From Roseovarius sp. (GTDB lineage Bacteria; Pseudomonadota; Alphaproteobacteria; Rhodobacterales; Rhodobacteraceae), in contig JARGOC010000001.1 of the NCBI GenBank assembly GCA_029212365.1, positions 124,001 through 188,000 of the forward strand: a stretch of DNA of 64,000 nucleotides. Direction: 5' to 3'. The translations under genes and the position numbers were made by a program. This document shows positions 1-64,000 of this stretch, in pieces (within the stretch, counting starts at the first letter, position 1; each line of letters begins with the position of its first letter). The notes under the pieces were generated by a model. The model did no database searches. It was not told where the DNA came from and was given only the letters and a program-made list of their open reading frames with translations.

Positions 1-456
1 GGACCAACGGCCATGTTTGGCGCTGGTGGCGCTGCGCGGGCTGTTGTCGCGGCGCTGCTGGATGTGGGTGTGCCGGAAATTATGATATCCAATCGCACGC
101 GGGTGCGCGCGGAAGCCCTGAAAACAGAATTCGGAAAACGCATTCAGGTGTGTGATTGGGTGAAGGCCGGCAATATGCTTGATGATGCATCATTGGTGGT
201 GAACACAACATCGCTGGGCATGCTGGGCAAACCACCTTTGCGGGTGCCCCTTGATGGGTTGAACAAACGCGCGGTGGTCACTGATCTGGTTTATGCACCC
301 CTGAAAACGCGGCTTTTGGCTGAGGCCGAAAAAAAGGGCTGCACCACGGTGGATGGACTGGGCATGTTATTGCATCAGGCCGTCCCTGCTTTTGAGCGCT
401 GGTTTGGTGTGCGTCCCGAAGTGAATAGCGCGACACGCGCGGCGGCACTGCGATGA
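1..456 (+). CDS. aroE: shikimate dehydrogenase, C-terminal part (5' end outside window)
   Basis: AroE reduces 3-dehydroshikimate to shikimate with NADPH in the cytoplasmic pathway to aromatic amino acids. The reading frame is open from base 1, so the N-terminal substrate-binding half is missing. What is visible is the NADP-binding Rossmann half: a GAGGAARAV glycine loop, a SNRT segment after the second strand that fits NADP selection, VVNTTSLGM, and the C-terminal VDGLGMLLHQA block that closes over the active site. The stop overlaps the coaE start by four bases (ATGA), so the two genes are probably coupled. Recognition is secure; only the true start cannot be given. Confidence 0.93.
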   Translation, partial: GPTAMFGAGGAARAVVAALLDVGVPEIMISNRTRVRAEALKTEFGKRIQVCDWVKAGNMLDDASLVVNTTSLGMLGKPPLRVPLDGLNKRAVVTDLVYAPLKTRLLAEAEKKGCTTVDGLGMLLHQAVPAFERWFGVRPEVNSATRAAALR

Positions 457-1046
457 CTTTTAAGCTAGGTCTGACCGGCTCCATTGGGATGGGCAAATCA
501 ACAACCGCGGAAATGTTTGTCGCCGAAGGCTGCGCGCTTTGGGATGCTGATGCGGCGGTGCATCGGCTTTATGCCAAGGGCGGTGCAGCAGTTGCGCCGA
601 TGTCGGCTGCATTTCCTGACTGCATCGAAGATGGAATGGTATCCCGTGAACGGCTGAAAGAACTGATTTCCCAAGATGCGACTGTTCTCAATCGGATCGA
701 GGTGATCGTACACCCGCTTGTGGCCAAGGATCGCACAGCTTTTCTGGAATCCTCGCAGGCCGATATAACTGTCCTGGATATCCCCCTGCTTTTTGAAGGA
801 GGATCAGCCGCATTTATGGATGCCATTGTAGTGGTCAGCGTGGATTTTGAAGAACAAAAGAAGCGCTTGATGCAACGCGCCCGCATGACGCGGGAACAAC
901 TCAAGGCGATCATGGAAAAGCAGGCGCCTGATGCGGAAAAACGCGCAAAGGCGGATTATATAATCGAAACTGACACGCTTGATCATGCACGAGAGCAGGT
1001 GCAGGCCGTGGTCAGGGATATCAGGGCAGGGCTGGCAATTGCGTGA
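453..1046 (+). CDS. coaE: dephospho-CoA kinase
   Basis: CoaE phosphorylates the ribose 3'-hydroxyl of dephospho-CoA, the last step of coenzyme A synthesis. The 197-residue product has the usual length. It opens with the P-loop GLTGSIGMGKST (residues 6-17) and contains the family's DADAAVHRLY and VLDIPLLFE blocks, with a lid region RQ-like segment RARMTREQLKA near residues 150-160. The gene starts inside the aroE stop and its own end overlaps the probable TTG start of dnaQ, giving an aroE-coaE-dnaQ operon, an order common in Rhodobacterales. Confidence 0.95.
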   Translation: MTFKLGLTGSIGMGKSTTAEMFVAEGCALWDADAAVHRLYAKGGAAVAPMSAAFPDCIEDGMVSRERLKELISQDATVLNRIEVIVHPLVAKDRTAFLESSQADITVLDIPLLFEGGSAAFMDAIVVVSVDFEEQKKRLMQRARMTREQLKAIMEKQAPDAEKRAKADYIIETDTLDHAREQVQAVVRDIRAGLAIA

Positions 1047-1731
1047 GATCGTACTTGATACGGAAACCACAGGGTTTGAACCAGAACAAGGTGACCGGAT
1101 CGTTGAGATCGGCGCGGTTGAACTGTTCAACCACATGCCCACGGGCAAAACCTATCACCAATACATAAACCCCGAACGCGCCATGCCCGAAGATGCCTTT
1201 AAGGTGCATGGGCTGGGCGACGACTTTTTGCGCGGCCAGCCGGTGTTTGCCAAAATCGCCCAGGATTTCTTGGATTTCGTGCAGGATTCTAAGCTGGTCA
1301 TCCACAACGCTTCGTTCGATATGAAGTTTCTCAATGCTGAGTTGGGCTGGCTGAAGCTGCCAAAACTGCCAATGGAGCAGGCACTGGATACGCTGGCGAT
1401 AGCTCGCAAGAAATTTCCCGGCTCGCCTGCATCTCTGGATGCTCTGTGCCGCCGGTTCAACATTGATAACGCAGCGCGCACATTGCACGGTGCTTTGCTC
1501 GATTCTGAGATATTGGCCGAAGTGTATTTGGAGCTGATCGGCGGCAGGCAACCCGATTTCGCCCTGGCTGGAAATAGCGCAACAAATGTGGCTCAGGGCA
1601 CAGATACTGAATGGCGGGCGCAAAAACGCGCCACGCCTTTGCCGCCCCGCATTACCGAGGCAGAAAAGGCCGCTCACCAGGCCATGATTGACAGCCTGGG
1701 CGACGCGGCACTTTGGAAAAAGTTAGGCTAA
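1039..1731 (+). CDS. dnaQ: DNA polymerase III subunit epsilon, TTG start
   Basis: DnaQ is the 3'-5' proofreading exonuclease of the replicative polymerase. The frame is open further upstream, but the family's N-terminus (MREIVLDTETTG) is obtained by starting at the TTG at 1039, eight bases inside the end of coaE; that gives 230 residues. Exo I is DTETTG (residues 7-12, metal ligands Asp7 and Glu9), Exo II is HNASFDMKFL, and Exo III is HGALLDSEIL with the catalytic His and Asp. The C-terminal tail that usually contacts polymerase alpha is present. The 3' end overlaps the convergent secB by nine bases. The start choice is an inference from family alignment. Confidence 0.93.
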   Translation: MREIVLDTETTGFEPEQGDRIVEIGAVELFNHMPTGKTYHQYINPERAMPEDAFKVHGLGDDFLRGQPVFAKIAQDFLDFVQDSKLVIHNASFDMKFLNAELGWLKLPKLPMEQALDTLAIARKKFPGSPASLDALCRRFNIDNAARTLHGALLDSEILAEVYLELIGGRQPDFALAGNSATNVAQGTDTEWRAQKRATPLPPRITEAEKAAHQAMIDSLGDAALWKKLG

Positions 1732-2223
1732 GGGCGTTTTGGCCTCTTCAGCGGCAGCCGCCTGACGACGGGCGATTTCAGTGCGATACAGCGCAACGAA
1801 ATCAATGTTTTCCAGATTCAGCGGCGGAAAGCCTCCATCGCGGGTCACATCGCTGACAATCCGGCGCATGAAAGGAAACACCATGCGCGGGCATTCCACC
1901 AACAAGAAAGGGTGCAGCTGCTCGTCTGGCAGACCCTCAATGTGGAACACGCCAGAGTATTCCAGCTCAAGCAAGAAAAGCGGTTCACCGCCTTCTTTGT
2001 TTTTTGATTCGATATTGAGCTTGGTGATGACTTCGTACTGATTTTCAGCCGGGCGCTTCTTGGGCTCAAGATTGACGCTTACAGTCACATCCGGAGTCAC
2101 TTCGCCACCTACGCCGCGCTGGGCAAGCAGGTTTTCAAATGACATGTCACGAATGAATTGGGTCAGAATGTTCATCTTAACTTGGGGCTGCTCTTGTGCA
2201 GCGCCATTTTCTTTCTCAGCCAT
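1723..2223 (-). CDS. secB: protein-export chaperone SecB
   Basis: SecB is a cytosolic tetrameric chaperone that keeps precursors unfolded and hands them to SecA. The 166-residue product shows the family blocks VKMNILTQFIRDMSFENLLAQ, EVITKLNIESKN, FLLELEYSGVFHIEGLP and LLVECPRMVFPFMRRIVSDVTRDGGFPPLNLENIDF. I start at the ATG at 2223 (MAEKENG), five bases after a GGAGG, rather than at an upstream in-frame ATG that adds 18 atypical residues. It converges on dnaQ with a nine-base overlap and no visible terminator. The low-complexity acidic N-terminus and the Ala-rich tail are normal for alphaproteobacterial SecB. Confidence 0.95.
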   Translation of the reverse strand: MAEKENGAAQEQPQVKMNILTQFIRDMSFENLLAQRGVGGEVTPDVTVSVNLEPKKRPAENQYEVITKLNIESKNKEGGEPLFLLELEYSGVFHIEGLPDEQLHPFLLVECPRMVFPFMRRIVSDVTRDGGFPPLNLENIDFVALYRTEIARRQAAAAEEAKTPLA

Positions 2224-2295
2224 CAGGGCCTCCAGCGGAAAATCAATGTTCGGCGGCACACTTAACAGGATGGTCAAGCCGCCTCAATGCCTGCC

Positions 2296-2796
2296 TTAGT
2301 GCTTTGTCCAGCCAGATGTGGGATGTGTTGGCTGTTTCGTCGGCGCAACCTCGGTATATTCGCCTTCGATGATGGTTTCGCGGCCACGGCTGGGGCGGTA
2401 TGGCTCGCGCATTGTCTGGCTCCCGCCGGGGCCCATATCAAACCGCTGAACCTTCACGCGGGATCGCAAATATCTGAAAACAGCACTGCGAACCGGGGGC
2501 ATAAGCAGGGCAAAGCCAACCGCATCGGTGAAAAACCCCGGCGTCAGCAACAAGGCGCCTGACACCAGAATCATGGCACCATGGGCCAACGGTTCTGATG
2601 GATCCTCAAGGCGTGAAAACGAGCCACGCAAATTGTTCATTGCCATCGCGCCTTGGGTTTTTACCAAATAGGTGCCCAAAATAGCCGTCAACACGACGAT
2701 GCCCAATGTGGGCCACAGGCCAATGAAGCCACCCACCTGAATGAACAGGGCAATCTCAATCAACGGTACGGCTATAAACGCCAGAAACAGCCACAT
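2296..2796 (-). CDS. fxsA: FxsA family membrane protein
   Basis: This is a small inner-membrane protein of the FxsA family (named for suppression of F exclusion of phage T7; cellular role poorly known). The ATG at 2796 gives MWLFLAFIAVPLIEIALFI, the typical first membrane helix, and follows a GGAGG. Further helices are seen around LWPTLGIVVLTAILGTYLV and MILVSGALLLTPGFFTDAVGFALLMPPVR, with the conserved QGAMAMNN and TPGFFTD segments. A hydrophilic tail of about 60 residues ends the 166-residue protein. It lies 72 bases before secB on the same strand and is divergent from timA. Confidence 0.88.
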   Translation of the reverse strand: MWLFLAFIAVPLIEIALFIQVGGFIGLWPTLGIVVLTAILGTYLVKTQGAMAMNNLRGSFSRLEDPSEPLAHGAMILVSGALLLTPGFFTDAVGFALLMPPVRSAVFRYLRSRVKVQRFDMGPGGSQTMREPYRPSRGRETIIEGEYTEVAPTKQPTHPTSGWTKH

Positions 2797-2836
2797 TTGC
2801 AGGCCTCCATGTTTTTGGTCAGGCGCGATGGTGGAC

Positions 2837-2864
2837 TTGACCGTGTACCTCACCTACATAAGAG
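2837..2864 (+). promoter_or_regulatory. candidate housekeeping promoter of the timA-mltA-smr operon
   Basis: TTGACC at 2837-2842 and TAAGAG at 2859-2864 are separated by 16 bases and lie 44 bases before the timA start, in the divergent region between fxsA and timA. The -35 matches the alphaproteobacterial TTGAC core well; the -10 is poor. Assignment is by eye only. Confidence 0.35.
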
Positions 2865-2870
2865 CCAACG

Positions 2871-2905
2871 GGGCATGTTTCCATGCCCTACCTGAAATGA
2901 GGTAG
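2871..2905 (+). promoter_or_regulatory. two tandem hairpins in the timA leader, the second containing the ribosome binding site
   Basis: GGGCATG (2871-2877) pairs perfectly with CATGCCC (2882-2888) over a 4-base loop. Directly after it, CTACCT (2888-2893) pairs perfectly with AGGTAG (2900-2905) over a 6-base loop; the two stems share base 2888, so both cannot be complete at once. The second stem holds the purine-rich GAGGTAG that must serve as the timA ribosome binding site, two bases before the ATG at 2908. The arrangement suggests control of translation initiation; no riboswitch family is recognised. Confidence 0.45.
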
Positions 2906-2907
2906 TC

Positions 2908-3567
2908 ATGAATTCGCCTATTCTTCAGCTGCTGGTATTGGCTGGCATTGCTGTTTTCCTGATCCTGAGGTTGAAAAACGTGCTGGGCACGCGTGATGGG
3001 TTTGAAGGCCCGCCGCGTAATGCGTCCAGCCCGGCCCAGGAGCGTCGTAACGAATTTGAAGTGGTTGATGGCGGCCCGGACCGCGACATCACCGATCATG
3101 TCCCCGAGGATACAGATGCAGCCGGCGCCTTGGCTGATATGAAACGGATTGAGCCAGAGTTTGGGGTCACCGACTTTTTGCAAGGCTCACGCGGGGCCTA
3201 TGAAATGATCCTGATGGCGTTTGAAAACGGCAAGCTAGACGAGGTGATGCCCTTTCTATCCGAAGAGGTGTATGAGACCTTCGTTCAGGTGGTTGATGCG
3301 CGCCAGGAACAAGGTCTGACCATCGACGCTGAATTTGTCGGACTGCGCGAAACCGCGCTGGCGGATGCGACTTTTGATCAATCCAGCAACCGGGCGGAAA
3401 TCACTGTGCGCTTTGTTGCCGAGTTGGTCTCGGTCGTGCGCAACAAAGATGGCGACGTTATCGAGGGCGCACCGGGCCAGTCGAAAAAGCAAAAAGACAT
3501 CTGGACCTTTGAGCGCGTGATGGGATCAAACGATCCGAACTGGCGGCTTGTTGCCACGGGCGAATGA
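2908..3567 (+). CDS. timA: Tim44-like (TimA) domain protein
   Basis: The 219-residue product has one N-terminal membrane anchor (about residues 5-22, LQLLVLAGIAVFLIL), a charged linker of roughly 75 residues and a C-terminal Tim44-like domain (about residues 85-219, with DFLQGSRGAYEMILMAFENG and DIWTFERVMGSNDPNWRLVAT). Alphaproteobacterial TimA is the relative of the mitochondrial import factor Tim44; in bacteria it is a membrane-bound protein of unclear function. It heads an operon with mltA (stop and start overlap by four bases) and smr. The leader contains two hairpins around the ribosome binding site. Confidence 0.88.
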   Translation: MNSPILQLLVLAGIAVFLILRLKNVLGTRDGFEGPPRNASSPAQERRNEFEVVDGGPDRDITDHVPEDTDAAGALADMKRIEPEFGVTDFLQGSRGAYEMILMAFENGKLDEVMPFLSEEVYETFVQVVDARQEQGLTIDAEFVGLRETALADATFDQSSNRAEITVRFVAELVSVVRNKDGDVIEGAPGQSKKQKDIWTFERVMGSNDPNWRLVATGE

Positions 3568-4598
3568 TCAGAACGTGGGCGGCAATAACATTCCTTTGGG
3601 CGTCCCTTGCGGGCGCCCTTGCCGCGAATGAGCTGACCCACACATTACTGAGTTTTGATGATCTTCAAGGTTGGGAAACTGATGCGCATGACGACGCGCT
3701 GAGTGTTTTTGTAAACACCTGCACCGATATGCGCGATCCCGATTGGCGTTCACTTTGTGCTTTGGCTCAGCAACAACCGGATGCGAAACCCTTCTTTGAA
3801 TTGTTCTTTCGCCCAGTGCTGATCGAAAACGAGTCACGCGGGTTGTTCACCGGCTATTTTGAGCCAGAGTTGCAAGGCGCACTGTACCCGGATGCGCGTT
3901 ATCGCTATCCGCTGTACCGCGAGCCGCAGGCATCAAAACTATCCAATCCATGGTTCACTCGCCGTGAGATAGAGACCGGTGAATTCATGCGAGGCCAGGG
4001 GTATGAGATCGCCTGGGTTGATGACCCGGTAGAGCTGTTTTTCCTGCAAATCCAGGGCTCGGGACGCATCAAGCTGCCCAATGGCAATGTGGTTCGTGTG
4101 GGGTATGGCGGGTCAAACGGACATGAATACCGATCAATCGGTGTCGAACTGGTGCGCCGGGGCATCTACAAAGCGCATCAGGTATCGGCGCAGGTGATCA
4201 AGAACTGGGTCAAACGTAATCCGATCGAAGGTCAGGAACTGCTGTATCATAACCCATCCTATGTGTTCTTTCGCCGGATTGAAGACGTGGCCGCCAGCAA
4301 AGGCCCTAAAGGCGCGATGAACCGCTCGATCACCACGATGCGCACCATTGCAGTTGATCCGGCCTTTACCCCGCTGGGTGCACCGGTCTGGATTGAAAAG
4401 GGTGGTAAAACCAAGATCAACCGACTGATGGTGGCACAAGACACCGGCTCGGCGATCAAGGGGCCGCAACGCGCCGATATTTTCTTTGGCACGGGTGACC
4501 GGGCTGGCCGTGAGGCCGGAAAGCTGCGTGATCCGGGCCGCATGGTGGTGTTGCTACCTATCCAACGTGCCTATGCGATGTTGTCGGAGCAATTGTAA
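3564..4598 (+). CDS. mltA: membrane-bound lytic murein transglycosylase A
   Basis: MltA cleaves the glycan strands of peptidoglycan to 1,6-anhydro products during wall turnover. The 344-residue product begins with a signal sequence (ITFLWASLAGALAANE), with no clear lipobox cysteine. The MltA barrel follows (GLFTGYFEPEL, LFFLQIQGSGRIKLPNG), then the 3D domain, whose three Asp-containing block is visible as AQDTGSAIKGPQRADIFFGTG; its first Asp is the expected catalytic acid. It overlaps timA by four bases and smr by one base (TAATG), so it is coupled to both. Confidence 0.94.
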   Translation: MIRTWAAITFLWASLAGALAANELTHTLLSFDDLQGWETDAHDDALSVFVNTCTDMRDPDWRSLCALAQQQPDAKPFFELFFRPVLIENESRGLFTGYFEPELQGALYPDARYRYPLYREPQASKLSNPWFTRREIETGEFMRGQGYEIAWVDDPVELFFLQIQGSGRIKLPNGNVVRVGYGGSNGHEYRSIGVELVRRGIYKAHQVSAQVIKNWVKRNPIEGQELLYHNPSYVFFRRIEDVAASKGPKGAMNRSITTMRTIAVDPAFTPLGAPVWIEKGGKTKINRLMVAQDTGSAIKGPQRADIFFGTGDRAGREAGKLRDPGRMVVLLPIQRAYAMLSEQL

Positions 4599-5179
4599 TG
4601 GCCGGTCGGCGTCCGCGTCCGGACGAATTAGAGCTGTGGCGCAAAGTGGCGCAAAACACCCAACAAATGCACGCAGATCACCAGCGATCTGAACATCCCA
4701 TAACCAATCTGAAAACACCCAAACCCAAGCGTCAGCCGATAGAGCCTTTCACGCTGGGCCAAACATCAAATGGCACAGCCCCTCCCCACAAAACGTTGCC
4801 CGGCATACGTGAACAGGTGGCAATGGCGCCATTGCAGATGGACAAAAAGACCTTTGGTCGGCTGAAACGCGGCAAGGTTCAGCCCGAGGGCAAATTGGAC
4901 CTACACGGGATGACGATGGATCAGGCGCATCCCAGGTTGACCCAATTTATTCTAAGGGCACATGCCAGTGGCAAACGTCTGGTTTTGGTGGTCACCGGCA
5001 AAGGCAAAGCGCGTGATGATGGCGGGCCGATCCCCACACGGTTGGGCGTGTTGCGCCACAATGTACCACAATGGCTGGCGCAGGCCCCTTTGGCGCAGGT
5101 GGTTTTGCAAGTGAGCGAGGCACATCTGAAGCACGGCGGAGGCGGGGCATATTATGTGTATCTTCGCCGGACGCGGTAA
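4598..5179 (+). CDS. Smr/MutS2-type domain protein
   Basis: The 193-residue protein has a basic, disordered N-terminal half and a C-terminal Smr domain (about residues 95-193). Diagnostic are LDLHGMTMDQA (the LDxH motif linked to nuclease activity in Smr domains), LVVTGKGKARDDGG (the TGxG motif) and HGGGGAYYVYLRR. Stand-alone Smr proteins are probable endonucleases, some acting in ribosome rescue, but the target here is unknown. Its start overlaps the mltA stop by one base and its stop lies two bases from the convergent MFS gene. The same gene order is frequent in Rhodobacterales. Confidence 0.9.
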   Translation: MAGRRPRPDELELWRKVAQNTQQMHADHQRSEHPITNLKTPKPKRQPIEPFTLGQTSNGTAPPHKTLPGIREQVAMAPLQMDKKTFGRLKRGKVQPEGKLDLHGMTMDQAHPRLTQFILRAHASGKRLVLVVTGKGKARDDGGPIPTRLGVLRHNVPQWLAQAPLAQVVLQVSEAHLKHGGGGAYYVYLRRTR

Positions 5180-5181
5180 GT

Positions 5182-6405
5182 CTAGTTTGGCCACTCCAAC
5201 TCGCTTTTATAGCGGGCCACACCAATGATCATTATGAGTGTGGCAAAGACAAAGTAACCAGCCACCCAGAGGTATTGCACCTCAATCCCCATCCCTAAAT
5301 CAATCCCCATCCCGGTAATTCCCGGCCCAATCGCAGAGCCCAGCACCATGACGGCAGCTGCCATTGCCTTGATTGACCCCAAGTGCCTTGTGCCAAAGAA
5401 CTCGGCCCAAAACGCGTTGGGCAATGTGGTGTTTGCCCCTGTCGTCAGCGCCAGAAAGAAAAAACCCAGCAGCATGGTGGTGTGGCTATCCGCATAGGCA
5501 AGTGTGATGAAGGCCGCGACCATGGGCAACTGGTAATAGGGGATCAGACGCGGTGTGCCAACCTTGTCCAGCGCCCAACCTGACGCCATCATCGCAAGGA
5601 TGCCAACCACAGTGTAGAATGGAAACATTGCGACCAGCTCAACATGTGTTATGTGTTTCACCTCGGCAAAATGCACCTGATGAAAAAAGAACGCGGTGTT
5701 GAATGCGCCCGGCCCCAAGAGGGCAGGCACCATGAACCAGAAAAGCGGATGGCGGAATGCCTGATTACGTGTCCAGTTCTGCGCCTCCATCCCCAACGAT
5801 TGATCAGAATGGGCCATGGATTGCGGTGTGCGTTCCTCGCGCAATAACATCAGCAGAACAGGGATACCGGCGATGGCGATGATGGCCGCCATTCCCCATA
5901 GAAACCGCCAGTCATAAATCACCATCAGTGCTACGAAAATCAGCGGCAGCACCGCCTCGCCCAGGGCAAAACCGAGGGTGGCGATGGACAGGGCCTTGCC
6001 GCGCGTGGAGACAAACCACCGGCTCATGGCGACAACCGCGATATGGCTGGTCATGCCCTGGCCAGAGAACCGCAGGCAAAAGATCACCAGCGGCAACAAC
6101 CACCACACCGGGTTAAGCGCCATAAACAGGCAGGCCGCCATCAACATCAGCAAGATGACAGCCCCCAGACTGCGCACCCGAAACTGATCAGTCAGCCCGC
6201 CGGCCCAAACCATAACAATGGCTGATGCAGTGGTGCCAACGGCATAGATCCCGCCCCATTGCCCGTGGGATATCTGAAACACTTCACGGATCTCACCGGC
6301 AAAAATTGAGATGAAAAACGTCTGCCCAAAGCTGCTGAGAAAGGTCAGCAACATCCCTGCAGAAAGCCAACGTGCGTTTTCACGAAGGAAAGTGAGAACA
6401 GTCAT
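5182..6405 (-). CDS. MFS transporter
   Basis: The 407-residue product shows about twelve hydrophobic helices in two halves. The loop between helices 2 and 3 carries the MFS signature-like GGLTDQFRVRSLGA, repeated in degenerate form after helix 8 (SGWALDKVGTPRLI). A cytoplasmic central loop (EERTPQSMAHSDQ) separates the halves. The overall pattern resembles the monocarboxylate/oxalate-type branch, but the substrate cannot be read from the sequence. It stands alone, convergent with smr and 94 bases downstream of hslU on the same strand. Confidence 0.88.
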   Translation of the reverse strand: MTVLTFLRENARWLSAGMLLTFLSSFGQTFFISIFAGEIREVFQISHGQWGGIYAVGTTASAIVMVWAGGLTDQFRVRSLGAVILLMLMAACLFMALNPVWWLLPLVIFCLRFSGQGMTSHIAVVAMSRWFVSTRGKALSIATLGFALGEAVLPLIFVALMVIYDWRFLWGMAAIIAIAGIPVLLMLLREERTPQSMAHSDQSLGMEAQNWTRNQAFRHPLFWFMVPALLGPGAFNTAFFFHQVHFAEVKHITHVELVAMFPFYTVVGILAMMASGWALDKVGTPRLIPYYQLPMVAAFITLAYADSHTTMLLGFFFLALTTGANTTLPNAFWAEFFGTRHLGSIKAMAAAVMVLGSAIGPGITGMGIDLGMGIEVQYLWVAGYFVFATLIMIIGVARYKSELEWPN

Positions 6406-6499
6406 AATTCTGTGTCGCGTGAAACAGCACCAAAAGGAAGCGATTTCAGTTGGTCAGGTAATCCAGAGGGGCGAAACCAATTTGAACCACACTGTGTGG

Positions 6500-7810
6500 T
6501 TACAAAACATACCTGCTCAGATCAGCCGATTTTGCCAGCTCGCCCAGATTGGCGTCAACAAATTCGCCGTTCACGACCACCTTGTCACCAGCGCGGTCCG
6601 GCGCGGTATAGCTAAGCTCTTCGAACACACGTTCCAGCACGGTGTACAAACGGCGGGCGCCGATATTTTCAACCGATTGATTCACCTCAGCCGCGATATG
6701 CGCCAGCGCCTTGATGCCGTCATCAGTGAAGGACACCTCAACCTCTTCGGTGCCCATCAGGGCGGTGTATTGCCGGGTCAGGGCGTTATCGGTTTCCGTC
6801 AGGATGCGCACGAAATCTTCTTCGGTCAGCGCGCGCAACTCCACACGAATGGGCAAGCGGCCTTGCAGCTCGGGCAGCAGATCAGATGGTTTTGCGATGT
6901 GAAACGCACCTGATGCGATAAACAGAATATGATCGGTTTTCAACGAGCCGTATTTGGTGGACACAGTCGTGCCTTCAATCAGCGGCAGCAGATCACGTTG
7001 CACCCCTTCGCGCGATACATCGCCACCACGCGCATCAGAACGGGCGCAAACCTTGTCGATCTCATCCAGAAAAACGATGCCGTTTTGTTCAACCGCATCA
7101 ATCGCGGCTTTGTGCACAGTTTCATCATCCAGCAGTTTGTCGGCCTCTTCGCCGATCAGAATTTCATAGCTCTCAGATACGGTCATCTTGCGGCGCACTG
7201 TGCGCCCGCCAAAGGCTTTGCCGAACATATCCCCAAGATTCATCATGCCCATCTGGCCGCCGGGCTGGCCGGGAATATCCATCATGCCGCCCATCGGGTT
7301 GGTGGTATCTGCCAGATCCAGCTCAATTTCAGTATCGTCGAGCAATCCATCCTTCAGTTTCTTGCGAAACATATCACGGGTGCCCTCGCGTGCATCCGGG
7401 CCAGCAATGGCATCAATCACACGGTCTTCGGCCTGAGCATACGCTTTGGCCTTAACATCTTCACGCATCCATTCGCGGGTATCTACAATGGCGCTGTCTA
7501 CCAAATCACGGATGATCTGCTCTACGTCGCGGCCAACGTATCCCACCTCGGTAAACTTCGTGGCCTCAACCTTGATAAAGGGGGCACGGGCCAATTTGGC
7601 CAGACGGCGCGAAATTTCGGTTTTTCCCACACCGGTTGGCCCAATCATCAGGATGTTTTTGGGATACACCTCATCACGCAGATCATCTGCCAACTGTTTG
7701 CGCCGCCAGCGGTTGCGCAGGGCCACGGCCGTGGCGCGTTTGGCGTCATTCTGGCCGATGATAAAGCGGTCCAGCTCGGATACGATTTCGCGTGGGGTGA
7801 GATCGGTCAT
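6500..7810 (-). CDS. hslU: ATP-dependent protease ATPase subunit HslU
   Basis: HslU is the AAA+ unfoldase ring that feeds substrates to the HslV peptidase. The 436-residue product has Walker [10 protein letters not shown] near residue 55, the [14 protein letters not shown] pore-region segment, an intermediate domain rich in Gly/Met ([17 protein letters not shown]), Walker [10 protein letters not shown], and the sensor region [11 protein letters not shown]. The C-terminus SADLSRYVL fits the tail that docks into HslV. Its start overlaps the preceding membrane-protein gene by four bases, so it is translated with that gene rather than directly after hslV, which lies 1.7 kb upstream. Confidence 0.96.
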
Positions 7811-8871
7811 GGGGACTCCGAATAAGGTGGCAGACGGGTTTTGCCGGGGAAATCAGGCAGGGCCTGCATAAGGCGTACGCGCAGGGTGGTCCAGAAGGTG
7901 CCGAGATAAGTGACAATCGCGCCAAGGACAAGCATGACCATGGGAATTGAAAGATCACCATCGCCCAATTGCAGCGCCCAAAGGATGACATAGGCCAGAT
8001 ACCCCAAACCCGCAGTCAAGAACGAGCGGCGGTCAATGATCAATGCAAAGACCGTGATCAGGATCAGACCGATGATCGTCAGCAACATGCCCATTAGACC
8101 TTGAACATTATACGCCGTCATCATCACCGTGTTGACCAACGCAGGAGCGGCCAGAAGATGCAGCCAGAAGGCTGACCGCGCCAGGCGGCCAAGGCGGAGC
8201 GGATCACGCATATCAAACCAGATACCAGCGATGAATGCGAGCACACCAAAGACCAACGTACCAATGGCAAAGCTGCCGCCCTGACGCAGATCAAACAATG
8301 TGTCCCAACTGGAACTATCCATGTCACCCGGAGTGATGGTGCCGGTGATACCAAACACCACAGACAGGCCATATAGCCCTGCAATAAACATCGAAAACGG
8401 CACGCGGAATGTGCGGTAGTGAAATAGCATTGCCGCGATGCCCAACAGCCCGATCAAGGCAATAACCCAGCCATGATCAGGCAGGCCGATGACATCAGTC
8501 AGCCAGGTGATAAACGTGCCGACACCCAAGCTATACCCCGAGACAAGCACAATGGATGGCAATGTCATCCGGCGTTTGAGCGTAAAATATTTGGCTGCAA
8601 ACCAGCTGAGTAGGGCAAGCGCCGGAGCGATGGCCAATACGCCCCCGATGGAGGCGGCAAAGGCCACGGCGCTCGAAATCAGTAGGACTAGTCCAACTGA
8701 GATAAAAATCTCGGCAAAGCCTTTGAACAACTCAAACGGTTCATCCTCAGGCAGGCCCTGGGCCAATCGTCCTGCGCGTTGATGGGCCAGCGTGCTGAGG
8801 CGTGCGGCTTGTGCTTCGTCAATGATGCCGGCGGCAGTGGCGGCGCGAAGATCGTCTTCTGAAAGGTTCAT
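7807..8871 (-). CDS. polytopic membrane protein, DUF2157-like
   Basis: The 354-residue protein begins with a soluble, Ala-rich helical segment of about 60 residues ([25 protein letters not shown]), the hallmark of DUF2157-type proteins, followed by about nine to ten hydrophobic helices from residue 50 to 335. There are no obvious catalytic residues or transporter motifs. It is coupled to hslU by an ATGA overlap and so may share a transcript with the protease. Function is unknown; a sensor or small-molecule transport role would be a guess. Confidence 0.75.
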
Positions 8872-9084
8872 GTTAAACGGGGTCCGTAGATTGTTAAAAA
8901 TACCATTAGCAAAATCCCTTTATCAGAGTGTTCAGAGGAACCTAAGCATCGGTTTTGGAAACACAAGCTTTCACACATTCTTCACGCCGGATAAGCAGTA
9001 TGTCATCCGGGATTACAAGTGGTTCTATTTCTAGGTTGGAGGGCTAAGTCCGAGAAGATCGAAACACCAATAGAGGAATTTAAA

Positions 9085-9495
9085 ATGATCAATCGACGTA
9101 ATTTTCTGACCACCGCAGGCGCTGTAGGTACCGCCGCCTTGCTTGTATCCACCGCTTCAACTGCCATCGCACAAGAGATGATGACCACGGCCACCGGTAT
9201 GTTTGAGGGACGCAGTAATCACGTAACCAGCGGTTCGGTTAAGGTGATTGAAGAGGGCGGGCGCACATTTGTTGAGCTAGGCGATGATTTTTCGCTTGAT
9301 GGTGGCCCTGATCCGCGTGTCATTTTTGGCAAGGATGGCGAGCATAACAAAGACGCCTATCTGGGCGCATTGCTGTCCCTGAATGGCAAGCAACGCTATG
9401 CTCTGCCGTCAACCTGGTCTGCGACTGATTACAACGAAGTTTACATCTGGTGCGACGTGGCCGGAGTGCCCTTGGGTGTTGCCAGCCTGAACTGA
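9085..9495 (+). CDS. secreted DM13 domain protein
   Basis: The 136-residue product starts at the ATG at 9085, eight bases after a GAGG. Its N-terminus MINRRNFLTTAGAVGTAALL has a twin-arginine followed by a hydrophobic stretch and an Ala-x-Ala cleavage site (TAIAQE), so export through Tat is likely. The mature part (about residues 30-136) matches the DM13 fold: GMFEGRSNHVTSGSVKVIEE, FVELGDDFSLDGGPDPRVIF and YNEVYIWCDVAGVPLGVASL, with one conserved Cys. DM13 domains are proposed to take part in redox reactions. It faces the opposite way between hslV and hslU. Confidence 0.82.
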   Translation: MINRRNFLTTAGAVGTAALLVSTASTAIAQEMMTTATGMFEGRSNHVTSGSVKVIEEGGRTFVELGDDFSLDGGPDPRVIFGKDGEHNKDAYLGALLSLNGKQRYALPSTWSATDYNEVYIWCDVAGVPLGVASLN

Positions 9496-9518
9496 TTTTT
9501 ATGAGCTGAGAAACAAAG

Positions 9519-9548
9519 GGGGGTTGATGGCGAAGGCCGTCAGCCCCC
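9519..9548 (-). terminator. hairpin between convergent DM13 gene and hslV
   Basis: GGGGGTTGATGGC (9519-9531) pairs with GCCGTCAGCCCCC (9536-9548) over a 4-base loop, 13 pairs of which two are G-U. It covers the hslV stop codon. On the hslV strand it is followed by a T-rich stretch (CCTTTGTTTC), so it may end the hslV transcript; for the other strand no T tract follows. Confidence 0.45.
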
Positions 9549-10097
9549 AATCTTTTCGATCGTCAGATTACCATTGGTGTAAACACAGATATCCGCGGCG
9601 ATAGCCATCGCATCCCGCGCCACTTGTTCGGCTGATTTATCGGTGTCCATCATCGCGCGCGCAGCGGCCAGCGCGTAATTACCGCCTGATCCGATGGCGG
9701 TGACGTCATGCTCTGGTTCCAGAACATCACCTGCACCAGTGATCACATAGAGCTCGGCACCGTCGGTGACGATCAGCATCGCCTCCAGCTTTTGCAGGTA
9801 TTTATCTGTGCGCCAATCTTTGGCCAACTCCACACTGGCGCGTTGCAGCTGACCGGGTGTCGCCTCCAGCTTGGATTCAAGGCGTTCCAGCAGCGTGAAT
9901 GCATCGGCGGTGGACCCGGCAAAACCGGCCACCACATCGTAACCGCCGGGGGATAGGCGACGCACCTTGCGCGCAGTACCTTTGATGACAGTCTGGCCAA
10001 GGCTGACTTGCCCATCACCTGCAATAACCACCTCGCCGCCTTTGCGAACGCCGATAATGGTGGTGCCGTGCCAACCGGGGAATTGATCGTCAGCCAT
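9540..10097 (-). CDS. hslV: ATP-dependent protease peptidase subunit HslV
   Basis: HslV is the proteasome-like peptidase that forms a double ring capped by HslU. The 185-residue precursor has an 11-residue propeptide ([11 protein letters not shown]) and the catalytic N-terminal Thr12 of [10 protein letters not shown], exposed after self-cleavage. The [10 protein letters not shown] and [28 protein letters not shown] blocks are complete. It is transcribed alone from a heat-shock-like promoter 30-58 bases upstream; hslU does not follow directly but lies beyond two other genes on the far side. Confidence 0.96.
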
Positions 10098-10126
10098 AGG
10101 ATGAGCCTTTCGTTTGGGTGGTCTCT

Positions 10127-10155
10127 ATATGGCGTTTGCCGGGGGCGGTCGCAAG
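10127..10155 (-). promoter_or_regulatory. candidate heat-shock (RpoH) promoter of hslV
   Basis: Read on the minus strand, CTTGCG (10155-10150) is followed after 17 bases by CCATAT (10132-10127). This fits the alphaproteobacterial RpoH pattern CTTGAA - about 17 - CCATAT at most positions, and hslVU is a classic heat-shock operon. The 29 bases from the -10 to the ATG leave room for a short leader. Confidence 0.6.
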
Positions 10156-10199
10156 AGAAACACAGATTTGGTGTGTGAAGGCAGGGCGGTGCCTACATG

Positions 10200-10223
10200 A
10201 AAAAAGGGCGCTCAAAAGCGCCC
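10200..10223 (-). terminator. Rho-independent terminator of trxA
   Basis: On the minus strand GGGCGCT pairs with AGCGCCC over a 4-base loop and is followed at once by six T residues. It lies 24 bases after the trxA stop, between trxA and hslV. Confidence 0.85.
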
Positions 10224-10246
10224 TCATCCCAAATATTGATCTAAGC

Positions 10247-10567
10247 TTAGATCGAGTCTTCAATCCAGCTTTGCAATGTGGCCTTTGGTGCCGCGCCGGC
10301 ACGGTTTGAAACCACTTCACCATCCTTGAAGATGAACAGTGCCGGAATACCGCGCACGCCCATAGCAACAGCCGAATTTGGGTTGCTGTCTACGTCAATC
10401 TTGGCAATCTTGACTTTGCCGCCCATTTCAGCCGCCAGCTCTTCCAGAGCAGGGCCGATCTGTTTGCAGGGGCCGCACCATTCAGCCCAGAAATCAACCA
10501 CTACGGGGACATCGGAATTCTTCACTTCGGCGTCGAATGTTTCGTCGGTTACGGCAACGGTGGCCAT
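10247..10567 (-). CDS. trxA: thioredoxin 1
   Basis: TrxA is the general cytosolic dithiol reductant. The 106-residue product has the exact family size, with the redox motif WCGPCK (Cys31 and Cys34), the buried Asp25 in VVVDFWAEW, and the cis-proline segment RGIPALFIF. It has its own promoter and its own terminator although it follows addA on the same strand by only about 60 bases; this Rhodobacterales neighbour order is common. Recognition is certain from the motifs. Confidence 0.97.
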
Positions 10568-10603
10568 GGGATTCTCTCCTAAAGGGGGGCAACACAGGCC
10601 ATG

Positions 10604-10632
10604 AACCTAGGTAGGCCGGATGGCTTCGTCAA
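10604..10632 (-). promoter_or_regulatory. promoter of trxA
   Basis: On the minus strand TTGACG (10632-10627) and TAGGTT (10609-10604) are 17 bases apart, an ideal spacing with a strong -35. The site overlaps the end of addA and would start transcription about 30 bases before the trxA ATG. Confidence 0.6.
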
Positions 10633-13600
10633 GATATATGGTTGTTGATGAGCGCATCTGTCACAAGATCGTGTGGCAGAGGCATAAGCGTGGCGGTTTT
10701 TGTCCAAAGCAGCGCCGTTTCGATTTTGTGGGCAGGATAGATCACCTGCAAGGCATGGGCATAAGCCCCCATTTGCTGCAGTAATCCGGTGGGGCATGTT
10801 TGCGGGTCGGGTGGCACCATCGCGTTTGATTTGAAATCAACGGCCAGAATGCGTGACGGCTCGATCACCAAGACATCAATCACCCCATGGATGCGACGAC
10901 CGCCCAAGGTCTCCAAATTCGCCGAAACAGGAACCTCGCGCAGAATTTGCCCCTGAAACAACGGGGCGAGTTCAGGGGCCGCCAGCACTTTCGTGGCTTC
11001 GGCAAGAGCATCTTGGGCATCTGGGCCGGTTCCCGCCAAGCGTACTCCTATATCGGCCCAATCCGTGGGGTCATATGTGGGTAACACCTCTAATAAGTGG
11101 TGGATCAAATTGCCGCGCGCTTTGGCTGCATCTTCGTCCAAGCCATCTTCGCCGGGCAGCGCCTTGGCGCCACCCAATAGCGAGGGGCTGAGGGTTTCGG
11201 CTGCGCGGTGAACTTCCGGGGCAGTTTGCTCAAAATGAGGTGGTAGTATCGGCAGTGTGGCCTCACCGACAGGCCTTGCTATAGCTTTGGCTTCTGGCCA
11301 ATCACCATGAGACAGGCGCAGTCCCTCTCCTTCAGCAAAGGGATGGGGTTGGGCATCCGCAGCCACCATCCCCGCATGAATTTTATCATACCAGGTATCG
11401 CCCTTTTTGCCCAAATCACCCGCTGCTGCGACAATCAGCCATTTTTCAGCGCGGGTCATGGCGACATACAGCAGCCGATCACGCTCGGCCTGCTCGGCGG
11501 TTTTGATCTGATTTATGACAGTCTCAATCGCGCAGGGCGAGGCATCAGCCCCCGTGCGCCACAAAGGCACGCCATCTGCGACAATCACCTGATCGCGCAC
11601 AGATATCGTGCGCGGGCCGGTATCGGGCAGGATCACGATGGGGGCCTCCAGGCCCTTAGCGCCGTGCACTGTCATGACCCGGATACGATTGCCGGCACTG
11701 TCCATCTGCCGCTTGATCTCCAATTCATCGCTTTCCAGCCAGACAAGAAATCCGGTCAGGCTGTCCACGGCATTGCGCTCATAGGCCATGGCCTGCGCCA
11801 ACAATGCATCAATGCCGTCTTCTGCCTCGGCCCCCAACCGCCCCAGAATTTTGCGCCGTCCATCATGGCGGGTCAGGATGCGCTCAATCAGGTCGTAGGG
11901 CCGCAGAAAATCTGCCTGATCCCGTAAATCCCGCAAAATAGCGTAGGTCTGCGGAAACTCCTCTGCCCGGGTGCGCAGTGCGGCCCAAAGATAGGGCTCG
12001 CTACGTCCATGAGAGAGGTCGTAAAGCTGTGCCTCATCCCAGCCCAGCAACGGAGATTTCAACGCAACGGCCAGTGACAAACTATCTTCAGGCGTGGCAA
12101 GAAAACTGAGTATCGCGGCCAGATCCTTGACCGCCAGTTCTGCACCGACCTTTAGGCGGTCAGCCCCGGCAATGGGGAGTGCGCGAGCTTTGCACTCGCG
12201 GATGATGTCGTGAAACAGATCCGATCGACGTTGCACCAAAATCAGGAAATCACCCGGCTCAACCGCGCGGCTGCGATAGGGGCCACCCTGTTCCGGGGCG
12301 GCAGGAATTGGGTGGTTTTCCCCGATCAGTGTTTCAATCGTTTCGGCAATGCGGCGCGCCAAAACAACCGAAGGGTCATTGGCCGCTTTCACATCCACCG
12401 GGTCGTGCCAGTTGGGCTTGTCCTCTTTTTCGGGCGGTGGGATCACTGGCCATAAATCAACCCGGCCGGGCATGTCGGCCTTGAATGCTTTGTGGCTCTG
12501 TTCCGGCGCAAAACCGCTTTGTTCAGCACGGCTGAAGGTGTGATCCACCAACGACAGGATCGCATGAGATGACCGAAAAGAAAACGCCATTTCCATGTCT
12601 TGTAAGGGGGTGTTCCCACCTGACAACCGCGCTGCAAATTCAGCCTGCATACGGTCAAATTCGCGCGGGTCAGCACCCTGAAATGAGTAAATTGATTGCT
12701 TTTTGTCACCGACCACAAAAATCGTGCGCAGAGTATCACGCCGCGCACCTTCACCAGAGGTGAATTCCTGTGCCAGCCGTTCAATCACCTGCCACTGCAC
12801 GGGACTGGTATCCTGGGCTTCGTCGACAAGAATATGGTCAATCCCGCCATCCAGTCGGAACAAAACCCAAGCTGCCACATTGGGATCGGTCAACAGATCA
12901 CGCGCGCGCAGGATCAGATCATCAAAATCCAGCAGCCCACGGCGTTGTTTGGCCTGTTCATAGGCGGGCAGAAACACATTGGCAAAAGCGTGCAGCGCTT
13001 GGGTTTTGGCAATGGCGGCCTGTGTCAGACGCCTATCTCGTGCATCTGCAACCCGGTTCATCAGCTGGTCCAACTCAGGCATTATGTCGGTCAGGGTTTC
13101 ACGGCAGCCCTTGGTTGGAAACGACCCGACCTTTGCACAAAACGGAGTCTTCGTTTTAGGGCCGGTCAAAAACACCTTTTCAAACATGGGCAAGGCACGG
13201 GCATTCAGCTCGCTGATGGTGCGAAGGCGAACACCAGCCTTGTTATCATTGACGCCACTGGCCAAAAGAGCAGGGATCAAAGTGGCCAGCAGATCAGCCT
13301 CTGAACCAAGGAAAACCTGAGCTGCAATATCGTCGACGGTTAGGTTTGGGTCTTGCCCAAAATGCCGTGCCAGCGTTTCATCATTCAACGGCGTTTCAAA
13401 ATGAGCCCGGTGGCGCACAATCTCGGCGGTCAGATCTTCAAAACTGTCGCCGCCATAATGGCGCGCCACATCATATAGAAGGTGCGATCGTGGGCCATCG
13501 GCGATCTGTTCGGTGATGTCACTGCGCAAAAGGGCGGCGTCACGTTCGTCCATTTCCTTGAACTGCGGTGTTACCCCAGCTTCCAAAGGAAAACGGCGCA

Positions 13601-13994
13601 GAAGCGATGAGCAAAACGAGTGGATCGTCTGGATTTTCAAACCGCCCGGTGTTTCGATCGCGCTGGCAAAAAGACGGCGTGCCAGCCGCAGGTCATCCGC
13701 CGGTATCGCGCCATCAAGCCCCAGCTCTCGCAGTTGATCGCGCAGGGGGGCGTCCGGCAGCATTGCCCACTCGCCCAGCCGTTTGAACAGCCGGTTTTGC
13801 ATCTCGCTGGCAGCCGCCTTGGTATAGGTCAGGCAAAGGATATGTTGGGGATCAACTTTGCCCAGCAATAGCCGCGCCACCCGATCAGTCAGAACGCGGG
13901 TTTTACCCGAGCCGGCATTGGCCGAAAGCCAGGTCGACCGGTCAGGGCGCGCCGCTTTGATCTGTACTTGGGTGGCTTCATCACGCTGGATCAT
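10629..13994 (-). CDS. addA: double-strand break repair helicase-nuclease subunit AddA
   Basis: AddA is the UvrD-like 3'-5' helicase plus nuclease subunit of the AddAB complex, which resects DNA ends for RecA (the RecBCD counterpart). I start at the ATG at 13994 (MIQRDEATQ), preceded by GGAGG and overlapping the addB stop by four bases; this gives 1121 residues. Helicase motifs appear in order: Walker A NAGSGKTRVL, motif II ILVDEAQDTSP, motif III VGDKKQSIYSFQGADP, VMTVHGAKGLEAPIV and motif VI LLYVAMTRAEKW. The C-terminal nuclease motif is ILAVDFKSN. Confidence 0.95.
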   Translation of the reverse strand: MIQRDEATQVQIKAARPDRSTWLSANAGSGKTRVLTDRVARLLLGKVDPQHILCLTYTKAAASEMQNRLFKRLGEWAMLPDAPLRDQLRELGLDGAIPADDLRLARRLFASAIETPGGLKIQTIHSFCSSLLRRFPLEAGVTPQFKEMDERDAALLRSDITEQIADGPRSHLLYDVARHYGGDSFEDLTAEIVRHRAHFETPLNDETLARHFGQDPNLTVDDIAAQVFLGSEADLLATLIPALLASGVNDNKAGVRLRTISELNARALPMFEKVFLTGPKTKTPFCAKVGSFPTKGCRETLTDIMPELDQLMNRVADARDRRLTQAAIAKTQALHAFANVFLPAYEQAKQRRGLLDFDDLILRARDLLTDPNVAAWVLFRLDGGIDHILVDEAQDTSPVQWQVIERLAQEFTSGEGARRDTLRTIFVVGDKKQSIYSFQGADPREFDRMQAEFAARLSGGNTPLQDMEMAFSFRSSHAILSLVDHTFSRAEQSGFAPEQSHKAFKADMPGRVDLWPVIPPPEKEDKPNWHDPVDVKAANDPSVVLARRIAETIETLIGENHPIPAAPEQGGPYRSRAVEPGDFLILVQRRSDLFHDIIRECKARALPIAGADRLKVGAELAVKDLAAILSFLATPEDSLSLAVALKSPLLGWDEAQLYDLSHGRSEPYLWAALRTRAEEFPQTYAILRDLRDQADFLRPYDLIERILTRHDGRRKILGRLGAEAEDGIDALLAQAMAYERNAVDSLTGFLVWLESDELEIKRQMDSAGNRIRVMTVHGAKGLEAPIVILPDTGPRTISVRDQVIVADGVPLWRTGADASPCAIETVINQIKTAEQAERDRLLYVAMTRAEKWLIVAAAGDLGKKGDTWYDKIHAGMVAADAQPHPFAEGEGLRLSHGDWPEAKAIARPVGEATLPILPPHFEQTAPEVHRAAETLSPSLLGGAKALPGEDGLDEDAAKARGNLIHHLLEVLPTYDPTDWADIGVRLAGTGPDAQDALAEATKVLAAPELAPLFQGQILREVPVSANLETLGGRRIHGVIDVLVIEPSRILAVDFKSNAMVPPDPQTCPTGLLQQMGAYAHALQVIYPAHKIETALLWTKTATLMPLPHDLVTDALINNHIS

Positions 13995-16939
13995 TTCAGC
14001 ACCTCCTTGGCGGGGGCTGCGGTAATGTCCCACTCGCCAAAGCGCGACAGTTGATCGTATTCGGAAAAATCCGATTTGGAGTGCATCACGCGGCGCGCGG
14101 TATAGCCAGTGGAGGGTTCCAGATACGCACGGATCAGGGTCTCAAACTCGGCCCATACTTTGGCTGGGGGCTCTTCGTCCAGTGGGGCGGGCACCTCTTT
14201 CATGGCAGCGGATAACCCAATGAAAACCGCCTGCGTGACATCCGCGGGATCAATCCTGCCAAAACCCGAGCGCTCGGCGATCACCGCTTCAAGCAACAGC
14301 TGCTTATCAAAGTGTTTTTGTTGCTCACGGCTGGGGGCTGCACCGGTTTTGTAATCATAGATATGCAACGCACCGGTGGCATCCATGTCGATCCGGTCAG
14401 CGGTGGCCGTGAGGGTAAACCCAAGGTCGGGTATCTGCGTTTGACCACGGGCCTCAAACGCTGTGGGATGCGCGATTTTGCGGCGCGCATGTTCGGTCTC
14501 GACAAACCAGTCGGCGACCCGTTCCAGCCGTGCCAGCCAAGTGGCGCGGGTTTCGGCCCAAGGCACGTTTTGCGCCAGAACAGAGACTGTTTTCTGCATT
14601 AAGTAGTCCCGCGTACACAGCTGAGGATCACGGGTGCTGTCGCGGATGAAATCCTCTAGTACCCCGTGCAAAACGATCCCGCGCAGCAACGCATCCGGCG
14701 CGCGCATCAAAGGGTTCAGCGGCCGCAGCCTCAGAACGTGCTTGGCGTAGATGGCATAAGGATCACGGATCAGTCGCTTGATTTCAGTCACTGACAATTG
14801 CTTGGGTCGTGCTGATGTTGGCGGGCAGGGCGATGGGCGTGGTGCTGGCTTGATTGTGGGCGGAGTTTCCAGCGCTGCGGCTTTTTGCATCCAAAGATTG
14901 CCGCGGGAAATCATCGCCTCCAGCGCATCTTTCCCACCCTGATCAGGCAAGCCAGCCAACAAATTGGTCAACCTGTTGATCCAGCGCGAGGCGACCGTTT
15001 CAGCATCATCCGAGCGGATCGAGCGCGTCAGCCACACTTCGCGCGCGGCAACGGCCTGTTGGAAATCATGCGCAGACAAGCCGATGCGCCGCTCGGGCAA
15101 TAACAACCCGGCCTGATGGCGTAATGCACGGTTCAACCATGGATCGGGACTGGGAATGCCGGGCCAGCTTCCTTCGTTCAATCCGGCGAGGATCACCAGA
15201 TCAGCGCCCTGAACCCGTGCCTCCAACGTGCCCCAAATTAGGATATGAGGATGCGGTTCGTCCGGGTTGCGGACCTCTTCGCGTGACAGGATGGAGTGAA
15301 ACAGGCTGGTGTAATCAAAGGTGTCAATCTCACCGCCATGCGGGGCCTGTTCAATGAGGGTTTGCACCACCTCATGGGCGGCACGCCCGGCGGTGTCTTT
15401 CCACAGCTCGTTTTGCCGCTCGGGCGCTGCGCCATCGCCAATACGTTCTGCCAATTCCAGATGTCGGGTGATCTGATCAATCAGCGCTGCCTCATCGGGT
15501 TGATGTTTACCCATAAGGCATGCGCACACCCAATCGGCCCAAGGTTGACCAAAGGCATCTTTTTGCGACGCGGCCCAGGTTTGCAAATCCTCTGCCTGTG
15601 GGTAAGGCACGCCCTTGTGACGCAGGTACAATTCCAGCTCGCGGGTGAGGCGCAGATGTGCGCCACGGTTGCCGCCACTATGGGCAAGCGGATGTTTGAG
15701 CACTGTCAAAAGATGCTCAGCCGTCAGACGCTGGCGCATCAGATCGCCGACATGCCGCAGAAAACGCCCCGGAGGCGACAGGTGCAAGGGCCGACCCGCG
15801 CTGTCATCGGGGCGAATATCCCACCGATCCAACGCCGCTGAAACCTGACGAGTCAGCGTTCGATCCGGGGTGATAAGTGCTGCGATCTGCCCATCCTCCG
15901 CTGCCTGTCGCAGTCGCATGGCAATGGTCAACGCCTCGATCCGGGTCGAGGGGGCCTCGAGCAGGGTCATAGCATCAGTCGCAGGGGCAAGCGGGCCTAG
16001 ATCAGGCCCATCGCGCAACCATTGATCTGTGACCGGCACAGGCCGTAATGCCAAAGATATCAGTTTGTTACGCGCAGGATTGGGGGGGGCTGTGTTGTGC
16101 CACGCCTCTATATCGTCTCGCGTCAGGTTCAGCTCGGTCAGCAGTCGGTGAAAACGGTATTGCGGATGATCTTCACCCGGCATAGCGCCTTCGACGGTGT
16201 TGTGTAGCGCAGGCCAGGCATCGCCGGTCATTTCAAAATCAAATCCGGGCAATACCACAGCCCCTTGCGGCAACCTGGCAATCGCCTGCATCAGCATGGC
16301 CGTTGATCCACGAGAGCCGGTGGAGCCTGCAAGAATCACAGGTGTTTTGGGTGGCGCCACCTCCCATTGGGCGATCAGGCGGGTGATGATCAAGCGCTGG
16401 CGTTCCTCGGCGTCTGGTAGATCATCCCCTGTTGCAAAAACCTGTCTGACGATGTTCAAAAACGCCAATGTGCGTGCCCAATGGCCGGATTGATCGGTGA
16501 TATCCAACGCCTCAATCACATCAGGTGAAACGCCCTCGCCGTGCATTTCATCCATGAGGCTGGCCAGACTATCGGCCAAATCATAAAGAGAGCTGCGCGG
16601 CGCCAGATCGGGTTGTTGTTCAAGCAGGCCCGAGATCAGCTGGGTCAATTCCAGCCGCCGACGCAGAGGCGAAACGGCGGGTGGAACATCGTGCAATCCC
16701 TTGTCCGCAGTCAGGTCAGTCACCAGGCTGACGCGCGGCAACAGCAGGGCAGGACCTTCATCAAACAAACTGCGAATACGGCGCGCCATGCGACGGGTGT
16801 TCACAATCACATGCACTGATGCCATTGCTTCGGGTGGCGTGCCTGTCATCCTGTCGGACAATCCCGAGATCAGGGCCTGAGGGAAATCTACCCCCGGAGG
16901 CAGGCCAAAAATGCGCGGTTGTTGTGATGGTTCAAACAT
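13991..16939 (-). CDS. addB: double-strand break repair protein AddB
   Basis: AddB is the second helicase/nuclease-like subunit of AddAB, which recognises recombination hotspots and cuts the other strand. The start at 16939 (MFEPSQQPRIFGLPPGVDF) matches the alphaproteobacterial family N-terminus and overlaps the preceding nucleotidyltransferase gene by eight bases; this gives 982 residues. A degenerate nucleotide-binding loop is seen at LAGSTGSRGSTAML, and the C-terminal PD-(D/E)XK nuclease has the core IYDYKTG. The middle carries the VILAGLNEGSWPG signature. Confidence 0.93.
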   Translation of the reverse strand: MFEPSQQPRIFGLPPGVDFPQALISGLSDRMTGTPPEAMASVHVIVNTRRMARRIRSLFDEGPALLLPRVSLVTDLTADKGLHDVPPAVSPLRRRLELTQLISGLLEQQPDLAPRSSLYDLADSLASLMDEMHGEGVSPDVIEALDITDQSGHWARTLAFLNIVRQVFATGDDLPDAEERQRLIITRLIAQWEVAPPKTPVILAGSTGSRGSTAMLMQAIARLPQGAVVLPGFDFEMTGDAWPALHNTVEGAMPGEDHPQYRFHRLLTELNLTRDDIEAWHNTAPPNPARNKLISLALRPVPVTDQWLRDGPDLGPLAPATDAMTLLEAPSTRIEALTIAMRLRQAAEDGQIAALITPDRTLTRQVSAALDRWDIRPDDSAGRPLHLSPPGRFLRHVGDLMRQRLTAEHLLTVLKHPLAHSGGNRGAHLRLTRELELYLRHKGVPYPQAEDLQTWAASQKDAFGQPWADWVCACLMGKHQPDEAALIDQITRHLELAERIGDGAAPERQNELWKDTAGRAAHEVVQTLIEQAPHGGEIDTFDYTSLFHSILSREEVRNPDEPHPHILIWGTLEARVQGADLVILAGLNEGSWPGIPSPDPWLNRALRHQAGLLLPERRIGLSAHDFQQAVAAREVWLTRSIRSDDAETVASRWINRLTNLLAGLPDQGGKDALEAMISRGNLWMQKAAALETPPTIKPAPRPSPCPPTSARPKQLSVTEIKRLIRDPYAIYAKHVLRLRPLNPLMRAPDALLRGIVLHGVLEDFIRDSTRDPQLCTRDYLMQKTVSVLAQNVPWAETRATWLARLERVADWFVETEHARRKIAHPTAFEARGQTQIPDLGFTLTATADRIDMDATGALHIYDYKTGAAPSREQQKHFDKQLLLEAVIAERSGFGRIDPADVTQAVFIGLSAAMKEVPAPLDEEPPAKVWAEFETLIRAYLEPSTGYTARRVMHSKSDFSEYDQLSRFGEWDITAAPAKEVLK

Positions 16940-17624
16940 GGCGCTGCTCCAGCATATTTTCGGCCAGGGCAATTCCGTCGGGCCGACCCACGTCACACCA
17001 TAGGCCACCATAGGACACGCCATGCAGCCGCCCGGTTGTAAGCATTTTGTCCCAGAGCAGGTTTAGCGAGAACGACCGATCAGGGACATCATTCAGAAGA
17101 TCGGGTTTGATGATTTGCACACCTGAATACACCATTCCGGGGCCGCGTTTTATTTGACCAGTCTTATCCAGCAGGAAATCGCCCTGTCCGGTGTGGCCAA
17201 TGGCATTATTGCGCGGCACGCACAGCAACAACGCGTCCATCGCGGCGGGATCCCACGCATCTGCCAACAGGCGCAGCGGATTTGGCCCACGCCAGACAGC
17301 ATCGGTGTTCATGGTGAAATGTGGACCATCGCCCAACAATGGCAATGCCGCCCGCAGGCCGCCGCCGGTTTCCAGTATCTCGGGTTGTTCAACCGAGAAC
17401 CGAACGTTGCGCCCTGCAAGATGGTGTTTCAGCATCTCAGGTTTGTAATGCAGATTGGCCACGATGGTGGTTGCGCCATACTCCTCAACCAGCGCCAAAG
17501 CGTGGTCAATCAAGGGGCGCCCCGCCACGTTGATCAGAGGTTTCGGGCGATCTGCGCTCAGAGCACCCATACGCGTGCCAAAACCGGCAGCAAACAACAT
17601 TACTGAGCAGGGATGGTGGGGCAT
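16932..17624 (-). CDS. murU: sugar-1-phosphate nucleotidyltransferase, MurU-like
   Basis: The 230-residue product is a cytosolic nucleotidyltransferase with the signature LFAAGFGTRMGALSADRPKPLINVAGRPL (residues about 10-38), which binds the nucleotide phosphates through the GTRM loop and the Lys of PKP. The metal-binding Asp is in MNTDAVW. It sits directly after an AmgK-like kinase with a 26-base overlap; in Pseudomonas the AmgK-MurU pair makes UDP-MurNAc from recycled MurNAc, bypassing fosfomycin-sensitive MurA. The MurU assignment rests mainly on this pairing; another NDP-sugar role is possible. Confidence 0.8.
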   Translation of the reverse strand: MPHHPCSVMLFAAGFGTRMGALSADRPKPLINVAGRPLIDHALALVEEYGATTIVANLHYKPEMLKHHLAGRNVRFSVEQPEILETGGGLRAALPLLGDGPHFTMNTDAVWRGPNPLRLLADAWDPAAMDALLLCVPRNNAIGHTGQGDFLLDKTGQIKRGPGMVYSGVQIIKPDLLNDVPDRSFSLNLLWDKMLTTGRLHGVSYGGLWCDVGRPDGIALAENMLEQRHV

Positions 17625-18625
17625 TTGTCTTTTAGACCTTGCAATAGTGTTGCGGTGGGCGTGGGCAGAGTATCGGTGATAATCCGGGCCAGATCAGCCA
17701 GCGCGGGATGCGCCAGATCACGTTGCAACAAGCCCCAGACACGCGGGATTAGATCCACATAGTGAGCTTTGCTATCGCGTACGCAAAGGCGCGCAAAAAC
17801 GCCCAGAATGCGCAGATTTCTTTGGGCCCCCAAAACATGGTAGTCGGCGGTGAACCTGTCCTTATCCTGATTGGCGGCGGTGACGTAATGTTGGATCATC
17901 TCAGCCTCAATTGCGGGTGGCACATCCCGGCGGGCATCTTGCAAAAGAGAGACAAGATCATAGGCGCGGTGACCCAGCATGGCATCCTGAAAATCCAGCA
18001 ACCCAACCCGGGCAACTCCGTCACGCTCGGGCAACCAGAGCAGGTTTTCCGAATGGTAATCCCGCTGGATCAACACATCTTGTTGTGGCGCGTGTAGGGT
18101 TAAAGCAGCCTTCATTTCCGCGCCAAATTGCGCCTTGGCCAAGGTATCAGCACCGTGTGATGCGCCAAGATACCAATCATACGCCAATGCGGCGAGATCA
18201 GTCATGACTGAGATAGAATAGGGTGCAAGCGTGGCTGGGGCCGTGCATTCATGCAATGAAACAAGCACGTCCGTCGCACATGTATAGAGAGTGCTTTCCT
18301 GTTCAGGCCGGGCCGGGATAACCCGCGCAAACAGATCATCCCCCAGATCCTCCAACAGCAAAAACCCCTGTTCCTCGTCGGAAGCGAAGATTTCTGGTGC
18401 GCTGAAGCCCGCATGTGTCAGCCAGTTGGCAATCTGAATGAACGGGCGCACGTCTTCGCCTTTGGCCGGTGGTGCGTCCATCAGTACAGCCAATTGCATA
18501 GGATCGGTGCGAGCCAAACGCAGATAGCGCCGGTTTGAAGCGTCTCCGGCCAGCGGAGCAATCGCGGCATCCCCCCAACCGGCTTGCGCCAGAAACGCGG
18601 TAATTGCAGCTTCGCGGTCAGGCAT
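17600..18625 (-). CDS. amgK: aminoglycoside-phosphotransferase-fold kinase, AmgK-like
   Basis: The 341-residue protein has the phosphotransferase fold: an N-lobe with LAGDASNRRYLRL, hinge FLLLEDLGDDLF, the catalytic loop RDYHSENLLWLP and the metal-binding LLDFQDAMLGH. AmgK phosphorylates the anomeric position of MurNAc and GlcNAc, and the next gene is MurU-like, so the pair probably forms the anabolic peptidoglycan recycling branch. It overlaps tsaE by eight bases, an arrangement typical of Rhodobacterales. Alternative substrates cannot be excluded from sequence alone. Confidence 0.82.
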   Translation of the reverse strand: MPDREAAITAFLAQAGWGDAAIAPLAGDASNRRYLRLARTDPMQLAVLMDAPPAKGEDVRPFIQIANWLTHAGFSAPEIFASDEEQGFLLLEDLGDDLFARVIPARPEQESTLYTCATDVLVSLHECTAPATLAPYSISVMTDLAALAYDWYLGASHGADTLAKAQFGAEMKAALTLHAPQQDVLIQRDYHSENLLWLPERDGVARVGLLDFQDAMLGHRAYDLVSLLQDARRDVPPAIEAEMIQHYVTAANQDKDRFTADYHVLGAQRNLRILGVFARLCVRDSKAHYVDLIPRVWGLLQRDLAHPALADLARIITDTLPTPTATLLQGLKDKCPTIPAQ

Positions 18626-19082
18626 TTAGCAGTCCTTTCATCAAGGGTGTCCAGTGGTCGGAAGTCCAGTTGAACCGGATGACACGCGCATCATCATCTG
18701 CGCCAGGATCAAGCGCAACAGACAACGCGGATGCAGGTGCCAAATCCGCCAAACGGTCGGGCCATTCTACCAGACAGATCGCGTCATCAAAGGCCTGGAT
18801 CAAGCCGAGCTCTTCTATTTCGGTTGTATCAGTAAGGCGATAGAGATCGGCATGCCAGATCTCGGAGTGCCGGGCATTGTACGTCTGAACCAACGTAAAG
18901 GTGGGCGAGGGTATATCCTCGGGCTGGTGCAGAGAGGCCTGGATCAGGCAGCGCGCAAAATGAGATTTTCCGGCGCCCACATCACCGGTCAGCAAAATAA
19001 CATCCCCCGGCTTTAGCTGCGCTGAAAGGAACTTTGCGAGCTGGCATGTTTGCTCAGGGCTGTCGGAGAGATAAGTGATCAT
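18618..19082 (-). CDS. tsaE: tRNA t6A modification ATPase TsaE
   Basis: TsaE is the small ATPase that works with TsaB and TsaD in forming N6-threonylcarbamoyladenosine at tRNA position 37. The 154-residue product has Walker A LTGDVGAGKSHFAR, the SPTFTLVQTY segment, the HADLYRL motif and the LVEWPDRL block. tsaD is also in the window (about 11 kb away), but tsaB is not. It is the first gene of the leftward tsaE-amgK-murU-addB-addA run. The short upstream gap of 40 bases to the PAS gene holds no clear promoter. Confidence 0.94.
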   Translation of the reverse strand: MITYLSDSPEQTCQLAKFLSAQLKPGDVILLTGDVGAGKSHFARCLIQASLHQPEDIPSPTFTLVQTYNARHSEIWHADLYRLTDTTEIEELGLIQAFDDAICLVEWPDRLADLAPASALSVALDPGADDDARVIRFNWTSDHWTPLMKGLLNA

Positions 19083-19122
19083 GGCGCGAGAATATACGCG
19101 CCAACCGGGCCTGCAAGCGTGA

Positions 19123-20640
19123 TTACTCGGCCATGGTCAGAGCGGGTGCTTCGGCATGTGCCGCTACTTTGGTAAAGGAGAGCATGCGCATTCCGCCGGG
19201 TAGGGTTTTGATCCGGTATTGAAACTGATGACCTGCCCGTGAATTTATTTGCCGGTCCAAGCTTGTACCATGTGGGATGGTACCGTCTCGCAGGTTTGCC
19301 TCAAACTGGGCCCAAAGGGTATCGCTGTGAAACTGATCACGGCAGGCGCTGATCAGAGTGCCAACCGACATATCCACAAAACTATTGCCAGGATCAATTT
19401 TGATCAGATCAGTAGCCGCGGTGTTGCACAGCATGATCAGATCATTGGGGGCGATCACGACGATGGCATGATCCAACCCGTCAATCACCGATTGGCCAAG
19501 GTCTATCTGAGTGCGGAATTGTTGAGTTTTGAGGATTTCAGCAGAAATATCCTCAAACAAAAACGCCACGGCACCATCTGGATGAGGCCGCCCGGTGACC
19601 CGATAGGTCACACCACCTGGAAGGTTCCAGATTTCCAGGTAACGGCCTTCATTTGCTTTGGCGATCACGTCGCGGATCTGTGTACGCATACTGGCGTAAT
19701 TCTTGGGTTCAGGAAGCACCTGGCGTTCACGCAGTTCATCAAAAAAACGGATCACGTCAGGTCGCGCACTCAGAAAAGTGACTGCCAAGCCTGTGAGATC
19801 AACCAAAGCAGGATTGAAAAGGGCCAGCTGTCGGTTTTTGTCGAAAACGGCCAATCCGGTGGTCAGGCTTGCGAAGGTTTTGGTCAATGTCTGAACAAAA
19901 TCGCGCTGGGCTGATTCCGCCTGGATCACCTGATCAATTTCTGTGGCAAAATGCAGAGTGGAGGAATTGCCAATGTCATGGGATGTGACTTCATACCAAT
20001 TGGGTTGCTCACCATCGGCTTTTGGGACCGAAAAACGAGAGGATGCCGTTCCTGTTTGGGTCGGCAGATCATCCAGCGCGCGCTCGATCAAGGTGCTAGG
20101 CGCATTTTTCCAAATCAACTGGCCAGCTGCATTGGTCTTCCAAATCGGAAAGGGTGCGTGATCCAAAACGTCTTGTGCTTCGTTCATCGTGCGCGCGACC
20201 TCATCTGCTGCAAAACAAGCCGCTGGTGATGGCACCAAGGGATCAAGCAAAGTCATTCGTGTAAATTGGCCACTGCGGGTCAGTGTCAATTTGGATTGCG
20301 CACCTGGAACATGGTTTTCATAGTGGTGTTCTGTGTCTTCGCCTAAGGATTGCAGATTGAGGGGTAACGCACCAAACTGTCCGCCCAGCCAATTTCGAAA
20401 CTCAGACCAACTGCTCAAATTTTCCAAATTGGGCAGGTGAGGGGCGAGGTCTTTGACGTCGTGATCCGTCAGCGTGTGATCGCAAAACAGAAAACTGTTG
20501 GTGCGCGCTGGGTGATTTGCGTTGTCTTGGGCAGACTGGCGGCGTTGGTCGAGCAAACCTGTAAACCACAGAACCAAAATTGATGCCGCAGACGACACCA
20601 TAAGTAACCCCAATACGACAGGGAAGCTGAGCACACCCAT
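19123..20640 (-). CDS. membrane-anchored multi-PAS protein without output domain
   Basis: The 505-residue protein has one N-terminal membrane helix (about residues 4-26, PVVLGLLMVSSAASILVLWF), a region with little homology, then PAS-type domains: roughly residues 165-225 (LDHAPFPIWKTNAAGQLIWKN), 245-355 (a PAS-7-like block with TGLAVFDKNRQLALFNPALVDLTGL and WNLPGGVTYRVTGRPHPDGAVAFLFEDIS) and 370-480 (VIDGLDHAIVVIAPNDLIMLCN). No histidine-kinase, GGDEF, EAL or DNA-binding domain follows; the chain ends soon after the last PAS. A perfect CtrA box upstream suggests cell-cycle or motility control. It lies beside regB but is separated by 98 bases. Confidence 0.8.
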   Translation of the reverse strand: MGVLSFPVVLGLLMVSSAASILVLWFTGLLDQRRQSAQDNANHPARTNSFLFCDHTLTDHDVKDLAPHLPNLENLSSWSEFRNWLGGQFGALPLNLQSLGEDTEHHYENHVPGAQSKLTLTRSGQFTRMTLLDPLVPSPAACFAADEVARTMNEAQDVLDHAPFPIWKTNAAGQLIWKNAPSTLIERALDDLPTQTGTASSRFSVPKADGEQPNWYEVTSHDIGNSSTLHFATEIDQVIQAESAQRDFVQTLTKTFASLTTGLAVFDKNRQLALFNPALVDLTGLAVTFLSARPDVIRFFDELRERQVLPEPKNYASMRTQIRDVIAKANEGRYLEIWNLPGGVTYRVTGRPHPDGAVAFLFEDISAEILKTQQFRTQIDLGQSVIDGLDHAIVVIAPNDLIMLCNTAATDLIKIDPGNSFVDMSVGTLISACRDQFHSDTLWAQFEANLRDGTIPHGTSLDRQINSRAGHQFQYRIKTLPGGMRMLSFTKVAAHAEAPALTMAE

Positions 20641-20686
20641 GTTTTTACCTTTGACCAGTTATCAGGCTTAAGGTGGGTATCTCTGG

Positions 20687-20701
20687 TTAACACGAAGTTA
20701 A
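20687..20701. promoter_or_regulatory. CtrA binding box TTAA-N7-TTAA
   Basis: TTAACACGAAGTTAA matches the CtrA consensus TTAA-N7-TTAA exactly and lies 47-61 bases before the PAS gene start, in the only non-coding gap there. Because the box is symmetrical it could act on either strand, but the only gene start nearby belongs to the PAS protein. Confidence 0.6.
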
Positions 20702-20738
20702 CGTGCGGTAAATAAACATAAATTTAGTTCAATTATGT

Positions 20739-22127
20739 CTAAAAATGTTGGTTTTTTCCAAGTGCAGTACGCTCCTGAGCTGTACTGCTCTCAAGTTTGG
20801 CGCGTGACCAGCTCACTTCTACCACAGCGCCGGTCCGATCTGCATGGCTGGCCTGTGAGTGAAAGGAATCAAATCCGTTGGCAAAACTCAGCTCGGCCCC
20901 CGAGCGTTCCAGCAGCGTTTTTGCAATGAACAGGCCCAGACCCATGCCCTCATATTCTGGACGATTGGGGTCACTGGGTTGTGAGCTGTGACGCACGAAA
21001 GGCTCGCCAATGCGATCCAGCATACCGGGTGGATAACCCTGCCCGTTGTCCATGATGCGCACCGTGATTGATAGGGGCGTCCAGCTGGTTTCAACCCAGA
21101 TGGTATCTTGGGCAAAATCCACGGCATTTTGTATCAAATTACGAAGGCCATGAATAATTTCGGGTTGGCGTTGCACGATTGGTGGCGCGTTGTTTGGGCT
21201 CGCTTGGACACCATGTTGAAAGTGAATAACAATGCCGCGGTCCATATGCGGCTGTGCGGCCTCTTCGATGAGGGCGCTAAAAGGGGCGGTACGCATGTGC
21301 AAATCATCTTTGCCCGCCCGGCCCATAGAGCGCATGATATCACGGCACCGATCGGCTTGTTCTGATATCAAGATGGCATCTTCGTGCAGTTCGGGATTGT
21401 CGGCCAGTTCTGTTGCCAATTCTGAACTGGCCAGTTTGATGGTGGCCAGTGGTGTGCCCAATTCATGCGCCGCTGCCGCCACAACACCCCCCAGGTCTGT
21501 CAACTTTTGTTCGCGGGCCAGGGCCATTTGTGTGGCCTGCAACGCATCTGACATGGCTTGCCTCTCAGAGGCGATCCGCCGCGAATAGACGCCCAAAAAG
21601 ACCACGGCAATTACAATGGCTGCCCAGTTCCCAAAGAGAAACAGATCAGGCACCCGCAGGATTAACCCCTGTTCGGTGCGCAAAGGCAAATGGACCTGCA
21701 TGAGCACCGTCACGATGAGGGTTGCCATGATGCCCAGAAAAATTGTGGACCGCGACGACAGAGCCGCGGCTGTGGCCATCACTGGCCCGGCAATCAGAAC
21801 TGAAAAAGGATTATTCAACCCGCCTGTCAGGTACAACATCAGCCCCAGCTGCAACATGTCATAGAGCACGATGAGCAGAGTTTCACTTTCACTCAGACGT
21901 TTGTTTTTTGGATAGATGAACACAGCCACCAGATTGGTGATCACTGACACGCCGATCACCAGATAAAGCAGGCCAATATTAAGTGTCAGATCATACATTT
22001 TCTGGGCAATGATAAGCGCCGAAATCTGGCCAAAAATCGCCCACCACCGCAGCAATACCAGTGTGCGCAACCGAATCCAGTTGTGGTGCTGGCGCGGTTT
22101 CAGCATCCCATGTGAACTATCTGTCAT
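20739..22127 (-). CDS. regB: redox sensor histidine kinase RegB/PrrB
   Basis: RegB senses the redox state of the respiratory chain and phosphorylates RegA, controlling respiration, CO2 and N2 fixation and, where present, photosynthesis genes. The 462-residue product has six N-terminal membrane helices, the ubiquinone-binding GGLNNPF (residues 102-108), the phospho-acceptor His221 in AAAAHELGTPLATIKL, and the redox-active cysteine equivalent, Cys261, in QADRCRDIMRSMGRAGKDD. The ATPase domain has LIQNAVDFA, DNGQGYPPG and GMGLGLFIAKTLL. senC and regA are divergent from it, the classic arrangement. Confidence 0.96.
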   Translation of the reverse strand: MTDSSHGMLKPRQHHNWIRLRTLVLLRWWAIFGQISALIIAQKMYDLTLNIGLLYLVIGVSVITNLVAVFIYPKNKRLSESETLLIVLYDMLQLGLMLYLTGGLNNPFSVLIAGPVMATAAALSSRSTIFLGIMATLIVTVLMQVHLPLRTEQGLILRVPDLFLFGNWAAIVIAVVFLGVYSRRIASERQAMSDALQATQMALAREQKLTDLGGVVAAAAHELGTPLATIKLASSELATELADNPELHEDAILISEQADRCRDIMRSMGRAGKDDLHMRTAPFSALIEEAAQPHMDRGIVIHFQHGVQASPNNAPPIVQRQPEIIHGLRNLIQNAVDFAQDTIWVETSWTPLSITVRIMDNGQGYPPGMLDRIGEPFVRHSSQPSDPNRPEYEGMGLGLFIAKTLLERSGAELSFANGFDSFHSQASHADRTGAVVEVSWSRAKLESSTAQERTALGKNQHF

Positions 22128-22233
22128 CTGCGCTAACTCGCCTCATTGAAAGTTCTGTCAGCGATGCTAGTTGTTCCCCAAGACAAGGCCAAGGCCTAGC
22201 CTGTGAATTGGTCTGAATCCTCAGGAGAGTAAA

Positions 22234-22863
22234 ATGACCCGGATTTTTGCAATTGGTGCAACTGTTGTTGTCGTGGTTTTGTTGGGTGGACTGTATGTCA
22301 TGACATCCGGCTCTGGTGGAGATGACCCGTTTGGCCCGTGCCGCTCTGCCCAGATTGCTGGCGGTGCCGATCAGATTGGCGGACCTTTTACACTGGTTGA
22401 TGAGGATGGTCAGACCGTGACCGATGCGCAGGTGATTGACCAACCCAGTCTGATCTATTTTGGGTATTCTTTTTGCCCGGATGTTTGCCCAATGGATGCA
22501 GGGCGCAACGCCGAGGCTGTGGCCTTGCTGGAGGAGCGGGGCACAATAGTGAAGCCAGTGTTTATCTCAATTGATCCTGCCCGCGACACGCCAGACGTCA
22601 TGAAGGAATTCACCGATTATCTGCACCCTCGGATGTTGGGGCTGACCGGATCAGAGGAACAGGTCAAAGCTGCGAGCAAAGCCTATCGGACTTTCTATCA
22701 AAAGCAGGAACCGGAAGAGGGTGAAGAAGATTACTATCTGGTGGATCATTCGACCTTCTCCTATTTGGTTTTGCCGGAACATGGCTTTGTTGAGTTTTTC
22801 CGCCGATCAATTGAGGCCGAGGAAATGGCCGATCAGATTCAGTGTTTCGTGGATGCTGGATAG
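22234..22863 (+). CDS. senC: SCO1/SenC family copper chaperone
   Basis: SenC (PrrC) is a membrane-anchored thioredoxin-fold copper protein that helps assemble the CuA/CuB centres of cytochrome oxidase and modulates RegB signalling. The 209-residue product has an N-terminal membrane helix (residues 5-24), the copper-binding FCPDVCP (Cys81, Cys85) and the distal histidine in VDHSTFSYLV. A good ribosome binding site (CAGGAGAG) precedes the ATG. It is divergent from regB and 75 bases before regA. One extra cysteine near residue 36 (PFGPC) lies just after the anchor. Confidence 0.94.
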   Translation: MTRIFAIGATVVVVVLLGGLYVMTSGSGGDDPFGPCRSAQIAGGADQIGGPFTLVDEDGQTVTDAQVIDQPSLIYFGYSFCPDVCPMDAGRNAEAVALLEERGTIVKPVFISIDPARDTPDVMKEFTDYLHPRMLGLTGSEEQVKAASKAYRTFYQKQEPEEGEEDYYLVDHSTFSYLVLPEHGFVEFFRRSIEAEEMADQIQCFVDAG

Positions 22864-22937
22864 CCTGCTTGTTTGACGCCGACCCTTGCGCGCGTTTAGG
22901 ATGAACGCCACGGCAATTCACGCAGGCAGGAGGCGGC

Positions 22938-23489
22938 ATGAACGCAGATCTCGGCACCATTGGTGATGATAAATCACTTCTGCTGGTAGATGATGATGAG
23001 CCATTTCTGAGGCGTTTGGCGAAAGCCATGGAAAAGCGCGGTTTTGAAGTGGAGACGGCAGGCTCTGTTGCGGCGGGCACGGCCATTGCTACAGCGCGAC
23101 CTCCGGCTTTTGCTGTGTGTGATTTGCGTCTGGAAGATGGCAATGGGTTGGATGTGGTGGAAGTTATCCGTGAAAAACGCCCGGATTCCCGAATAGTTGT
23201 ACTGACGGGCTATGGCGCGATAGCCACGGCGGTGGCCGCCGTGAAAATCGGCGCGACGGATTACCTGTCAAAGCCAGCGGATGCGACTGATATCACCAAC
23301 GCTTTGTTGGCCTCCGGAGACGATATGCCCCCGCCCCCGGAAAATCCGATGAGCGCGGATCGCGTGCGCTGGGAACATATTCAACGGGTGTATGAGCTGT
23401 GTGATCGCAATGTTTCCGAAACCGCCCGACGGCTGAACATGCACCGGCGGACGTTGCAGCGCATCCTGGCCAAACGTTCACCCAAGTAG
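22938..23489 (+). CDS. regA: response regulator RegA/PrrA
   Basis: RegA is the global redox response regulator phosphorylated by RegB. The 183-residue protein has an N-terminal receiver domain with the acidic pocket LLVDDDE, phospho-acceptor Asp62 in VCDLRLEDGNG and Lys in DYLSKPAD; then a short proline linker (MPPPPENP); and a Fis-type helix-turn-helix at the C-terminus (NVSETARRLNMHRRTLQRIL), almost invariant in this family. The ribosome binding site is strong (CAGGAGG). A long inverted repeat begins 17 bases after the stop. Confidence 0.96.
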   Translation: MNADLGTIGDDKSLLLVDDDEPFLRRLAKAMEKRGFEVETAGSVAAGTAIATARPPAFAVCDLRLEDGNGLDVVEVIREKRPDSRIVVLTGYGAIATAVAAVKIGATDYLSKPADATDITNALLASGDDMPPPPENPMSADRVRWEHIQRVYELCDRNVSETARRLNMHRRTLQRILAKRSPK

Positions 23490-23505
23490 GTTGGGTTTTA
23501 GGGAT

Positions 23506-23556
23506 GCCCCTTTTGAGGGCGCTCCCACCCGCCCACCCCGCGCCCCCAAAAGGGGC
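23506..23556. repeat. long inverted repeat after regA
   Basis: A 17-base arm (23506-23522, beginning GCCCCTTTTGAGG) pairs with 23540-23556 at 16 of 17 positions, with a 17-base cytosine-rich loop. It lies in the 150-base gap between regA and the convergent GNAT gene. No T tract follows on either strand, so it is not a canonical intrinsic terminator, although a transcript-stabilising or bidirectional terminator role is likely. Confidence 0.6.
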
Positions 23557-23639
23557 GGCGCTTTGATACATGGCATGGGATTGATGTCACAGGGCGGTGC
23601 CTCCGGCGGGGAGACTTTTGGCAAGAAGATGGAAGTTGC

Positions 23640-24125
23640 TCACAGATCAAAGCGTTTAGAGACTTTATCCACGAGGGTGCCATCATCAAGTGAGATGTTG
23701 TGATCCAGTTTGTAGTCTTCAAATCCCCGGCTTTGGTAATAGGCCAGACCGCCTGTGTTGTCAGCGCGGATCGTGGCATTGATCCATCTGAATCCAAGTG
23801 TGCGGGCGGCGGAACAGCTGTGCTCAAAGAGAGCTGATCCGATGCCCATTTGTGCGTGTCCAAGGGCAGTGAACGTGCCGATATCACAAGCCTCGGGCGG
23901 AAGTTTGTCATGTGGTTCAAGGAGCTGAAAGCCGAGCAGGGTGCCTGTGTCATCCTCGGCGATGAGCCAGGCAGATTTACCCGGATAAGCCTGCATAAAG
24001 GTGATGAGAGTATTGCGATCCACCGGAGTGGTATGCGCCGTGGTGCCGCCTTTTGCGATGATGGCATTCAGCAGATCGACCATGGCGGATGCATCCATCG
24101 GGCCAGCGTTGCGCACATGGATCAT
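23640..24125 (-). CDS. GNAT family N-acetyltransferase
   Basis: The 161-residue protein shows the GNAT fold: an N-terminal helix pair (AMVDLLNAIIAKGGTTAHT), the strand block SAWLIAEDDTGTLLGFQLL, the acetyl-CoA loop region ALGHAQMGIGSALFEHSCSAARTLG (the Q/RxxGxG/A motif as QMGIGSA) and YYQSRGFEDYK near the end. The resemblance is closest to the phosphinothricin/RimI-like group, but the acceptor cannot be told. Its start overlaps the HD hydrolase gene by one base, giving a two-gene leftward operon between regA and ahcY. Confidence 0.87.
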   Translation of the reverse strand: MIHVRNAGPMDASAMVDLLNAIIAKGGTTAHTTPVDRNTLITFMQAYPGKSAWLIAEDDTGTLLGFQLLEPHDKLPPEACDIGTFTALGHAQMGIGSALFEHSCSAARTLGFRWINATIRADNTGGLAYYQSRGFEDYKLDHNISLDDGTLVDKVSKRFDL

Positions 24126-24769
24126 CAGAGGCGTTCCAGCAATGTTTGGTGACGCGCGGTGAAGTCGGCACGCGCCTGCATAGGAGCGCGAAGCACAATG
24201 TCGAGCCCTTTGACCATATCAGGATCAGGAGCACCGAAGAACTTGTTGGCTTCGTCAGTGGTGAAGCCAGCGATGCCGGTGGCCTCCATCCAGGCGCTGA
24301 TTTTGTCAGCCTTTTTGATCTGTCTTTTCACAGCCAAGGGAACGGCGGCCGGCAGGCCAAAGCGCAGGTGGATCGCAGCAGAAAGGCGTTTGTCCAATTC
24401 GTCATAGCCCGGTCCAACGGCGGATTTTACCGGTGAGATCATATCCCCAATCACATATTCTGGCGCATCGTGCAGAAGGGCTGCTAGCTGCCATTTGGGA
24501 TCAGGTTTTGGCGTCATCCGGGTGTACAGAGTTTCCACCAAAAGCGAATGTTCAGCCACTGAATAGGCAAAATCTCCCAAGGTTTGCCCATTCCAGCGAG
24601 CAACAAAAGCCAGGCCATGGGCGATATCCTCAATCTCAATATCCAGCGGCGTGGGGTCCAACAGATCAAGCCTGCGACCCGAAAGCATTTTCTGCCAGGC
24701 ACGGGGGGGTTTGGGCACGGGAACTCCTGAAGTCTGGTATTGTGCGTCTGCCAGAGATAGCCGCGTCAA
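24125..24769 (-). CDS. HD domain phosphohydrolase (YfbR-like)
   Basis: The 214-residue protein carries the HD metal site: His in AYSVAEHSLLVETL, the His-Asp pair in ALLHDAPEYVIGDM and a downstream Asp in IKKADKISAWME. The N-terminal SGRRLDLLDPTPLDIEIEDIAHGLA block is typical of a family annotated as HD hydrolases related to the 5'-nucleotidase YfbR. A nucleotide substrate is likely but unproven. It is the upstream member of a two-gene operon with the GNAT gene and is divergent from ahcY across 203 bases. Confidence 0.85.
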   Translation of the reverse strand: MTRLSLADAQYQTSGVPVPKPPRAWQKMLSGRRLDLLDPTPLDIEIEDIAHGLAFVARWNGQTLGDFAYSVAEHSLLVETLYTRMTPKPDPKWQLAALLHDAPEYVIGDMISPVKSAVGPGYDELDKRLSAAIHLRFGLPAAVPLAVKRQIKKADKISAWMEATGIAGFTTDEANKFFGAPDPDMVKGLDIVLRAPMQARADFTARHQTLLERL

Positions 24770-24910
24770 TCAGACAATGCAAAGCACAGGTTACGACGTA
24801 TGCGATTGTTCCGGTATATTTGCATAAAGGTTGCCCAGCCAAAACAGTCGCCTGACTCCGGGATTCCGCTGATAAACACCTTGCTGAGGGCGTGTCGCAG
24901 TAATCCTGCA

Positions 24911-24939
24911 TTGCTCAACCCATGACCCGGTGCTATTTG
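24911..24939 (+). promoter_or_regulatory. weak candidate promoter of ahcY
   Basis: TTGCTC (24911-24916) and TATTTG (24934-24939) are 17 bases apart and would start transcription about 27 bases before the ahcY ATG. Each hexamer matches only half the consensus. Between 24770 and 24910 I see no gene. Confidence 0.3.
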
Positions 24940-24972
24940 CCTAGCGAAATCGTATTGTAAGGAGCCAACCCC

Positions 24973-26364
24973 ATGGCGAATGACTACATTGTAAAAGACA
25001 TCAGCCTGGCGGCGTTTGGCCGCAAGGAACTGGACATTGCAGAAACTGAAATGCCGGGCCTTATGTCTCTCCGTGCTGAGTACGGCGAAAGCAAACCGCT
25101 GAAGGGTGCCCGGATTGTTGGCAGCTTGCACATGACCATCCAAACCGCCGTTTTGATTGAAACGCTGGTGGTTCTTGGTGCTGATGTGCGCTGGGCCTCG
25201 TGCAATATTTTCTCAACTCAGGATCACGCAGCCGCGGCCATTGCCGAAGGTGGCACGCCTGTGTTCGCCATCAAGGGCCAGACGCTGGAAGAGCATTGGG
25301 ATTATCTGGACAAGTCCTTCATGTTCCCCGAGGGCGCAAACCTGATCCTTGACGATGGCGGTGATGCAACTTTGTATGTTCTGCTGGGTGCGCGCGTTGA
25401 AGAAGGCGAAACCGATCTGATCGAAACGCCTACATCGGAAGAAGAAGAAGCGATCTTTGCACAGATCAAAAAGCGTATGGCTCAAACTCCTGGCTGGTTT
25501 GTGAAAACCCGCGCTGACATTCAGGGCGTATCGGAAGAAACAACAACCGGTGTTCACCGCTTGTATGATCTGCACAAGAAGGGTCAGCTGCCTTTCCCAG
25601 CAATCAACGTGAACGACAGTGTGACCAAATCGAAATTCGACAACAAATACGGTTGTAAGGAATCGCTGGTTGACGGCATTCGCCGCGCCACTGACACCAT
25701 GATGGCCGGCAAGGTTGCTGTGGTCATGGGTTATGGCGATGTGGGCAAAGGCTCGGCTGCGTCGCTGAGCGGTGCTGGTGCACGTGTGAAAGTCACCGAA
25801 GTTGATCCGATCTGCGCGCTGCAAGCCGCCATGGACGGGTTTGAAGTGGTCGTGCTGGAAGATGTTGTGGCTGATGCCGATATCTTCATCACAACCACCG
25901 GCAACAAAGACGTGATCCGCATTGAGCATATGCGCGAAATGAAAGACATGGCGATCGTTGGCAACATCGGCCACTTTGATAATGAAATTCAGGTGGCTGC
26001 GCTGAAAAACGCCAAATGGACCAACATCAAAGAACAGGTGGACATGATCGAAATGCCCAATGGGCACCGTTTGATCCTGCTTTCTGAGGGTCGTTTGCTG
26101 AACCTTGGTAATGCCACTGGCCACCCATCGTTCGTAATGTCTGCATCTTTCACCAATCAGGTTCTGGCCCAGATCGAGCTGTGGACCAAAGGTGACGACT
26201 ATGACAACCAGGTCTATATCTTGCCCAAACATCTGGATGAAAAGGTAGCCCGCTTGCATCTGGACCGCATCGGCGTGAAGCTGACCGAAATGAAGCCTGA
26301 TCAGGCGTCGTATATCGGAGTGAATGTTGATGGTCCCTACAAGCCGGAACACTACCGTTACTAA
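24973..26364 (+). CDS. ahcY: adenosylhomocysteinase
   Basis: AhcY hydrolyses S-adenosylhomocysteine to adenosine and homocysteine, clearing the product inhibitor of methyltransferases. The 463-residue product has family length, with the substrate-binding [17 protein letters not shown] segment, the NAD-binding [14 protein letters not shown], the TGNKDVI loop, and the C-terminal KPEHYRY that completes the NAD site of the partner subunit. The ribosome binding site is AAGGAG. The gene ends in a strong terminator. Linkage to regB-senC-regA is known from Rhodobacter capsulatus. Confidence 0.97.
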
Positions 26365-26392
26365 GCAATAAATCAGTTTTTAGCTGGTGATG

Positions 26393-26426
26393 GGCGTCTG
26401 TCTTTTGACAGGCGCCTTTGCTTTTT
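26393..26426 (+). terminator. Rho-independent terminator of ahcY
   Basis: GGCGTCTGTC (26393-26402) pairs with GACAGGCGCC (26407-26416), ten pairs with one G-U, over a TTTT loop, followed by TTTGCTTTTT. Confidence 0.85.
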
Positions 26427-26650
26427 CAGCGCCATCAATCAATGGTGTTAAAAGACCCTAGAAGATGAACGACACCACGTTGCAGCAGCTTGGTTTTCAG
26501 ATCACTGCCATGGCCCACCACGAAGAACAGCATGGCCAGCCCGCCATCAACGCCGCCCGCGAGATCAAGCAGCCATGCACCCGCTGATGCGATACAAGAT
26601 GTGGAAAGTGACCCTACGTTTCAGGGGGAGAAAGTGAGAAAATTTTCCCT
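26427..26650. other. stretch without a recognisable intact gene
   Basis: Between the ahcY terminator and the DUF2853 gene (387 bases in all from 26365) I see no intact gene. The plus-strand frames here have atypical composition. The minus strand has an open stretch that resembles protein sequence but lacks a start (listed separately). Confidence 0.5.
26435..26620 (-). pseudogene. possible gene remnant (start-less open frame)
   Basis: This 61-codon minus-strand frame between two stops reads like a protein tail (for example GGVDGGLAMLFFVVGHGSDL and LLQRGVVHLLGSFNTID), but has no usable start codon near its beginning and no ribosome binding site. It may be the decayed 3' end of a lost gene, or a chance frame opposite the ahcY-DUF2853 gap. 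I do not recognise the family. Confidence 0.2.
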
Positions 26651-26678
26651 TTGTGCAACTCTCATCTGCCGTTATCGT
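26651..26678 (+). promoter_or_regulatory. weak candidate promoter of the DUF2853 gene
   Basis: TTGTGC (26651-26656) and TATCGT (26673-26678) are 16 bases apart, 74 bases before the ATG at 26752. The call is by eye, with no supporting element. Confidence 0.3.
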
Positions 26679-26751
26679 GCTGGCAGCGCCCGAGCAGGGC
26701 GGTACATCAATTGAAATTCCGGCACATGGCCGGCCTCGTGGGAGAAGCCTT

Positions 26752-27093
26752 ATGGGAAAACGCGACGACCTTATCGCGCAATATGCGGACGATCTGAAAA
26801 ACAAATGTGGGATGACCCCCGATATGGACCTTTTGACGAAGGTTACTATCGGTTGTGGCCCTGCAATTTATAATGCTGACGCCTCTACAGTGGCTGGCAG
26901 CCAGCCGTCCGAGCTGGAAACCGTCAAGGATAACTTCCTGATCAAGAAACTGGGCCTGGCCGATGGCCCGCAGTTGATGGATGGCATCAATCAAGCTTTG
27001 CAAACCTATGGCCAGTCCGAGCGCAACAAGTACCGCGCCGTTGTATATTACATGCTGACCAAACATTTCGGCAAAGAGTCGGTCTACAGCTAA
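26752..27093 (+). CDS. DUF2853 family small protein
   Basis: The 113-residue product starts at the ATG at 26752 (MGKRDDLIAQYADDLKNKCG), with GGGAG eight bases upstream; the frame is open further upstream, but without family resemblance. It matches the DUF2853 pattern: DDLIAQYADDL at the start, CGPAIYNADASTVAGSQPSELETVK in the middle and KYRAVVYYMLTKHF at the end. The family is soluble, helical and of unknown function, common in marine alphaproteobacteria. It is a single-gene unit with its own terminator. Confidence 0.85.
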   Translation: MGKRDDLIAQYADDLKNKCGMTPDMDLLTKVTIGCGPAIYNADASTVAGSQPSELETVKDNFLIKKLGLADGPQLMDGINQALQTYGQSERNKYRAVVYYMLTKHFGKESVYS

Positions 27094-27116
27094 GCCAGAC
27101 CTCTTTTGACGTTATA

Positions 27117-27146
27117 AACGCTCGCCTGTTTTTGGCGGGCGTTTTT
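27117..27146 (+). terminator. Rho-independent terminator of the DUF2853 gene
   Basis: AACGCTCGCC (27117-27126) pairs with GGCGGGCGTT (27134-27143), ten pairs with one G-U, over a 7-base loop, running into five T residues. Confidence 0.85.
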
Positions 27147-27345
27147 CGTGTCGAAACAGAACGGTTTAATATTGAGGTTTATTCGAAGCACTTGGAGTTT
27201 GCCTGAACGCACCCGCTCGGGTAGCTTAAACAAGCTCAAGCTAGGACGGCTGAACCAGAAATTTCCCCCAAGATGCGTGTGGTGCGTAGGGATCGTGGGG
27301 ATGTGAAGGGTTCAGTCCTTTGGTCTGGACCCTTCACTCTTTTTC
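27147..27345 (+). ncRNA. candidate small RNA ending in an orphan terminator
   Basis: After the DUF2853 terminator there is no open frame of note, yet about 160 bases later a second strong plus-strand terminator occurs (27303-27345). Between them lie compact hairpins: ACCC/GGGT around GCTC (27211-27222) and AGCTT/AAGCT around AAAC (27223-27236). This layout fits an independent small RNA, although the 5' end and promoter are not clear and it matches no RNA family that I know. It could instead be a backup terminator for the upstream gene. Confidence 0.35.
27303..27345 (+). terminator. strong Rho-independent terminator, plus strand
   Basis: GTGAAGGGTTCAG (27303-27315) pairs with CTGGACCCTTCAC (27325-27337), 13 pairs with one G-U, over a 9-base loop, followed by TCTTTTTC. 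On the minus strand no T tract follows, so it does not serve the convergent DUF1761 gene well. Confidence 0.75.
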
Positions 27346-27371
27346 AAATCATGGCCGTGAATCGCCACCGC

Positions 27372-27764
27372 CTAAAACAGCATCAAAACCGCGCCGATGA
27401 TGGCACAGCCAAATGTAGCATAGCCGCCGTCAATGATTGTCAGCTTGAATGTGCGTCCACCATACCCGTTGTTGATCATGAGCCAGGGCGAGATAAAAAA
27501 CAGCCCGATGCCCAGCCCTGAAATCAGGCCTTTGCCAAATGTGTCAATCCCGGCCAGCGCAAAAACGTGGCGCATCATGCCGGCCACCAACACCATGGCG
27601 ATGGCGGCCATAATGTAGGGCGCGGCACTGGTGTTGAGGGGTTTGCCATTCTCATCCACTTCGATCCCGGCCGCTTTGGTCCAGGGCTTGGCAAGCGCCA
27701 TGTACCAGATTGCACCAAATCCAAAACCGGCCGCTGCGGCCACGATCACGTTTATCAATTCCAT
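27372..27764 (-). CDS. DUF1761 family membrane protein
   Basis: The 130-residue protein starts at the ATG at 27764 (MELINVIVAAAAGFGFGAIWYMALAKPW), after a GAGG. It has four hydrophobic helices: residues 3-22, 48-68, 78-98 and 108-128. The GAIWYMALAKPWTKAAG block after the first helix and SPWLMINNGYGGRTFKLTIIDGGY before the last are typical of DUF1761. The function is unknown. It is followed by the plus-strand orphan terminator and preceded, 60 bases away, by the EVE gene on the same strand. Confidence 0.85.
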   Translation of the reverse strand: MELINVIVAAAAGFGFGAIWYMALAKPWTKAAGIEVDENGKPLNTSAAPYIMAAIAMVLVAGMMRHVFALAGIDTFGKGLISGLGIGLFFISPWLMINNGYGGRTFKLTIIDGGYATFGCAIIGAVLMLF

Positions 27765-27824
27765 TGGGTATCCTCTGTTTCGCGCATGTTGTAGGCCAAC
27801 CATGCCCTAAAACCGCAAATTGGC

Positions 27825-28244
27825 CTAGAGGCTTATCCCAGCGAGATCACAGATGACCTTCCATTCATCGGGTGTGACAGGCTGAACAGACAGGCGAGAA
27901 TTGCGCACCAGCACCATTTCGGACAGACGCGGATCTTGTTTGATCACCTCCAGCGTCACAGGTGTTTGCGCGGGGGCGATGGCCTTTATATCCACACATT
28001 CCCAACGCGGATCATCGGTTGTGCTGTCTGAATGCGCCGTGGCGCAAACCTCAACCACGCCAACCACGGCCTTCTCTTTCTGGCTGTGATAGAAAAAGCC
28101 CCGATCACCCACCGCCATATCGCGCATGAAATTGCGGGCTTGATAGTTGCGCACGCCGTCCCATTCTTCACCCGCGTCACCTTTGGCCACCTGGTTGTCC
28201 CAACTCCAGGTAGAGGGCTCGGATTTGAACAGCCAATAGCGCAT
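27825..28244 (-). CDS. EVE domain protein
   Basis: The 139-residue product is a single EVE domain, a PUA-like fold that binds modified bases in DNA or RNA (human relative: thymocyte nuclear protein 1). Diagnostic are MRYWLFKSEPSTWSWDN at the start, WDGVRNYQARNFMRDMAVGDRGFFYHS with the aromatic pocket residues, and the closing VTPDEWKVICDLAG. Stand-alone EVE proteins are proposed to act in restriction of modified DNA or in RNA-related processes; the role here is unknown. It is the third gene of the leftward unit tsaD-gpsA-YciI-EVE. Confidence 0.9.
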   Translation of the reverse strand: MRYWLFKSEPSTWSWDNQVAKGDAGEEWDGVRNYQARNFMRDMAVGDRGFFYHSQKEKAVVGVVEVCATAHSDSTTDDPRWECVDIKAIAPAQTPVTLEVIKQDPRLSEMVLVRNSRLSVQPVTPDEWKVICDLAGISL

Positions 28245-28246
28245 GA

Positions 28247-28519
28247 TCAGATGACTTTCTTCCAGGGTATCAGCTCAACTGAGGCAAACAGCCCGGCGTG
28301 CCCATATGGATCGCCAGCGACCCAGGCCTCGGCAGCGGCGATGTCTTCCACCTCCAGAACCACAAGTGAGCCGATCATCTGGTCTTTATCATCCAATAAC
28401 GGCCCGGCCTGAGACACAACGCCCGAGCTTTTCAGATAGGCAACATGGGCATCACGATTATCGAGACGGGTTTGCAAAGCGCCGGGTTTGTCCCGGCCAA
28501 TAAGGGCGATCAGCATCAT
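28247..28519 (-). CDS. YciI family protein
   Basis: The product (90 residues from the ATG at 28519) is a ferredoxin-like YciI domain. It has the start [29 protein letters not shown] with a His in the expected active-site place, [24 protein letters not shown] with the conserved Asp, and the [18 protein letters not shown] tail. YciI proteins are small soluble proteins of largely unknown enzymatic role. The start overlaps the gpsA stop by four bases, and the EVE gene follows after two bases, so all are cotranscribed. A second ATG at 28516 is possible. Confidence 0.87.
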
Positions 28520-29475
28520 TCTTCCTTTTGTGGTCTTGAAAGCAGCATATCCATTGCTTGGGTCACCTGCAATTTCCCAGTGCACAGGGCGACAACAGCA
28601 GCAGTGATTGGCATGTCGATGTTCATTTTGTCCGCTTCGGCCAGCACGGCCTGGGCCGTGGCGGCGCCCTCAACAGTGATTGAGGGGTCAAATGCTTCGC
28701 CACGGCCAAGGCTAAGACCAAACTGGTAATTGCGCGATTTGTCCGACGTACAGGTCAACGCCAGATCACCAAAACCAGACAGCCCTGCAAGCGTAGTGGG
28801 ATCGGCCCCCTTGGTCTGCGCCATACGGCACATTTCGGCAAATCCCCGTGTCATCAGGGCGGCGCGAGCGCTTTCCCCCAGGTCCGCACCCATCACCGCC
28901 CCGCAGGCAATGGCCATCACATTTTTCAACGCCCCGCCCAGTTCGGCGCCGATCACATCTGTCGTGCGATAGAGCCGCAAGCAGGGTGTGCCCAGTTGCG
29001 CTTGCAAGGCTTTGCACACCGGCTCATCAGTGCAGGCCAGTGTCAACGCCGTGGGTAAACCCCGTGCAATGTCAGCCGCAAAACTGGGCCCGGTCAAAAT
29101 GGCAGGCGTGGCATCGGGAATGATTTGATGGATCAATTGCGTGGCGCTCAGGCCGCTGTTCAGCTCAATTCCTTTGCAGCAGGCAACGAGGGACTGGCCA
29201 GCAAAAACATCCATGTGATCGCTCAGCATCTGCCGCAATGTCTGCATTGGAACAGCCAGCAGAAAGGTCTGATGTGGTTGCTTGTCTGACAGCTCAGACG
29301 TGACTTTGATTTGATCAGGCAAGGGGATTCCCGGCAGGCGCTTGGCGTTGGTCAGGTCAGTTTGCATATGGCGTGCATGATCTGCACTCCGTGTCCACAA
29401 ATTGACGCGCCCGCGCTGCGCCAGAGCAATAGCCAACCCAGTGCCAAAGGCGCCTGCACCCACAACGGTAATCAT
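28516..29475 (-). CDS. gpsA: NAD(P)-dependent glycerol-3-phosphate dehydrogenase
   Basis: GpsA reduces dihydroxyacetone phosphate to sn-glycerol-3-phosphate, the backbone of phospholipids. The 319-residue product begins with the dinucleotide loop [19 protein letters not shown], then [13 protein letters not shown] and CKGIEL, the substrate block [16 protein letters not shown], the catalytic Lys in [15 protein letters not shown] and [23 protein letters not shown]. The start lies in the tsaD stop (four-base overlap). The order tsaD-gpsA-YciI-EVE is common in Rhodobacterales. Confidence 0.96.
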
Positions 29476-30569
29476 GCCTTTGCCCCTTTCTTGCCGCTGC
29501 CCAACATGGCCGGGCTGGTTTGATCCAACGGCCAGCGTGGACGTGCGGCCAGTGTCATATCATCCACCATGCCTGCGGCAAAACGTTCAGCCCCAACATA
29601 GGCAATCATGGCGGCGTTATCGGTGCACAATGCCAAGGGTGGGGCCGTAAACATTGTGTTCGTCTCGGAACAAACAGTCTCTAATCCTGCCCGAATGGCC
29701 TGATTTGCGGCCACCCCACCTGCGACGGCCAAGGCCGGGTTTGTTGGCTGTTCCTGTGCATAGATTGCCATAGCACGCCGTGCTTTTTCTGCCAGAACAT
29801 CCCGCACAGCGGCCTGAAACCCGGCACATAAATCAGCGCGATCCTGACGGCGCAATCCACCATGCTGGGCGATCAGCTGATCACGGGTGCGCAATACAGC
29901 CGTTTTGAGACCCGAAAATGACATGTCGCATCCTGGCCGATCCAACAGGGGGCGGGGCAAGGCAAATCGCTTGGGGTCGCCTGTTTTCGCCTCAGCCTCA
30001 ACCGTCGGCCCGCCGGGTTGGCCCAGGCCCAAAAGCCGCGCAGTTTTGTCAAATGCTTCGCCGGGGGCATCGTCAATCGTGCCGCCCAGACGGGTGAAAT
30101 TATCCACACCCCGAACAATCAGAAACTGGCAATGCCCTCCCGAGACAAGCAACATCAGATAAGGATAGCTTAACTGGTCTGTCAGGCGCGGCGTCAGAGC
30201 ATGGCCCGCCAGATGGTTCACGCCGATCAGCGGCAGATTGGCTCCGGCAACCAGCCCCTTGGCGCACATCACACCTGAGATCACGCCCCCGATCAACCCC
30301 GGCCCGGCGGTGACGGCCACAGCCGTCATTTCGCGTAACCCAAGCCCGGATTGCTGCAATGCCTCGGCCACGCAGATATCCAGCTTTTCAGCATGGGCGC
30401 GTGCGGCGATCTCGGGGACGACACCACCAAATGGGGCGTGAAGCTTGTCTTGGCCATAAACAACAGACGCCAAAATCTGAGGGCCATCCGCCTCGGACAC
30501 GCGCACCACAGCTGCGGCTGTATCGTCACAGCTGCTCTCAAGGCCCAGAATGGTCAGGGTGGGTGTCAT
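29472..30569 (-). CDS. tsaD: tRNA t6A transferase subunit TsaD
   Basis: TsaD transfers the threonylcarbamoyl group to A37 of ANN-decoding tRNAs. I start at the ATG at 30569 ([18 protein letters not shown]), the family N-terminus, giving 365 residues; upstream in-frame codons add 32 atypical residues and reach into the divergent promoter region. The iron-binding HLAGHA motif, [18 protein letters not shown] and [13 protein letters not shown] are all present, as is the final Asp ligand in [13 protein letters not shown]. It heads a leftward operon and is divergent from hemD. Confidence 0.95.
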
Positions 30570-30606
30570 CGGTGCGCCCGTTGCGTGATTATGTTTGCGC
30601 AGGTAA

Positions 30607-30619
30607 CACCTCAGAGGTG
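30607..30619. promoter_or_regulatory. perfect palindrome between tsaD and hemD
   Basis: CACCTCAGAGGTG has two perfect 6-base arms around one central base, inside the 73-base divergent region. A TTGCGT-17-TAACAC promoter-like pair for hemD would place the -10 directly against it. It could be an operator of an unknown regulator or chance symmetry. Confidence 0.3.
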
Positions 30620-30642
30620 CCCTACACAACTGCGGAGCCAAC

Positions 30643-31374
30643 ATGACGACCACAGTGCTGATCACCCGGCCAGACCCAAACGGGTTTTTGTTGGCCGATG
30701 AACTGCGTAACCGCTGGGGCTGTGGCGTTCGGCTGGTGGTGTCGCCGGTACTGCAAATTGATGTTGTCGGCGCTTTGCCTGACCTGCACGAGGTCAGTCG
30801 GCTGATCTTTACATCAAAACATGGCGTTGCGGCGTATGTCAGCCTGTCTGCGCGGCGCGATTTAGCATGTTACGCTGTTGGGCCCGCCACGGCGCAGGCT
30901 GCACGGGAGGCCGGATTTACAGTGGCCGAGGCAGACGGGGATGTAGAGGCCCTGTTTGATCGCATCATGGCTGATGATCCAAGTGGCCACTATCTGCACA
31001 TTCGAGGAGAGCATTCAGCCGGTGATTTGGCCTCCCGGCTAACGGCGGCTGGCCGCCCGACATCAGAATCCGTGGTGTATCGGCAGGCGGCCCAACCCCT
31101 GAGTGAAGAGGCGCAAGCCTGCCTTGGCCGGGAATGTCCTGTGATTCTTCCCCTTTTTTCACCCCGTAGTGCACAACTAGTATTTTCCCAGATCAACCCA
31201 ATCGCACCTGTTCTGGTGGCTGCCCTTAGCAACAATGTCGCATTGAGCGTGCCAATAGACGTTGTAAACAGCCTGCATATCGCCACACGACCTGATGCCG
31301 AGGCGATGTTTGTGGTGATGGATACCCTTTTGGCGCAAGCCAAGTTGCTTGAGGGTGCAAAATGGGCGCAGTAA
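30643..31374 (+). CDS. hemD: uroporphyrinogen-III synthase
   Basis: HemD cyclises hydroxymethylbilane to uroporphyrinogen III with inversion of ring D. The family is poorly conserved, so the call rests on the two-domain pattern ([21 protein letters not shown] at the start; [59 protein letters not shown]) and on the context with COG4223 and hemY downstream. The 243-residue length is normal. hemC, which often sits beside hemD, is not in the window. The ribosome binding site is CGGAG. Confidence 0.87.
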
Positions 31375-31423
31375 GATCAACAAAGGCTGGTTTCAGCCCA
31401 GATTCGATTAAAGGTGGTTTAAC

Positions 31424-32704
31424 GTGGCACGCAAGAAGACATCAGCACCTGAAAAAGAGGCTGCCCAACCCAAGGCGGATGTATCCCCCGATGTTGAGGA
31501 TCATGCGACAGATGTCACTGATGGTGCCGTATCTGAGGATGCTGAGACGTTAGAGGCCCCCTCGCAAGACGAAACTCGCGCTGAGGACACAGCACCGCAA
31601 GAGGCGGAGCCGACTGAGGATGATGCTACTGTCATCCAAGAGGTGGATCCTGAGGTACAAGAAGACGAATCTGATGCACCAGAGAGTGATCCGATTCCAG
31701 CGGCCGATCCCATTGCGACACAAACTATAGTCGAGCGCAAAGGCGGCTTTATCCCGATGCTGTTGGGCGGATTGGTTGCCGGTGGGATTGGCTTTGGTGC
31801 TGCATATTACCTTCTGCCGCAAATTGGCGGGCAGGATGGCGAAGCCTTCCAACAAGACGTGAGTGCCAAACTGGATCAGAACGCAACTGCCATCGCGGGC
31901 CTGACACAGACCGTCAATCAGATGCCCGAAGGCCCTGATATGATTGTCATTAATGCTGCGCTGTCTGATATGAACGCAGCGACCGAAAGTCTGGCGTCCC
32001 GCCTGGATGCACTCGACTCAGAGTTCTCAGCGCTGGACGATCGCCTGACCACTGTTGAAAAGTCGCCAATTTCCGAAGGTGCGTCGGATGCCGCTGTGGC
32101 CGCCTATGAGCGCGAGTTGAAGGCCCTGCAAGATAGCATGGCTGCACAACGAAGCGAGCTTGAGGCGATGGCATCCGAGGCACAGAGCATGGAAAACAAC
32201 GCCGAGGAAACTGCCAAAGCCACTATGTTGCGCGCGGCATTGACCCGCGTTCAAACGGCGTTGGATACCGGAACGGGGTTTTCCGCGGCCGTGGGTGATT
32301 TGCAGGATGCTGGTGTGAGCGTTCCTGCCGCACTGAGCGACGTGGCCGAAGACGGTGTGCCGTCACTGGCGCAATTGCAAGCCAGCTTTCCGGAGGCTGC
32401 CCGTGCAGCCTTGGCCGTATCGCGCCGTGAGGCTGCAAATAACGGCGACGAAAGCGGCTTTTCAGCATTCCTGAAAAATCAGCTGGGCACTCGTTCGCTT
32501 GAGCCGCGCGAGGGGGATGACCCGGATGCGGTGCTGTCGCGTGCTGAGGCTGCGGTGCGTGATGGCCGGCTGACTGATACATTGGCCGAAATCGAAGCTC
32601 TGCCTGCAGTAGGGCGTGCTGCACTTTCGGACTGGACCACCCAAGTGACGCGTAGGCAAGGTGCGGTTGCCGCAGCCGAAGCCTTGGGTCAAGAATTGAA
32701 CTGA
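31424..32704 (+). CDS. COG4223 mitofilin-like membrane protein
   Basis: The 426-residue protein starts at a GTG (31424) after AAAGGTGG. It has a charged N-terminal tail of about 105 residues rich in Glu/Asp, a single glycine-rich membrane helix (about residues 107-128, FIPMLLGGLVAGGIGFGAAYYLL), a long predicted coiled coil (about 140-275) and a helical C-terminal domain (about 280-426). This is the layout of the alphaproteobacterial relatives of mitofilin (Mic60), which shape intracytoplasmic membranes. Position between hemD and hemY is conserved in the order. The assignment to the family is firm; function here is inferred. Confidence 0.85.
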   Translation: MARKKTSAPEKEAAQPKADVSPDVEDHATDVTDGAVSEDAETLEAPSQDETRAEDTAPQEAEPTEDDATVIQEVDPEVQEDESDAPESDPIPAADPIATQTIVERKGGFIPMLLGGLVAGGIGFGAAYYLLPQIGGQDGEAFQQDVSAKLDQNATAIAGLTQTVNQMPEGPDMIVINAALSDMNAATESLASRLDALDSEFSALDDRLTTVEKSPISEGASDAAVAAYERELKALQDSMAAQRSELEAMASEAQSMENNAEETAKATMLRAALTRVQTALDTGTGFSAAVGDLQDAGVSVPAALSDVAEDGVPSLAQLQASFPEAARAALAVSRREAANNGDESGFSAFLKNQLGTRSLEPREGDDPDAVLSRAEAAVRDGRLTDTLAEIEALPAVGRAALSDWTTQVTRRQGAVAAAEALGQELN

Positions 32705-32723
32705 ACGCAGAAGGGCGCGTAAC

Positions 32724-34208
32724 ATGCTTTGGTCGATAATCAAGATTGTTGTTTTTGTCGCGCTGGTTGCGGCAACGGCCTTTGGTGCGGGGTATTTGCT
32801 CGAGCTGGATGGCGGTGTGCGTATTCAGATGGCAGGGCTTGAATTCAACCTGACGCCGCTGATGACGGTGATTGTTCTGTTCGTGATGGTTGTGGCAATC
32901 TGGGTACTGCTGAAGCTGGCCTCACTGCTGATTGCGGTTCTAAAGTTCATCAACGGTGATGAAACCGCCATTTCGCGCCATTTTTCGCGCAACCGTCAGG
33001 AGAAGGGGTATAAAGCGCTGTCAGAAGGTGTGATGGCACTGGCTTCGGGTGAAGGGGATTTGGCGATGGCACAGGCCAGCAAAGCCGAAAAATACCTGAA
33101 AAAGCCTGCGCTGACCAATCTGATCACGGCCCAGGCGGCTGAGATGAAGGGCGACCGGCGCAAGGCCGAAGAAGTGTATAAACGCCTGTTGAGTAATGAA
33201 AAAACCCGCTTTGTTGGCGTGCGTGGCATCCTGCGCCAAAAGCTGTCGGATGGTGATACTGAAACCGCGCTGAAACTGGCGCAGACAGCCTTTGCGCTGA
33301 AACCCAAGCACGAAGAAGTGCAAGACATGCTGTTGCAGCTTCAGGCCCGAACCGAAGATTGGACCGGTGCGCGCGAAACACTGAAAGCCAAGCTGAAATA
33401 TGGCTCTTTGCCGCGCGATGTTCACAAGCGGCGTGATGCGGTACTGGCCCTGTCCGAGGCGCGTGATGTGTTGGATGACGGCAATTCTATTGAGGCGCGC
33501 GAGGCCGCGATTGAGGCCAACAGGCTCTCGCCTGATCTGGTGCCCGCAGCCGTCATGGCCGCGCGTAGCTATATTGAGCAAGGCTCCAAACGCTATGCGA
33601 CCCGTGTGATCAAAAAGGCCTGGGATGCCCAGCCACACCCTGATCTGGCGGCTGCCTTCGCCGAAATCGAACATGACGAAACCCCGCAACAACGCATCAA
33701 GCGTTTTGCTAAGCTGATCAAAGCACATCCCGATCACCGCGAGAGCAAACTGCTGGCAGCTGAGTTGCAGATTGCCGCCGAGGATTTCCCCGCTGCGCGT
33801 CGCGCCTTGGGTGATTTGATCGAAACCGATCCAGATGCGCGCGCCCTGACCATCATGGCCGCCGTTGAACGTGGTGAGGGGGCCTCTGATGCGGTGGTCA
33901 AGGGCTGGCTGGCACGCGCCTTGTCGGCTCCGCGTGGACCGCAATGGGTGTGTGACAATTGCCATCACATTCATGCGGAATGGGTACCTGCCTGCGAAAA
34001 CTGTCATTCCTTTGACACACTGAGCTGGACTGCCCCGCCGGAGTCTTTGGTGACGACATCAACGGGTGTTGAAATGTTGCCCCTGATCGTTGGCGCGATC
34101 GAGGATAACAGTGACGAAGATGATACCGATACCAAGGTTGAAGCTGATTCTGATATCGTTGATGCTGAGGTGATCGAAGCAGAGTCCGAAGTCGCCAAGC
34201 AAAGCTGA
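32724..34208 (+). CDS. hemY: HemY-type TPR membrane protein with C-terminal zinc ribbon
   Basis: The 494-residue protein has two N-terminal membrane helices (about residues 5-23 and 43-66), the HemY N-terminal domain, a TPR-like helical region (about 110-400) and a C-terminal CDNC-x10-CENC zinc ribbon (about residues 410-427) followed by an acidic tail. HemY proteins of this kind are linked to late tetrapyrrole steps by gene position, but the name is historic and distinct from the protoporphyrinogen oxidase HemY of Gram-positives. The zinc ribbon recalls LapB/YciM, which controls LpxC turnover. It follows the COG4223 gene by 19 bases. Confidence 0.85.
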   Translation: MLWSIIKIVVFVALVAATAFGAGYLLELDGGVRIQMAGLEFNLTPLMTVIVLFVMVVAIWVLLKLASLLIAVLKFINGDETAISRHFSRNRQEKGYKALSEGVMALASGEGDLAMAQASKAEKYLKKPALTNLITAQAAEMKGDRRKAEEVYKRLLSNEKTRFVGVRGILRQKLSDGDTETALKLAQTAFALKPKHEEVQDMLLQLQARTEDWTGARETLKAKLKYGSLPRDVHKRRDAVLALSEARDVLDDGNSIEAREAAIEANRLSPDLVPAAVMAARSYIEQGSKRYATRVIKKAWDAQPHPDLAAAFAEIEHDETPQQRIKRFAKLIKAHPDHRESKLLAAELQIAAEDFPAARRALGDLIETDPDARALTIMAAVERGEGASDAVVKGWLARALSAPRGPQWVCDNCHHIHAEWVPACENCHSFDTLSWTAPPESLVTTSTGVEMLPLIVGAIEDNSDEDDTDTKVEADSDIVDAEVIEAESEVAKQS

Positions 34209-34401
34209 ACACCCACGTCAGGGAGTTGTCGCGGATCGTGGTCCGGGCGCTGGGTGATTGATTTCAATCGTGACGCTGGGGCTTTCGCAGATCGAGCCGA
34301 ATGCCGCCGTGATTCCATTGACGCTGCGGATATTCCGAGACAGTATCTTTGTTGTGCTTCATTGAATGCGCCTTCAGAGATACAATCGGAGTGGATGTCT
34401 A

Positions 34402-35265
34402 ATGAAATACGTGAAGCCGGATAGTCTTCATGCTGCCTCGGTGTTGCTTGCCCAAGAGACAGGAACATCGCGTATCCTGGCGGGCGGTACTGACGTACTG
34501 GTGCAACTGAGATCTGAGATGGTAGAGCCGGATCTGATCGTTGACCTTAAACAACTGGATGGCCTGCGCGATATCACCGCCGAAGCTGGCGGGTTTCGCA
34601 TAGGCGCGGCAGTTTCTGGCGCCGAGATGGGCGAGCATGCTGACCTGTGTGCTGCATGGCCCGGCGTGGTTGAAGGGGTTGAGCTGATTGGGTCAACCCA
34701 AGTGCAGGGGCGCTGCACCATGGTGGGCAACCTGTGCAATGGATCACCCGCTGCCGATAGCGTGCCAGGCATGGTTGCGGCAAATGCCGTGGCCCGTATT
34801 CAGGGCCCGGATGGCGAACGTGATTGCCCGGTTCTGGACATTCCCGTCGGCCCTGGCAAGACATCACTGGCCAAGGGCGAGATTATCACCTCGATCTTTT
34901 TGCCTGCCCGCCCTGCAAATGCGTCGGATGCCTATTTGCGCTTCATTCCGCGCACAGAAATGGACATTGCTGTATCTTCAGCAGGGGTGAACCTTGAGTT
35001 GGATGGCGCGGGTACTGTGATCGGTGCGCGTGTTGCCTTGGGTGCTGTGGCACCAACTGTGCGATTGGTGAAAGATGCCGGCGCTGCCCTGATCGGCTCC
35101 AGGCTGGATGACGCAGCTATTGCCTCGATGGTGGGCGCTGTTGAGGCGGCCTGCTCACCCATCGACGACAAACGAAGCACTATCGAGTTCCGCACAAAAA
35201 CTGCAGGCGTGTTGGCGAAACGCGCCGCATTGATCGCCTATGAACGCGCCGGAGGCACATCATGA
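34402..35265 (+). CDS. molybdenum hydroxylase FAD-binding subunit (CoxM/XDH family M)
   Basis: The 287-residue protein is the FAD subunit of a xanthine dehydrogenase family enzyme; it passes electrons from the 2Fe-2S subunit to the acceptor. It has the FAD pyrophosphate loop RILAGGTDVLVQL (about residues 27-39), the ELIGSTQVQGRCTMVGNLCNGSPAADS block and a C-terminal domain ending in AALIAYERA. The start at 34402 (MKYVKPDSLHAASVLL) fits the family; a TTGACG at 34318 may belong to its promoter. The stop overlaps the 2Fe-2S gene by four bases. The substrate is unknown. Confidence 0.9.
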   Translation: MKYVKPDSLHAASVLLAQETGTSRILAGGTDVLVQLRSEMVEPDLIVDLKQLDGLRDITAEAGGFRIGAAVSGAEMGEHADLCAAWPGVVEGVELIGSTQVQGRCTMVGNLCNGSPAADSVPGMVAANAVARIQGPDGERDCPVLDIPVGPGKTSLAKGEIITSIFLPARPANASDAYLRFIPRTEMDIAVSSAGVNLELDGAGTVIGARVALGAVAPTVRLVKDAGAALIGSRLDDAAIASMVGAVEAACSPIDDKRSTIEFRTKTAGVLAKRAALIAYERAGGTS

Positions 35266-35738
35266 AGAACACCCATGTAACCACCACCGTCAACGGTGAC
35301 GCGGTTGAATTCATTTGCGAACCCGATGAGACATTGCTGGACGCCCTGCGAAACCGATTGGGCCTGACGGGTGCCAAAGAGGGCTGCGGTACAGGCGATT
35401 GTGGTGCCTGTTCGGTCAATCTGAATGGTCGGCTGGTTTGTTCCTGTCTGGTGCTGGCGGCCGAGGCCGAAGGCGCTCAGGTTGAAACCATCGAAGGCAT
35501 GGCAGATGGCGAAGCGCTGCACCCATTGCAACGTATCTTTATTGAAAAAGCCGCCCTGCAATGCGGGATCTGCACACCGGGCATTCTGGTGGCTGCCAAG
35601 GCGTTGTTGGAGAAAAACCCCGACCCCTCTGAGACCGAAATTCGGTATTGGCTGGCGGGCAACCTGTGTCGTTGTACTGGCTATGACAAGATCATCAAGG
35701 CAGTGCAGGCCGCTGCCGCCGAAATGAGGAGCGCGTAA
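35262..35738 (+). CDS. molybdenum hydroxylase 2Fe-2S subunit (CoxS-like)
   Basis: The 158-residue protein carries two 2Fe-2S clusters. The N-terminal plant-type cluster has C-x4-C-x2-C-x11-C (Cys42, Cys47, Cys50 and Cys62, GCGTGDCGAC and VCSC). The C-terminal all-helical cluster has CGICTPG and LCRCTGYDKI. The length is typical for this family. It links the Mo subunit, which follows after one base, to the FAD subunit. Residues around the clusters are intact, so the enzyme is probably functional. Confidence 0.94.
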   Translation: MKNTHVTTTVNGDAVEFICEPDETLLDALRNRLGLTGAKEGCGTGDCGACSVNLNGRLVCSCLVLAAEAEGAQVETIEGMADGEALHPLQRIFIEKAALQCGICTPGILVAAKALLEKNPDPSETEIRYWLAGNLCRCTGYDKIIKAVQAAAAEMRSA

Positions 35739-35739
35739 C

Positions 35740-37980
35740 ATGGCTCTTGATGGAAACGAAAAACGCGAATTCAAGGTTATTGGCCAGAGGGTCAACCGCC
35801 CGGATGGCATAGACAAGGTCACTGGCAAGGCGCTGTTTGGCGCTGATCTGACAGCGCCGGGCATGTTGACAGGTCGCATTTTGCGCAGCCCTCACGCCCA
35901 TGCACGGATCGTGTCGATTGATACCTCCGCTGCTTTGGCCATGCCGGGCGTAAAGGCGGTTGTCACCAATGCCGATCTGGCCGAGCCACAGGATGATTTC
36001 TTTCGTGATATCAAAGACAACGTTCTGGCCCGTGACAAGGCGCTGTACGATGGCCATGCGGTTGCTGCCGTGGCGGCCACCAGCCGTTCTGCGGCGCGCG
36101 CTGCGATCCGTGCCATCAAGGTTGAGTACGAACAGCTGCCTCATGTGACCGACGTGGATGACGCGATGAAGGCCGATGCCCCTGTGGTGCAGGCAGGGCG
36201 CGCTGACGAAAGCGTTCCGGCAGGATCATCACCGAATGTCACCAGCCATTTTGAGTTTGGTCACGGTGATCTGGAGGCCGGGTTTGCCAAGGCTGACACA
36301 ATTTTGGAGCGCAGTTTTAAAACGGCGGCCACCCATCAGGGATATATTGAGCCACACGCCTGCCTGGCGACCCTTGGCCATGATGGCCGGGGCGAATTGT
36401 GGTGCTGCACCCAAGGTCAGTACAATGTGCGCACGATCTGCTCACAGGTCTGCGGTATCGAAGCCACGCAACTGCGTGTCACCGCCTCTGAAATTGGCGG
36501 CGGCTTTGGCGGTAAGACCACTTGCTTTATCGAGCCTGTCGCATTGGCGCTGGCCCGCAAATCGGGCAAACCGGTCAAGATTGTCATGTCACGCGAGGAG
36601 GTATTCCGGGCTAGCGGGCCAACTGTTTCTTCGTCTTCAGATGTTAAAATCGGCATGACCAAGGATGGGCGCATCACAGCGGCTCAAGCCAAGCTTCGCT
36701 ATCAAGGGGGTGCGTTTCCTTGCGGCACTGTCGAATTCGGTGCGCAGGCGGCCTTTGCGGCTTATGATCTGGACGCGGTGCAAACGCTCGGCTGGAACGT
36801 GCTGACCAATCGGCCCAAAGAAGTGGCTTATCGTGCCCCCGGCGCGCCTATGGCGATTTATGCCGTAGAAAGCGTGGTGGACGAGCTGTGCCAGGAGTTG
36901 GGCCTTGATCCGCTGGATGTGCGTTTGAAAAACGCAGCGCGCAAGGGCACATTGGCGTCCTATGGGCCGACATTCAACGACATCGGCCTTGTTGCCACGC
37001 TTGAGGCCGCCAAGGCGCATCCCCATTATGGCGCACCGTTGGGCGAAAATCAGGGGCGCGGGCTGTCCTGCGGGTTCTGGTTCAACTTTGGTGGCAACAC
37101 TTGTGTATCGTTGAACATCAACCATGACGGCACTGTGGGTGTGGTTGAAGGCAATCCGGACATTGGCGGCTCACGCGCGTCGATTTCCATGATGGCCGCC
37201 GAAGAGCTGGGCATTGGGTACGACAAGGTGCGCACGGTGATCACCGATACCAACTCACTGGGTTTCAACGATGTGACCGATGGCAGCCGCGTGACCTTTG
37301 CCGTGGGTCTGGCCACGATTGAAGCCGCCCGCGCCGCTATCCGTGAGATGTGCAAACGGGCCGCGCAAATCTGGGGTATCGACGCAGAGGCAGTCGTCTG
37401 GGAAGACGGAGCTGCCAAGCCATCAGGCCCCAATGCCGGGGATCACCCGCCCATGACTTTGGCCGAGATTGCCGCCGTGATGGACAATACCGGCGGGCCG
37501 ATTGCCGGCCACCACGAGGTAAACGCCGATGGTGCCGGCGTTAGCTTTGGTGTGCATCTGGTGGATACAGAAGTGGACACTGAAACAGGGGCTACGAAAA
37601 TATTGCGCTACACGGTGTTTCAGGATGCCGGCAAAGCCATCCACCCTGACTATGTCGAAGGTCAGATGCAGGGGGGTGCCGTGCAAGGTATCGGTTGGGC
37701 CTTAAACGAGGAATATATCTATGGCGAAGATGGGCGTTTGCAAAACGCGGGCTTCCTGGATTACCGCGTGCCCGTCGCCTCGGACTTGCCAGAGATCGAG
37801 ACAGTGATTTTGGAAATCCCCAACCCTGGCCATCCGTATGGTGTGCGCGGTGTCGGGGAAACCCCGATCGTGCCGCCTTTGGCCGCGCTGTCCAATGCTG
37901 TGTCTCGGGCGGCGAATGTGCGCATGCACGAGTTGCCCATGTCACCGCCGCGCCTGCTCAAGGCGATGTCGGAGCGCTAG
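35740..37980 (+). CDS. molybdenum hydroxylase large subunit (XDH/CoxL family)
   Basis: The 746-residue subunit binds the molybdopterin cofactor and the substrate. Visible are the cofactor-contact CTQGQYNVR and SEIGGGFGGKT (about residues 226-262), the active-site segment AYRAPGAP (about 362-369), and GVRGVGETPIVPPLAA with the base Glu near residue 707. The active-site loop is neither the AYXCSFR of true CO dehydrogenase (form I) nor the AYRGAGR of the form II group, so CO is unlikely. Related enzymes oxidise aromatic or N-heterocyclic compounds. A MoaD-like gene follows after two bases. Confidence 0.92.
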   Translation: MALDGNEKREFKVIGQRVNRPDGIDKVTGKALFGADLTAPGMLTGRILRSPHAHARIVSIDTSAALAMPGVKAVVTNADLAEPQDDFFRDIKDNVLARDKALYDGHAVAAVAATSRSAARAAIRAIKVEYEQLPHVTDVDDAMKADAPVVQAGRADESVPAGSSPNVTSHFEFGHGDLEAGFAKADTILERSFKTAATHQGYIEPHACLATLGHDGRGELWCCTQGQYNVRTICSQVCGIEATQLRVTASEIGGGFGGKTTCFIEPVALALARKSGKPVKIVMSREEVFRASGPTVSSSSDVKIGMTKDGRITAAQAKLRYQGGAFPCGTVEFGAQAAFAAYDLDAVQTLGWNVLTNRPKEVAYRAPGAPMAIYAVESVVDELCQELGLDPLDVRLKNAARKGTLASYGPTFNDIGLVATLEAAKAHPHYGAPLGENQGRGLSCGFWFNFGGNTCVSLNINHDGTVGVVEGNPDIGGSRASISMMAAEELGIGYDKVRTVITDTNSLGFNDVTDGSRVTFAVGLATIEAARAAIREMCKRAAQIWGIDAEAVVWEDGAAKPSGPNAGDHPPMTLAEIAAVMDNTGGPIAGHHEVNADGAGVSFGVHLVDTEVDTETGATKILRYTVFQDAGKAIHPDYVEGQMQGGAVQGIGWALNEEYIYGEDGRLQNAGFLDYRVPVASDLPEIETVILEIPNPGHPYGVRGVGETPIVPPLAALSNAVSRAANVRMHELPMSPPRLLKAMSER

Positions 37981-37982
37981 AG

Positions 37983-38228
37983 ATGGTCAAGGTCAAGCTT
38001 TGGGGTTCCTTGCGTGACCTTGCCGAAGGGCAGGATGTTGTCGACGTAGACGCCCGCAATTTCAAACAATTGCTGGATCAGCTAGAGCTGCAATATCCCG
38101 CCCTCAGCCCGCAGATCAAACGTGGTGTGTCACTTGCTCTGGATGGGGTTATCTACCGCGAGGCGTGGTTCACTCCGATCAGCGAGGACAATGAGATCGT
38201 TCTCATGCCGTATATGGTGGGGGGGTGA
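37983..38228 (+). CDS. MoaD/ThiS-like sulfur carrier
   Basis: The 81-residue product has the ubiquitin-like fold of MoaD/ThiS (MVKVKLWGSLRDLAEGQD at the start, FKQLLDQLELQYPAL) and ends in the Gly-Gly (PYMVGG) that becomes the thiocarboxylate. The start at 37983 lies two bases after the large subunit stop, so it is cotranscribed with the molybdenum hydroxylase, and may serve the sulfuration or maturation of the Mo cofactor of that enzyme. The general MoaD elsewhere in the genome cannot be judged from here. Confidence 0.83.
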   Translation: MVKVKLWGSLRDLAEGQDVVDVDARNFKQLLDQLELQYPALSPQIKRGVSLALDGVIYREAWFTPISEDNEIVLMPYMVGG

Positions 38229-38260
38229 CGCCCTGCCTTATGTCTCGACAAGTTTAGACG

Positions 38261-38275
38261 TTAAGCCACGCGTAA
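38261..38275 (+). promoter_or_regulatory. degenerate CtrA-like box upstream of motB
   Basis: TTAA-GCCACGC-GTAA has one mismatch to TTAA-N7-TTAA and lies 49-63 bases before the motB ATG. A TAATCC (38287-38292) at the expected -10 distance supports it weakly. Confidence 0.35.
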
Positions 38276-38323
38276 TATCTCTCTGCTAATCCTTAACTCG
38301 GGTGAGTAAAAAAGGTGGTGGAG

Positions 38324-39175
38324 ATGAGTGCGCAGGCTAATGTCGCGCCTATCATCATCAAGAAGAAGAAAGCCGGAGGCGGTGATGGGCACCATGGTGG
38401 TGCCTGGAAAGTAGCCTATGCCGACTTTGTGACAGCCATGATGGCCTTCTTCCTGTTGATGTGGCTTTTGAACGCGACGACGGAACAACAACGTAAAGGT
38501 GTGGCTGACTATTTTAGCCCTACGATTCCGATCAATCGGATTTCGGGGGGCGGAGATGGTGATTTTGGTGGCGACAGCGTGTTTTCAGAAGAAACATTGC
38601 CGCAAAATGGCACCGGCGCCACCAATCAGCGCCCGACCGAAGGTAATCAGGCGCGTGGTGAAATGGGCGTGACCGATGCCGAGCAATCCGAGCAATCTGC
38701 CGCAATGGCTGATGCTAAGGAGGCGCTGGAAGATGCGCTTACTGGTCGCAGCGGTGAAAGCACCATTTCAGAAAAGACCCGTCGGCACATTCTGACCCGC
38801 GTCACTGATGAGGGGCTTGTGATCGAGTTGTTTGATCTTGAAAGCGGGCAACTGTTCCTGAAAGGCACAGATACGCCCACACCTTTGTTGGGCGAATTGG
38901 CAGACTTGTTGGCGACGGTCAGTAAACTGGTGGAAAACACTATCGCTGTCGAAGGGCATACAAGGGCTGAACCTATTGTTGTGGCCAATAACCCGGTTTG
39001 GGATTTGTCCACTGCACGGGCGAACCGTATGCGCCTTATGATGCAGCAAAGCGGAGTTACAAGCGAACGCATGCGCCGCATCACCGGACACGCTGATCGT
39101 GAGCCGGTGGTGAGAAACACAATGGCCATTCGCAACAACCGGTTGGAGGTTATCTTGCTGAGATCTGATATCTGA
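38324..39175 (+). CDS. motB: flagellar motor stator protein MotB
   Basis: MotB anchors the stator to peptidoglycan and carries the proton-binding residue. The 283-residue product (ATG at 38324, after GGTGGTGGAG) has a basic tail (IIIKKKK), one membrane helix with the essential Asp34 in AYADFVTAMMAFFLLMWLL, a plug-like segment (TEQQRKGVADYF), a linker and the OmpA-like domain (about 190-283, IAVEGHTRAEP, DLSTARANRMRLMM, RITGHADREPV). It is about 10 kb from motA, the usual layout in this order. A CtrA-like box precedes it. Confidence 0.94.
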   Translation: MSAQANVAPIIIKKKKAGGGDGHHGGAWKVAYADFVTAMMAFFLLMWLLNATTEQQRKGVADYFSPTIPINRISGGGDGDFGGDSVFSEETLPQNGTGATNQRPTEGNQARGEMGVTDAEQSEQSAAMADAKEALEDALTGRSGESTISEKTRRHILTRVTDEGLVIELFDLESGQLFLKGTDTPTPLLGELADLLATVSKLVENTIAVEGHTRAEPIVVANNPVWDLSTARANRMRLMMQQSGVTSERMRRITGHADREPVVRNTMAIRNNRLEVILLRSDI

Positions 39176-39214
39176 GATTATCTCTCTGTCGAGAAATACA
39201 GCGGATTTTATATG

Positions 39215-39229
39215 TTAGCGCCGTGGTAA
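39215..39229 (+). promoter_or_regulatory. degenerate CtrA-like box upstream of flgE
   Basis: TTAG-CGCCGTG-GTAA resembles TTAA-N7-TTAA with two mismatches and lies 58-72 bases before the flgE ATG; TATGTC (39241-39246) sits at the expected -10 distance. It resembles the motB box in having GTAA as the second half. Confidence 0.3.
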
Positions 39230-39286
39230 GAAGACTTGCCTATGTCTGAGTGTCGAAACCTATCGATGCAGCAGAAAGGCGTATCC

Positions 39287-40588
39287 ATGACAATTTCATC
39301 CTCTCTCAATGCTGGTGTGGCGGGGCTTAGTGCCAACGCGACACGGCTTGCGGCAATTTCAGACAACATCGCAAACTCGGCCACCTATGGGTACAAACGG
39401 GTTGAGGCAGATTTTCAATCCCTTGTGATTTCGTCCGACGGGGGCAGCTATTCCGCGGGGGGCGTGCGATCCAGCACTCAGCGCCTGATTGATCAACGCG
39501 GCTCACTCGTCTCAACCAATAACGCCACTGATTTGGCGGTTCGTGGGCGTGGCATGTTGCCTGTTGCCCGGGCGAGCGAAGTCGAAGTTGGCAATGGTGA
39601 CGCACAGATGCTGCTGACCACAACCGGTTCGTTCCGCACTGATGATGAAGGGCGCTTGGTCACCGAATCGGGGCTTGTTTTGTTGGGCTGGCCTGCCAAC
39701 CCTGACGGAACTGTACCAGAATATCCCCGCGACACCGCTGATGGGTTGGAACCGGTACAAATCAACGTCAACCAACTGACGGGCGAGCCAACAACTGAGG
39801 TTAAGCTTGGCGTGAACCTGCCTGCCACAGAAACCGAGGCAGGGTCTGCGGGCACCCCGCAACAACTGTCGATCGAGTATTTTGACAACCTCGGGAAATC
39901 TGAAAACCTGCTGATTGAATACACACCAACAGTGCCGGGTGCTGGTGCATCAAATGAATGGACGATGACCATCGCCGATTCTGCCCAGGGCGGTGCTATC
40001 ATCGGCGAATACACTTTGACCTTTGATGACGCGCGCGCCTCTGGCGGGACAATGTTGGGTGTCGCGACTGTTACTGGCGGGGCTTATGACGGTGTGACGG
40101 GCAGTATGATTGTCAACGTTGCTGGTGGCCCGATGGAGGTTAACATCGGCACCTTGGGCGCCGCAGATGGCATGACCCAGCTGTCGAACAGTTTTGCACC
40201 CCTTTCAATTTCCAAAGATGGATCGCCCGTGGGCAACATGACTTCGGCTGAGGTTGATGCCAATGGTTTCGTTCGGGCATCATTTGATACGGGTATCACG
40301 CGGATCATCTATCAGGTGCCTTTGGTTGACTTGCCCAATCCTAACGGGATGGTTGCGTTGGATCAGCAAACCTACATGCCATCGCCCGACAGCGGGTCGT
40401 TCTTCCTGTGGGACGCTGGTGATGGCCCGACTGGTGATGTGGTGTCATTTGCACGCGAGGAATCATCCACAGATGTGGCTGGCGAGCTGACGGATATGAT
40501 CCAGACCCAGCGCGCCTATTCTTCAAACGCCAAAGTGATCCAGACCGTGGACGAGATGTTGCAGGAAACCACCAACATCAAGCGTTAA
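39287..40588 (+). CDS. flgE: flagellar hook protein FlgE
   Basis: FlgE polymerises into the hook that joins rod and filament. I start at the ATG at 39287 (MTISSSLNAGVAGLSANATRLAAISDNIANS), which begins with the family N-terminal coiled coil and follows AAAGG, giving 433 residues; an upstream ATG in the same frame adds 17 residues. The C-terminal rod-like coil is ELTDMIQTQRAYSSNAKVIQTVDEMLQETTNI. It heads a rightward operon flgE-flgK-flgL-flgI. Confidence 0.94.
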   Translation: MTISSSLNAGVAGLSANATRLAAISDNIANSATYGYKRVEADFQSLVISSDGGSYSAGGVRSSTQRLIDQRGSLVSTNNATDLAVRGRGMLPVARASEVEVGNGDAQMLLTTTGSFRTDDEGRLVTESGLVLLGWPANPDGTVPEYPRDTADGLEPVQINVNQLTGEPTTEVKLGVNLPATETEAGSAGTPQQLSIEYFDNLGKSENLLIEYTPTVPGAGASNEWTMTIADSAQGGAIIGEYTLTFDDARASGGTMLGVATVTGGAYDGVTGSMIVNVAGGPMEVNIGTLGAADGMTQLSNSFAPLSISKDGSPVGNMTSAEVDANGFVRASFDTGITRIIYQVPLVDLPNPNGMVALDQQTYMPSPDSGSFFLWDAGDGPTGDVVSFAREESSTDVAGELTDMIQTQRAYSSNAKVIQTVDEMLQETTNIKR

Positions 40589-40630
40589 TACGGTTTCCGC
40601 TGTAATCCTTCTTTCAGAAAAGGCTTCCTC

Positions 40631-42082
40631 ATGAGCATTTCAAGCGCCCTAAATGCCGCGATAACCGGATTGACCGCCTCGGCCCGTGCGGCCGATGTGA
40701 CATCATCCAATCTGGCCAACGTTCTGACCGAAGGATACGCCCCCCGCCAGCTGGAGCAAAATTCCAATGGCTATGGCCGGTCGGGCGTTAGCATCACCGG
40801 GATCACCCGTCGGGTGGACCCGGTGCTTTTGACAGATCGGCGTGCTGCGGATGGGGCGTCAAGCTACGCCGAAACACGTGCGGAGTTCGTCACATCGTTG
40901 GAACGCACATTGGGCACTCCTGACGATCCGGCGTCGCTCTCGGGTAGGTTGGCGGCGTTTGAGGCCAGTCTTCTTTTCGCATCCAACAATCCTGAAAACA
41001 GTAATGCTCTTTTGGAAATGGCGGTACGAGCGGGCGAATTGACTCAAGGGTTCAACACGGCATCCAATGAAATAGAGCGCGACCGTACAGATACCGAGGG
41101 CCAGATTTCCAGCACTGTGGATAGGGCCAATACCCTTCTCGGCAACATCCAACAGCTGAATGTTGAAATCGCTAGTCACACCAACAAAGATCATTTGTCC
41201 GCCTCGCTTTTGGATCATCGCCAACAACAGATTGATGAACTGGCAACACTGATCCCGGTGCGACAAGTGCCGCGGGACAATGGCACATTGGCGCTCTTTA
41301 CACCCGGCGGCGCAATTCTTCTGGATGGCACGGCAGCCACATTGGAATTCAACCCATCAAATGTCGTTGCTCCGCACATGACCCTTGATAACGGGCTACT
41401 CTCCGGCCTGACAATCAACGGTGTGGCCGTGCCCCCATCTGGGACTGGCAGCCCGGTTGAAGGGGGCCGCCTCGCCGCATTATTTTCGGTGCGTGATGAT
41501 CTGGCGGTAGATGCGCAAACGCAACTGGATGCGCTCGCTCGAAATATGCTTGAGCGATTACAAGATCCAAGCTTGGATGCAACCCGTGCGCCAGGCGATC
41601 CGGGCCTCTTTACGGATGGCGGGCTGGTGTTTGCCCCGGTGAATGAGGTGGGCGTGGCAGGCCGTATTTCCCTAAATGCCTTGGTTGATCCCTCTCAAGG
41701 TGGCGAGGCTTGGCGGCTGCGTGACGGGTTAGGTGCGCTCACTCAGGGGCCTGCGGGCAATGGCACATTGTTGGTCGAGCTTTCCACAGCACTCTCTTCT
41801 GATGTTGGCCTCGCGTCTGGGTCTCTGGGCGGCACTGCGCGGTCGATGACCGGTCATCTGGCCACCTATTCATCACAACTCGGGCAAAATCGCCTGACAC
41901 TGGATCAGGCGCTCACATTTGCTTCGGCCCGGCAAAGTGAATTGGTCAATCTGGAGCTGGAAAATGGTGTCGATACAGATGCCGAACTGCAACGGCTTTT
42001 GTTAGTCGAGCAAGCCTACGGAGCCAATGCCCGAATGATCCAAACGATCGACGAAATGATGCAAGCCCTTTTGAGGATTTAA
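40631..42082 (+). CDS. flgK: hook-filament junction protein 1 FlgK
   Basis: FlgK forms the first hook-filament junction ring. The 483-residue product has the typical N-terminal segment (SALNAAITGLTASARAADVTSSNLANVLTEGYAPRQLEQ), a variable middle, and the C-terminal coil VNLELENGVDTDAELQRLLLVEQAYGANARMIQTIDEMMQALL. It is 42 bases after flgE and three bases before flgL. The protein is shorter than enterobacterial FlgK (about 547) but normal for Rhodobacterales. Confidence 0.93.
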   Translation: MSISSALNAAITGLTASARAADVTSSNLANVLTEGYAPRQLEQNSNGYGRSGVSITGITRRVDPVLLTDRRAADGASSYAETRAEFVTSLERTLGTPDDPASLSGRLAAFEASLLFASNNPENSNALLEMAVRAGELTQGFNTASNEIERDRTDTEGQISSTVDRANTLLGNIQQLNVEIASHTNKDHLSASLLDHRQQQIDELATLIPVRQVPRDNGTLALFTPGGAILLDGTAATLEFNPSNVVAPHMTLDNGLLSGLTINGVAVPPSGTGSPVEGGRLAALFSVRDDLAVDAQTQLDALARNMLERLQDPSLDATRAPGDPGLFTDGGLVFAPVNEVGVAGRISLNALVDPSQGGEAWRLRDGLGALTQGPAGNGTLLVELSTALSSDVGLASGSLGGTARSMTGHLATYSSQLGQNRLTLDQALTFASARQSELVNLELENGVDTDAELQRLLLVEQAYGANARMIQTIDEMMQALLRI

Positions 42083-42085
42083 CCT

Positions 42086-43090
42086 ATGTCATTCAATTCT
42101 ATTGGTGATCTCGCTCAGGGCTTCGCCTTGCGCCATCAAAACACTGCCCTTAAACAACAAATGGACCGCCTCGCAACAGAGCTGGCTAGCGGTTTAACAG
42201 CGGATGTCTCGCAACACCTCTCGGGAAATCTCCTGCATTTGGCCGATGTGCAACACAAACTTGAACTGTCGCAATCCTATCAACGTGGCGCCGATCAGGG
42301 CCGGGTTGAAACGTCAGTGATGCAACTCGCGTTGGACTCAGTGCAAACCACCACACAAGACCTTAGCCTGACCGCGCTGACCATAGGCGCCTCCCCCGGA
42401 GCGATCGACTTTGAGGCGTTTGCCAACGAAGCGCGCGGTACACTTACCACGGTTTTTGCCGCTCTGAACGCAAATGTCGGAGGCCGGTCGCTGTTTTCTG
42501 GTGATGAAGTTGCACGGTCGCCGCTGGCCTCATCCAGTGATTTTATCGCGGCAATTCAGGCAGCCGTAGCAGGGTCAGTAACTGCGGGTGACGTCACCAC
42601 GGCGCTGGATACGTTCTTTGATCCGGCGGGTGGGTTTGAAACACTGATCTATCAAGGGGGATCTTCCGCAAGAAATGCCTATCAACTGGGGGATGGGGAA
42701 TCTGTTTCGCTTGACTTGCGGGCCAATGATCCAGCAATTCGCGCGGTGCTGAAGCAGATTGCGATTGCTTCGGTCTTGGATGATCCCGGCGTGACCTTAA
42801 CCAACGGTGAGCAACACACCCTGACACAGCAAATTGGGCAAGACTTACTTGGGGCTGAATCGAGGATCATCGATATACGGTCCGATCTGGGCTTTGCCGA
42901 AAGCCGCATTGACCGCGCAGCCACGCGTCTCTCGGCTGAACAGACCAGCCTATCGTTGGTGCAAACTCAATTACTGGCAGTGGATCCCTACGACACAGCA
43001 ACCGAGCTTGAAACCGTCCAATTGCGGCTTGAAACGCTCTATACAATCACGTCGCGTATGTCGCGGCTCAATTTGGTGAATTACCTGTGA
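42086..43090 (+). CDS. flgL: hook-filament junction protein 3 FlgL
   Basis: FlgL links FlgK to the filament. The 334-residue protein has the flagellin-like N-terminal coil (SIGDLAQGFALRHQNTALKQQMDRLATELASG) and the matching C-terminal coil (RIIDIRSDLGFAESRIDRAATRLSAEQTSLS); the middle is poorly conserved. The position after flgK and before flgI is decisive. Its stop shares one base with the flgI ATG (TGATG). Confidence 0.88.
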   Translation: MSFNSIGDLAQGFALRHQNTALKQQMDRLATELASGLTADVSQHLSGNLLHLADVQHKLELSQSYQRGADQGRVETSVMQLALDSVQTTTQDLSLTALTIGASPGAIDFEAFANEARGTLTTVFAALNANVGGRSLFSGDEVARSPLASSSDFIAAIQAAVAGSVTAGDVTTALDTFFDPAGGFETLIYQGGSSARNAYQLGDGESVSLDLRANDPAIRAVLKQIAIASVLDDPGVTLTNGEQHTLTQQIGQDLLGAESRIIDIRSDLGFAESRIDRAATRLSAEQTSLSLVQTQLLAVDPYDTATELETVQLRLETLYTITSRMSRLNLVNYL

Positions 43091-44202
43091 TGAACATACG
43101 CAAACGTCTTACAAGCTGCCTCATCGCTCTGTCGCTCTTCGTGCTCCCGGTGTCGGCCAGCCCGATCCGGATCAAGGATCTGGTAGAATTTGATGGGGTG
43201 CGTGGGAATGACCTGGTGGGGTATGGCCTGGTGGTTGGCCTGAATGGCACTGGCGACGGCATTCGAAACGCACCCTTCACCGAAGAAATCATGTCAAATA
43301 TCCTTGAACGATTGGGCGTGAATATCACCGGTGAGCAGTTTCGCCCAAAGAACGTAGCAGCGGTCTTTGTTACCGCCAGCCTGCCACCTTTTGCACGCAC
43401 CGGCGGACAAATTGATGTAACAGTTTCCGCTATCGGTGATGCAAAGAGCCTTCTGGGCGGCACGTTGGTTATGACCCCGCTTAATGCAGCAGACGGTCAG
43501 ATCTATGCTGTGGCACAAGGGACAATCATCGCAGGCGGTGCCGCTGTCGAAGGTGTTGCTGCAGGGGTGGTTCAAGGTGTGCCTACATCCGGAGTGATCC
43601 CATCTGGTGCACGAGTCGAACGAGAAATCGAGTTTGAATTTGCCTCGCTTGATACGTTGCGTTTGGCTTTGCGTGAACCGGATTTTACCACAGCGGGGCG
43701 GATTGAAGAGGCGATCAACAAAACCTATGGGAAACCTGTGGCCATCATGTTGGATTCTGGCACGGTGCGGATCAGTGTAGATGCTGCTAATGCACGTTCA
43801 GCCGCCCATGCGTTGGGCCGAATTGAGAATATTCTAGTCGAGCCAGAACGCAAAGCACGCGTCGTAGTCGATCAACGCTCAGGCACTATTGTTATGGGAC
43901 AAGAAGTTCGAATTTCACGCGTTGCGGTATCTCAAGGGAATTTAACCCTACGAGTGGAAGAACTGCCGCTGGCTTTGCAACCCAACCCCTTTGCCGCTGG
44001 GGAAACTATCGTTCTACCCCGCACCAATGCCTCGATCGAGGAAGAACCAGGAACAGGACTGGCCGAAGTGCCACCAGGCACCTCATTGTCGGAAGTGATT
44101 GCAGGGCTCAATGCGTTGGGCGTATCGCCGCGTGACATGATTGACATCCTCAAAAGCATCAAGGCGGCCGGCGCTCTGCATGCTGAATTCGTGGTAAGGT
44201 AA
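43090..44202 (+). CDS. flgI: flagellar P-ring protein FlgI
   Basis: FlgI forms the periplasmic P-ring, the rod bushing at the peptidoglycan. The 370-residue precursor has a signal peptide (SCLIALSLFVLPVSASP) and the family start IRIKDLVEFDGVRGNDLVGYGLVVGLNGTGDG, followed by conserved blocks such as VAAVFVTASLPPFARTG, GTIVMGQEVRISRVAVSQGNL and the C-terminal SPRDMIDILKSIKAAGALHAEFVVR. It is the last gene of the flgE-flgK-flgL-flgI operon and converges on fliP, with a perfect hairpin between them. Confidence 0.96.
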   Translation: MNIRKRLTSCLIALSLFVLPVSASPIRIKDLVEFDGVRGNDLVGYGLVVGLNGTGDGIRNAPFTEEIMSNILERLGVNITGEQFRPKNVAAVFVTASLPPFARTGGQIDVTVSAIGDAKSLLGGTLVMTPLNAADGQIYAVAQGTIIAGGAAVEGVAAGVVQGVPTSGVIPSGARVEREIEFEFASLDTLRLALREPDFTTAGRIEEAINKTYGKPVAIMLDSGTVRISVDAANARSAAHALGRIENILVEPERKARVVVDQRSGTIVMGQEVRISRVAVSQGNLTLRVEELPLALQPNPFAAGETIVLPRTNASIEEEPGTGLAEVPPGTSLSEVIAGLNALGVSPRDMIDILKSIKAAGALHAEFVVR

Positions 44203-44213
44203 TGTGCCTGTTG

Positions 44214-44242
44214 GCCTGGTCAGAAGTACCCTCTGACCAGGC
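44214..44242. terminator. bidirectional hairpin between flgI and fliP
   Basis: GCCTGGTCAGA (44214-44224) pairs perfectly with TCTGACCAGGC (44232-44242) over a 7-base loop. It covers the fliP stop codon and lies 12 bases after the flgI stop. No T tract follows on either strand, but the position suggests a shared terminator. Confidence 0.55.
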
Positions 44243-44957
44243 TGTCGGCGATCAATTGCCAACCATCTGCAATTACGAAGAAGGCCAGTTTGAATGGCAG
44301 CGAGACAACCACCGGAGGCACCATCATCATGCCCATGGACATCAAGATGGCTGCAACAACCAGATCAATGATCAAGAATGGTAGAAAAACAAGAAATCCA
44401 ATCTGAAATGCACGAGAAATCTCGGACAAAAGAAAACTAGGAATAAGAACTGACAAAGGCGCATCGGCGCCTGTGGCGATATTTTCAGCATCCGGGCGCA
44501 ACGCCGCCATCGCTGCAAAAGTGTCTCCATCTACGCGGCCCGCCATGAAAATACGAAAAGGGGTCAGCGTACGACTGATAGCATCTTCAAAAGACAGTTT
44601 ATCTTGTAGCAAAGGATCTATCCCCTGTGACCAAGCGGCGATAAAAACCGGCTCCATTACGAAGTAGGTCAAAAAAAGTGCCAGACTGATGATCAACATA
44701 TTCGGAGGCGATTGCTGTAGCCCGATCCCCTGCCGCAGTATCGACAAGACCGTCACGATAAAAGGAAAACAGGTGATCATGATTGCCAAGCCCGGGGCAA
44801 GGCTCAGTACAGTGATCAACAGCATCAGTTGAATAGTGCGCGCGGATAGGCTGCCCTCATCCCCCAGTGAGATGGTTATGTCTTGCGCCGAGGCGGGAGC
44901 AACCCAGAACAGAACCACCAGGCTGAGTACAAGGATAAGCAGGAATGTGCGTTTCAT
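44220..44957 (-). CDS. fliP: flagellar export gate protein FliP
   Basis: FliP is the core of the FliPQR export gate. The 245-residue protein has a cleavable signal sequence (LILVLSLVVLFWVAPASAQD) and four membrane helices, with the family signatures LSLAPGLAIMITCFPFIVTVLSILRQGIG and FLIIDLVVAAILMSMGMMMVPPVVVSLPFKLAFFVIADGW. It is the last gene of a leftward operon fliF-fliH-fliN-fliP in which all junctions overlap. fliO, often located before fliP, is not visible; fliQ and fliR lie elsewhere in the window. Confidence 0.96.
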   Translation of the reverse strand: MKRTFLLILVLSLVVLFWVAPASAQDITISLGDEGSLSARTIQLMLLITVLSLAPGLAIMITCFPFIVTVLSILRQGIGLQQSPPNMLIISLALFLTYFVMEPVFIAAWSQGIDPLLQDKLSFEDAISRTLTPFRIFMAGRVDGDTFAAMAALRPDAENIATGADAPLSVLIPSFLLSEISRAFQIGFLVFLPFLIIDLVVAAILMSMGMMMVPPVVVSLPFKLAFFVIADGWQLIADSLVRGYF

Positions 44958-45253
44958 CCCAGGCCATCTTGCAGATCTGCGACTTCTGTTAGGCGTACAG
45001 CAAGCTGTCCTTGTGCATCGCCCTCCATCTCTTCCAGCTCCCCGCGCGCGATCAGGCGGTCACCCACATACAGTTCCACTGGATCATCCACGCGTTTGTC
45101 TAGCGGTAGAACGGCGTCCTGCCCCAGTTTTAACAGATCACGGATCAAAGGTCGGGCTTTGCCAACCGAAATCGTTATTTCAACGGGGACCGAAGAAAAA
45201 GGGTTCTTCGGTCCACTTGCGTTGGTCGGTGTTGCGTTCACATCATCTGTCAT
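44954..45253 (-). CDS. fliN: flagellar motor switch protein FliN
   Basis: FliN forms the lower C-ring with FliM, binding the switch and FliH. The 99-residue protein is nearly all one SpoA domain: VPVEITISVGKARPLIRDLLKLGQDAVLPLDKRVDDPVELYVGDRLIARGELEEM. It overlaps fliH and fliP by four bases each. It is shorter than the E. coli protein (137) because the N-terminal extension is reduced. fliM and fliG are not in the window. Confidence 0.93.
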   Translation of the reverse strand: MTDDVNATPTNASGPKNPFSSVPVEITISVGKARPLIRDLLKLGQDAVLPLDKRVDDPVELYVGDRLIARGELEEMEGDAQGQLAVRLTEVADLQDGLG

Positions 45254-45837
45254 GCTGTTTTCCTCTGGGCTTCTTCAAAAAATCCGACAACAGCTTGATC
45301 GATGGATGTCAGAACTTCGTTCAAATTGATCTCACGTTCCTGGCTGCCAAACCGGATGTAAACTTGGCCGTCAGCCAGAGATGGCTCTTCGACAAACGTG
45401 ATATCTTGCTGTGTGCTTTGATTCAGTAAATCGCTGATTGTTGCGCTGTTGGCGGGAGCTACGACGATTTCAATCGGTTGTGAGCCATGTTTTTTGGCCA
45501 GATCATGCAGCAATTCTGAAATCTGTGATCCAAGAGTTTTTTGTACCATTGCAGGTAGCACGGCAGATACCATCTGATCCAAAAGCGGTTTAAGCGCATT
45601 TAGTGAGGCGACATGCGCCTCCTGATAAGTGAAAGATAAGTCCTGGAGGTTTTGTTCAAAATCAGCAGAGATCCTGCGGCTGTCGTCGGACCCTGATTTA
45701 GCGGAATCATCCCACCCGGCCTGATACCCTTTTTCAAAGGCTTCCAGCTTCTGCTCTTCCAAAGACACATCGGTTAGCGAAACAGGTGTCCCCTGTGCAA
45801 GAGACCCAAAATCTTCGAGTAAATGCGAAATACTCAT
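45250..45837 (-). CDS. fliH: FliH-like flagellar assembly protein
   Basis: FliH regulates the export ATPase FliI and docks it to FliN. The 195-residue product (ATG at 45837) sits between fliF and fliN, the usual fliH position, with an N-terminal acidic region (LEEQKLEAFEKGYQAGWDDSAKSGSDD), a helical middle and a C-terminal domain (EIVVAPANSATISDLLNQS, VYIRFGSQEREINLNEVLTSID) like the FliH/HrpE fold. Sequence conservation is weak, so the call relies partly on gene order. It overlaps the fliF stop by one base. Confidence 0.78.
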   Translation of the reverse strand: MSISHLLEDFGSLAQGTPVSLTDVSLEEQKLEAFEKGYQAGWDDSAKSGSDDSRRISADFEQNLQDLSFTYQEAHVASLNALKPLLDQMVSAVLPAMVQKTLGSQISELLHDLAKKHGSQPIEIVVAPANSATISDLLNQSTQQDITFVEEPSLADGQVYIRFGSQEREINLNEVLTSIDQAVVGFFEEAQRKTA

Positions 45838-47465
45838 CAGGCGTTCTCCTCCTCGCCTTCCAACCAACTGCGTAGAATCTCAACCGTTTCTTCTTGACGC
45901 TCACCGATCAAATTGCGCAGACGTTCAACTGGGTCTTCTTGCCCTTCACCCTCGGTCAGAGACAGCAAGCCGCCCTTGGCGTCATCAACTATGTCTTCAC
46001 CATTGGGTAGCGTCGTCATACCTACGGGTGAAAATGTGCCGTCATCAATTTCACCTGTAAGGGGGGTCAAATTCTCTGCCGGATCATTCCGGGGGGGTGG
46101 GCTCAACTGCGGCAAAGCCTGTTCTACGGGGCCACTGTTTAACAATGGGCGCACCACGAAGAGACCAAGCACAAGCGCAACAATCGCCAAAACGGCTGCC
46201 TGAATGATTGACATCACGTCAATCGCCAGCTTGTCGAACAATGAGGCCTGAACAGCAGTACCTCCGGGAACGGCGGGCTCAAATTGCATTGTCTTCAATG
46301 TGATGACGTCGCCGCGAGTCTCATCAAAGCCAACCGCAGACGCCACAAGTTCACGCAGAGAACCCAATTCTTCATCGGAACGGGGCACAAATTGTTCCGC
46401 CCCATCTGCGCCTGTGTCCAGCGAGCCATTGACCAATACCGCCACAGTTAGGCGTTTGATTGCACCTGGGGCCATGGTCACCTGACGTTCGGTCTCGGAC
46501 ACTTCGTAGTTCACGCGTTCACGCGTTTCTGATGCCTGACTGGATGAGCTGTCGCCACCCGCTGCATCTCCGGCAGGCAGATTTGAAGCGACGGTCACGT
46601 CGCCACCACCCTGATCCGAGGCCGTATCTGATCTTTCTTCGGTGTCGGTACTGATAGCGACGCGGCTATCAGGATCAATACGGCGTTCACGGATGGATTC
46701 GGTGCTGGTAATGGTATCAAGGCTTAGCTCAACCACTGCATTTCCGGCCCCCACACGTGCTTCCAACAGGCGCTCAACCTTCTGGCGAATCACATCGGCG
46801 CGGTCATCAGCTGTGTTCGACGGGGCCTCATCTGCGGCACCGATCAACCCGCCTTGACCATCAATAATTGAGACATCATCGGGGGTTAGGCCAGCCACTG
46901 CAGAAGCCACCAAAAACCGAAGCGCGCGTGCGTGTTTCGCAGTGATTCCGCCACCCTCGGACGAGATTGAAACTGAAGCAGTGGGTGTGACATCACGTTG
47001 AAACGGGTTGGATCCACCACTGGCCAGATGCACCCGCGCCATATTGATCGCAGGATGTGAGACGATGGTGCGCGCCAGCTCGCCCTCTTTGGCACGCCAG
47101 TATGCGGCGTCAAACATCTGAGATGTGGTGCCAAACCCAGAAAGCGTGTCCAGCAGCTCATATCCTTTGCCGGAATTAGTAGGCAGGCCTTCGCTGGCCA
47201 ATGTCATGCGCAATTCATCGCGCCGGGCCGAATCAACAAAAATCGACCCGCCGCGCACCTGGTAAGTCGCGCCCTGTGCCTCTAGCGCGCTGACTACCTC
47301 GCCTGCGGGGCCGCTTTCCAGCCCTGCATAAAGCAACGTCAAATTGGGTGCAGATGCCATACGGGCAAGGGACAATACGGCGGCAAACATGGCCGCAGTG
47401 GCCAACACCACAATAACGCGACGACGTGCATCTAGGGATGTCCATAAAGTAGCGAGCTGCTGCAA
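45837..47465 (-). CDS. fliF: flagellar MS-ring protein FliF
   Basis: FliF forms the MS ring, the base on which the motor is built. The 542-residue product has two membrane helices (about residues 18-36 and 420-442), the periplasmic YscJ/FliF domain with LLYAGLESGPAGEVVSALEAQG and ELARTIVSHPAINMARVHLAS, and a C-terminal cytoplasmic tail (LRNLIGERQEETVEILRSWLEGEEENA) that binds FliG. It heads the leftward fliF-fliH-fliN-fliP operon and is divergent from fliL. Confidence 0.96.
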   Translation of the reverse strand: MQQLATLWTSLDARRRVIVVLATAAMFAAVLSLARMASAPNLTLLYAGLESGPAGEVVSALEAQGATYQVRGGSIFVDSARRDELRMTLASEGLPTNSGKGYELLDTLSGFGTTSQMFDAAYWRAKEGELARTIVSHPAINMARVHLASGGSNPFQRDVTPTASVSISSEGGGITAKHARALRFLVASAVAGLTPDDVSIIDGQGGLIGAADEAPSNTADDRADVIRQKVERLLEARVGAGNAVVELSLDTITSTESIRERRIDPDSRVAISTDTEERSDTASDQGGGDVTVASNLPAGDAAGGDSSSSQASETRERVNYEVSETERQVTMAPGAIKRLTVAVLVNGSLDTGADGAEQFVPRSDEELGSLRELVASAVGFDETRGDVITLKTMQFEPAVPGGTAVQASLFDKLAIDVMSIIQAAVLAIVALVLGLFVVRPLLNSGPVEQALPQLSPPPRNDPAENLTPLTGEIDDGTFSPVGMTTLPNGEDIVDDAKGGLLSLTEGEGQEDPVERLRNLIGERQEETVEILRSWLEGEEENA

Positions 47466-47526
47466 TTCTTTGCCTCCTGACCTAGGCGTTCTGCCGGTCT
47501 ATGGCATCGACATTGGCTGATCAGCC

Positions 47527-47559
47527 TTAACAATCGGTTAGTTCTAACCTGCTTATAGT
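47527..47559 (+). promoter_or_regulatory. candidate CtrA-activated promoter of the fliL-motA operon
   Basis: TTAA-CAATCGG-TTAG (47527-47541), one mismatch to the CtrA box, is followed after 12 bases by TATAGT (47554-47559), a good -10. With a start near 47567 the box would be centred close to -33, the usual position of an activating CtrA site overlapping the -35. The SD GGAGG and TTG start of fliL follow. Confidence 0.5.
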
Positions 47560-47587
47560 TATCCAAACGACCGCGGAGGTAATACGC

Positions 47588-48088
47588 TTGGCTGATCCTG
47601 ATGAAACCGAAGATGACTCGCCCAAAAAGAAGTCAAAGCTGCCTTTGATCATTGGATTGGTGCTGGCGTTGGCCAGTGGCGGTGGCGGGTTTTATGCGGT
47701 GCAGTCGGGTCTGCTGTTTGGTGGCGATTCGCACCAGGCTGGCGAACACGCGATGGAGGATGAACACGCGGCCGAAAAGGTGGCGCATATGCCTGATGTT
47801 GTCTTTGTGCCTGTGGATCCTTTGGTGATTTCACTCAGTGAACGAGGCAGCCATTTACGGTTTCGCGCGCAGCTGGAGGTGGGCAGCGCCTATACCGATG
47901 AGGTTACTCAGTTGATGCCGCGTGTGGTTGATGTGTTGAACAACTATTTACGCGCGCTTGAGGTGGAAGACATCGCTGATGGAGCCTCGTTAACGCGATT
48001 GCGAGCGCAGATGTTGCGCCGCATTCAAATTGTGACTGGCGGTGGGCGGGTCAACGACCTGTTGATCATGGAATTCGTACTGAACTGA
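47588..48088 (+). CDS. fliL: flagellar basal body protein FliL, TTG start
   Basis: FliL is a single-pass inner-membrane protein that surrounds and supports the stators. The 166-residue product starts at a TTG (47588), eight bases after GGAGG, and has a charged cytoplasmic tail, one helix (about residues 20-41, LPLIIGLVLALASGGGGFYAV), and the periplasmic FliL domain with VVFVPVDPLVISLSERGSHLRFRAQLEV and NDLLIMEFVLN. It is the first gene of fliL-DUF6468-motE-motA, divergent from fliF. A second FliL-like gene lies at 57625. Confidence 0.92.
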   Translation: MADPDETEDDSPKKKSKLPLIIGLVLALASGGGGFYAVQSGLLFGGDSHQAGEHAMEDEHAAEKVAHMPDVVFVPVDPLVISLSERGSHLRFRAQLEVGSAYTDEVTQLMPRVVDVLNNYLRALEVEDIADGASLTRLRAQMLRRIQIVTGGGRVNDLLIMEFVLN

Positions 48089-48098
48089 TGAGGGTGTT

Positions 48099-48548
48099 AT
48101 GGAAATGATTGCAGATATTTTGCTGGTTGCTGGCGCATTGGGGGCCGGATTCTATTGCTATATTCTGGCGCGACGGCTTGCACGGTTCAATGATCTGGAA
48201 AATGGCGTGGGCGGGGCAGTTGCTGTGTTGTCAGCGCAGGTGGATGACCTGACCAAAACGCTGCAAGCCGCTCAGCATACCGCCAGCACGTCTACTCAGT
48301 CGCTCGATGGTTTGACTGATCGTGCAGAAGGTGTGGCCAAACGTTTGGAGTTGCTTGTGGTTTCCATGAATGACTTACCTGAACCGGCCTCTGCGGCGGC
48401 CCCGGCCACCGCGCCTGCGCCAGTGAACACAGTTGCTGCAACAGAAATTGTTCCCCCGCCTGAGGTACCTGAACAAGAAGCTCAAATAGCGCCCACTGCC
48501 GGACCAATTTTCCGGCGTCACTCAGAACCTCAGGCAGGAGCGGCGTAA
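48099..48548 (+). CDS. DUF6468 flagellar operon protein
   Basis: The 149-residue protein has an N-terminal membrane helix (residues 4-25, IADILLVAGALGAGFYCYILARRLARF), a helical, probably coiled-coil segment (VAVLSAQVDDLTKTLQAAQHTASTS) and a Pro/Ala-rich tail. It belongs to a small family that occurs only next to motility genes in alphaproteobacteria, commonly before a MotE-like gene. Its role is unknown. The stop overlaps the motE start by one base. Confidence 0.78.
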   Translation: MEMIADILLVAGALGAGFYCYILARRLARFNDLENGVGGAVAVLSAQVDDLTKTLQAAQHTASTSTQSLDGLTDRAEGVAKRLELLVVSMNDLPEPASAAAPATAPAPVNTVAATEIVPPPEVPEQEAQIAPTAGPIFRRHSEPQAGAA

Positions 48549-49156
48549 TGAAAAAGCCCAAAACATCCCTGCGCCGCAAACGCCGCTTCTCAAATCGGGG
48601 GGGGCTGGTCATGATTGCCACCCTGTTATTGGGATCGGCAGTGCTTCGTATGGGCGATAATGCTGGTCAGGCGTTTGCCCTTGCCAACGATGAGATGGAA
48701 ATCACGCCACTTGAACCAGCGCCGGTGTTGGCGCAGTGCGAGACATCTGAAGACCTCCAACCCGTTTTGATGGCCTTCCAGAACCGCGAAGCGCGCCTGT
48801 CTGAGCAAGAAAATGCCCTGCGCGACAGGATGCACGCCTTGAAAATCGTTGATGAACAGGTGTCCCAAAAGCTGGCCGCCCTGACAGCGGCAGAAACAGC
48901 TTTGCGCGATACGATCGCTTTGGCTGAAACTGCGGCAGAAGGAGACCTGGCACGCCTCACCAAAGTCTATGAAACGATGAAGCCCAAACAGGCCGCTGCT
49001 CTGTTTGAAGAAATGACGCCAGAATTCGCCGCAGGTTTCCTCGGACGAATGCGCCCGGATGCAGCCGCTGCGATTCTGGCGGGAATTTCGCCGGAGGCGG
49101 CACATACCTTCAGCGTCGTTTTGGCCGGAAGAAATGCCGAAGTTCCCAAAGAATAA
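48548..49156 (+). CDS. motE: MotE-like stator chaperone
   Basis: The 202-residue protein has an N-terminal membrane helix (about residues 19-36) and then a periplasmic part: a coiled coil (about 80-140, RLSEQENALRDRMHALKIVDEQVSQKL) and a C-terminal MgtE-N-like domain (MKPKQAAALFEEMTPEFAAGFLGRMRPDAAAAILAGI). In Sinorhizobium MotE is the chaperone of the periplasmic motility protein MotC, and the position just before motA supports that role. A true MgtE transporter is excluded because the channel part is missing. Confidence 0.85.
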   Translation: MKKPKTSLRRKRRFSNRGGLVMIATLLLGSAVLRMGDNAGQAFALANDEMEITPLEPAPVLAQCETSEDLQPVLMAFQNREARLSEQENALRDRMHALKIVDEQVSQKLAALTAAETALRDTIALAETAAEGDLARLTKVYETMKPKQAAALFEEMTPEFAAGFLGRMRPDAAAAILAGISPEAAHTFSVVLAGRNAEVPKE

Positions 49157-49227
49157 TGGAACTGTTCGCACGGTTTCTTAACCCCAAGATGTCACATTTG
49201 CCCTGATTGGGATGAACGGAGAATACC

Positions 49228-50097
49228 ATGATAGGGCTAGTCGGAATTCTGGTAATTTTCGTAATGGTGTTCGGCGGCTACATTGCCGCTGGCGGAAAGC
49301 TCGGGATCATTATGAAAGCGCTTCCGTTTGAACTTATGATGATTGGGGGCGCCGCTGTCGGTGCCTTTCTGATTTCTAACGATATTCCTGCAGTCAAACA
49401 CACTATCAAGGATATTGGAAAGGTCTTTAAAGGTGCCAAATGGAAGCACGAAGATTACCGCGACCTGCTGTGCCTGCTATTTGAGCTGATTCGCCTTGCC
49501 CGCTCGAACCCGGTTGGTATTGAAGAGCATATTGAAGAGCCAGACAGCTCTTCCATTTTCTCAAAATACCCCAAAATTCAGGCGGATGGTGAAGCGGTGG
49601 CACTTATTAGTGACACTCTTCGCTCAGCCTCGATGAACTATGATGATCCACACCAGGTTGAAGAGGTGTTGGAAAAGCGCATGGATGCCAATATGCATCA
49701 TGCCTTGCATTCCAGCCACGCCTTGCAATCCATGGCCGATGGTTTGCCTGCCTTGGGTATTGTGGCCGCTGTTCTTGGGGTGATCAAAACAATGGCCGCC
49801 ATTGACCAACCGCCAGAAATTCTTGGCAAAATGATCGGCGGTGCTCTTGTTGGGACATTCTTGGGTGTATTTCTGTCATATGGGCTGGTTGGTCCGTTTG
49901 CGGGCAAGGTCAAAGCGGTGGTCGAAGAAGATGGTCACTTCTATCAGCTTATCCGCGAAGTGCTTGTGGCAAATCTTTACAACCACTCCACCAACATCTG
50001 TATTGAAGTCGGCCGTCAAAACACGCCCTCCCATTGCCGCCCCAGCTTCAACGACCTGGAAGAGGCATTGAAATCTGTCAAACAGGAAGCGGCCTGA
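49228..50097 (+). CDS. motA: flagellar motor stator protein MotA
   Basis: MotA forms the proton-conducting stator with MotB. The 289-residue protein has four membrane helices, starting with GLVGILVIFVMVFGGYIAAGG, a cytoplasmic loop with the rotor-contact charges (ELIRLARSNPVGIEEHIEEPD), and the conserved Pro near IDQPPEILGKMIGGALVGTFLGVFLSYGLVGPFA. The ATG follows CGGAGAA. Its stop shares one base with the start of the next gene. MotB is about 10 kb away on the same strand. Confidence 0.95.
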   Translation: MIGLVGILVIFVMVFGGYIAAGGKLGIIMKALPFELMMIGGAAVGAFLISNDIPAVKHTIKDIGKVFKGAKWKHEDYRDLLCLLFELIRLARSNPVGIEEHIEEPDSSSIFSKYPKIQADGEAVALISDTLRSASMNYDDPHQVEEVLEKRMDANMHHALHSSHALQSMADGLPALGIVAAVLGVIKTMAAIDQPPEILGKMIGGALVGTFLGVFLSYGLVGPFAGKVKAVVEEDGHFYQLIREVLVANLYNHSTNICIEVGRQNTPSHCRPSFNDLEEALKSVKQEAA

Positions 50098-52364
50098 TGC
50101 GCCTGGCGATTCTCATTTCTTGTATTTTTTGTTTTGCGGTAGCTGCGCAGGCGCAAACTGTTCAGGTCCGCTCGGGTGAGCATGATACATTTTCACGCCT
50201 TACCGTAACATTGCCCAACCGAATGGAGTGGGTGGTCGAACCAACCAGAAATGGCGCGCGGCTTGTTTTCAACGCGTCTCGTCTGAAGCTGGACCTCAGC
50301 GAGATCTATTCCCGAATCCCTCGGAACAGAATTTCCGACGTAAAATGGAATGGCGCAGAAAATGCACTACAACTCCATTTTGATTGTGCTTGTGAAGCGA
50401 CGGCGTTTTGGCATGGTAAATCAATGCTGGTTCTGGATGTTCGTGAGACCCCGGAAAATACTGAAGCAAAACCCACGCAAACCCGCTCGCAAGAGTATCG
50501 AGACCTTTCTAACCCACCTTTTAAGGGTCAAAAACAATCGAGCGTGATTGACCTACCATTAACGGGCTCGCCTGACGGAAATCTGCAAGACACAGAAACG
50601 ACCGATATACCGGTAACAACATTGCAACCCGAAGTTCGTGATCGGCTATTACAGCAGGTTGGTCGCGCTGCGTCTCAGGGATTGTTGTCACCCAGTATTA
50701 AACGGCCAGAACAACGTGATGCTGCCAGCAGCAGAGATTCAGCGATCAAGCCAGAGGCACTTGCTCCAGATCATGTAAAAAACACACAAGCCTCTGATCA
50801 CGTTAATCTCAAAGCCCAAAGCAGTATCGACCGGGATTTTCTGGGGTCACATCTAGCACAACAGCAAAACCTGGAGGCATCAGGATGTCTAGCGGACCGT
50901 CGAATTGATGTTGGATCTTGGGGGAATAACGATCCATTTGGTGATCAAATTTCAAAATTGCGCCTGCAACTGACGGGTGAATTTGACGCAGTAAATCCAA
51001 AGATTGCTGAGCAGTTGGTCCGGGCATATCTCTATTTTGGTTTCGGAGCTGAGGCTCGCAGTTTAATGAAATCGATGCCGCCGGAACATACAGATACGGC
51101 GATTCTGATTCGACTGACGCGCATTGCTGAAGACGGCCATGCAGGCGTAACGCCTTTCGCAAAAAATCAGTTGAGTTGCGCCTCGCCTGCTGCATTGTGG
51201 GCGGCTTTGTCGTTTGAAACACTTCCCACTGGCGTTCCAATGGATACGGATGCGATCTTGCGCGCCTTTAATGGTTTACCCGATCATCTGCGTGCCCACT
51301 ATGGTCCGATCCTGGCTCAACGGTTTATATATGCCAACCGCCCAAAAATTGCAGCAAAGCTCTTGCGGATTCTGGATCGCAATGAAGACACGCAAAGCCC
51401 GCAATCTGACATGGCTTCAGCGGATTTACTGACCACCAATGGAGATGAAGAAAAGGCCGATCAAACCCTGCAGGATGTGGCTGCGAGCAATGCAGAACCC
51501 TCGACCGAGGCACTAGTCCAGATGATCGATCAACGGTTTGATAACAAGCGGGAAATATCATTTGAATTGGCACAATTGGCTGGCGCCTATGCCTTTGAAC
51601 ATCAGGATGATGAGGCTGGTTCGGCCCTTGCGCGGGCCTATGTCCGGGCGCTTGTGGCTTCAGGTGCAATCGACCAAGCTTTTTCTGAGTTTGAGCGCAT
51701 TCAACCGCAGCTGCAACCGGAGGAAACTGTCGCGCTTCAATCGGATTTGTTGCACAGGTTGGCGCTTCAACCAGAGGACATTTCTTTTCTACGCCATACT
51801 CTGCCGATTACGTCTGAGCAGGCAGAGCAACTGCGACCAGATGTTGCAAATGCAATGGCTGATCGATTATTAACTTTAGGCTTTGCGGATCAAGCGGCAA
51901 CATTCGTTATGAGAGATTTGACGCAAGATCATAGCAGTGGGAAAGATCGCCAATTGCTACGTGCGCAATTGGCCCTTCACAAACAAAAGCCGCGCCAGGC
52001 GATTGTTGAAATGTTGGGTATGATCGGTTCTGATGCCAATCTTCTGCGAGCCCAAGCGCGCAGTATGGTGGGCGAGCATAGCGCAGCTTATCACCTCTAT
52101 GTCGCTGCGGGTCAGACACAAAAGGCGCAACGGCAGGCTTGGCTGGGCGACAAATGGGCTGAGGCCGCAGCGCCAGGCGATCCGGTTTTTGAAAGTCTGG
52201 CAACGCTATTGGACAGCACTCCCACAGAGGAACTCACAACTTCTGTCGGCAGCATCGCGGTGTTAGCTCAAAATCGAAACTTGGTTGAAGGCAGCTTGGC
52301 GATGCGCAGCGCGTTCGACGCTCTACTCAATGCCAACCCGGTGCCCAGCCCTTCAACTGAGTGA
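50097..52364 (+). CDS. secreted AMIN-like plus helical-repeat protein of the motA operon
   Basis: The 755-residue product begins with a signal peptide (about residues 1-20, ILISCIFCFAVAAQAQ). Residues about 21-120 look like an AMIN-type beta domain (VQVRSGEHDTFSRLTVTLP, LVFNASRLKLDLSEIYSRI, SMLVLDVRE), which in other proteins binds peptidoglycan. A polar linker follows to about 290. Residues about 290-740 form an array of helical hairpins like TPRs (FGAEARSLMKSMP, AIDQAFSEFERIQPQL, RQAIVEMLGMIGSD). It sits between motA and a lytic transglycosylase gene, coupled to motA, so it may be a MotC-like periplasmic stator factor. No known family name can be given with certainty. Confidence 0.75.
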   Translation: MRLAILISCIFCFAVAAQAQTVQVRSGEHDTFSRLTVTLPNRMEWVVEPTRNGARLVFNASRLKLDLSEIYSRIPRNRISDVKWNGAENALQLHFDCACEATAFWHGKSMLVLDVRETPENTEAKPTQTRSQEYRDLSNPPFKGQKQSSVIDLPLTGSPDGNLQDTETTDIPVTTLQPEVRDRLLQQVGRAASQGLLSPSIKRPEQRDAASSRDSAIKPEALAPDHVKNTQASDHVNLKAQSSIDRDFLGSHLAQQQNLEASGCLADRRIDVGSWGNNDPFGDQISKLRLQLTGEFDAVNPKIAEQLVRAYLYFGFGAEARSLMKSMPPEHTDTAILIRLTRIAEDGHAGVTPFAKNQLSCASPAALWAALSFETLPTGVPMDTDAILRAFNGLPDHLRAHYGPILAQRFIYANRPKIAAKLLRILDRNEDTQSPQSDMASADLLTTNGDEEKADQTLQDVAASNAEPSTEALVQMIDQRFDNKREISFELAQLAGAYAFEHQDDEAGSALARAYVRALVASGAIDQAFSEFERIQPQLQPEETVALQSDLLHRLALQPEDISFLRHTLPITSEQAEQLRPDVANAMADRLLTLGFADQAATFVMRDLTQDHSSGKDRQLLRAQLALHKQKPRQAIVEMLGMIGSDANLLRAQARSMVGEHSAAYHLYVAAGQTQKAQRQAWLGDKWAEAAAPGDPVFESLATLLDSTPTEELTTSVGSIAVLAQNRNLVEGSLAMRSAFDALLNANPVPSPSTE

Positions 52365-52457
52365 TGCAGATCATACAGCCAGTTACCAAATCTAAATCTC
52401 ATGCGCATAGCGTGGTGTTACCCCACTGTTTGGTGGTGGATGTAAGGATCTCAGAAC

Positions 52458-53225
52458 GTGATCAAAACGGTGAAACTATCATGCATATTCCTGGGTTCCG
52501 GGTTCCTTAACGGCTGGATTCTGAGTTCAATACTCTTCGTTGCGCTGTGGCCGACTGCTGGGTTGGCGTCGGCTAATATGGCGCTCCTGTGCGACAAGGT
52601 TTCCAAGGTGGCCGCGGCAGAAAGCGGTGTGCCTTTGGCGGTTCTACGCTCCATTACACGAACAGAAACGGGCCGCACGCGTGATGGTACGTTACAGCCA
52701 TGGCCTTGGACGGTGAATATGGAAGGTGTCGGCAAGTGGTTCGACTCAGAAGATGCCGCTCGGGCGTATGTTTTTAGACACTTCAAGCGTGGCGCACGCA
52801 GTTTTGATGTGGGCTGTTTTCAGATCAACTATAAATGGCATCATGAGGCATTCCGTTCGATTGATGAAATGTTTGATCCTTTGACAAATGCCAGATACGC
52901 CGCTGATTTCCTGAACAGACTGCATCAGGAAACCGGCGATTGGTCCAAGGCTGCAGGCGCATACCATTCTCGTACGCCTGAATATGCCACCAAATATCGC
53001 AGCCGGTTTGACCGTATCCGCCGAGATATGCAGGTACAGCCGCCTGTCAGTATGGCCAATGCAGCATCCAGTCCGATTGCGGCTTCGCAAAACCGGTTGC
53101 GTTTAAACACCTACCCATTGCTGCAATCAGGTTCCAATGGCGGCGCCCGCGGGTCTCTGGTGCCCTTGGAGCAAGGCACAGGGCAGGCTTTGATTGGATT
53201 GGCGCAACCACTGTTGGGATCCTGA
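52458..53225 (+). CDS. lytic transglycosylase, SltF-like
   Basis: The 255-residue protein starts at a GTG and has an N-terminal signal sequence (ILSSILFVALWPTAGLASA). The Slt catalytic domain follows (about residues 55-185), with the catalytic Glu in LRSITRTETGRTRDG, FDVGCFQINYKWH and AAGAYHSRTPEYATKYRSRF. In Rhodobacter sphaeroides SltF opens the peptidoglycan for the flagellar rod; location two bases before flhA supports the same role. A proline- and Asn-rich tail lacks recognisable domains. Confidence 0.87.
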   Translation: MIKTVKLSCIFLGSGFLNGWILSSILFVALWPTAGLASANMALLCDKVSKVAAAESGVPLAVLRSITRTETGRTRDGTLQPWPWTVNMEGVGKWFDSEDAARAYVFRHFKRGARSFDVGCFQINYKWHHEAFRSIDEMFDPLTNARYAADFLNRLHQETGDWSKAAGAYHSRTPEYATKYRSRFDRIRRDMQVQPPVSMANAASSPIAASQNRLRLNTYPLLQSGSNGGARGSLVPLEQGTGQALIGLAQPLLGS

Positions 53226-53227
53226 GT

Positions 53228-55318
53228 ATGGGGCAGTTAAGCTTTAGCAACATTTTCCAACCCACTGTCATGCTGGCACTAGCCCTCATGGCGATCATCG
53301 TGATGATGATCCTGCCAGTGCCTGCTTGGGTGTTGGATGTCGGGCTGGCGGCTTCATTTGCGTTGGCCATTCTGATCTTCACGGTGACGCTTTTTATCGA
53401 GCGCCCGCTGGATTTTTCGGCCTTTCCGACCATTCTTTTGGCCTCGCTGATGTTGCGGCTTTCTTTGAATGTTTCTTCGACCAAACTGATAATCGGTCAG
53501 GGGCATACAGGCACTGATGCAGCAGGTGAAGTAATCGAAGGCTTTGCCAACTTTATCATGGGTGGCAGCGTCTTTCTTGGCCTGGTGGTTTTCGGCGTTT
53601 TGCTGATCGTGAATTTCATGGTTATCACCAAAGGTGCTGCACGCATGGCCGAAGTCAGCGCGCGTTTTGCCCTAGATGGTATGCCTGGCAAACAATTGGC
53701 GATCGACAGTGATATGTCCGCTGGTGCCATCAACCACCAAGAGGCGAAAGAACGCCGCGAGCGTGAGCAACTGGAAACCACCTTTTTTGGCTCTCTGGAT
53801 GGTGCATCCAAATTCGTGAAGGGCGATGCGGTTGCCGGACTTCTCATTACACTTCTCAATCTGATAATGGGGTTGATCATGGGCGTTATCGTGCATGATA
53901 TGCCTATTGGCCGTGCGTTCGAAACCTACACAATTCTAACTGTGGGTGATGGGCTGGTCACTCAGATACCGGCGGTAATTATCTCTATTGCCTCAGCACT
54001 TCTGCTGGCGCGGGGCGGCGCACAAGGGGCGACCGATTTGGCGCTTGTCGCACAGTTGGGCCGTCACCCCTCGGCATTGGCCACGGTTGGCGTTCTTATG
54101 GGGTTGTTTGCACTGGTTCCGGGCTTGCCATTTGTGCCGTTCATGCTTGGTGCACTTGCATTGGGGGCGATGGCCTTTGCCATGATGCGTGCGCGAAAAG
54201 ACAAGGATTTGCTCAGCGACCCGACGGATCAAACTGTTGAGGCCCCTGCTGAGAAATCCCTCGGTGATATACTGGAACTGGATGATATCCATGTGGAGTT
54301 TGCCACGGACCTAGTTAATTTGGTACTGGATCCCGGCACTGGGCTCGATGTGCGAATTTCCAACATGCGCACCCATATCGCCACCCGCTTCGGGATGATT
54401 TTACCAGAAATTCGGTTGACCGATGATCCTGGTATTGCCCAGGGCACTTATGTGATCCGCATTCAGGGGGTCGAACAGGCTCGCGCCGTGTTGCATCCTG
54501 ATCAGATAATGGCACTTGATCCGGCGCGGCATGCCGATCTGCCATTTGGCGAGGATGTGCAAGAGCCGGTCTATGGAGCACCCGCCCGCTGGGTTTCCAC
54601 TGACGCTCAAGAAGACCTGGCGATCAGTGGTGTTACGCTCGTTGCCCCAGCAGAAGTGTTGGCCACCCATCTATTAGAGGTTATTCGCCGCAATCTCAGC
54701 CGCCTTTTGACGATGAAATCTATGCGTCGCCTTTTGGATGAAATGGTTAACCTCAGTGATCCGGTTCGCACAGAGGCCAACCGCAAACTTCTGGATGAAA
54801 TCATCCCGGACCGTGTACCTGCCGACCTGCTGCATGCGGTGCTGCGGCTTTTGTTGGCCGAGCAGGTTTCAGTCCGCAATCTGCCACTGATTCTTGAAGC
54901 GACCGCCGAAGGCCGTCAGCTTTACAATGCGCAGCCCGAAGCGATATGCGAACATGTGCGCCAGCGTCTGGGCTTCCAACTGGTCGCCAATTTGCAACGA
55001 GAAGATGGCAGCCTGCCACTTATCCAGCTGTCCCCTGAGTGGGAAGATACATTTTCCACTTATCAGATAGATTCAGAACCTAATCGCCTTGATGTGGCAC
55101 TGCCTCCTGAGCTTTTTAACACCCTGACAGAAGCTGTCTCATCCGAGGTCAGCAAAGTAGGTGATCAGGGCATTTATCCTGCAATTGTCACGTCAACCGC
55201 ACGACGGCGCTTTTTGCGCACGGTTTTGTCGGCACGCAATATTTCAAACCCGGTCCTGTCGTTTGAGGAAATCGGTGTTGATGCAAAACCCGCCCTAGTT
55301 GGCATGATCGCCGCATGA
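53228..55318 (+). CDS. flhA: flagellar biosynthesis protein FlhA
   Basis: FlhA forms the nonameric ring of the export gate and docks chaperone-substrate complexes. The 696-residue product has eight membrane helices in its first half and the family signature RFALDGMPGKQLAIDSDMSAGAINHQEAKERR in the cytoplasmic loop, plus LNLIMGLIMGVIVHDMP. The cytoplasmic domain (about 330-696) includes the PEIRLTDDPGIAQGTYVIRIQG and LLAEQVSVRNLPLILEA blocks. It overlaps fliR by four bases. The order flhA-fliR-flhB is usual in the order. Confidence 0.97.
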   Translation: MGQLSFSNIFQPTVMLALALMAIIVMMILPVPAWVLDVGLAASFALAILIFTVTLFIERPLDFSAFPTILLASLMLRLSLNVSSTKLIIGQGHTGTDAAGEVIEGFANFIMGGSVFLGLVVFGVLLIVNFMVITKGAARMAEVSARFALDGMPGKQLAIDSDMSAGAINHQEAKERREREQLETTFFGSLDGASKFVKGDAVAGLLITLLNLIMGLIMGVIVHDMPIGRAFETYTILTVGDGLVTQIPAVIISIASALLLARGGAQGATDLALVAQLGRHPSALATVGVLMGLFALVPGLPFVPFMLGALALGAMAFAMMRARKDKDLLSDPTDQTVEAPAEKSLGDILELDDIHVEFATDLVNLVLDPGTGLDVRISNMRTHIATRFGMILPEIRLTDDPGIAQGTYVIRIQGVEQARAVLHPDQIMALDPARHADLPFGEDVQEPVYGAPARWVSTDAQEDLAISGVTLVAPAEVLATHLLEVIRRNLSRLLTMKSMRRLLDEMVNLSDPVRTEANRKLLDEIIPDRVPADLLHAVLRLLLAEQVSVRNLPLILEATAEGRQLYNAQPEAICEHVRQRLGFQLVANLQREDGSLPLIQLSPEWEDTFSTYQIDSEPNRLDVALPPELFNTLTEAVSSEVSKVGDQGIYPAIVTSTARRRFLRTVLSARNISNPVLSFEEIGVDAKPALVGMIAA

Positions 55319-56085
55319 ACAATCTGGCAGCAGTTCTAAACCTGTCACAAGATGTGTTGTGGTTGCACTTTCTGGTGCTGTTGCGCGTGGGCCCGGTAAT
55401 GTCACTGTTTCCTGGGTTTGGCGAACGCTCCGTGCCTGCCCGAATCAAACTGGTGCTTACGCTGGCCATGACCGTTATTGTCGCCCCTGCCTCTCAACCG
55501 CATCTTGAGGCGTTGGTGGTTAACCAGCCGCCCATCGGATGGTTGGTGGTCAGCGAGACATTGGTCGGCCTGATAATCGGCATTGGGATTCGCCTATTTG
55601 TCCTGTCTCTACAAACCGCAGGTTCCATTGCGGCGCAATCAACCTCCCTTTCGCAAATATTAGGCAGCGCAGGGGTCACACCCTTGCCTGCTATGGGGCA
55701 CTTGTTGGTTGTGGGGGCGCTGGCTTTGGCGATGTTATTGGGCCTGCATGTGCGAGTCGCGCAGATGCTGGTATTGACCTACGGCGTATTTCCAGCAGCT
55801 GTCATGCCTGAGGCCGCAACAGTCGCGGCTTGGGGCGTGCGCCAAATCTCAGGTGCTTTTGCCCTGGCCTTCACGTTGGCCGCGCCCTTTGTGATCGTGT
55901 CTGTGCTGTACAATCTGACCCTCGGTATCATCAATCGGGCTATGCCTCAGATGATGGTTGTCTTTGTCGGCGCGCCGGTGATCACCGCAACTGGGATGGG
56001 CTTGCTTTTGTTTTTGGCACCTACAATGCTGTCACTTTGGGTTGATGCATTGCAGGGCTTTATCGCCAACCCGTTTGGGGGCTGA
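55315..56085 (+). CDS. fliR: flagellar export gate protein FliR
   Basis: FliR completes the FliPQR core of the export gate. The 256-residue protein has about six hydrophobic segments, with the family features LVLLRVGPVMSLFPGFGERSVPARIKLVLTLAM, VGLIIGIGIRLFVLSLQTAGSIAAQ and LAAPFVIVSVLYNLTLGIINRAMPQMMVVFVGAPV. It overlaps flhA by four bases and lies three bases before flhB, so the three genes are cotranslated. Confidence 0.95.
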   Translation: MNNLAAVLNLSQDVLWLHFLVLLRVGPVMSLFPGFGERSVPARIKLVLTLAMTVIVAPASQPHLEALVVNQPPIGWLVVSETLVGLIIGIGIRLFVLSLQTAGSIAAQSTSLSQILGSAGVTPLPAMGHLLVVGALALAMLLGLHVRVAQMLVLTYGVFPAAVMPEAATVAAWGVRQISGAFALAFTLAAPFVIVSVLYNLTLGIINRAMPQMMVVFVGAPVITATGMGLLLFLAPTMLSLWVDALQGFIANPFGG

Positions 56086-56088
56086 ACC

Positions 56089-57174
56089 ATGGCTGACAAG
56101 GAGGATGACGCCGAAAAATCACATGAACCAACGCCACAAAAGTTGCTGGAGAAACGCAAGAAAGGTGACATTGCACGATCAGCCGATTTGACCACCGCCG
56201 CGACATACGGGGGTTTCCTTTTGGTGGGGCTGTCTATTGGAGCCGACACGATTGAGCAAATGGGCTCTTCCATGGCGGCGCTCGTGGGTCAATCAGCTGC
56301 GATTGCCGATTTGGTATTTGAAGGTAGCGGTGCATCGGGACTCAGCGGATTGATGGCCAGTATTGGTTTGGCCTTGCTGGGCTGGTATCTGATACCGGCA
56401 GGTATGGGCCTGCTATCGGTTCTGGCACAACGCAGTTTCATCGTCGCAACTGACAAGGTGAAGCCAAAACTCTCCCGGCTTGATCCGATCGCCAATGCGA
56501 AGAAGAAATTCGGTATTTCCGGCCTGTTCGAGTTTACAAAAAGTTTTTGCAAACTGTTGTTTTACTCCATTCTGTTGGGGTTCTTCCTGACTTACAGAAT
56601 TGATGAAATGGCCGGGGCCATTCACGCGGAACCACACATGATAGGCGCATTGATGCTTCGGATGGTGGTCGAATTCATGTTTGTGGTGTTGCTCATAGCG
56701 CTTCTAGTAGGCGCCGCCGACTTTTTGTGGCAACGCCATGATTTTCTGCGCCAGAATCGCATGTCCTACCGAGAGCTTCAGGAGGAACACAAACGCCATG
56801 AGGGCGATCCGCATATGAAGCAAAAACGCCGACAGAAGGGGGCTGAAATAGCGGGGGCTCAGATGATGGCTGATGTGCCTGACGCCGATGTGGTGATCGT
56901 AAACCCAACCCACTATGCTGTTGCCTTGAAATGGAGCCGCGCGCCCGGATCTGCACCCACCTGCGTGGCCAAGGGTGTGGATCACATCGCTCTGTCAATT
57001 CGTGAGCTGGCCGAGGAAAACGGCGTTCCTATCCGACACGATCCACCCACCGCGCGAGCCCTGTACGCCACGACGCAAATCGGAGACGAGATTGATTCTG
57101 ATCACTACCGGGTTGTGGCTGCTGCTATCCGCTTTGCTGAAACTCTACGTCGTCGCGCGAAGAAATTCGGATGA
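56089..57174 (+). CDS. flhB: flagellar export switch protein FlhB
   Basis: FlhB controls export specificity by self-cleavage. The 361-residue protein has a charged N-terminus (EKSHEPTPQKLLEKRKKGDIARSADL), four membrane helices and the cytoplasmic domain with the cleavage motif NPTH (about residue 270, VVIVNPTHYAVALKW) and GVDHIALSIRELAEENGVPI. It overlaps the following coiled-coil gene by four bases. Confidence 0.96.
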   Translation: MADKEDDAEKSHEPTPQKLLEKRKKGDIARSADLTTAATYGGFLLVGLSIGADTIEQMGSSMAALVGQSAAIADLVFEGSGASGLSGLMASIGLALLGWYLIPAGMGLLSVLAQRSFIVATDKVKPKLSRLDPIANAKKKFGISGLFEFTKSFCKLLFYSILLGFFLTYRIDEMAGAIHAEPHMIGALMLRMVVEFMFVVLLIALLVGAADFLWQRHDFLRQNRMSYRELQEEHKRHEGDPHMKQKRRQKGAEIAGAQMMADVPDADVVIVNPTHYAVALKWSRAPGSAPTCVAKGVDHIALSIRELAEENGVPIRHDPPTARALYATTQIGDEIDSDHYRVVAAAIRFAETLRRRAKKFG

Positions 57175-57611
57175 CCCGCACAGCAAGTACCGAATTGGCT
57201 GAGCTGACCAACATATTGTTTCAGGCTGAACAATCCAAAATGCGTCAAGTGGTCGAGCAGGAAGCTGCTTTGCGCCGCGATCTGGCCCAGTTAGATGCGA
57301 GCCGCGAGGCAAATCTGGCACTTCCGACCGCAAAACTGCGTGCCGTGCGGCAGATCGGGGCAGATGTGCAATGGCAAGCCTGGCTGGGGCGCACGCGTGC
57401 TGATCTCAACCGTCGGTTAGCCCTGTGTCTTGTGCAAAAAGAACGAATGATGAAAGCGCTGCAACAAGCACATGGCCGAAAGTTGGCCGCCGACCAGATC
57501 AATACCGCTGCGCAAAAGGCCGGCGCATGTCACCTCGACAAGATTGCGAGGGAAAGCGAAGAGTCGTTGTCTGTTCTAAAGAGAATTCAGGCGGCACAGG
57601 CCCAGAATTAG
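57171..57611 (+). CDS. hypothetical coiled-coil protein, FliJ-like
   Basis: The 146-residue product is almost entirely helical and charged (KMRQVVEQEAALRRDLAQLDASREANL; VQKERMMKALQQAHGRKLAAD; ESEESLSVLKRIQAAQ), with no membrane segment or signal. The size and coiled-coil nature resemble FliJ, the export-ATPase stalk protein that is poorly conserved and often unannotated, and no other fliJ is seen in the window. It is coupled to flhB by an ATGA overlap and converges on the fliL-like gene. The FliJ idea is an inference. Confidence 0.6.
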   Translation: MTRTASTELAELTNILFQAEQSKMRQVVEQEAALRRDLAQLDASREANLALPTAKLRAVRQIGADVQWQAWLGRTRADLNRRLALCLVQKERMMKALQQAHGRKLAADQINTAAQKAGACHLDKIARESEESLSVLKRIQAAQAQN

Positions 57612-57624
57612 ACGGGTTCCAGAA

Positions 57625-58119
57625 TCATACATCCTGTCGGGCGATATCAGTTATGACAACCCCGGTGACAATTTTCCCAACCACATTTTGCGCCGCTTCG
57701 GTCAGTGAAGCTCGCAACACATCCAAATTGTTTCCATCGGTAAACCGGCCTTGAAATCCACCTATGTTGGCGTGATCAAACATCACCTGCAGCAACGCGT
57801 CACGCAGTTTGGGTTCGCGCGTGTAAATGATTTCAGTTTGGCCTGCATCCACTTCTATGCCCACAGACATCACAACCAGAGATTCGACTAAATCAACTGA
57901 AACAACGGGTATAACGAACTGGTTATTCAACTCGACATACTCTGGCATTTCTGCTTCGGCGGGTCCTTCTTCGACCATATGAGTGTCAGGCTCAGACATG
58001 TCCCCACAGGGATTGTGGTTTGCCATATCTGTTGGTGAAGACTTGAGTATGATCCCGGCACCAATACCGGCGCCCGCACCAATTAGGATGAGTAGAATGG
58101 GAAATAGTTTTCTTATCAT
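57625..58119 (-). CDS. FliL-like flagellar protein, second copy
   Basis: The 164-residue protein has one N-terminal membrane helix (residues 5-25, LFPILLILIGAGAGIGAGIIL), a short acidic linker and a FliL-type periplasmic domain (YVELNNQFVIPVVSVDLVESLVVMSVGIEVD, LRDALLQVMFDHANIGGF, VVGKIVTGVVITDI). It is a paralogue of the FliL at 47588 with low similarity, so it may have a different partner. It is the last gene of the leftward flgB-to-flgH run, nine bases after flgH. Confidence 0.78.
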   Translation of the reverse strand: MIRKLFPILLILIGAGAGIGAGIILKSSPTDMANHNPCGDMSEPDTHMVEEGPAEAEMPEYVELNNQFVIPVVSVDLVESLVVMSVGIEVDAGQTEIIYTREPKLRDALLQVMFDHANIGGFQGRFTDGNNLDVLRASLTEAAQNVVGKIVTGVVITDIARQDV

Positions 58120-58128
58120 TTTGTCCTC

Positions 58129-58857
58129 TTAGAAAGGCAATACAGCATCTAGAATCTGCTGGCCGTAACGGGGCTGTTGCACATCTGTGATCTGTCCTCG
58201 TCCGCCATAGGACACCCGCGCCGAAGCGATTTTATCGTATGTGATCTCATTCTGGCGCGATATATCTTCGGGCCGCACAAAGCCTTCAACCAGCAGCTCG
58301 CGCAACTCAAAATTGACACGTACTTCCTGACTGCCAGCAATCTCCAGAACGCCGTTGGGCAATACCTGCATAACAGTTGCGGCGACACGCAGAGTCAGTT
58401 TTTCGTTGCGTTTGACCGAACCATCACCGCCAGATTTGCCCGAACTGTCCAGTTCCACGGCATTGTCCAAAGACGCACCGTCTGGCAAATCTTCATTGAT
58501 GCGCTGGGGAAGGCCGAACAGATGTGGCACGCTCAGGTTTTCAGATCCACTGCGTGACCGAGATGTGGAATTCGAAATCTCTGCCTTTTCGTCAATTTCA
58601 ACCACGACGGTCAAGATGTCTCCGCGTTGCAGCGCACGCCGATCCCCCAACAAGGATTGTTTGCCACTGGCCCAGAGCGAAGCAGCGTCGGTATCACGTG
58701 CTGGATCGGCACGCAGTGGCAAACCAGGGTTTAACATTGCAGACCGTTCATCTGATTCCAGCTGTGGCGTCATTGTGGGAGGTTTGCCGATGTGATCCAT
58801 GCGCGCACAGGCCGCTGAAGCAAGAATTAGGCCAAAACAGAGACTGGTTTTTATCAT
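58129..58857 (-). CDS. flgH: flagellar L-ring lipoprotein FlgH
   Basis: FlgH forms the outer-membrane L-ring. The 242-residue precursor starts at the ATG at 58857 and has a lipoprotein-type signal (LILASAACARMD, Cys17 as the probable lipidated residue). The body matches the family: SLWASGKQSLLGDRRALQRGDILTVVVEIDEKAEISNSTSR, LPNGVLEIAGSQEVRVNFELRELLVEGFVRPEDI and VSYGGRGQITDVQQPRYGQQILDAVLPF. An upstream TTG in frame is less likely, because the ATG has its own AAAGGG. It follows flgA by 11 bases. Confidence 0.95.
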   Translation of the reverse strand: MIKTSLCFGLILASAACARMDHIGKPPTMTPQLESDERSAMLNPGLPLRADPARDTDAASLWASGKQSLLGDRRALQRGDILTVVVEIDEKAEISNSTSRSRSGSENLSVPHLFGLPQRINEDLPDGASLDNAVELDSSGKSGGDGSVKRNEKLTLRVAATVMQVLPNGVLEIAGSQEVRVNFELRELLVEGFVRPEDISRQNEITYDKIASARVSYGGRGQITDVQQPRYGQQILDAVLPF

Positions 58858-58868
58858 TCTGATCCCTT

Positions 58869-59291
58869 TCAACGAGACACCATCACGCGGCCATCAGGCA
58901 TCACCATGCCCATAACCGTGTGGCGCGATGATAGGTTCATGACGCGCACATACTCTCCAATCCCCGCCCGCGCGAGCGATCGGCCTTCGGTAGTAATCAT
59001 CAAACCGTTGGCATTAAACACCAGGGGCACAATCTGGTTTCGATCCACCATTGCAGGCGGGCCAATATCGCCAGGCCGGATTGGTCGGCCGGCATAAAGT
59101 GTGACTCGTGCTTCTTGTCCGATGATTTGTTGAGACCCAGTAAAGGCACCAGGGACATCAATCTTTTTCAGCACTAAATCCTGAGCCGTCAGGATGGATT
59201 GCGCGCGGATCGTACGGGCGGCAAACACGGTTTCGGCGCCTACAGGCGTGACGGAGAAAAAAAGCGCAATGAAGATAAGAACGCGCATCAT
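58869..59291 (-). CDS. flgA: flagellar P-ring assembly chaperone FlgA
   Basis: FlgA is a periplasmic chaperone for FlgI. The 140-residue precursor has a signal peptide (LIFIALFFSVTPVGAE) and a SAF domain (AARTIRAQSILTAQDLVLKKIDVPGAFTG, LYAGRPIRPGDIG) followed by the conserved C-terminal VPLVFNANGLMITTEGRSLARAGIGEYVRVMNLSSRHTVMGMV. It lacks the extra N-terminal domain of E. coli FlgA (219 residues), normal for alphaproteobacteria. It overlaps flgG by four bases. Confidence 0.92.
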   Translation of the reverse strand: MMRVLIFIALFFSVTPVGAETVFAARTIRAQSILTAQDLVLKKIDVPGAFTGSQQIIGQEARVTLYAGRPIRPGDIGPPAMVDRNQIVPLVFNANGLMITTEGRSLARAGIGEYVRVMNLSSRHTVMGMVMPDGRVMVSR

Positions 59292-60073
59292 CGCACCTGT
59301 GTCGTTGCGCCAAGCATCTGATCCGCTGCGGAAATTACTTTGGAGTTCAACTCATAGCCGCGTTGTGCCTCGATGAGTTCAGTCACCTCGCGCACCGGAT
59401 CAACGGAACTGTCCTCAAGGTATCCCTGGCGGAGGGTGCCCAAGCCATCCTCGCCGGGAGAGCCAATAATTGGCTGACCTGAGGCTTCGGTCTCGGTGAA
59501 CATGTTACTGCCAATCGCCTCCAACCCTTTGGGATTGGTGAACCCGGCCATGGTAATTTGACCCAGCAACTGCGCTTCTACATTGTCCTGGAAGTAGGCA
59601 TATACTTCTCCTGCCGAGTTGATCGACAGACTGCGTGCGTCCGATGGTATGACGATCTCAGGGGCAACTGCAAAACCATCAGATGTAACGATTAACCCCT
59701 CGCCGGTGCGCTTCAGCGCTCCATCGCGAGTATAGGCAGCTTGGCCAGATGGCAGTGTCACCTCCAGATACCCGCGGCCCTCAATAGCAACGTCCAGATC
59801 ACCATTGGTGGCAGAAAGTGAGCCCTGTGACAGATGCATGCTCACTGCTGCGGGGCGCACACCCAAACCCAATTGAACGCCTGTCGGCAAAACTGTGCCA
59901 TCGGCAGCATTCACTGTGCCGGCACGCGTCAATTGTTGATAGTGTAGATCGGCGAATTCGGTCCGACGAGCATTATACCCCGTCGTAGACATATTGGCGA
60001 GGTTGTTCGAGATTGTCTCAACCCGCATTTGTTGGGCCGCCATACCAGTCGCGGCAATTTTCAGGGCTCTCAT
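59288..60073 (-). CDS. flgG: distal rod protein FlgG
   Basis: FlgG builds the distal rod through the P and L rings. The 261-residue product has the N-terminal MRALKIAATGMAAQQMRVETISNNLANMSTTGYNARR, the rod-specific insert region with QLGLGVRPAAVSMHLSQGSL, and the C-terminal QGYLEDSSVDPVREVTELIEAQRGYELNSKVISAADQM. It follows flgF by 18 bases and overlaps flgA by four bases. Confidence 0.97.
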   Translation of the reverse strand: MRALKIAATGMAAQQMRVETISNNLANMSTTGYNARRTEFADLHYQQLTRAGTVNAADGTVLPTGVQLGLGVRPAAVSMHLSQGSLSATNGDLDVAIEGRGYLEVTLPSGQAAYTRDGALKRTGEGLIVTSDGFAVAPEIVIPSDARSLSINSAGEVYAYFQDNVEAQLLGQITMAGFTNPKGLEAIGSNMFTETEASGQPIIGSPGEDGLGTLRQGYLEDSSVDPVREVTELIEAQRGYELNSKVISAADQMLGATTQVR

Positions 60074-60091
60074 CGGGGGATCCTCTCGGGG

Positions 60092-60805
60092 TTAACGAAT
60101 GAATGTTTTTAGGGCTGCGCGGATACGTTCGTTCTCCGCATCGAGAAAGCTCTGACCCATTTCATAGGCGCGCTGTACCTCGATCATCCGGGCAATTTGA
60201 CTGACCGGATCAACATTGGCGCTTTCCAGAAACCCTTGTAAAACGCGACCATCCAGCACCGGATCAGTCCCGCCTGTCGTGCGAAACATCACACCGTCTT
60301 CGCGGATCAGATTGATTGGGTCGGTTGGTTGCACTAGCCCAAGTTGCGAAAGGGGGCGGCCATTTGCGCTAAGAGTTCCATCAGAAGAGACCGCCAGATC
60401 AGAGGCGTCGGGCGGCACAAAAATCGGTGCCCCGCCAGCATCCAGAACCCGAAATCCATCGGGTGTGACCAGATCTCCAACCGCCGAAAGAGAAAAACTG
60501 CCCGCACGGGTCAGCCGTTCACCTGAGGGGGTTTCGATCAGAAAAAACCCATTGCCTTCAATCGCAAAATCAAGCTGCCCACCGGTTTGCGTTAGGCCAC
60601 CTTGCAGGGTTGATGTGTTGCGAATATTGGCTTGCGCCATTGAGATGGAAGGCCCACCTTCTGTCCGTTGGACATACTCACCAAAGATCAGCCCCTCTTG
60701 ACGAAACCCGGTGGTGGCCGAGTTTGCGATGTTGTTGGCAATCACCTGAAGCTCGCGGGTCAACCCGACCTGCCGCGTCAATGTGGTATAGCTTGCGTTT
60801 TCCAT
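60092..60805 (-). CDS. flgF: proximal rod protein FlgF
   Basis: FlgF is a proximal rod component. The 237-residue product (ATG at 60805, with GGAGGG upstream; a GTG one codon earlier is also possible) has NASYTTLTRQVGLTRELQVIANNIANSATTGFRQEG at the start and the C-terminal VLQGFLESANVDPVSQIARMIEVQRAYEMGQSFLDAENERI. The family is related to FlgG but shorter in the middle. It lies three bases after fliQ. Confidence 0.94.
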   Translation of the reverse strand: MENASYTTLTRQVGLTRELQVIANNIANSATTGFRQEGLIFGEYVQRTEGGPSISMAQANIRNTSTLQGGLTQTGGQLDFAIEGNGFFLIETPSGERLTRAGSFSLSAVGDLVTPDGFRVLDAGGAPIFVPPDASDLAVSSDGTLSANGRPLSQLGLVQPTDPINLIREDGVMFRTTGGTDPVLDGRVLQGFLESANVDPVSQIARMIEVQRAYEMGQSFLDAENERIRAALKTFIR

Positions 60806-60808
60806 CAC

Positions 60809-61078
60809 TTACCCTCCGATGATCAATGGGATCAAACGCGACTGAAAGAAGGACACAAGTGTTTCGGTCATGAACCCCATGGTCAGCCAGAACACAGCGA
60901 CAATCGCGGCCAGTTTTGGAACGAATGTCAGGGTCAGTTCTTGGATTGAGGTCAACGCCTGGAATAGCCCCACTGTTAAGCCTGCGATCAATGCAACGCT
61001 CAGAATAGGGACTGAGATCATAACAGCAATCCATAGCCCCTGACGCATCGTATCGAAGAATACCACTTGATCCTGCAT
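60809..61078 (-). CDS. fliQ: flagellar export gate protein FliQ
   Basis: FliQ is the small two-helix subunit of the FliPQR gate. The 89-residue product (ATG at 61078) has helices about 14-37 (LWIAVMISVPILSVALIAGLTVGLFQ) and 50-75 (FVPKLAAIVAVFWLTMGFMTETLVSFF), with the family's ALTSIQELTLTFVPK between them. It lies between fliE (four bases away) and flgF, away from fliP and fliR, as is usual for Rhodobacterales. Confidence 0.95.
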   Translation of the reverse strand: MQDQVVFFDTMRQGLWIAVMISVPILSVALIAGLTVGLFQALTSIQELTLTFVPKLAAIVAVFWLTMGFMTETLVSFFQSRLIPLIIGG

Positions 61079-61082
61079 CGTC

Positions 61083-61373
61083 TTACACCGGCATCCGCAG
61101 GATTTCCTGATAGGCCTCAACTACTTTGTCACGCACGGTCACGGCGGTTTCCACAGCCAGTTCTGTCTGGGCCAGCGCGTGCACCAAGGCATGCGGATCG
61201 GCGTCACCTGTCATGGCTGCCTGTGCTGTCGCTTCGCCTTCTTGCAAAGTGGCCGCAAAATCCCGAGCCAGGTTTATTGCGGTTTCACCCACACCCGCCA
61301 CTTCGGCCTTTGGCGCAGTGGCGGGGCGGCTTGCTGCGTATTTTTGCACAGCATTCAGGGAACTGATTTCCAT
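61083..61373 (-). CDS. fliE: hook-basal body protein FliE
   Basis: FliE joins the MS ring and the rod. The 96-residue product (ATG at 61373, after GAGGAG) has the conserved C-terminal half: ALVHALAQTELAVETAVTVRDKVVEAYQEILRMPV. The N-terminal half is variable. It follows flgC by 25 bases in the leftward run flgB-flgC-fliE-fliQ-flgF. Confidence 0.92.
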   Translation of the reverse strand: MEISSLNAVQKYAASRPATAPKAEVAGVGETAINLARDFAATLQEGEATAQAAMTGDADPHALVHALAQTELAVETAVTVRDKVVEAYQEILRMPV

Positions 61374-61398
61374 TCTGGAACTCCTCTTTCTGCCGAAT

Positions 61399-61791
61399 TT
61401 ATCGGCGTAGTAGTTCAAGCAGACTGGACGACATTTGCCGTGCCTGATCGAACATTTTCAAATTGGCCTCGTAACTGCGTTGCGCTTCACGCGCGTCGGC
61501 AATTTCAATCACAAGGCTCACGTTTGACCCTTCATAGTGGCCTGTATCATCAGCCAGCGGATGGCTGGGGTCATACATCTGCGTCAGTGCAGATTTGTCC
61601 AAGTGCACGCGCCCGGTTTCCACATGGCCAACCGTTCCTGAGCCACCAAATTCGGTTTCAAAGCTCACGGTTTTGCGGCGGTATCCCGGCGTGTCAGTGT
61701 TGGCGATGTTTTCTGAGACATGACGCAACCGTTGCGCCTGGGCCTTCAACCCGCTTGCCGAGACAGAAAGTGCGTTTTGAAAATCACTCAT
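61399..61791 (-). CDS. flgC: proximal rod protein FlgC
   Basis: FlgC is a rod protein. The 130-residue product has NALSVSASGLKAQAQRLRHVSENIANTDTPGYRRKTVSF at the start and the C-terminal VSLVIEIADAREAQRSYEANLKMFDQARQMSSSLLELL. The length is near the family value. It follows flgB by 10 bases. Confidence 0.95.
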   Translation of the reverse strand: MSDFQNALSVSASGLKAQAQRLRHVSENIANTDTPGYRRKTVSFETEFGGSGTVGHVETGRVHLDKSALTQMYDPSHPLADDTGHYEGSNVSLVIEIADAREAQRSYEANLKMFDQARQMSSSLLELLRR

Positions 61792-61801
61792 CTATCTACC
61801 C

Positions 61802-62188
61802 TCACCCACGGCCCAGAGATGTGCGCAACAAGCCCATCGAGGATTTGTAGATCGCCAATGCGCGGTCGTGCTGTCGCTTGGCGTCCACTGCGTGGAGCAT
61901 TTCAAGTTCAAGCGAAACCGAATTCCCGTTCGGATCATGTTCACCTTCACGGGTGAACATGCTGGCCTCAAACTGGCTGCTTTGAGCAGCAAGATGAGAG
62001 GCACGGGTGGTCCGCAGACCGGGCCCGGTGGATGTGGCGCTGACAATTTCGGAAAATGGTTTGATATCACGCGCTGAATAATCGGGCGTATCGGCGTTTG
62101 CCATATTCTGCGCCAGGATAGTCTGGCGCTCTCCCGCATGCACGGCCATGGCATGGGCGGTGCGGAAAATGCTGAGTGTTTCGAACAT
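61802..62188 (-). CDS. flgB: proximal rod protein FlgB
   Basis: FlgB is the first rod subunit. The 128-residue product starts at the ATG at 62188 (MFETLSIFRTAHAMAVHAGERQTILAQNMANADTPDYSARDIKPF), with GAGGGAG upstream, and ends in the coil VSLELEMLHAVDAKRQHDRALAIYKSSMGLLRTSLGRG. It heads the leftward flgB-flgC-fliE-fliQ-flgF-flgG-flgA-flgH-fliL2 operon and is divergent from fliI across 85 bases. Confidence 0.94.
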   Translation of the reverse strand: MFETLSIFRTAHAMAVHAGERQTILAQNMANADTPDYSARDIKPFSEIVSATSTGPGLRTTRASHLAAQSSQFEASMFTREGEHDPNGNSVSLELEMLHAVDAKRQHDRALAIYKSSMGLLRTSLGRG

Positions 62189-62273
62189 CGGGGCTTCTCC
62201 CTCGGTGAATTTCAACCAAGGTTTAACCCTGATTCCTTTAGAAATTGTTTTCAGAAGTTTTATGGAGAGTTCG

Positions 62274-63647
62274 ATGATCAATTCAGACATGGCCAACCTT
62301 CAAGCCGAGATAGCGACGTTATCACCTGTGCGCGTCGTTGGGCGTGTATGTGCGGTGCAGGGGGCGACGCTGCGCATCAGCGGGGTGTCGCACGAGGCAC
62401 AATTGGGTGACAGGCTGCGCGTCTTGCGCCGTTCAGGTGATGCCCTGTTGGGTGAGGTTTTGCAGATAGATGAAACATCTGTCCTGATGTTGCCGGACGA
62501 GTCACCTCAAGGTGTCGCCTTGGGGGATCGGGTTGCGCTGTCTGGGGCCAGCTCCATCGCACCGTCAGATAGTTGGATTGGCCGAATTGTAGACCCGTTT
62601 GGCGTGCCGATGGATGGCCTTCCTTTGATGCGTGGTGCCGCTCCTCGCCCTCTTAGGGCGGATCCTCCAGCGCCAGCACAGCGGCGTTCCTTGGGTGCGC
62701 GTCTGGGCACCGGTATGACTGCGTTCAATACGTTGTTGCCAATTGTCCAAGGGCAACGCATCGGACTTTTCGCCGGGTCGGGTGTGGGCAAGTCCAGCTT
62801 GCTTGGGCATCTCGGGCGTCACATGCAGGCTGATGTGGTGGTTTTCGCTCTGATCGGTGAGCGCGGTCGTGAGCTGCGTGATTTTGTGGAGAATGTGCTG
62901 GGCCCCACCGGGATGCAGCGTTCTGTGATCGTGGCGGCAACGTCAGATCAATCTCCTTTGGTGCGCCGACGCTGTGCCTGGGCTGCGATGAGTGTGGCAG
63001 AACATTTCCGCGATCAGGGCAAACATGTATTGTTGCTGGCTGATTCGATCACCCGCTTTGCCGAAGCACACCGCGAAGTCGCAACCGCCGCAGGTGAAAT
63101 GCCTGCTTTGCGCGGATTTCCTGCCTCAACAGCCCATACAATAATGTCCCTATGTGAACGTGCCGGCCCCGGAGAGTTGGGGCAGGGCGATATCACTGCA
63201 ATTTTCTCGGTTTTGGTTGCAGGATCGGACATGGATGAGCCGGTGGCCGACATTCTGCGTGGGGTGCTGGACGGCCATGTTGTATTGGATCGAGCGATTG
63301 CTGAACGCGGGCGATACCCGGCAGTGGACTTGTTGCGCTCAGTCTCGCGTAGTTTGCCGGGTGCTGCCAGTGAAAATGAAAACAAGTTGATTCAAAAAGC
63401 GCGCACATTGTTGGGTGCCTACGCACGCTCTGAAACCATGGTCAAAGCCGGGTTATATGCCGATGGCACAGATCCTGAGTTGGATATGGCAATCCGCGTC
63501 TGGTCAGAACTGGACGCATTTTTGGCCGAATCTGAATCGATCTCAGTGCAAAACAGCTTTGATCGGTTATCACTGATCCTCAGGCGCGCGGGAAACACTG
63601 GTAAAATGGTGGCCCGGTCACCGGAAACGGCCACAGTGCATGGGTAA
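62274..63647 (+). CDS. fliI: flagellum-specific ATPase FliI
   Basis: FliI is the hexameric ATPase that powers substrate delivery to the export gate. I start at the ATG at 62274 (MINSDMANLQAEIATL), five bases after GGAGAG; this gives 457 residues. Walker A is GSGVGKSSLLG (about residue 167), the GERGREL motif follows, and Walker B is VLLLADSITRFAEAHREVA. It is divergent from flgB, and convergent with the DUF1217 gene. The length and motifs are normal, and no fliJ follows it directly. Confidence 0.95.
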   Translation: MINSDMANLQAEIATLSPVRVVGRVCAVQGATLRISGVSHEAQLGDRLRVLRRSGDALLGEVLQIDETSVLMLPDESPQGVALGDRVALSGASSIAPSDSWIGRIVDPFGVPMDGLPLMRGAAPRPLRADPPAPAQRRSLGARLGTGMTAFNTLLPIVQGQRIGLFAGSGVGKSSLLGHLGRHMQADVVVFALIGERGRELRDFVENVLGPTGMQRSVIVAATSDQSPLVRRRCAWAAMSVAEHFRDQGKHVLLLADSITRFAEAHREVATAAGEMPALRGFPASTAHTIMSLCERAGPGELGQGDITAIFSVLVAGSDMDEPVADILRGVLDGHVVLDRAIAERGRYPAVDLLRSVSRSLPGAASENENKLIQKARTLLGAYARSETMVKAGLYADGTDPELDMAIRVWSELDAFLAESESISVQNSFDRLSLILRRAGNTGKMVARSPETATVHG

Positions 63648-63702
63648 ATGTTACCAGATCAGCAAGGATATTGCAGGCAATATGCTTGGATCGGCGTTCA
63701 AG

Positions 63703-64000
63703 TCATCCAAAATTAGTGGCGGATTGCAATAGGGTAAGAGCAATGGAATTGCTGCTCATGGAACTACCTGCGTTGATTTGATCCATGAGCAAGAATCGCT
63801 CAATCAACTGATCCAGTTTTTCAGGGTCGGCCAGATCATCGATGGAGGTTAACCCAAGTTGACTGCTGGCGCGATCCTGAAACTCAACCAACTGTCGATC
63901 CAGATCAAGCTGGCCAAACCCAGTTGGAAACCCAAGCACTGTTTCAAAAACTGTGCGCAAGGGTTCGGTGCCCATAACGCCAAACCATTTAGCATTTTCG
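63703..64000 (-). CDS. DUF1217 flagellar protein, C-terminal part (5' end outside window)
   Basis: The frame is open to the right edge and reads ENAKWFGVMGTEPLRTVFETVLGFP, FGQLDLDRQLVEFQDRA and PEKLDQLIERFLLMDQINAG. These blocks are typical of DUF1217 proteins, which are encoded only in flagellar loci of alphaproteobacteria; one member is FlgF-like and needed for motility in Sinorhizobium. About 99 residues are visible. It ends 55 bases from the fliI stop, with a small perfect inverted repeat (63668-63683) between them. Confidence 0.82.
   Translation of the reverse strand, partial: ENAKWFGVMGTEPLRTVFETVLGFPTGFGQLDLDRQLVEFQDRASSQLGLTSIDDLADPEKLDQLIERFLLMDQINAGSSMSSNSIALTLLQSATNFG

Follow-up and report, generated by a model that had tools for sequence, protein, structure and literature searches.

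A roseobacter orthologue of MotK, assigned by sequence, as a probable PflA-like stator spoke of the flagellar motor

What does the secreted 755-residue protein encoded directly behind motA do for the flagellum of this Roseovarius? In the window, by which we mean the whole 64,000-nt stretch of DNA analysed, its gene is the last of a fliL–pflI–motE–motA–motK run followed by sltF (Table 1). The reading frame was found as the preliminary description had given it, including the sharing of one base with the motA stop: the ATG (50097–50099) uses the last base of the TGA (50095–50097). The transglycosylase said to follow is also there, as an SLT-domain gene beginning 93 bases past the motK stop. We put at about 0.8 the probability that the product is the MotK of the archetypal ('fla1-type') flagellum, coupled to motA, periplasmic and acting as a PflA-like stator spoke.

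Table 1. Genes and protein features of the motK locus, in window coordinates
Feature	Position	Strand	Basis
motB	38315..39175	+	MotB_plug and OmpA above cut-off; ~11 kb from motK
fliL	47588..48088	+	Pfam profile search; first of the five-gene run
pflI-like	48099..48548	+	DUF6468, below cut-off; named by its place between fliL and motE, order from PMC10954123
motE-like	48548..49156	+	MgtE_N above cut-off; weak match to collar FlbB
motA	49228..50097	+	TIGR03818, 359.7 bits against a cut-off of 303.8; one-base overlap with motK
motK orthologue	50097..52364	+	755 aa, ATG start; homologue searches
Signal peptide, residues 1–19	50097..50153	+	Inspection (AQA before Q20); predicted helix 2–17
AMIN-fold beta-sandwich, residues 21–118	50157..50450	+	AlphaFold2 model; AmiC (4bin) match; mean conservation 1.97 bits
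C97-x-C99 pair, in the AMIN-fold domain	50385..50393	+	Homologue alignment, n = 116
Conserved helix motif 178–198 in the disordered linker, core 184–197 LLxQLxRAAxQGLL	50628..50690	+	Predicted model and conservation
C264, start of the helical array	50886..50888	+	116/116 homologues
TPR-like helical array, residues 265–706	50889..52214	+	Predicted model; structure match; homology to the long family
C361, possible disulfide partner of C264	51177..51179	+	116/116 homologues
C-terminal helix, residues 719–746	52251..52334	+	Predicted model; 1.68 bits
sltF-like lytic transglycosylase	52458..53225	+	SLT above cut-off

The pairing with motA recurs throughout the family. A motK homologue was found in 131 of 198 Rhodobacteraceae genomes, the window's own included; the loci of 120 of these were read, the remaining 11 being left out, and the addition of one near relative (L002) made 121. 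After setting aside one locus in which tblastn gave no motK (L115) and three without the motA end (L093, L094 and L108), 117 loci held both genes, the window and the near relative among them, and in all 117 motA lies immediately 5′ of motK. The two genes overlap by 4 bases in 88 loci and by 1 in 27, and are separated by 3 bases in 2; the start codon was picked close to the motA stop, which biases these exact offsets in that direction and leaves the adjacency unaffected. Translation of motK is probably coupled to that of motA. The frequency of the homologue and its constant neighbour together rule out a chance overlap of motA with an open reading frame, and a non-flagellar secreted protein was likewise rejected as a reading. 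A scan of genome contigs gave a single near relative, from Roseovarius sp. UBA3070 (85%), and a scan of a plasmid collection gave one match, weak and partial, in Paroceanicella profunda.

Across the 198 genomes, motK travels with one type of flagellar cluster. It is present in 130 of the 141 genomes with a MotA above cut-off and in just one genome without such a MotA, where it stands at a contig end. Among the 11 MotA-positive genomes left over, one (G194) does carry a motK behind motA, a divergent one reached by the profile at E 6e-45, and another (G113) is motK-less in the count, the contig edge falling just behind motA. Eight have a less similar motA (48–53% to the window's), and motE, pflI and motK were not seen in the 9 kb read at these loci. 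The last, G023, shows the usual order for fliL, pflI, motE and motA (59%), with no recognisable motK between motA and flhA, nor elsewhere in the genome by a profile (A1) of 80 sequences, namely the window protein, 78 of 115 from other genomes and L002, chosen for score and completeness. MotE can thus be retained without a recognisable MotK.

The domain reading of the preliminary description rests on firmer ground at the level of fold than at that of profiles. The N terminus has a Sec-like hydrophobic core ahead of AQA, as expected of the signal peptide proposed. An AlphaFold2 model (80-row alignment; mean pLDDT 84.7, pTM 0.64) places a beta-sandwich at residues 21–117 and 29 helices of at least four residues each from residue 267 onward, with low confidence at 122–176, 201–238 and 258–260. 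Model residues 19–118 superpose on the AMIN domain of AmiC (4bin) with Z 12.5 and rmsd 2.2 over 99 residues, and the helical part superposes on TPR superhelices with a best Z of 15.9 and rmsd 4.5 over 273 residues (both by VIA), bearing out the AMIN-like N terminus and the long TPR-like array as predicted folds. The profile half of this check came back empty: no Pfam family matched the protein at E ≤ 1, AMIN PF11741 included. No unrelated known family surfaced in that search either, and the sole NCBIfam match, at 13.7 bits where the cut-off is 2400, means nothing.

Conservation among 116 homologues, counted with the near relative and leaving out the window's own locus, singles out two further features. 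C97 and C99 occur together in 108 and are both missing in 8, a single one never being found, and C264 and C361 are kept in all 116; each pair may form a disulfide. In the linker, residues 177–199 are free of gaps at 2.02 bits, against 0.77 and 0.85 bits on either side, and so equal the AMIN-fold domain in conservation. The helix they contain is a candidate docking motif.

By its sequence, the gene is the roseobacter orthologue of the motK described in Cereibacter sphaeroides in 2024. The comparison was made with locus L086, whose MotK (652 residues, 68.56 kDa) and MotE (185 residues, 19.17 kDa, sole cysteine at position 49, or 20 in the mature protein) equal the figures printed for C. sphaeroides; we therefore take L086 to be that species or one indistinguishable by protein sizes and the MotE cysteine. 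The window protein is 27% identical to this MotK over 602 columns (E 1e-46). The two share gene order, signal peptide, AMIN-like N terminus, disordered linker and TPR-like helices, as far as the available sections of the C. sphaeroides study describe them (PMC10954123), and all four conserved cysteines (C98, C100, C243 and C339 in L086). They differ in the low identity and in length, most of the extra residues of the window protein being placed in the linker or C-terminal to C361. In C. sphaeroides, the same sections report, MotK is periplasmic and required for rotation, not for filaments; it binds MotE and MotB2, and its polar focus needs MotA2/MotB2 (PMC10954123). These properties of the orthologue support the part of the preliminary description that foresaw a stator role. 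Its suggestion of a new component does not stand, the protein having been named MotK in 2024 (PMC10954123) and its counterpart by gene order CP4 in 2025 (PMC12363192).

CP4 of Phaeobacter inhibens (PGA1_c35690) is that counterpart, and its identity with the window's MotK rests on gene order. The order from fliL to motK is the one printed for C. sphaeroides (PMC10954123) and, with sltF–flhA behind, that of P. inhibens, in which CP4 fills the same slot between motA and sltF and transposon mutants are immotile (PMC12363192). The main text of that paper contains neither of the names 'MotK' and 'MotE'. The papers on MotK (Cereibacter) and on CP2–4 (Phaeobacter) appear to treat one operon under different names, and taken together they would make the E-ring and the stator scaffold genetically tractable. 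As to nomenclature, even the labels 'fla1' and 'fla2' are interchanged between these two lines of work.

The MotC gene of Sinorhizobium follows motB. The gene studied here trails motA, with motB some 11 kb away, and we rejected the earlier proposal that it occupies the place of MotC. S. meliloti MotC resembles MotK in being a TPR-rich partner of MotE and differs in having no AMIN domain as described in the available portion of a 2026 review (PMC13023049); it is set apart by this description and by gene order. A rhizobial-type MotB above cut-off was found in none of 12 genomes searched. The MotE-like chaperone noted just upstream is present as a motE-like gene, which adjoins motA and not motK, and the view of MotE as a mere chaperone is disputed by the same review, which argues that MotE forms the E-ring (PMC13023049). 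Others have proposed Caulobacter CC_2058 (FssB), which adjoins the motE homologue CC_2059 and has an AMIN-like N terminus and TPRs by their models, as a distant homologue of MotK (PMC7885107, PMC11870540, PMC10954123).

How might such a protein serve the stators? The best PDB match of the MotK model in Foldseek was chain K of 9hmf (E 1.4e-6; next match 1.5e-4), a structure of the flagellar periplasmic scaffold of C. jejuni; from its length (773) this chain is probably PflA. It also headed the Foldseek matches of a modelled long homologue of the kind discussed below (E 8.8e-11; next 4.7e-9). Many unrelated TPR proteins rank close behind it; PflA (9hmf) was not among the 50 matches listed by VIA for either model, nor among PDB sequence matches of the A1 profile at E ≤ 1, and TPR proteins fill the 50 VIA matches listed for the long homologue, with no AMIN-domain entry among them. 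Flexible superhelices are expected to superpose poorly over a whole chain, and these do (TM 0.20 and rmsd 41 for MotK, TM 0.17 and rmsd 32 for the long homologue); the match therefore supports the architecture, not the geometry. PflA consists of an N-terminal beta-sandwich, an unstructured linker and a 16-TPR superhelix and forms spokes that scaffold stators (PMC12222027); the predicted model of MotK has the same domain order. PflA for its part binds PflB.

On this model MotK would be exported to the periplasm, its TPR superhelix would lie on or beside the MotE ring (E-ring), its AMIN-fold domain and linker would extend outward, contacting either peptidoglycan or a partner protein, and the two parts together would position MotA/MotB stators around the rotor or activate them there. 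We infer the pairing of domains with partners, the binding of peptidoglycan and the spoke position from this architecture and from the orthologue.

The peptidoglycan step is weakened by PflA itself, whose sandwich and linker are required to bind PflB in vitro, with no wall binding described in the available part of that study (PMC12222027). The AMIN-fold domain and linker of MotK may instead clasp a motor protein as PflA clasps PflB, leaving peptidoglycan unbound, a variant that is compatible with the spoke model and has somewhat less than even odds. It gains from the linker helix, whose core (residues 184–197) matches the AMIN-fold domain in conservation, and from a motA-coupled homologue of 584 residues outside the family (L164) that is without the AMIN domain yet retains a portion of the array (189 columns aligned by hhalign, E 6.6e-9), including the cysteine pair within the aligned stretch. 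On the other side, the AMIN domains of amidases bind peptidoglycan, and L164 is a single case, from a search that would overlook many such forms. The L164 protein, itself searched against 385 genomes, retrieved only itself and missed the window's MotK too, so that rarity of AMIN-less forms is not implied.

Alternatively, MotK might act on flagellar assembly or secretion order, as a periplasmic chaperone or checkpoint, and not on stators. The P. inhibens work points this way, in that CP4 mutants export fewer flagellar proteins, mutants of CP3 (in the motE position) lack visible flagella, FlgH alone being detected outside, and chaperone or premature-assembly roles are discussed for CP1 and CP3 in the sections available (PMC12363192). 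We nevertheless regard this role as unlikely. CP4 mutants go on exporting FliC, FlgK and FlgE, and they were complemented by the whole operon, so the phenotype cannot be assigned to CP4 alone (PMC12363192). Unlike the P. inhibens mutants, C. sphaeroides motK mutants form filaments and hook protein without swimming, and motE mutants too are flagellated (PMC10954123). Deletion of Caulobacter fssB leaves flagella assembled yet paralysed and blocks a stator-dependent mechanical signal (PMC7885107). That block is the nearest hint of the wall-sensing function suggested in the preliminary description, and it may follow simply from a dead motor.

AMIN domains localise amidases, as established for AmiC, and sltF trails motK here; MotK could accordingly be imagined to bring its neighbour SltF to the point at which the rod crosses the wall. 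This is very improbable. An sltF match was seen in at least 70 of 120 motK loci, many of them short, against a motA adjacency of 117 in 117; in some loci (L105 and L118) flhA stands nearly directly behind motK; and outside the family the homologues keep company with motE, in 19 of 20 loci.

These 20 loci (L145–L164), made up of the top 16 A1 matches from beyond the family and four others rather than sampled at random, belong to a wider set: long AMIN+TPR homologues sit in flagellar clusters across Alphaproteobacteria, and of 217 FlhA-positive genomes beyond the family 183 gave a strong match. A search for MotE in ten FlhA-positive genomes lacking such a match came back empty, a result that carries no weight. 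Such homologues would contradict the absence of CP1–4 outside Rhodobacterales stated in the available text of the CP paper (PMC12363192). We lean slightly towards a reading in which an AMIN+TPR scaffold, inherited for the most part vertically, is paired with MotE in flagellar clusters throughout the class, and MotK/CP4, far from being a Rhodobacterales invention, is its shortened version stapled by cysteines. On this reading the scaffold gene stands, in several other families, just behind two tandem MotB-like genes, whose profiles were made from eight of the loci in which they were then counted. If so, the alphaproteobacterial E-ring would have one ancestral PflA-like spoke, and the linker helix would serve as its conserved attachment point for a partner in the stator or the ring. 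As targets, the cysteine pairs and this helix are both specific and cheap, and homologues across the class show further places to look.

The MotK profile matches a single long member at E 1.9e-13 and a profile of 18 of the 20 loci (A2, leaving out L160, whose matched frame is interrupted by a stop, and the AMIN-less L164) with probability 99.9 and E 5.5e-36. That the likeness to the long proteins and to PflA is the generic repeat similarity of an unrelated TPR protein is hardly credible: TPR arrays do match one another easily, unrelated ones reaching Z 12–16 here and 13–18 for the long homologue (VIA), but the window's own HemY, with TPR_19 and HemY_N above cut-off, gave as a control, thin at one protein, only probability 1.1 and E 0.047, against 6.6e-9 even for L164. 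The N-terminal region also matches on its own, at E down to 6.5e-21 over a stretch that includes signal peptide and linker, and one long homologue (L161) passes AMIN PF11741 itself, at 23.1 against 20.5 bits.

The 755-residue open reading frame (ORF) behind motA in the window is a new member of a known family. Our analysis adds a handful of specific features that lend themselves to testing, and corrects one evolutionary point. The window carries a Rhodobacterales-type flagellar cluster (table). The gene order fliL-pflI-motE-motA-motK has been published for Cereibacter sphaeroides, in which MotK is described as a periplasmic protein with an AMIN-like N-terminus and TPR-like helices that is required for rotation and not for filaments, and that has MotE and MotB2 as binding partners (PMC10954123). 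At the motK place of genome G051 (locus L086) we find a 652-aa, 68.56-kDa protein, together with a MotE of 185 aa and 19.17 kDa whose sole cysteine is residue 49, and these values are those printed for C. sphaeroides (PMC10954123). The window protein aligns with this MotK at 27% identity over 602 columns (E = 1e-46), and we take it to be an orthologue. Pfam and NCBIfam scans of the window protein returned no meaningful model match. A search of the whole genome returned only the gene itself, and the closest named relative found, 85% identical, comes from a Roseovarius metagenome assembly.

Genes of the flagellar cluster around motK
Feature	Position	Strand	Remark
fliL	47588-48088	+	upstream of motK
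pflI-like, short	starts 48099	+	upstream of motK
motE-like	48548-49156	+	upstream of motK
motA	starts 49228	+	directly upstream of motK
motK ORF, 755 residues	50097-52364	+	ATG start, one-base overlap with the motA stop codon
SLT-domain transglycosylase	starts 52458	+	downstream of motK
flhA			downstream of motK, beyond the SLT-domain gene
146-aa ORF	57171-57611		between flhB and the second fliL-like gene
second fliL-type gene (presumed)	57625-58119		

The order reported for Phaeobacter inhibens, fliF, CP2, CP3, motA, CP4, sltF, flhA (PMC12363192), places CP4 in the motK position, CP3 in that of motE and CP2 in that of pflI. The names MotK and MotE do not occur in the main text of that paper, and we found no statement equating CP4 with MotK in the literature searched. 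The cluster named 'Fla2' in C. sphaeroides apparently corresponds to the one that the P. inhibens paper calls 'fla1-type', a clash of names that may have hidden the identity of CP2, CP3 and CP4 with PflI, MotE and MotK.

Within the Rhodobacteraceae, a motK match is present in 131 of 198 genomes and a MotA above cut-off in 141, with both together in 130; in the sole genome with motK and no MotA (G040), the contig ends at the expected motA place. MotA occurs without a motK match in 11 genomes. In one of these, G194, motA is followed by a divergent motK (profile E = 6e-45), and in another, G113, the contig stops immediately after motA. In eight, motA shares just 48–53% identity with the window gene, and there is no motE, pflI or motK match within the 9 kb read. 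The last, G023 (locus L198), has fliL, pflI, motE and motA (59%) in the usual order, followed by flhA; no recognisable motK lies between motA and flhA, and the profile search finds none elsewhere in the genome. Among the 121 loci read, 117 contain both genes, and motA lies directly upstream of motK in all 117, with an overlap of 4 bases in 88, an overlap of 1 in 27 and a gap of 3 in 2. By contrast, motE and motA are separated by 40–99 bases in 54 of 64 measurable cases.

An AlphaFold2 model of the window protein (80-row alignment, mean pLDDT 84.7) predicts a sandwich at residues 21–117, low-confidence stretches at 122–176 and 201–238, and helices from 243. In VIA, the predicted sandwich matches the AMIN domain of AmiC over 99 residues (Z = 12.5, rmsd 2.2); for the helices the matches are TPR superhelices (Z up to 15.9). 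The best Foldseek match is chain K of 9hmf, the periplasmic scaffold of the Campylobacter jejuni flagellum (E = 1.4e-6). As wholes the two superpose poorly (TM 0.20), and the likeness is therefore one of architecture only. The entry comes from PMC12222027, in which PflA shows the three-part order seen in MotK and its spokes scaffold the stators; from the length of chain K, we infer that it is PflA.

Two sequence features were not found in the published descriptions examined. First, C264 and C361 are invariant in 116 of 116 homologues, and the pair C97 and C99 is intact in 108 and replaced at both positions in 8, with neither cysteine ever occurring alone. Behind residue 25, 105 homologues have four cysteines, 8 have two and 3 have five or six. 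This pattern suggests two disulfides, 264–361 and 97–99; the 8 losses need not represent separate events. Second, residues 177–199, within the variable linker, are gap-free and conserved at 2.02 bits per column, compared with 0.77 and 0.85 in the linker flanks and 1.97 in the AMIN domain. A cysteine like that said to form the MotE disulfide dimer is missing from 31 of the 84 MotE matches whose start lies far enough upstream to cover its position (window and loci L002–L121), so that a covalent dimer may not be general.

Homologues extend beyond the family. A profile of 80 MotKs matched 165 of 385 genomes of the class, four of them from the family; among the matches listed, those outside mostly cover profile positions 1–180 in ORFs of about 1000–1400 aa. 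We read 20 such loci, the 16 best matches and four others: flagellar genes are present at all of them and a motE match at 19. By profiles built from eight of the same loci, the gene of the long protein has a MotB-like gene no more than two genes away at 10 loci and a second, shorter one at 11. Of three Pfam-scanned proteins of each kind, the first exceeded the plug and OmpA cut-offs in all three, and the short kind exceeded the plug cut-off in one and fell below it in two. Such tandem MotB-like genes upstream of a long MotK-like gene recur in the flagellar clusters of several families of Alphaproteobacteria; both lie close to or directly upstream of it at L145–L148, L150, L151, L153, L155, L159 and L161, a few genes off at L163, and L152 has one. 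At L160 (G254), an outside-family match adjoining motA and motE continues past a stop codon and seems to be divided between reading frames, a pseudogene or sequencing error.

When the MotK profile is compared with one built from 18 long proteins, the two align along the TPR array (probability 99.9, E = 5.5e-36). The MotK profile gives E = 1.9e-13 against one long member, compared with 0.047 for the window HemY, a true TPR protein used as control. The long protein of L161 exceeds the Pfam cut-offs for AMIN and TPR_6. Its AlphaFold model (18 rows, mean pLDDT 82.1, pTM 0.46) consists of beta domains as far as residue 454, of which the first two (27–121 and 131–226) are arranged like the MotK sandwich, and of a helical array from 484; Foldseek once more ranks 9hmf chain K first (E = 8.8e-11), followed by IFT-A (4.7e-9), and TPR proteins fill the VIA list. 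Outside the family, strong matches to the long profile (E about 2e-21 or lower) occur in 183 of 217 FlhA-positive genomes and 16 of 163 FlhA-negative ones; six of the 16 are under 90% complete, and in another FlhA-negative genome, G391 (L158), flagellar genes adjoin the match. These homologues contradict the reported absence of CP4 outside Rhodobacterales (PMC12363192), if homology and not name was meant. Their sequences support two proposals, one making Caulobacter CC_2058 a distant relative and the other making MotC and MotK structural homologues of PflA (PMC10954123; preprint PMC11870540).

The best reading of MotK is as a PflA-like spoke, to which our analysis contributes orthology, motA adjacency, predicted fold, conserved cysteines and the linker helix. 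The TPR array would sit on the MotE ring, the AMIN domain and linker would reach the wall or a partner, and MotK would thereby recruit or activate stators. The essential task of MotK may not be to bind the wall, because PflA binds PflB through its sandwich and linker (PMC12222027) and because an AMIN-less relative exists. This 584-aa protein (L164:7947-9698, G379) overlaps motA by 4 bases and has a signal-like N-terminus, and part of its array, including the cysteine pair, aligns with MotK; its 18-kb locus has no motE match. By eye, the segment that follows its signal looks like the MotK linker helix. Two further observations speak against an easy account: G023 retains motE but has no recognisable motK, and in P. 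inhibens the CP3 mutants are described as having no visible flagella, in contrast to the motE mutants of C. sphaeroides (PMC12363192, PMC10954123). For CP4, the complementation reported in P. inhibens was with the whole operon only (PMC12363192). G023 is a naturally occurring case in which to ask whether MotE depends on MotK.

The cluster has two fliL-type genes, the second a presumed one, by its position. The 146-aa ORF before it has no clear family, with DUF2859 under cut-off, and its position may fit that of P. inhibens 'gene 19', of unknown function. Two fliL genes are likewise named in the P. inhibens cluster (PMC12363192).
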